Shown here piece after piece: positions 1 to 14,589 of a stretch of DNA of 14,589 bases (positions within the stretch are counted from its first letter, which is position 1; every line of letters begins with the position of its first letter). The notes below the pieces were generated by a model. That model had not been told where the DNA came from. It did not search any database and was given only the letters and a program-made list of their open reading frames with translations. Source of the DNA: an uncultured bacterium (GTDB lineage: Bacteria; Hydrogenedentota; Hydrogenedentia; Hydrogenedentales; CAILVY01); NCBI GenBank assembly GCA_937951485.1, contig CALEDJ010000035.1, forward strand, positions 1 to 14,589. Direction: 5' to 3'. The translations under genes and the position numbers were made by a program.

Positions 1-86
1 CCCTCTCCCGCTGGCAGAGGGAGCGACAGCAGGCCGCAGGTGGCGCGCCAAACGCCCTCTCCCCCTGGGAGAGGGGTGGGGTGAGG
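1..86. repeat. REP-like hairpin-rich intergenic repeat
   Basis: Two related hairpins are visible. One pairs CCCTCT (1-6) with AGAGGG (16-21). The other pairs CCCTCTCCC (55-63) with GGGAGAGGG (67-75) around a three-base loop and is followed by a G-rich GGTGGGGTGAGGGG tail. Between them is the palindrome TGGCGCGCCA (41-50). C-rich/G-rich hairpin units of this kind are very common as dispersed intergenic repeats in GC-rich bacterial genomes. It may continue leftwards out of the window. No U-tract follows, so I do not call it a terminator. Confidence 0.55.
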
Positions 87-377
87 GGAAACAAAACAGA
101 ACACCTTGGTACACGGGTCATTGACGTCTCAGGAATCCCACGCAGAGGTTTGCGTATAGGATAAGCCGCCACGCCACCTCATCTTGATCCAACAGGATTT
201 TCCAAGGGCTTCGGGCATGGTCTTTCATCTCCTTAATCGTCTGCTTCGGACAACACTGACATGATCTTAAGGAAACGGGAAGGACTTGGACAGAAGGTTT
301 TTTGGGAATCATTGAGACGCCCTGCGTTCTTTTGCGCGGGGTGCAGTGTCTCGCGCAATCAACGTTTCAGGAACGCC
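87..377. other. intergenic stretch with no supported gene
   Basis: These 291 bases lie downstream of the Rid-family gene. A 64-codon minus-strand ORF at 118-312 has no convincing ribosome binding site and I do not recognise its product. A small hairpin (GCGCC GTT GGCGC) lies just inside the end of the neighbouring gene near 389-401 and has no U-tract. I see no clear promoter, terminator or RNA gene here. Confidence 0.4.
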
Positions 378-1514
378 TCAGCCCTGCGCCAACGGCGCGA
401 TGACATCGAGTTCGACCTCGAAGAGAAGATCGTGACGGCATATGTCGGTGTTGGCGAAGAGCACGGGCAGGGCGGGGATGCCCTGAGCGGCGGAAATGCG
501 TTCAAACACGCCTGCATCTTGCGGGTTTTTGAAGTAGGCGATGAAACGCGTCACGTCGCGCCAGTGCATGTCACGCGATTCGAGGATGGCCTGGACCACC
601 TGCATGGTCAGGGCGGCCTGGGCCTCCGTGTCGCCGATATGCACGCTTGCGCCGTTCGGTGCGATGCTGGCCGTGCCGGAGATGAACAGCCGGCGATGCC
701 GCGCGGTTTGGAGTTCCACGGCGCGGCTGAAGGAACTGCCGTAGTCGGTGGCGGGGCATTGCATTGGAGAGCCGACCTCGACGGGGACAATGTCTATGGT
801 GTCGGCCTTTGCCGCGAGCAGTCCGGCGGTCAATGCGGCCCCGATGGCATTGCGTCCGCCAATGCCTGTGCTTGCGGGCATCAGTCCGTCAAATACGTTG
901 TGCTCCCGGAAGAATGTCGTCCGCACCGCGTTGAAGTCGTCGTACCATTCAAGCATCGCGGTGTTGTAGAACCACGTGCGCAGGACGTGGCCAAAATTCA
1001 TGTCCGCAATTTCCAGTGCCTGCATCATCATCTCGAAGACGGCGTGAGTCTGGGCACTTCTCGATTTCGCGATGTCTGGGGGAACAAGCCCGCCGAGACG
1101 ACAGAAACGCGCTCCATCGCTGCTGAATACGCACCCCACGGTAGAGCCATTTATGACAACGGGTTCCACAGGGGCGTGCGCCACCGCCCATGCCTGGATG
1201 CCGCGCAGCGGCGCTGCCTGATCGCAGCCTTCCTCCACCCAGGTCACCGGAAACGTGATGTCGCCGAAGGCGCCGGGCAGCCCGGCGGCGTCCGCGCCCG
1301 GAAATCCGAAGACCTCCATAGATACCGGTTGCGCACCGAGGTCGCGCATCGCGTCCGCCAGACGCCCACATATGGCATTGAAAGAATCGTCCAATGCCGC
1401 CCGCGCGGTGATGCAATACTCTGATACGTCGCCGCATCTCACTGGAATGATTTGCATCTCCTGATTCACATGCTGCTCCAATGCGTGCATCGCCGTGCCG
1501 TTACTGCATTTCAT
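378..1514 (-). CDS. two-part Rid/YjgF-superfamily protein (chorismatase/FkbO-like layout)
   Basis: The protein has 378 residues. The C-terminal part (about 258-372) reads as a Rid/YjgF domain: a Y-G-S-S-F-S-R-A start, an FISGTASI strand, a helix followed by the AYFKN strand, and an FEVELDVIAP end. A second conserved block at about 137-220 (TWFYN, YDDFN, PASTGIGG) resembles the N-terminal half of larger Rid-family enzymes such as FkbO/Hyg5 chorismatases. Known single-domain RidA proteins (about 130 aa) deaminate reactive enamines/imines, while the long forms have other or unknown activities. There is no signal peptide, so it is probably cytoplasmic, unlike the three exported cytochromes before it. 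The ATG at 1514 has a possible GGAAG at a short spacing of 5. Later in-frame ATGs have no better site. The gene starts 214 bases after the cytochrome gene, so co-transcription is possible but unproven. Confidence 0.75.
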   Translation of the reverse strand: MKCSNGTAMHALEQHVNQEMQIIPVRCGDVSEYCITARAALDDSFNAICGRLADAMRDLGAQPVSMEVFGFPGADAAGLPGAFGDITFPVTWVEEGCDQAAPLRGIQAWAVAHAPVEPVVINGSTVGCVFSSDGARFCRLGGLVPPDIAKSRSAQTHAVFEMMMQALEIADMNFGHVLRTWFYNTAMLEWYDDFNAVRTTFFREHNVFDGLMPASTGIGGRNAIGAALTAGLLAAKADTIDIVPVEVGSPMQCPATDYGSSFSRAVELQTARHRRLFISGTASIAPNGASVHIGDTEAQAALTMQVVQAILESRDMHWRDVTRFIAYFKNPQDAGVFERISAAQGIPALPVLFANTDICRHDLLFEVELDVIAPLAQG

Positions 1515-1728
1515 TACTGCTTCCGTCCCTTCGCCACAATGTTTTCCGTACTGCTTAAACCCCTTTTCTCAAGATTTTGCAACAGACTCTCGGATTGAGA
1601 ACCAGTCACAAAAGCGCTTCTTCCCCGTTCTCCAGAGGGTTGGGGGGGCAATGCCCCGCTGAAGTGTGAACGCCATATGCTCCTTTTCATGCACCCATGC
1701 GGGGCGTTTTCTGAAAGGCCCCCGCCAT
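1515..1728. other. intergenic gap between cytochrome and Rid-family genes
   Basis: This 214-base gap contains a GGGGC AAT GCCCC hairpin (1645-1657) beside a G-run. On the minus strand it also has a possible 35-codon mini-ORF (1676 down to 1569) preceded by AAGGAG at an unusually short spacing of 3. The mini-ORF product is not recognisable. The sequence resembles degraded intergenic repeat more than a gene. I see no clear promoter for the downstream Rid-family gene. Confidence 0.35.
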
Positions 1729-3594
1729 TCATAGCGAAAGCACGAATTCCACAAGATCGGCCAATTCCTCGTCGGTCAGGTTGGAGGTGTTTCCATGTCT
1801 ATTTTTCGGGTTGTGTTTCTTGAATACATCCAGCATCGTTGCGGCGCGACCGTCGTGCAGATAGGGCGCGGTGCGCCACACTTCGACAAGGGTGGGTGTA
1901 TCAAAAGATTGTCCTGTGTCCATGCCGGTTCCGGTGCCGATGTCGTAATGCTGCAAATCGGTATAGAGCGGCGCCGGGTGGCATTCGGCGCAGCCTGCGC
2001 GCTCGAAGATGATTTTTCCGCGTTGGGCCGCCGCGCTGAGAGCCCCGTTTTGAAGGTAGGGGCTGGGGACGGGCTTGAGGCTCTTGAGATAGGCGTCAAT
2101 GGCTTCGGCATCGGATTCGGGCCGCACGGCGAACTGGATGTGGCGGATGCCGGCGCGCACGGCGGTTTCAGCGGTGTCGCGGACGCCCAGGCTCATGGCG
2201 GGCGGCGTCTCATGGGCGAGCAGCATGCTCCTGGTGTTCTTGGGATTGCCGATGCCATCGTTCAGCAGGTCCCAGTTCAGAGCGTCCACACGGTCATCGG
2301 GATGACAACTGGCGCAACTCTGCCATTGCTGAAAACACAGGGCGGCGTCGTTGAAGAAGCGGGCGCCGTTGCGTTCCTGCGTCATCGGCGTGTCGCCAAC
2401 CAGCGCAATGCTGCGGATTTGCGGCCGGCCCCCGACGGGGAGTTCCAACACGCTGATGCTGTCCGTGAAATACTCGCCCGCATAGGCGGCATCTGCAGTT
2501 AAAACCAGGTTGCGCGGACCGTTTCCAACGAGACGGATGCGGCGGCGGATATCCACGAGGAAACTCAGGTCGTTGGGCACGTCGGCGGCGCTCCTGGAGA
2601 CTTCCGAGACCCGCTCGCCCGCCGCCACGCGGTCCAGTTTCTCATGCAGCGCGGCGCGATCGATGAGGCTGATCTCGTGCGTGCCCGCATGCGTGAGGCA
2701 GAGGGTCTGCCCATCCGGGGTGCATGCAACGGCCCAGGGATTGGCCGCGCCCGCATCCACGTCATCCAGCAGGACGGTGTTCACATGCGTTTTCGTCGCC
2801 GCGTTGATGATGCTCACGGCGTTGGTGTTCATCCATCCGCGTTCGAGTTGGGTGGTCGGCAGTTGGTAACGGGCGAGAATATGCGTTGCGTAGGCATAGC
2901 GGCCGTCGGGCGACACGCATATCCCGCGCACGCCGGTGCTGCCGTTCGGCAGGGGAACCATGGCCGCCACACTGTTGGATGCGGTGGCGATGATGGAGAC
3001 CGTGGCGGCGGTGTATGCGCCATCGGCGGGGCCGTCCGGCAGGAGATTGGCGACGAAGAGCAGCGCGCCGTCGGGGGTCAGGGCCAAGGCCACGGGTTCG
3101 CGCACTGCCGGGATGCGCGCCGATTCTTGCCGGGTCGCCACATCCACCACCGAGATATCATTGTTGAATCGGTTGCCGACGTATAACGCGGAACCGTCCG
3201 GGTGCAGCGCGACAGCCATTGGCGTGTGGCCCACGGACACCGCGGCCTGTTCCTCACCGGTGGCCGTATTGATAAATCGTACGAGTCCTGCCGGGGCTGC
3301 ATTGGTTACGTAGAGTGTCTTTCCATCCGGCGACAGGGCGAGTCCGCCCGGCGCTTCAGGCAGCGCGATGCGGCGCGCGACTATGCCCTTTGCTGGGTCC
3401 ACCACGGCGATACTGTCCGCGGTGTACTCCGCGACATACAGCGTTCGCGCATCGCGGTCCGCCACCATTGCCAGCGGCGAACGATAACTCACTTCCGCCC
3501 CCTGCGCCGCCGCAGCCAGGCAGCACAGGGCAATGATACCGAACGTTGCGGCCGTGCCGCGTGAAATTTTCACTCCTGCACATTCCCGTCGCAT
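1729..3594 (-). CDS. exported YVTN beta-propeller fused to a two-heme peroxidase/MauG-like cytochrome c
   Basis: The protein has 621 residues. Residues 14-32 form a hydrophobic signal segment ending AQGA. Residues about 37-400 are a beta-propeller of repeated blades with P-D-G and LYV motifs (ALSPDGKTLYV, ALHPDGSALYVG, CVSPDGRYAYAT, ACTPDGQTLCL). Residues about 405-621 carry two covalent heme motifs, CASCH (427-431) and CAECH (535-539), followed by TAPYLHDGRAATMLDVF (575 onwards), the sequence typical of bacterial di-heme cytochrome c peroxidase/MauG relatives. It should sit in the periplasm and handle electrons or peroxide-like chemistry. The region holding both hemes is shorter than a full CcP. 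TGGAAGG lies 8 bases before the ATG. It begins 28 bases after the preceding cytochrome gene, so the two are probably co-transcribed. The propeller-plus-diheme order matches the beta and gamma subunits of hydrazine synthase, but that is an architectural comparison only. Confidence 0.88.
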   Translation of the reverse strand: MRRECAGVKISRGTAATFGIIALCCLAAAAQGAEVSYRSPLAMVADRDARTLYVAEYTADSIAVVDPAKGIVARRIALPEAPGGLALSPDGKTLYVTNAAPAGLVRFINTATGEEQAAVSVGHTPMAVALHPDGSALYVGNRFNNDISVVDVATRQESARIPAVREPVALALTPDGALLFVANLLPDGPADGAYTAATVSIIATASNSVAAMVPLPNGSTGVRGICVSPDGRYAYATHILARYQLPTTQLERGWMNTNAVSIINAATKTHVNTVLLDDVDAGAANPWAVACTPDGQTLCLTHAGTHEISLIDRAALHEKLDRVAAGERVSEVSRSAADVPNDLSFLVDIRRRIRLVGNGPRNLVLTADAAYAGEYFTDSISVLELPVGGRPQIRSIALVGDTPMTQERNGARFFNDAALCFQQWQSCASCHPDDRVDALNWDLLNDGIGNPKNTRSMLLAHETPPAMSLGVRDTAETAVRAGIRHIQFAVRPESDAEAIDAYLKSLKPVPSPYLQNGALSAAAQRGKIIFERAGCAECHPAPLYTDLQHYDIGTGTGMDTGQSFDTPTLVEVWRTAPYLHDGRAATMLDVFKKHNPKNRHGNTSNLTDEELADLVEFVLSL

Positions 3595-3622
3595 ATGCCT
3601 TCCCTTCCATTTCGCAGTTGGT

Positions 3623-6232
3623 TCAGGGACTATCGTACACTTTTACACCCCTGCGAATCGCGTCGCGGTTCATTCGTTCGATTTCCAGGCGCGACAGGTA
3701 TCTGGCCTGCCGCTGCCGGTCCACCGCGCACGGCTCGAAACCATCCATTCCCGAGGGGGGCCGCCGCCGCAACATTTCGCGCCCGGCGCGGACGATCGCC
3801 AGCGCCTCCGCGTAGTGCTGCGGATTCCCGGCGCGCAGCGCCGCAAGACATGGACTGAGTTCGGGGCGATTGAAGGTGATTTGCGGGCCCGGATTTCTGT
3901 TGAAAGCCATGAGTTCCGCAAACGGCACGCCCGTCAAGGCGTTCAGTCGCGCGATTTGCGCGTTATCCAAGGGCGAACGCCCCGCCAGGTTGTCGGGATA
4001 TGCCGACGCATATTCCGGGTAGAACGGCGCGTTGATGTCAATCCACGTCACAATCCGGTCAAGACTTTCCTGGTCCAGCGCGACATCATGGTGTGGTTGG
4101 CCAATCACTTCCAGCAGTTTACTTGCGTGGGAACCCCATGTATAGGGTTGTTGAATCGGGGCCGGGCCTGCGCCAATCGCGTTGATGATCTTTTTGCGCC
4201 AGAGTTCGTTGTAGGAAGTATTGAATACCAGGTCAAGATCGCCCGCCAGGTTCAATTTTTCGCCCGCTTCTTCGCCGTAGTCGTGGCAGCGGACGCAATG
4301 CCGGTCAAAGACCGGCTGCACTTCGCGCAGGTAACTGAAGGTGCGCGGCGGGCCGTACCAGCCGTCGAGGGTGCTGGGGAGGCGGCGCAACGCCGCAGGC
4401 ATGCCGCCGGGCGTCATGGATGGGGCGCTTCGGCGGTCTTCGTGGCATCCCGCGCACCCCTGCTGTTCGCCCGACTGCACCATCGTGCCGCTGCGCATGG
4501 ACTGCACCATCATGCCTTTCTCATCGAGCAACTGGAAATAGACGAAGGTGTCTGAAGGCGCGGCGAAATAGGCGGAACCGTCTTCCTCGACCGGCACGGT
4601 CCCGAGAATCATTTTGTTGTTGAAGTCGTGCCAGGCCATGGCGGGCGCGGCCTGTCCCTGTCCTTCCCATGCGGGATGGGTCCACATGCGTTTTTCCGGC
4701 GAGGCCACAACGCGAAGATACTTGACCGCGCCGCGCTGCACGCCCTGCATGTGTGTGCCTCGATAGACATCGGTCACGTAGAAATATCCATCGCCGTTCT
4801 CAAAATCGCGGCGCAACGGAATGACGGGGGGGCGCGGCGAAGGCGCGATGGGCATGGGGTCATAGCAGCCCCATGTGGGCGCGGAATGGTCTTCCGCGTG
4901 CAGCAGGATTTCATTTCCGTGCACGTCAATCAGGTACATTCCCATGCGCTCGCCTTTGCCGATGGTGCGCGAGCACAGGAAATACTTGTCATTGAGCGGG
5001 AAGGGGTCTTCATATTTCGGCGAGACGCCGATAAAGGTGTCGAAATTGTAACGGTCCCAATCGCCTTCGCCGACCATACGGATGGCTTCCGGTGGCCAGA
5101 TGCGCACGATGGAATCGCTGGGAATGTCCCGAACCGCGCCATCAAGCCCCAGGCGCCGGTCGAGGATGGCGAGCGCGCCCCAGGGACGGTCATGACAGGA
5201 CCCGAAAATGCAGAGCACCTGCTGCGTGCCGGGGATGGGACGCGCGTTGAAGACCGCACCGGGCGACTCGGTGTTGTTGCCCCAGTACACCGCGTGGTTG
5301 GTTCCGTCAGGGAACACGGTCCAGAGTCCCTGTGCGTCGCCGAAATTCCGGTCCACATACTCCCAGCGGTAATAGAGGATGCGTCCGTCGGGCATCAGCG
5401 CGCCGTGCCCTTCGAAGAGCGTGCTCCTGCCGATCTGGTGGATGTTCGCGCCGTCCGCGTCCATGCGGAAGAGGTTGCACATGATGTGTCGGTTGCACAT
5501 GCAATACTTGGGTTCGCGCGAAGAGGAAAACACGATGCTGTCGTCGGGCAGGTAAAGCGGGTCAATGTCGCTGACGCCCTGCGCGAAGGTGAGTTGCCGC
5601 AGGCCGCCGCCATCAACATTGATCTCGTAGATGTGATAATCGTCCTCGATGTTCCGCCGCATCGAGAAGATGATTCTGGCGCCATCGAAATGGACTTCCG
5701 GGTCGCGCACAACACCGTGGGGGAGTTCCAGCAAGGTACGCACCGCGCCTGCCCGTCCGAAATCTATCGTACGCAGCGCACTGCCGCCTTCGAAGATTCC
5801 GGTATTGATTTCGCCGGTCTGAAACATCGTTTCGGTGTTATGGTGGTCGGGCTTGTACTGACGGCGCGCGACATACAGGATGGGGCGGCCGCTGACCAGC
5901 GGGTTTGCCACGAGGGCTTCCCGCTGCAAGCGCCGGAACGCCGCAATCTCCTCTTCCGCTTTTTTTCGTAATGACGGCCTGAGGGACACGCGCATGGCCC
6001 GGATTTTCGCCAATCGCTTCTCGAATGCTTCCAAATCTTTGAGAAACGCCGGGCCGCGCGGATAATCATCGGAAAAAGAGGCTGTGAGGTCTTCAATCGC
6101 AGCCCTCAGCGCGGCGCATTCCGCTTGTTCAGGCAGGACGTTTGCCGATGATGCGAACGGCGCTCCGACGGCAGGCAGCAGGATTATGCAAAGCACGGCA
6201 TGCGTGCTTTTCATACAGGGCGATATGAACAT
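3623..6232 (-). CDS. exported PD40-propeller di-heme cytochrome, hydrazine synthase alpha-subunit-like
   Basis: The protein has 869 residues. The signal peptide is best read from Met7 (position 6214), MKSTHAVLCIILLPAVGAP. The annotated Met1 is kept because neither start has a clear ribosome binding site, and coupling to the gene 20 bases upstream is plausible. Residues about 35-110 are helical and end EALVANPL. Residues about 115-460 form a TolB/PD40-type propeller (MRRNIEDDYHIYEINVDGGG, LYLPDDSIVFSSSR). A middle domain (about 465-600) carries heme motif CAGCH (593-597), and a C-terminal domain carries CVRCH (646-650). A conserved tail follows to the end (INAPFYPE, then about 130 further residues). 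This order matches the alpha subunit of anammox hydrazine synthase and its uncharacterised relatives. The residue four after the first heme His is Arg, not the Tyr I recall as heme ligand in the true enzyme. The reaction is unknown. Confidence 0.85.
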   Translation of the reverse strand: MFISPCMKSTHAVLCIILLPAVGAPFASSANVLPEQAECAALRAAIEDLTASFSDDYPRGPAFLKDLEAFEKRLAKIRAMRVSLRPSLRKKAEEEIAAFRRLQREALVANPLVSGRPILYVARRQYKPDHHNTETMFQTGEINTGIFEGGSALRTIDFGRAGAVRTLLELPHGVVRDPEVHFDGARIIFSMRRNIEDDYHIYEINVDGGGLRQLTFAQGVSDIDPLYLPDDSIVFSSSREPKYCMCNRHIMCNLFRMDADGANIHQIGRSTLFEGHGALMPDGRILYYRWEYVDRNFGDAQGLWTVFPDGTNHAVYWGNNTESPGAVFNARPIPGTQQVLCIFGSCHDRPWGALAILDRRLGLDGAVRDIPSDSIVRIWPPEAIRMVGEGDWDRYNFDTFIGVSPKYEDPFPLNDKYFLCSRTIGKGERMGMYLIDVHGNEILLHAEDHSAPTWGCYDPMPIAPSPRPPVIPLRRDFENGDGYFYVTDVYRGTHMQGVQRGAVKYLRVVASPEKRMWTHPAWEGQGQAAPAMAWHDFNNKMILGTVPVEEDGSAYFAAPSDTFVYFQLLDEKGMMVQSMRSGTMVQSGEQQGCAGCHEDRRSAPSMTPGGMPAALRRLPSTLDGWYGPPRTFSYLREVQPVFDRHCVRCHDYGEEAGEKLNLAGDLDLVFNTSYNELWRKKIINAIGAGPAPIQQPYTWGSHASKLLEVIGQPHHDVALDQESLDRIVTWIDINAPFYPEYASAYPDNLAGRSPLDNAQIARLNALTGVPFAELMAFNRNPGPQITFNRPELSPCLAALRAGNPQHYAEALAIVRAGREMLRRRPPSGMDGFEPCAVDRQRQARYLSRLEIERMNRDAIRRGVKVYDSP
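5477..5503 (-). other. Cys/His cluster in the propeller (possible metal site)
   Basis: Residues 244-253 of the 869-residue cytochrome read CMCNRHIMCN, giving three Cys and one His in ten positions between two propeller blades. The tandem paralogue has a single Cys at the matching place (FQGIPCVGG). The spacing is not a CxxCH heme site. In hydrazine synthase I recall, without certainty, a zinc near the first alpha heme that uses a propeller cysteine. A metal site here is an inference. Confidence 0.3.
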
Positions 6233-6252
6233 TTGCCATGAGTCCCGTTCAA

Positions 6253-9200
6253 TCAGGGGGCATTCTTTCCCAGGGCTATTCTGGTGTCGTCCTCAACAAG
6301 CGCCACAACGCGGAAGCCGACGTTGAAAACGGGCTGCCAGGGTTCGTAGGCGAGGCGGAATGTGGCGCGGGCGCGATGGGGCCGGTCGAACCAGGAACCG
6401 CCGCGCGCCACCCGTCTTCCGGTGGCCGCGGGATCATTACGGCCATCATCTTCGACATAAGGATAAGGCCGATAAGCCGAGAGCGTCCATTCCGCTACGT
6501 TCCCGTGCATGTCATGCAGACCCCAGGGATTCGGCTGATACGACGCCACAGCGGTCATGATCTTTGCGCCGTCGTTGAAGCGGTCATCCTTGGGCAGAAA
6601 ATCCTGGTAGCGACTGGGATTCTTGATGGGCTGGGGATCAACGCCGCTGACGGCGAGCAGGCTGATGGACTGGTCTGCCAGATTGGCGAAGGCTGAGAAG
6701 TCCGTATCGCCGTCCCCGTACCAGAATGGCGTGTCCGCCCCGGCACGGCAGGCCCATTCCCATTGCGCTTCCGTGGGCAGCGTGCAATGCAGGCTGGTCT
6801 GCTCCGATAGCCACGCGCAGAAGGCCATCGCCTCCTCCCAGGTAACGCGAATCACAGGGCTGTCGGGCGCGTGCGCGGTATAGCCCGGTCTGGTGTGGTC
6901 TTTGTGATGCTGGTCAATGTAACCGCTGTCGTGCTGGGGATTGAATCGGTGATACTGGGCGTTCGTGACTTCCGTCACCCCCATCCAGAACGGGCGCTCA
7001 ACGCGCACCGCCGCGATGGGATGCTCATCCGGAAAGCCATCAATATCGCCCATGACGAATTCGCCGGAGGGGATAAAGGCCAGTTCCATCACGACGCCGC
7101 CGCCTAAATCAACGGTCCGGCGGACCGCCGATGCGGCGGCCTGCCGGCGGCGTACGGCCTCCGCCGCACTGAATGGCCAATCCGCCGCGGTGACACCTCC
7201 GGCCCGTGGTTTTGGCGGTGCGGCGGGCTGGATAAAATCCGTATCGATCGGCGGCAGTTCGGGGATGAACTCCGGGTCTTCCGGACGGTTCGCGTAGAGG
7301 GTGCGCATTTCCAGACGACGCTGATGGAAGTTGTGGGGAATCGGTCGGTGTTCACCCCAGGTGCCATGGTCCGGCACATTCAGGTCTATCCAGGTGTAAA
7401 GGCGGTCCCAGGCATCATCGTCCAGCGCGACGCCGTAATGCCCTTTCTCCAGCATCTGCACCAGTTCGCTGGTATTGACAAAAAACTCCTTGGGTTTCTG
7501 GACATAATTGTCGCTTTCAGGGCCGGGCCGCCGCACATAGGGATGCAGGGCAAGATAGGAAGGCGTGAAATTGTTCCAGCCGTTCGTTTCTTTCCGGGTC
7601 AAATCAAGCAGGTTATAGCCGTCTTTGCGTTGTTCGGTGTTGTGGCAACCGACGCAATGCCGGTCGAGCACGGGTTGCACATCGCGCTTGAAACTGAAAC
7701 CCCGTGCGGGGCCTTTCCACGGAGTGATTTCCACAGGCGGCCTGCGTATGGCGAGGGTCGGCACGGCAGGGGGGGACATGTTCTGCTTCTCGTGGCATCC
7801 GACGCAGGACACGGCTTCGCCGGGCATGCCCACGAACCAGCTGCGCATGATTTGGACGGCGCGGCCTTTGGCATCGAGTGGCTGCACGGCAATGGGGATG
7901 TTTGCGGGAACTTTGAAATACGCCGAGCCGTCGTCATGGATCGGAACGGTGCCGAGAATGCGGCGGACATCCCAGGGCCCCTCGACGCCGATGTGTTCGT
8001 GGCCGCCCATCTGGGGATAAGCATAGTGAAATTCGTAGACGCGGAGGCCCTTTATCGTACCGCGCGGCACCCCGCGCATTCCTTCGCCCTGGTAAACGTC
8101 CACGAGATAGACCGTCGCCTCGTTCTGGTCCAGGCGCACGCGGTCCGGGATGACCGGGGGGCGGGGTGTGGGGCGGAACGGCACCGGCTCGAAGAGCGCA
8201 TAGCCCGGGGCCTCCTGAAGGAGCAACATGTTATCGAATACGTCCACCAGGTAGATGCCCCACAGGGATTTGGGGGCAGGCTTGCAGGACACCAGGAAAT
8301 ATTTGTCACTAAGCGGATATGGATGCAGGAATTTGGGCCAGGCATCGTCCACCAGGTGATCCTTGATCACGGCCTCTACTTGTTCGCCGTAGCCGGGGAT
8401 GCGCTGGACGACGCCGTTGCTCTCGAAACGGCTGATGGCCGGATCGAGGATGACGAGTTCGCCCATGCGCGGCACGCCGTGGTGACCGGAGACGATGGCG
8501 ACGACAGCGGTGGGATGGCCGGGGATCGGGCGGGCATAGAAGGTGGAGTTCGGCCAGTAGGAATTGCTTCCGTAATACTCGGCCTGGTTCGTGCCGTCGG
8601 GGTTCATGCTGAAGAGGATGCGGCTGAAATAGTGGGCGGTGTCGGAATATTCCCAGCGGGTATAGAGCACGCGGCCATTATTCAGTACGGTCGGACACCA
8701 GTTGTGGTCCTGGTCAAAGCAGAGTTGGCGCGTGTTGCCGCCGTCGGCATCCATCAGGAACAGATTCGCCACCCGGTCCGCCCCGCCGACACAGGGGATG
8801 CCCTGGAAGACTCTTGTGGATGCGAACACGATGCGTCCGTCCGGCAGATAGCAGGCGTCGTAATTGTGTACGTCCGGTTCCTCGCCACGTGTTACCTGAC
8901 GCAGTCCGGTGCCGTCGGCGCGAATTTCCCAAATCTGCCAGTGGCCGTGACTCCCCGGCATCGAGAACAGCATCCTGTCCGCGTCGAAATGGAGGTCCAC
9001 ATCGCCGACAAAGGCGTCATTTTCAGGGCGGTAGAACGTCGTCAGCGCCCCGTCGGGCCGCACCGGCGCAAGGATGGCGATTTCGTTGTCATAACCGCGC
9101 GGCGCGACTGCGCAATTGCCCTGCCAGTTCTGGGGCAGACCCGGCGCGCCTTCCCCGCGCTTGATGAGCAGCAGGCGATCAAAGTCGATCAGCGGATTGG

Positions 9201-9528
9201 CCAGCAGCGCCTCGGTTTTCAGGGACTGAAGGTTTTCAATGATCTCATGCGCTTTTTCGGAATGCACTTCCGAGACAGCGAGGAGATGATCCGCTTCCTT
9301 TTCCAACGCTGTCAGGCGTTGCAAATAGTCGCCGCCATGTGGATACCTAACAGGAAAAGAATGCGCCAGGTCTTCGATGGCCCGCCGCAACGCGCGGGTG
9401 TTCACCTCGCGCAATTGCTGTGAAAAACCGAGGGGCTCCTCCGCCTGGGCGGATGACAATCCACCGTACCACGCCAGGACACTGCACAACACCGCCACGC
9501 TCAAACGAATCCGCATGAATCGCCTCAT
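6253..9528 (-). CDS. hydrazine synthase alpha-like di-heme cytochrome fused to an FGE-like (sulfatase-modifying-factor) domain
   Basis: The frame is open up to 9657, but the best start is the ATG at 9528, with GAGGA 7 bases upstream and the signal peptide MRRFMRIRLSVAVLCSVLAW ending SSAQA. This gives 1091 residues. The helical N-terminus ends EALLANPL. A PD40-type propeller follows (LPDGRIVFASTR, LFLMDADGGN), then heme motifs CVGCH at 575-579 and CVGCH at 625-629. From about residue 807 there is a formylglycine-generating-enzyme fold (FIPSGEFVMG, LPTEAQWEWACRAG, GLHDMHGNVAEWT, RVARGGSWFDR, VGFRVV). In the GGSW segment (1043-1046) the two positions that hold the catalytic copper-binding cysteines of true FGE are Asp1048 and Ala1053, so it should not make formylglycine. 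A binding or C-H oxidising role is possible. It is the tandem paralogue of the gene 20 bases downstream. The frame upstream of 9528 runs through repeats and is not coding. Confidence 0.85.
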   Translation of the reverse strand: MRRFMRIRLSVAVLCSVLAWYGGLSSAQAEEPLGFSQQLREVNTRALRRAIEDLAHSFPVRYPHGGDYLQRLTALEKEADHLLAVSEVHSEKAHEIIENLQSLKTEALLANPLIDFDRLLLIKRGEGAPGLPQNWQGNCAVAPRGYDNEIAILAPVRPDGALTTFYRPENDAFVGDVDLHFDADRMLFSMPGSHGHWQIWEIRADGTGLRQVTRGEEPDVHNYDACYLPDGRIVFASTRVFQGIPCVGGADRVANLFLMDADGGNTRQLCFDQDHNWCPTVLNNGRVLYTRWEYSDTAHYFSRILFSMNPDGTNQAEYYGSNSYWPNSTFYARPIPGHPTAVVAIVSGHHGVPRMGELVILDPAISRFESNGVVQRIPGYGEQVEAVIKDHLVDDAWPKFLHPYPLSDKYFLVSCKPAPKSLWGIYLVDVFDNMLLLQEAPGYALFEPVPFRPTPRPPVIPDRVRLDQNEATVYLVDVYQGEGMRGVPRGTIKGLRVYEFHYAYPQMGGHEHIGVEGPWDVRRILGTVPIHDDGSAYFKVPANIPIAVQPLDAKGRAVQIMRSWFVGMPGEAVSCVGCHEKQNMSPPAVPTLAIRRPPVEITPWKGPARGFSFKRDVQPVLDRHCVGCHNTEQRKDGYNLLDLTRKETNGWNNFTPSYLALHPYVRRPGPESDNYVQKPKEFFVNTSELVQMLEKGHYGVALDDDAWDRLYTWIDLNVPDHGTWGEHRPIPHNFHQRRLEMRTLYANRPEDPEFIPELPPIDTDFIQPAAPPKPRAGGVTAADWPFSAAEAVRRRQAAASAVRRTVDLGGGVVMELAFIPSGEFVMGDIDGFPDEHPIAAVRVERPFWMGVTEVTNAQYHRFNPQHDSGYIDQHHKDHTRPGYTAHAPDSPVIRVTWEEAMAFCAWLSEQTSLHCTLPTEAQWEWACRAGADTPFWYGDGDTDFSAFANLADQSISLLAVSGVDPQPIKNPSRYQDFLPKDDRFNDGAKIMTAVASYQPNPWGLHDMHGNVAEWTLSAYRPYPYVEDDGRNDPAATGRRVARGGSWFDRPHRARATFRLAYEPWQPVFNVGFRVVALVEDDTRIALGKNAP

Positions 9529-9557
9529 CTCGTAGTCCTCGTGACACCGATTATGCA

Positions 9558-9630
9558 GTGGCCGGTCTGGAGACCGGCCACAACATCTTTCTGGCTGTGG
9601 CTCGTTCAGGAGACCGGCCACAATATCTCT
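9558..9630. repeat. palindrome plus 40-base-spaced repeat upstream of the fusion cytochrome
   Basis: Positions 9558-9581 are a perfect palindrome with 11-base arms (GTGGCCGGTCT and its complement) around GG. The right half, GGAGACCGGCCACAA followed by nATCT, recurs at 9609-9630, exactly 40 bases after its copy at 9569. It lies in the 145-base gap between the cupin gene and the signal-peptide cytochrome. It could form an RNA hairpin, act as an operator, or simply be a dispersed repeat. Two copies are too few to call an array. Confidence 0.6.
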
Positions 9631-9673
9631 TGTGACAACCGAGGGCGGCTGCCACACCCATGGTCAAACGATT

Positions 9674-10345
9674 TTAAAACTTCACCTGCGGATGACTGAA
9701 ACGCAGACCTGCGCCGTCGTGATAAGTGGCGTACTCGGTGACGATCGCGCCTTCCGGGGCCTGCATCCAATGCCACTGCTCCGCGCCGGCCAGCATGCCC
9801 ACCTCGCCGGGCGTCAGTTTCTGTTCCTTGCGTGCGATGGCGCATTCACGGTGCGATTCCGGGATGCGCGCCTCCACCCCGGGGGTCGGCTCGCCTTCGC
9901 CGTAGATGTACACCCACCCATGTCGCGGCTGCCAAGCCTCCATTTTCGGTCCGGCATCGGCGGTGGCCACGTGGCGGTGTTCAGGGATCATCTGGCCGGG
10001 CAGCAGGTAGATTTCGTGCCCGAAATAGTTGTCCTGCCGGTTGTTGACCCAGAAGATGCCGGCCATGCCGACTTCCATGAACTTCCCCATCCCGAAGTCA
10101 ATCGCCCAGAACTCCTCGGTGCGCAACCTGGGGACGATGGGATAATTGAAGTACGCCATCATTTCGTAATACGCGTTTTTCGCGGCTTCGACATCGAACG
10201 TGCCGTCCGGGGTGTAGAAATCCTCATTCCGGTATTTTTTCATCGGGGTCCCCTTTTGATCGGCGGCTTTGGCGGCGCCTGCGGCCAGCGTGCCCGCCGT
10301 TGCCGCAACCACGCCGCCCAGCACTGTGCGTCGGCTGATTTCCAT
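9674..10345 (-). CDS. Tat-signal cupin, D-lyxose isomerase-like
   Basis: The protein has 223 residues. The N-terminus has the twin-arginine motif SRRTVLGG, a hydrophobic stretch and AKA at 25-27, consistent with Tat export or retention in the membrane. The body is a cupin with candidate metal ligands His123, His125 and Glu136 (PEHRHVATAD, KMEAW) plus His192 (QWHW). The segment DFGMGKFMEVGMAGIFWVNN (about 83-102) closely resembles the DFGLGRFEQVG block I recall from enterobacterial D-lyxose isomerases, which interconvert D-lyxose and D-xylulose. AAGGAG lies 9 bases before the ATG at 10345. A second ATG (Met35, position 10243) has AAGGGG 6 bases upstream and would give a protein without the Tat signal. 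It starts 25 bases after the aldolase gene, so it is in the same operon. Isomerase activity is likely; the substrate is inferred. Confidence 0.72.
   Translation of the reverse strand: MEISRRTVLGGVVAATAGTLAAGAAKAADQKGTPMKKYRNEDFYTPDGTFDVEAAKNAYYEMMAYFNYPIVPRLRTEEFWAIDFGMGKFMEVGMAGIFWVNNRQDNYFGHEIYLLPGQMIPEHRHVATADAGPKMEAWQPRHGWVYIYGEGEPTPGVEARIPESHRECAIARKEQKLTPGEVGMLAGAEQWHWMQAPEGAIVTEYATYHDGAGLRFSHPQVKF
10243..10255 (-). promoter_or_regulatory. internal ribosome binding site and alternative start of the cupin gene
   Basis: On the minus strand AAGGGG (10255-10250) lies 6 bases before an in-frame ATG (10243-10241). Initiation here would skip the 34-residue twin-arginine leader and yield a 189-residue cytoplasmic cupin. 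The upstream start at 10345 also has a good AAGGAG. Both starts are credible, so either the true start is uncertain or two forms are made. Confidence 0.4.
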
Positions 10346-10370
10346 GGCGATATGCTCCTTTTTTCGGGAA

Positions 10371-11255
10371 TTATTTTCCTTTCAAGTCGTTATACATTTC
10401 AAAAGCCTTCTCAGGCTTCTCCAGTTGATGCACAACCGCACTGACGGCCTGCGCCATCGCGGGGGGATTCTCGGCGGCAAAGATGTTGCGGCCCATGTCC
10501 ACGCCCAGTGCGCCCTGGTCCACCGCCTTATAGGCCATCTTCAGGGCGTCCAGTTCGGGCACTTTCTTGCCGCCCGCGATGACCACCGGCACCGGACAGC
10601 CCGCCACCACTTCCTCGAAACCCGGCTCGCAGTAGTAGGTCTTGACGAAATGGACGCCCAGTTCCGCGATGACGCGGCAGGCAAGGCCGAGATACCGCGC
10701 ATCGCGCACCATCTCCTTTCCCACCGCCGTGACGCCGAGTGTGGGCAGCCCGAAACGGGCGCCTTCGTTGATGAGGTGCGAGAGGTTTTCCAGGGTCTCT
10801 TTTTCATAGGGCGCGCCGATACACGCCTGCGCCGTGACCGCCGCCGCGTTCAGCGCCAGCGCTTCCTCTATTGAGACGCCGATGACTTCGTTGCTCAGGT
10901 CCCTCAACACCGTCGCGCCCGTGCTGCATCGCATCACGACCGGCTTGTGCACTTCCGGGCTGATACAGGCGCGGAGCGCGCCGCGCGTGCACATCAGGCA
11001 GTCCACATGCGGGATCAGCGGCGGCACAACGAGGTCTATCCGCTCCAGACCCGTGGTCGGCCCCATGATGTACCCGTGGTCGAAGGCCAGCATGACCGTC
11101 CGCCCGGATTTCGGATTGAAAATCCGCGAGAGACGGTTCTTCATGCCCCAATAGAGGTGCGCCGACCCCTTCAGGTAGAAGCCCGGCGTTTCCTGCGGGA
11201 TGCCGATGCCAAAGTCTTTTTTCCCTTCGTCTTTAGTTTTTTCTGCGTCAGGCAT
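10371..11255 (-). CDS. LsrF-like class I aldolase / phospho-ketose thiolase
   Basis: The ATG at 11255 (AAGGA 10 bases upstream) gives 294 residues; a TTG at 11264 is possible but too close to the AAGGA. The sequence follows E. coli LsrF closely: FYLKGSAHLYWGMKNRLSRI, VMLAFDHGY, GPTTGLERID, LMCTRGALR, VIAGGKK and GVDMGRNIF. Lys205 in FVKTYY matches the catalytic Lys203 of LsrF, and Asp59 in FDHGY is also conserved. LsrF itself is a thiolase acting on the phosphorylated breakdown product of autoinducer-2 and yields DHAP and acetyl-CoA. Related class I aldolases cleave other phospho-ketoses. No lsrG, lsrK or lsr transporter gene is present here, so an AI-2 role is unproven. Its start overlaps the end of dhaL by 8 bases (11248-11255), implying translational coupling. 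Confidence 0.88.
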   Translation of the reverse strand: MPDAEKTKDEGKKDFGIGIPQETPGFYLKGSAHLYWGMKNRLSRIFNPKSGRTVMLAFDHGYIMGPTTGLERIDLVVPPLIPHVDCLMCTRGALRACISPEVHKPVVMRCSTGATVLRDLSNEVIGVSIEEALALNAAAVTAQACIGAPYEKETLENLSHLINEGARFGLPTLGVTAVGKEMVRDARYLGLACRVIAELGVHFVKTYYCEPGFEEVVAGCPVPVVIAGGKKVPELDALKMAYKAVDQGALGVDMGRNIFAAENPPAMAQAVSAVVHQLEKPEKAFEMYNDLKGK

Positions 11256-11892
11256 GTGCGTCAATTCCTTTCTTGAAACCCTTGAAGATCAGGGACACCG
11301 ATGTGGCGCCCGGATCCTGATTCCCAATACTTTTTTCCTTCAAATTCCGGGCGCGCCCGAACCTCGCCTGCATGGCGGCGGTTGCAGCGGCGCCTTCGGC
11401 GGCGGCGGCCGCCGCGCGCTGGAGCAGCGCCTGTATGTCTCCGCCCCGCTCCGCCGCCGCATGCATTGCCTCCACGGCGGGCAACAGCGCATCCATCATC
11501 GTCTTATCGCCGGGACGCGCCTTGGTCTGTTCCTGAACGCCCTTGAGTCCGGCTGCGAACAGCGAGGCCACACCGCGCGCGTCCAACGCGTCGCGGTCGC
11601 CGACCGCTTCGGCCATGGCAAGGAAGAACGCGCCCAGGAGCGGTCCGGTCGCCCCGCCGTCCACGCCGAGAATCGCCCAGCCCACATCATGGAGCAGCGT
11701 TTTCAGTTCCGGCGTGGATGCCGCGGCAATCACCTTTTCCATATTGGACATCGCGCGCAGCATGGTGGTTCCATGATCGCCATCGCCGCCCGCGGAATCG
11801 AGTTTCGACAGCATCTCGTGCTGCGCGCGAACCGCCTCCGCCGCGCTGCGCAGCATCCGCACCATATCGTCGTATCCAATGCTTTCCATCAT
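11248..11892 (-). CDS. dhaL: DhaL-type subunit of a dihydroxyacetone/ketose kinase
   Basis: The protein has 214 residues from the ATG at 11892; a second ATG follows directly at 11889. GAGAAG about 8 bases upstream is a weak ribosome site. It is a DAK2/DhaL all-helical domain. LDSAGGDGDHG places Asp32, Asp37 and Asp39 at the positions that hold the two magnesium ions and nucleotide in E. coli DhaL. Further family motifs are GATGPLLGAFF, ARPGDKTMMDAL (128-134) and the C-terminal GNQDPGA. It supplies the phosphate-donor half of the kinase. In PTS-type systems DhaL keeps its ADP and is recharged by DhaM; no dhaM is in the window, so the subunit may use ATP directly or rely on a DhaM encoded elsewhere. 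The substrate could be dihydroxyacetone or a larger ketose such as erythrulose. Confidence 0.9.
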   Translation of the reverse strand: MMESIGYDDMVRMLRSAAEAVRAQHEMLSKLDSAGGDGDHGTTMLRAMSNMEKVIAAASTPELKTLLHDVGWAILGVDGGATGPLLGAFFLAMAEAVGDRDALDARGVASLFAAGLKGVQEQTKARPGDKTMMDALLPAVEAMHAAAERGGDIQALLQRAAAAAAEGAAATAAMQARFGRARNLKEKSIGNQDPGATSVSLIFKGFKKGIDAHA

Positions 11893-12196
11893 ACGGCGCA
11901 CTTCTCTGAAAATACTACAATGCCTGATGCACAATTTCCTGCATGGTCGCAGCATGAATCAAGTGTTGTTGTCTTTTTCGTACATCCCCCGGCGCTTCGC
12001 GCCACCCCCTTCAAAGGGGGACGTATTCGGCATGTTTCAGGTTGATCTATCTGTTCCCGGAAAATGAGCGTAACTGCCATATTATTCACTACCGAAAACG
12101 CACGAAAAGGAATCCCCCTTTGAAGGGGGTGGCGCGAAGCGCCGGGGGATGTTTTCCTGTGACATCTTTGCATTTTGGCAAAGGTTGTATTCATCG
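11893..12196. other. intergenic gap between dhaK and dhaL
   Basis: These 304 bases interrupt an otherwise tight operon and contain the inverted repeat described separately. The remaining flanks (11893-11981 and 12153-12196) are less GC-rich than the genes. I find no convincing -35/-10 pair for a separate dhaL promoter. The only long minus-strand frame crossing it (12194 to 11889) is translated repeat and is not a gene. Confidence 0.5.
11982..12152. repeat. perfect 40-base inverted repeat flanking 91 bases (REP/MITE-like element)
   Basis: The left arm (11982-12021) and right arm (12113-12152) are exact reverse complements over all 40 bases, and the match ends abruptly on both sides. Each arm also folds by itself into two hairpins: GGCGC TTC GCGCC and CCCCC TTCAAA GGGGG. 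The 91-base centre encodes nothing I recognise. The pattern matches paired REP elements (BIME-like) or a small non-autonomous transposable element. In the dhaK-dhaL transcript the arms could pair into a 40-base stem that hinders read-through or stabilises upstream mRNA. I see no obvious target-site duplication. Confidence 0.85.
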
Positions 12197-13198
12197 CTAA
12201 GAAACCGTCAACGCCGGGGTGTTACAGGGGGCGTCCCAAAGCGCTTTCAGTTCATCGTCCAACCGCGCCAGGCACATCTGGAATCCACCCATTTCCTGGA
12301 CAGTCAAATATTCGCCCACCAGGCTCCGCGCCAGCGCAATGCCTTTTTCGTCAAGCAGTTGCCTGACGCGCCGCAACACGATGTACAGTTCCATGAGCGT
12401 GGTCGCGCCGACGCCGTTCAGCATCACGAGCACTTCTTCGCCCGCCTTGACATTCAGGTCGTCAAGCAGCGCCGTGAGCATGATCTCGGCGGTCTCGTCC
12501 GCGCTTTTCAGGGGTTGCGTACCGCCGCCCGCCTCGCCGTGCTGTCCCATGCCCACCACCATCACATCTTCAGGGATTTCCGCGATGACATCGCCCGTGC
12601 CGGGATGCGTCGCACCGCTAACAGCAACGGCCAGGGTCGCCATGTTCCGCTCCATGCGCTCGGCGATGGCGAGGCATTCGTCCAGAGTTCGGCCCGCTTC
12701 GGCGGCGGCTCCGGCCACCTTGATCACCGGCAGACATCCCACCAGCCCGCGCCGTTCTTCCGGATTGTCGCGCGGCCCGCCGGAAATGTCCTCGTGCGTC
12801 AACACCTGCTTGACGTTGAGTCCTTCCTTCCTCGCAAGGTCCATCGCCATCCTGGCCGACATGACATCGCCCGCGTGATTCAAGACCACAAAAAGCACGC
12901 CCGCTTCGCGATTGGCCAGACGCAGCGCTTCGAGCACCCGCGGCGGCCCCGGAGCGGCGAAAATTTCTCCGGGCACACTGATGTCCAGCATGCCCGCGCC
13001 TACAAAGCCGCTCAGCGCGGGTTCGTGACCGCTGCCGCCCAAGGTCACCAACGCGACCTTGTCCGACGGTTTCGGCGCGGCGCGCACCACAAGGTTGTTT
13101 CCTGTGAGCGCCACCTTCGCTTGATGCGCCAACGCAAAACCCTCCAGCAGTTCCGGCACCAAATCATCAGGATTGTTGATAAACTTCTTCATCCGCAT
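12197..13198 (-). CDS. dhaK: DhaK-type substrate-binding subunit of a dihydroxyacetone/ketose kinase
   Basis: The protein has 333 residues, the usual length for DhaK. Motifs in order are KKFINNPDDLVPE, VTLGGSGHEPALSGFVG with His58, NHAGD with Asp111, and GMGQHGEAG with His220. These match E. coli His56, Asp109 and His218; the last forms the covalent hemiaminal with the ketone substrate. The GAGAGGG sequence sits 10 bases before the ATG. It is cytoplasmic and partners the DhaL subunit encoded downstream. The adjoining isomerase-like cupin and aldolase point to a ketose longer than dihydroxyacetone (erythrulose and similar ketoses are used by some relatives), but this is inference. It starts 33 bases after the VOC gene. 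Confidence 0.92.
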   Translation of the reverse strand: MRMKKFINNPDDLVPELLEGFALAHQAKVALTGNNLVVRAAPKPSDKVALVTLGGSGHEPALSGFVGAGMLDISVPGEIFAAPGPPRVLEALRLANREAGVLFVVLNHAGDVMSARMAMDLARKEGLNVKQVLTHEDISGGPRDNPEERRGLVGCLPVIKVAGAAAEAGRTLDECLAIAERMERNMATLAVAVSGATHPGTGDVIAEIPEDVMVVGMGQHGEAGGGTQPLKSADETAEIMLTALLDDLNVKAGEEVLVMLNGVGATTLMELYIVLRRVRQLLDEKGIALARSLVGEYLTVQEMGGFQMCLARLDDELKALWDAPCNTPALTVS

Positions 13199-13231
13199 TG
13201 TCTTCGTTCCCTCTCCGTCCGAAGACGGTCC

Positions 13232-13549
13232 TTATCGTCTTTCCATCAGTTCAATGACGGCGTCGCCGTCCTTGATGAACGCGCAGCGCAACGTTTCGGT
13301 GGCGTCGAACGGCGGCACGATGACATTGTGCCCTTCCAGCGCTTCATCGAGCGAGGGCACGATGAACGCCGCGTGCGGATGCCTGCACACATCCGCCGCC
13401 ATCGGGCTGTCCGCCTCGAAACGCAGAAACTCCACCCGGTAGGGATGCGCTTCCGGATCGGTAACAAACACCTTCGCTCCTTCGATGTAGTTTTCGTTGG
13501 CGTGCCGCTCTGCCGTGGGCACGCCGAAGTGATGGAATTCCGCTGCCAT
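13232..13549 (-). CDS. small VOC/glyoxalase-superfamily protein
   Basis: The protein has 105 residues from the ATG at 13549, which has AAGGAG 10 bases upstream. The frame is open to 13621, but that extension has no ribosome site. It begins AAEFHHFGVPT and ends AVIELME, the usual first and last strands of a vicinal-oxygen-chelate domain. Candidate metal ligands are His6 or His7, His59 (HPHAAFIV) and Glu100. One VOC domain of this size would act as a homodimer. Such proteins isomerise, epimerise or cleave small carbonyl compounds and often accompany sugar catabolism. As first gene of the run it may handle a sugar-derived carbonyl or a methylglyoxal-type by-product. The precise reaction is unknown. 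Confidence 0.78.
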   Translation of the reverse strand: MAAEFHHFGVPTAERHANENYIEGAKVFVTDPEAHPYRVEFLRFEADSPMAADVCRHPHAAFIVPSLDEALEGHNVIVPPFDATETLRCAFIKDGDAVIELMERR

Positions 13550-13654
13550 GAGTTGCCTGCTCCTTGTGGTTGCGTTGAATCCCCGCGGACAGCCCCATTC
13601 CCGCCCGCACCAGCGACTCAACAGGTCTCCGTCGCCTCTTATTTCCCCAAGTAT

Positions 13655-13660
13655 ATAATA
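13655..13660 (-). promoter_or_regulatory. possible -10 element for the leftward sugar operon
   Basis: On the minus strand TATTAT lies in an AT-rich patch (13641-13680) about 105 bases upstream of the VOC start. No good -35 is found at 16-18 bases. The AT-rich context between divergent units is the main support. Confidence 0.25.
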
Positions 13661-13790
13661 AAAACGCCGGAGAATCTAATTGCGGCAATCAGTTGTTGAA
13701 TCCAGTGCCCATCGTATGCTAGGCTTTCGCCATACCACCTGAAACCTGAAGGTGTAATCACGATTCAGAGAACGAATTCACCGTTTTGAG

Positions 13791-13799
13791 TGTTATATT
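13791..13799 (+). promoter_or_regulatory. candidate extended -10 promoter for the tRNA-tuf operon
   Basis: TGTTATATT provides the TGn extension and a 5/6 match to TATAAT. No clear -35 lies 17 bases upstream, which extended -10 promoters can tolerate. Transcription would begin near 13806, about 100 bases before the first tRNA. Confidence 0.4.
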
Positions 13800-13838
13800 G
13801 TTCTCGGACGGATGCGCTGTCAGCGAAACAGGAAACCA

Positions 13839-13875
13839 GTGGCGCGCGCAAGGCGCCACAGCGCCACGAAGGCGC
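13839..13875 (+). other. two consecutive hairpins in the tRNA operon leader
   Basis: GTGGCGC (13839-13845) pairs with GCGCCAC (13853-13859). GCGCC (13861-13865) pairs with GGCGC (13871-13875) around ACGAA. No U-tract follows, so this is not a standard terminator. It may be a processing or regulatory structure, or REP-like sequence. Confidence 0.4.
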
Positions 13876-13909
13876 AATGGATTCCCTGAAAAAGTGACGA
13901 GAAACCACC

Positions 13910-13985
13910 GCTGGCGTAGCTCAGTCGGTAGAGCAGCTGACTTGTAATCAGCAGGTCGGGGGTTCGACTCCCTTCGCCAGCTCCA
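13910..13985 (+). tRNA. tRNA-Thr(TGT)
   Basis: The acceptor stem GCTGGCG pairs with CGCCAGC. The D arm is TAGCTCAGTCGGTAGAGC. The anticodon stem GCTGA/TCAGC encloses CTTGTAA, giving anticodon TGT. The T arm holds GGTTCGACTCC. Discriminator T is at 13982 and CCA is encoded at 13983-13985. It is first in the Thr-Tyr-Gly-Thr-tuf unit, matching E. coli thrU. Confidence 0.97.
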
Positions 13986-14002
13986 AAGTTGAAATCCGTG
14001 CA

Positions 14003-14011
14003 TGATATAAT
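14003..14011 (+). promoter_or_regulatory. candidate internal extended -10 promoter
   Basis: TGATATAAT combines the TGn extension with a perfect TATAAT (14006-14011) in the spacer between the first tRNA-Thr and tRNA-Tyr. Transcription would start near 14018, a few bases before the mature tRNA-Tyr end at 14024. No -35 is present at normal spacing. Confidence 0.35.
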
Positions 14012-14023
14012 GTGGCGACCTTG

Positions 14024-14109
14024 GGTGGGTTGCCCGAGTGGCTAAAGGGGACGGGCTGTAAACCCGTTGGCTTGCGCCTACCGTGGTTCGAATCCACGAC
14101 CCACCACCA
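14024..14109 (+). tRNA. tRNA-Tyr(GTA)
   Basis: The acceptor stem GGTGGGT pairs with ACCCACC. The anticodon stem ACGGG/CCCGT encloses CTGTAAA, giving anticodon GTA. A long variable arm (TGGC TTGC GCCTA) marks it as class II, as expected for bacterial tRNA-Tyr. The T arm is CGTGGTTCGAATCCACG. Discriminator A is at 14106 and CCA is encoded at 14107-14109. Confidence 0.97.
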
Positions 14110-14121
14110 TAGATAATAGTG

Positions 14122-14175
14122 TATTCCCTTGTCGGACGGCGGCCCCGGATTCTGGCGTGCCGCCGTGTGGGAATA
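14122..14175 (+). other. long spacer hairpin between tRNA-Tyr and tRNA-Gly
   Basis: TATTCCC (14122-14128) pairs with GGGAATA (14169-14175). Inside it, ACGGCGGC (14136-14143) pairs with GCCGCCGT (14159-14166). The two stems stack with small internal loops. No U-tract follows. It may guide processing of the tRNA-tuf precursor. Confidence 0.5.
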
Positions 14176-14182
14176 TTGCAGA

Positions 14183-14258
<76 letters not shown>

Positions 14259-14267
14259 GATATACCG

Positions 14268-14343
<76 letters not shown>

Positions 14344-14418
14344 TTCGAGACGTTTTGCGCGCTCCCAAGCGGGCGCGTCAACGATGAGCATAGATAATGA
14401 ACCGCTGGGGATATGGAG

Positions 14419-14437
14419 CGCGCGCGGCGCGCGGAGG
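14419..14437 (+). promoter_or_regulatory. tuf ribosome binding site abutted by a GC hairpin
   Basis: The Shine-Dalgarno GGAGG (14433-14437) lies 11 bases before the EF-Tu ATG. Just upstream, CGCGCG (14419-14424) can pair with CGCGCG (14428-14433) around CGG, a six-base GC stem whose last base is the first G of the Shine-Dalgarno. Folding could limit ribosome access. Confidence 0.45.
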
Positions 14438-14448
14438 AGAGCAAAGCA

Positions 14449-14589
14449 ATGGCGAAGGCGAAATTTGAGCGGACGAAGCCGCACGTGAACGTGGGGACGA
14501 TCGGCCACGTGGACCATGGGAAGACGACGCTGACGAGCGCGATTACGCGTGCCCTGGCGAAGCAGGGGAAGGCGAAGGTGATGGAGTTT
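14449..14589 (+). CDS. tuf: elongation factor Tu, N-terminal fragment (cut by window end)
   Basis: The first 47 codons are present. The product begins [20 protein letters not shown] and continues into [13 protein letters not shown]. The P-loop GHVDHGKT (residues 19-26) is the G1 GTP-binding motif of EF-Tu, which delivers aminoacyl-tRNA to the ribosome. The ATG at 14449 has GGAGG 11 bases upstream. No stop is reached, and the full protein would be about 395-400 residues. It follows the four tRNAs on the same strand and is probably co-transcribed with them, as in the E. coli tufB operon. Many bacteria have a second tuf in the str operon, so this may be one of two copies. Confidence 0.97.

Follow-up and report, generated by a model that had tools for sequence, protein, structure and literature searches.

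Distant relatives of hydrazine synthase encoded in a conserved sugar-gene operon of Hydrogenedentota, and their possible role as a periplasmic oxidoreductase

Hydrazine synthase (HZS), the central enzyme of anammox, has, to our knowledge, been called an orphan enzyme without a clear ancestor. According to PMC12607021 and PMC12758564, its Tyr591 holds haem alpha-I, His587 and Cys303 bind zinc, and haem gamma-I is joined to Cys165 by a third, thioether bond, Asp168 lying close to the iron. Relatives are on record in two papers: in Phycisphaerae UBA1845, outside the anammox bacteria, an alpha-like gene lies directly upstream of a fused beta-gamma-like gene, and a wider enzyme family with other substrates has already been proposed (PMC10732223); co-localised alpha and beta-gamma homologues have also been sorted into clades I–IV, with HZS residues lost and the MauG/CCP relay Trp reported in clades I–III (PMC12758564). 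Co-localised alpha-like and beta-gamma-like genes are therefore not new as a kind.

The window (the whole stretch of DNA analysed, 14,589 nucleotides) is an entire contig of a 4.55 Mb draft genome of an uncultured Hydrogenedentota bacterium. It encodes nine minus-strand genes, given here with their main domains in the order of transcription (ORF starts are approximate):

13232..13621, minus strand: small VOC-like protein that opens the operon, orthologues 55-74% identical at the same position; Pfam and NCBIfam searches gave no match, and the label is a reading of the sequence
12197..13198, minus strand: dhaK, DhaK-type kinase subunit (PF02733, E=7.3e-106), operon position conserved
11248..11955, minus strand: dhaL, DhaL kinase subunit (PF02734, E=4e-46; TIGR02365 above cut-off)
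10371..11264, minus strand: LsrF/DeoC-family aldolase or thiolase (NF006081, 435.9 bits against a cut-off of 297)
9674..10345, minus strand: exported D-lyxose-isomerase-like cupin (profile matches 7nzo, E=4.4e-22, and 2y0o, E=9.5e-20)
6253..9528, minus strand: alpha-FGE, exported HZS-alpha-like di-haem protein (PF18582 and PF03781; aligned to HZS alpha by hhalign)
7789..8061, minus strand: HZS_alpha middle domain of alpha-FGE, with CVGCH and without Tyr591
6304..7083, minus strand: FGE-like domain of alpha-FGE, C-type-lectin-fold family (PF03781, E=1.5e-49)
3623..6232, minus strand: alpha2, exported HZS-alpha-like di-haem protein (PF18582, E=1.3e-31; aligned to HZS alpha by hhalign)
4439..4732, minus strand: HZS_alpha middle domain of alpha2 (domain search and alignment)
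1729..3594, minus strand: beta-gamma, exported propeller fused to a MauG/CCP-type di-haem domain (NF052342, 5c2v_B, 5c2v_C)
2302..2337, minus strand: beta-gamma signature C420-F-Q-x-W424-Q-S-C-x-S-C-H around haem gamma-I (family alignment)
378..1514, minus strand: RidC, RidA/FkbO-chorismatase-like, no signal peptide (5ag3, E=1.3e-17; PF01042)

The same gene order was seen again in other Hydrogenedentota, and promoter and terminator scans gave nothing above chance. Six of these genes, and the C-terminal FGE-like domain, had been overlooked in an earlier, sequence-only reading of the locus.

The three HZS-like genes (9528-6253, 6232-3623 and 3594-1729 in the ORF list) are separated by 20 bases (alpha-FGE/alpha2) and 28 bases (alpha2/beta-gamma), and apparent signal peptides can be read at the N-termini of all three products, exactly as first noted; the HZS domain parts ascribed to them from architecture are now backed by alignment, profiles and genome surveys. 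PF18582 (HZS_alpha) was found by Pfam search in both alphas (E=4.1e-32 in alpha-FGE and 1.3e-31 in alpha2), and alpha2 matched the Kuenenia chain 5c2v_A in a sequence search (E=1.1e-13). Against three reference anammox HZS alpha sequences (L204, L206 and L207, the CxxCH positions of L204 matching the published Kuenenia numbering), hhalign returned 99.4% probability (E=4.5e-21) for the profile of alpha2 orthologues, columns 171-735 of which align with HZS alpha 120-810, i.e. the propeller, middle and C-terminal haem domains. The alpha-FGE profile gave 97.6% (E=2.7e-12), its domain order being propeller, middle haem domain, second haem domain and C-terminal FGE-like domain, and the call of two alpha-type proteins is upheld.

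Beta-gamma matched NF052342, the HZS beta-gamma fusion model (E=3.1e-51), as well as NF052340 (beta) and NF052341 (gamma), and hit the Kuenenia chains 5c2v_B (E=2.6e-30) and 5c2v_C (E=5.6e-28) by sequence, with a profile search in agreement, in line with the fusion proposed from the letters; two CxxCH are its only haem motifs. The comparison with the Kuenenia HZS structure that had been suggested succeeded for this chain, since the top PDB match of its predicted model (mean pLDDT 74, but poor around the haems) was 5c2v_B, HZS beta (Foldseek, E=2.8e-28), but failed for alpha2, whose AlphaFold2 model, computed with five orthologues, had a mean pLDDT of 38 and was too poor for use, and the predicted alpha fold is taken from the profile alignments. 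PF18582 in the alphas, together with a co-encoded YVTN propeller joined to a di-haem CCP/MauG region, places the set in an HZS-like superfamily. Judged by these matches, the three exported haem proteins share a true, if distant, ancestry with hydrazine synthase.

All four haems (alpha-I, alpha-II, gamma-I and gamma-II) keep their CxxCH motifs, and apart from these the HZS active-site residues tested are missing. Both window alphas, like every other non-anammox alpha aligned, have a gap behind CxxCH where Tyr591 would stand, and Cys303 is replaced, a residue that Scalinduaceae also lack (PMC12758564). In the beta-gamma family alignment, the position of gamma Cys165 is empty or Gly and Asp168 is absent (the alignment spans gaps here, so that the facing residues are uncertain, but no Cys or Asp lies nearby), while gamma His144 is Ser in the window protein and mostly S, I, A or V across the family. 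Both window alphas have an invariant His one residue away from the place aligned with HZS His772; this His is missing from clade I sequences. Alpha2 scored 64.6 bits against the NCBIfam HZS equivalog cut-off of 800, and beta-gamma 174.4 against 1250. No HAO/HDH-type protein was matched above the family cut-off in the genome, in which a haem-copper oxidase is encoded. On these residues and scores the window system is not a hydrazine synthase; they speak against an HZS-like function, and the suggested difference in substrate is likely. Anammox metabolism was rejected for the locus, given the missing HZS residues and the lack of an HAO/HDH match.

An alpha gene lay within 6 kb of beta-gamma at 41 of 61 loci from PVC phyla, and directly upstream at 30 (loci with at least 3.5 kb of upstream sequence, window included, in a set containing some duplicate records), against a chance expectation of about 4% on an assumed density of 20 alphas per 6 Mb. 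The sequence-only reading was right in taking the association to be non-random. Among 68 genomes of the order, 39 carried both and 20 neither, while 7 had an alpha without beta-gamma and 2 a beta-gamma without alpha (Fisher p=1.8e-9, ignoring kinship). Neighbourhoods were taken from tblastn and homology-scored ORFs; greedy ORF calling had picked antisense decoys in this GC-rich DNA, and several related loci were truncated or had masked stretches. This genome encodes one beta-gamma and nine alphas, and eleven named genomes 0-68 alphas and 0-4 NF052342 matches. By manual count, about 13 loci had at least two same-strand alphas upstream, often one bearing an FGE-like domain and one plain. The alphas adjoining beta-gamma belong to several alpha subfamilies, as expected of a shared hub. 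RidC directly followed beta-gamma in 28 of 69 related loci.

The placing of the cytochromes beside sugar genes proved to be non-random: in 20 fetched loci of the order, the dhaK-dhaL-lsrF-isomerase genes were present in 9/9 loci with a close alpha-FGE orthologue (at least 62% identity) and in 0/11 others. In the conserved operons the LsrF-like aldolase orthologues are 77-86% identical, and the lyxose-isomerase-like cupin, which carries a twin-arginine (RR) signal as read from its sequence, has putative metal ligands (H123, H125, E136 and H192) that are invariant among orthologues. An isomerase-kinase-aldolase set is a typical sugar-degradation layout. Because of this set and of the neighbours of the genome's other alphas (sulfatase, GFO/IDH/MocA oxidoreductases, sodium:solute symporter and aldo/keto reductase), we favour, at a probability of about 0.5, a periplasmic multi-haem oxidoreductase built on the HZS plan with non-hydrazine chemistry and a carbohydrate-derived substrate, in which beta-gamma is a shared hub and the alphas give specificity.

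In such an enzyme, beta-gamma, with its propeller and di-haem parts, would be the common docking and electron-transfer hub, on which the HZS-alpha-like proteins would dock, bearing the substrate-facing haem and the specificity. Alpha-FGE and alpha2 would be made together with the hub and perhaps occupy both alpha sites in a dimer like that of HZS. Such a complex would act on a carbohydrate-derived compound, most simply by oxidation, and electrons would reach the haem-copper oxidase of the genome by way of the gamma haems and a small cytochrome. The exported isomerase, DhaKL and the LsrF-like aldolase could then form a module feeding the product into central metabolism. The sugar link is drawn from gene neighbourhood; many beta-gamma loci have no sugar genes, and some no nearby alpha. 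That the metabolic chain crosses the membrane is a guess, RidC and the kinases having no signal peptide.

The C-terminus of alpha-FGE is a 260-residue FGE-sulfatase-type domain (PF03781, E=1.5e-49), and several orthologues have an extra N-terminal region of ~270 residues. We take the catalytic Cys pair of formylglycine-generating enzyme to be that of RGGSxxCxxxxC; in ten orthologues the motif is RGGSWxDRP without Cys, and an active formylglycine enzyme was rejected, its catalytic cysteines being absent. The domain could instead bind a ligand or glycan.

Beta-gamma also has features of its own, which bear on an alternative that we consider unlikely, namely that it is a MauG/peroxidase-like maturase modifying, or loading oxidising equivalents into, many alphas that work alone. 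The gamma region is matched by the NCBIfam MbnH, MauG and CCP models as well, which puts it in the MauG/CCP superfamily, and a single beta-gamma facing many alphas would suit a maturase. So would the new conserved Cys420, Trp424 and Met467 close to haem gamma-I: C420, W424 and R472 are invariant in 82 of 82 family members and M467 in 81, in a set for which the collection scan used patterns including Cys420 and Trp424; position 423 is neither His nor Gln in 43 of the 82, all of which keep both residues, and these 43 were thus not selected by that scan pattern. C420 and W424 are absent from HZS and from clade I, and in an HZS-rooted tree 81 family members grouped together with a support of 0.63 (branching order was not read from it). 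The His/Tyr alternation at position 580 presumably resembles the His-Tyr haem of MauG. Against a maturase, the relay Trp of MauG/CCP is not among the residues listed at the gamma His144 position, mostly S, I, A or V, although it is present in the clade-I-like sequences examined (L210, L211 and L215); no conserved modification target was found; and beta has retained the propeller and loop that are sandwiched between gamma and alpha in HZS, which fits a stable complex better.

Rather improbable, too, is that the alphas are non-catalytic, PSCyt-like carbohydrate-linked c-type cytochromes, which in the periplasm would accept electrons from, or act as sensors for, separate dehydrogenases. PVC genomes have an expanded alpha family, the haem alpha-I site resembles a canonical CxxCH without the HZS tyrosine, and alphas adjoin sulfatase and GFO/IDH genes as PSCyt genes do in Verrucomicrobia (PMC5615132); but the operon encodes no dehydrogenase, and a role tied to a particular substrate is suggested both by the HZS-type architecture, which is kept, and by the strict link between one alpha-FGE subtype and a single sugar module. 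A true hydrazine synthase, or another enzyme of NO/ammonia chemistry, outside anammox bacteria, to which the three adjacent subunit types and the four kept haem motifs might point, is already largely refuted and very improbable, for alpha Tyr591 and Cys303 and gamma Cys165, His144 and Asp168 are lost, the scores lie far under the equivalog cut-offs, the genome gave no HAO/HDH-type match above cut-off, and the neighbours are sugar genes.

The favoured reading of an oxidoreductase with a shared hub can be extended, tentatively and with the odds against it, to a PVC-wide modular periplasmic platform, in which one or a few conserved beta-gamma hubs per genome would serve many interchangeable alphas, each for a different carbohydrate-derived substrate, and HZS would be a specialised relative; the tandem of alpha-FGE and a plain alpha would then form a heteromeric counterpart of the HZS dimer. 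With its haem architecture intact, its operon defined and a role implied outside nitrogen chemistry, this widespread relative offers a starting point for the origin of HZS. For the multi-copy 'HZS_alpha domain' proteins found in PVC bacteria, whose present label misleads, it also provides a first hypothesis of function, and it makes HZS_alpha matches unsafe as an anammox marker.

Among known systems, PSCyt proteins are likewise multi-copy PVC haem proteins in carbohydrate neighbourhoods and fused to binding modules, but their domain families differ and no HZS-type beta-gamma partner is described for them (PMC5615132). The main text of PMC10732223 and PMC12758564, as far as available, and of the openly licensed literature yielded no description of the FGE fusion, the tandem alphas, the one-to-many ratio, the sugar operon or the Cys420/Trp424 signature. 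The UBA1845 clusters lie in genomes with nitrogen-cycle genes, and neither the FGE fusion nor the sugar operon was found described for them in the available text (PMC10732223). With the clade I–IV homologues, as described in PMC12758564, the locus shares co-localised alpha and beta-gamma and the loss of Tyr591 and Cys303; unlike clade I, its beta-gamma lacks the eight extra N-terminal haems, Cys165 and the relay Trp, and, compared by description and neighbourhood, the window group fits clade IV best (no FG-GAP or ABC neighbours). From Kuenenia HZS it differs by two alphas, one of them bearing an FGE-like domain, by the order alpha to beta-gamma, by the sugar operon, and in that no HDH partner was found in the window genome. 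The beta-gamma fusion is as reported for Scalindua HZS, and with Kuenenia HZS (5C2V) the locus has in common homologous subunits whose domains follow the same order, a pair of CxxCH haems each in alpha and in gamma, and a conserved propeller loop region in which one Glu aligns with E251.

The beta-gamma gene, encoding a propeller fused to a MauG/CCP-type di-haem domain, is followed by that of the RidA/FkbO-chorismatase-like protein RidC even at compared loci devoid of any sugar genes (L070, L074, L075 and others), and because RidC persists there, it is linked to beta-gamma and not to the sugar module. The source genome encodes seven further alpha paralogues, all outside the window (L157-L162), some of them near genes for a sulfatase, GFO/IDH/MocA proteins, a sodium:solute symporter and an aldo/keto reductase. 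In a 12.6 Mb Verrucomicrobia MAG (G074, the genome of L128), 68 HZS_alpha-domain matches were counted; therefore, PF18582 by itself is a poor anammox marker.

Within the alpha2 propeller, three cysteines (C244, C246 and C252) were unchanged in an alignment of five alpha2 orthologues and could constitute a metal site:

alpha2 residues 243-252 (gene at window 6232-3623, minus strand), segment YCMCNRHIMC

Long ORFs called on the minus strand at the end of the contig lie antisense to tRNA genes and are probably spurious:

window 13910-14343, plus strand, genes for four tRNAs (Thr, Tyr, Gly, Thr)

At residue 580 of beta-gamma (window 3594-1729), which aligns with the histidine of the FHDG motif in HZS gamma, 48 of the 82 family members have His and 28 have Tyr, a pattern reminiscent of MauG with its His-Tyr haem.

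Ten-haem beta-gamma-like proteins, carrying eight additional N-terminal CxxCH motifs, were found in PVC genomes:

L210:7168-10026, ten-haem beta-gamma-like protein
L211:7292-10171, ten-haem beta-gamma-like protein
L212:7326-10184, ten-haem beta-gamma-like protein
L215:6686-9664, ten-haem beta-gamma-like protein

Those aligned retained Cys165 and the relay Trp, and a shorter alpha-like gene lies close by on the same strand at these loci, which match clade I of PMC12758564.
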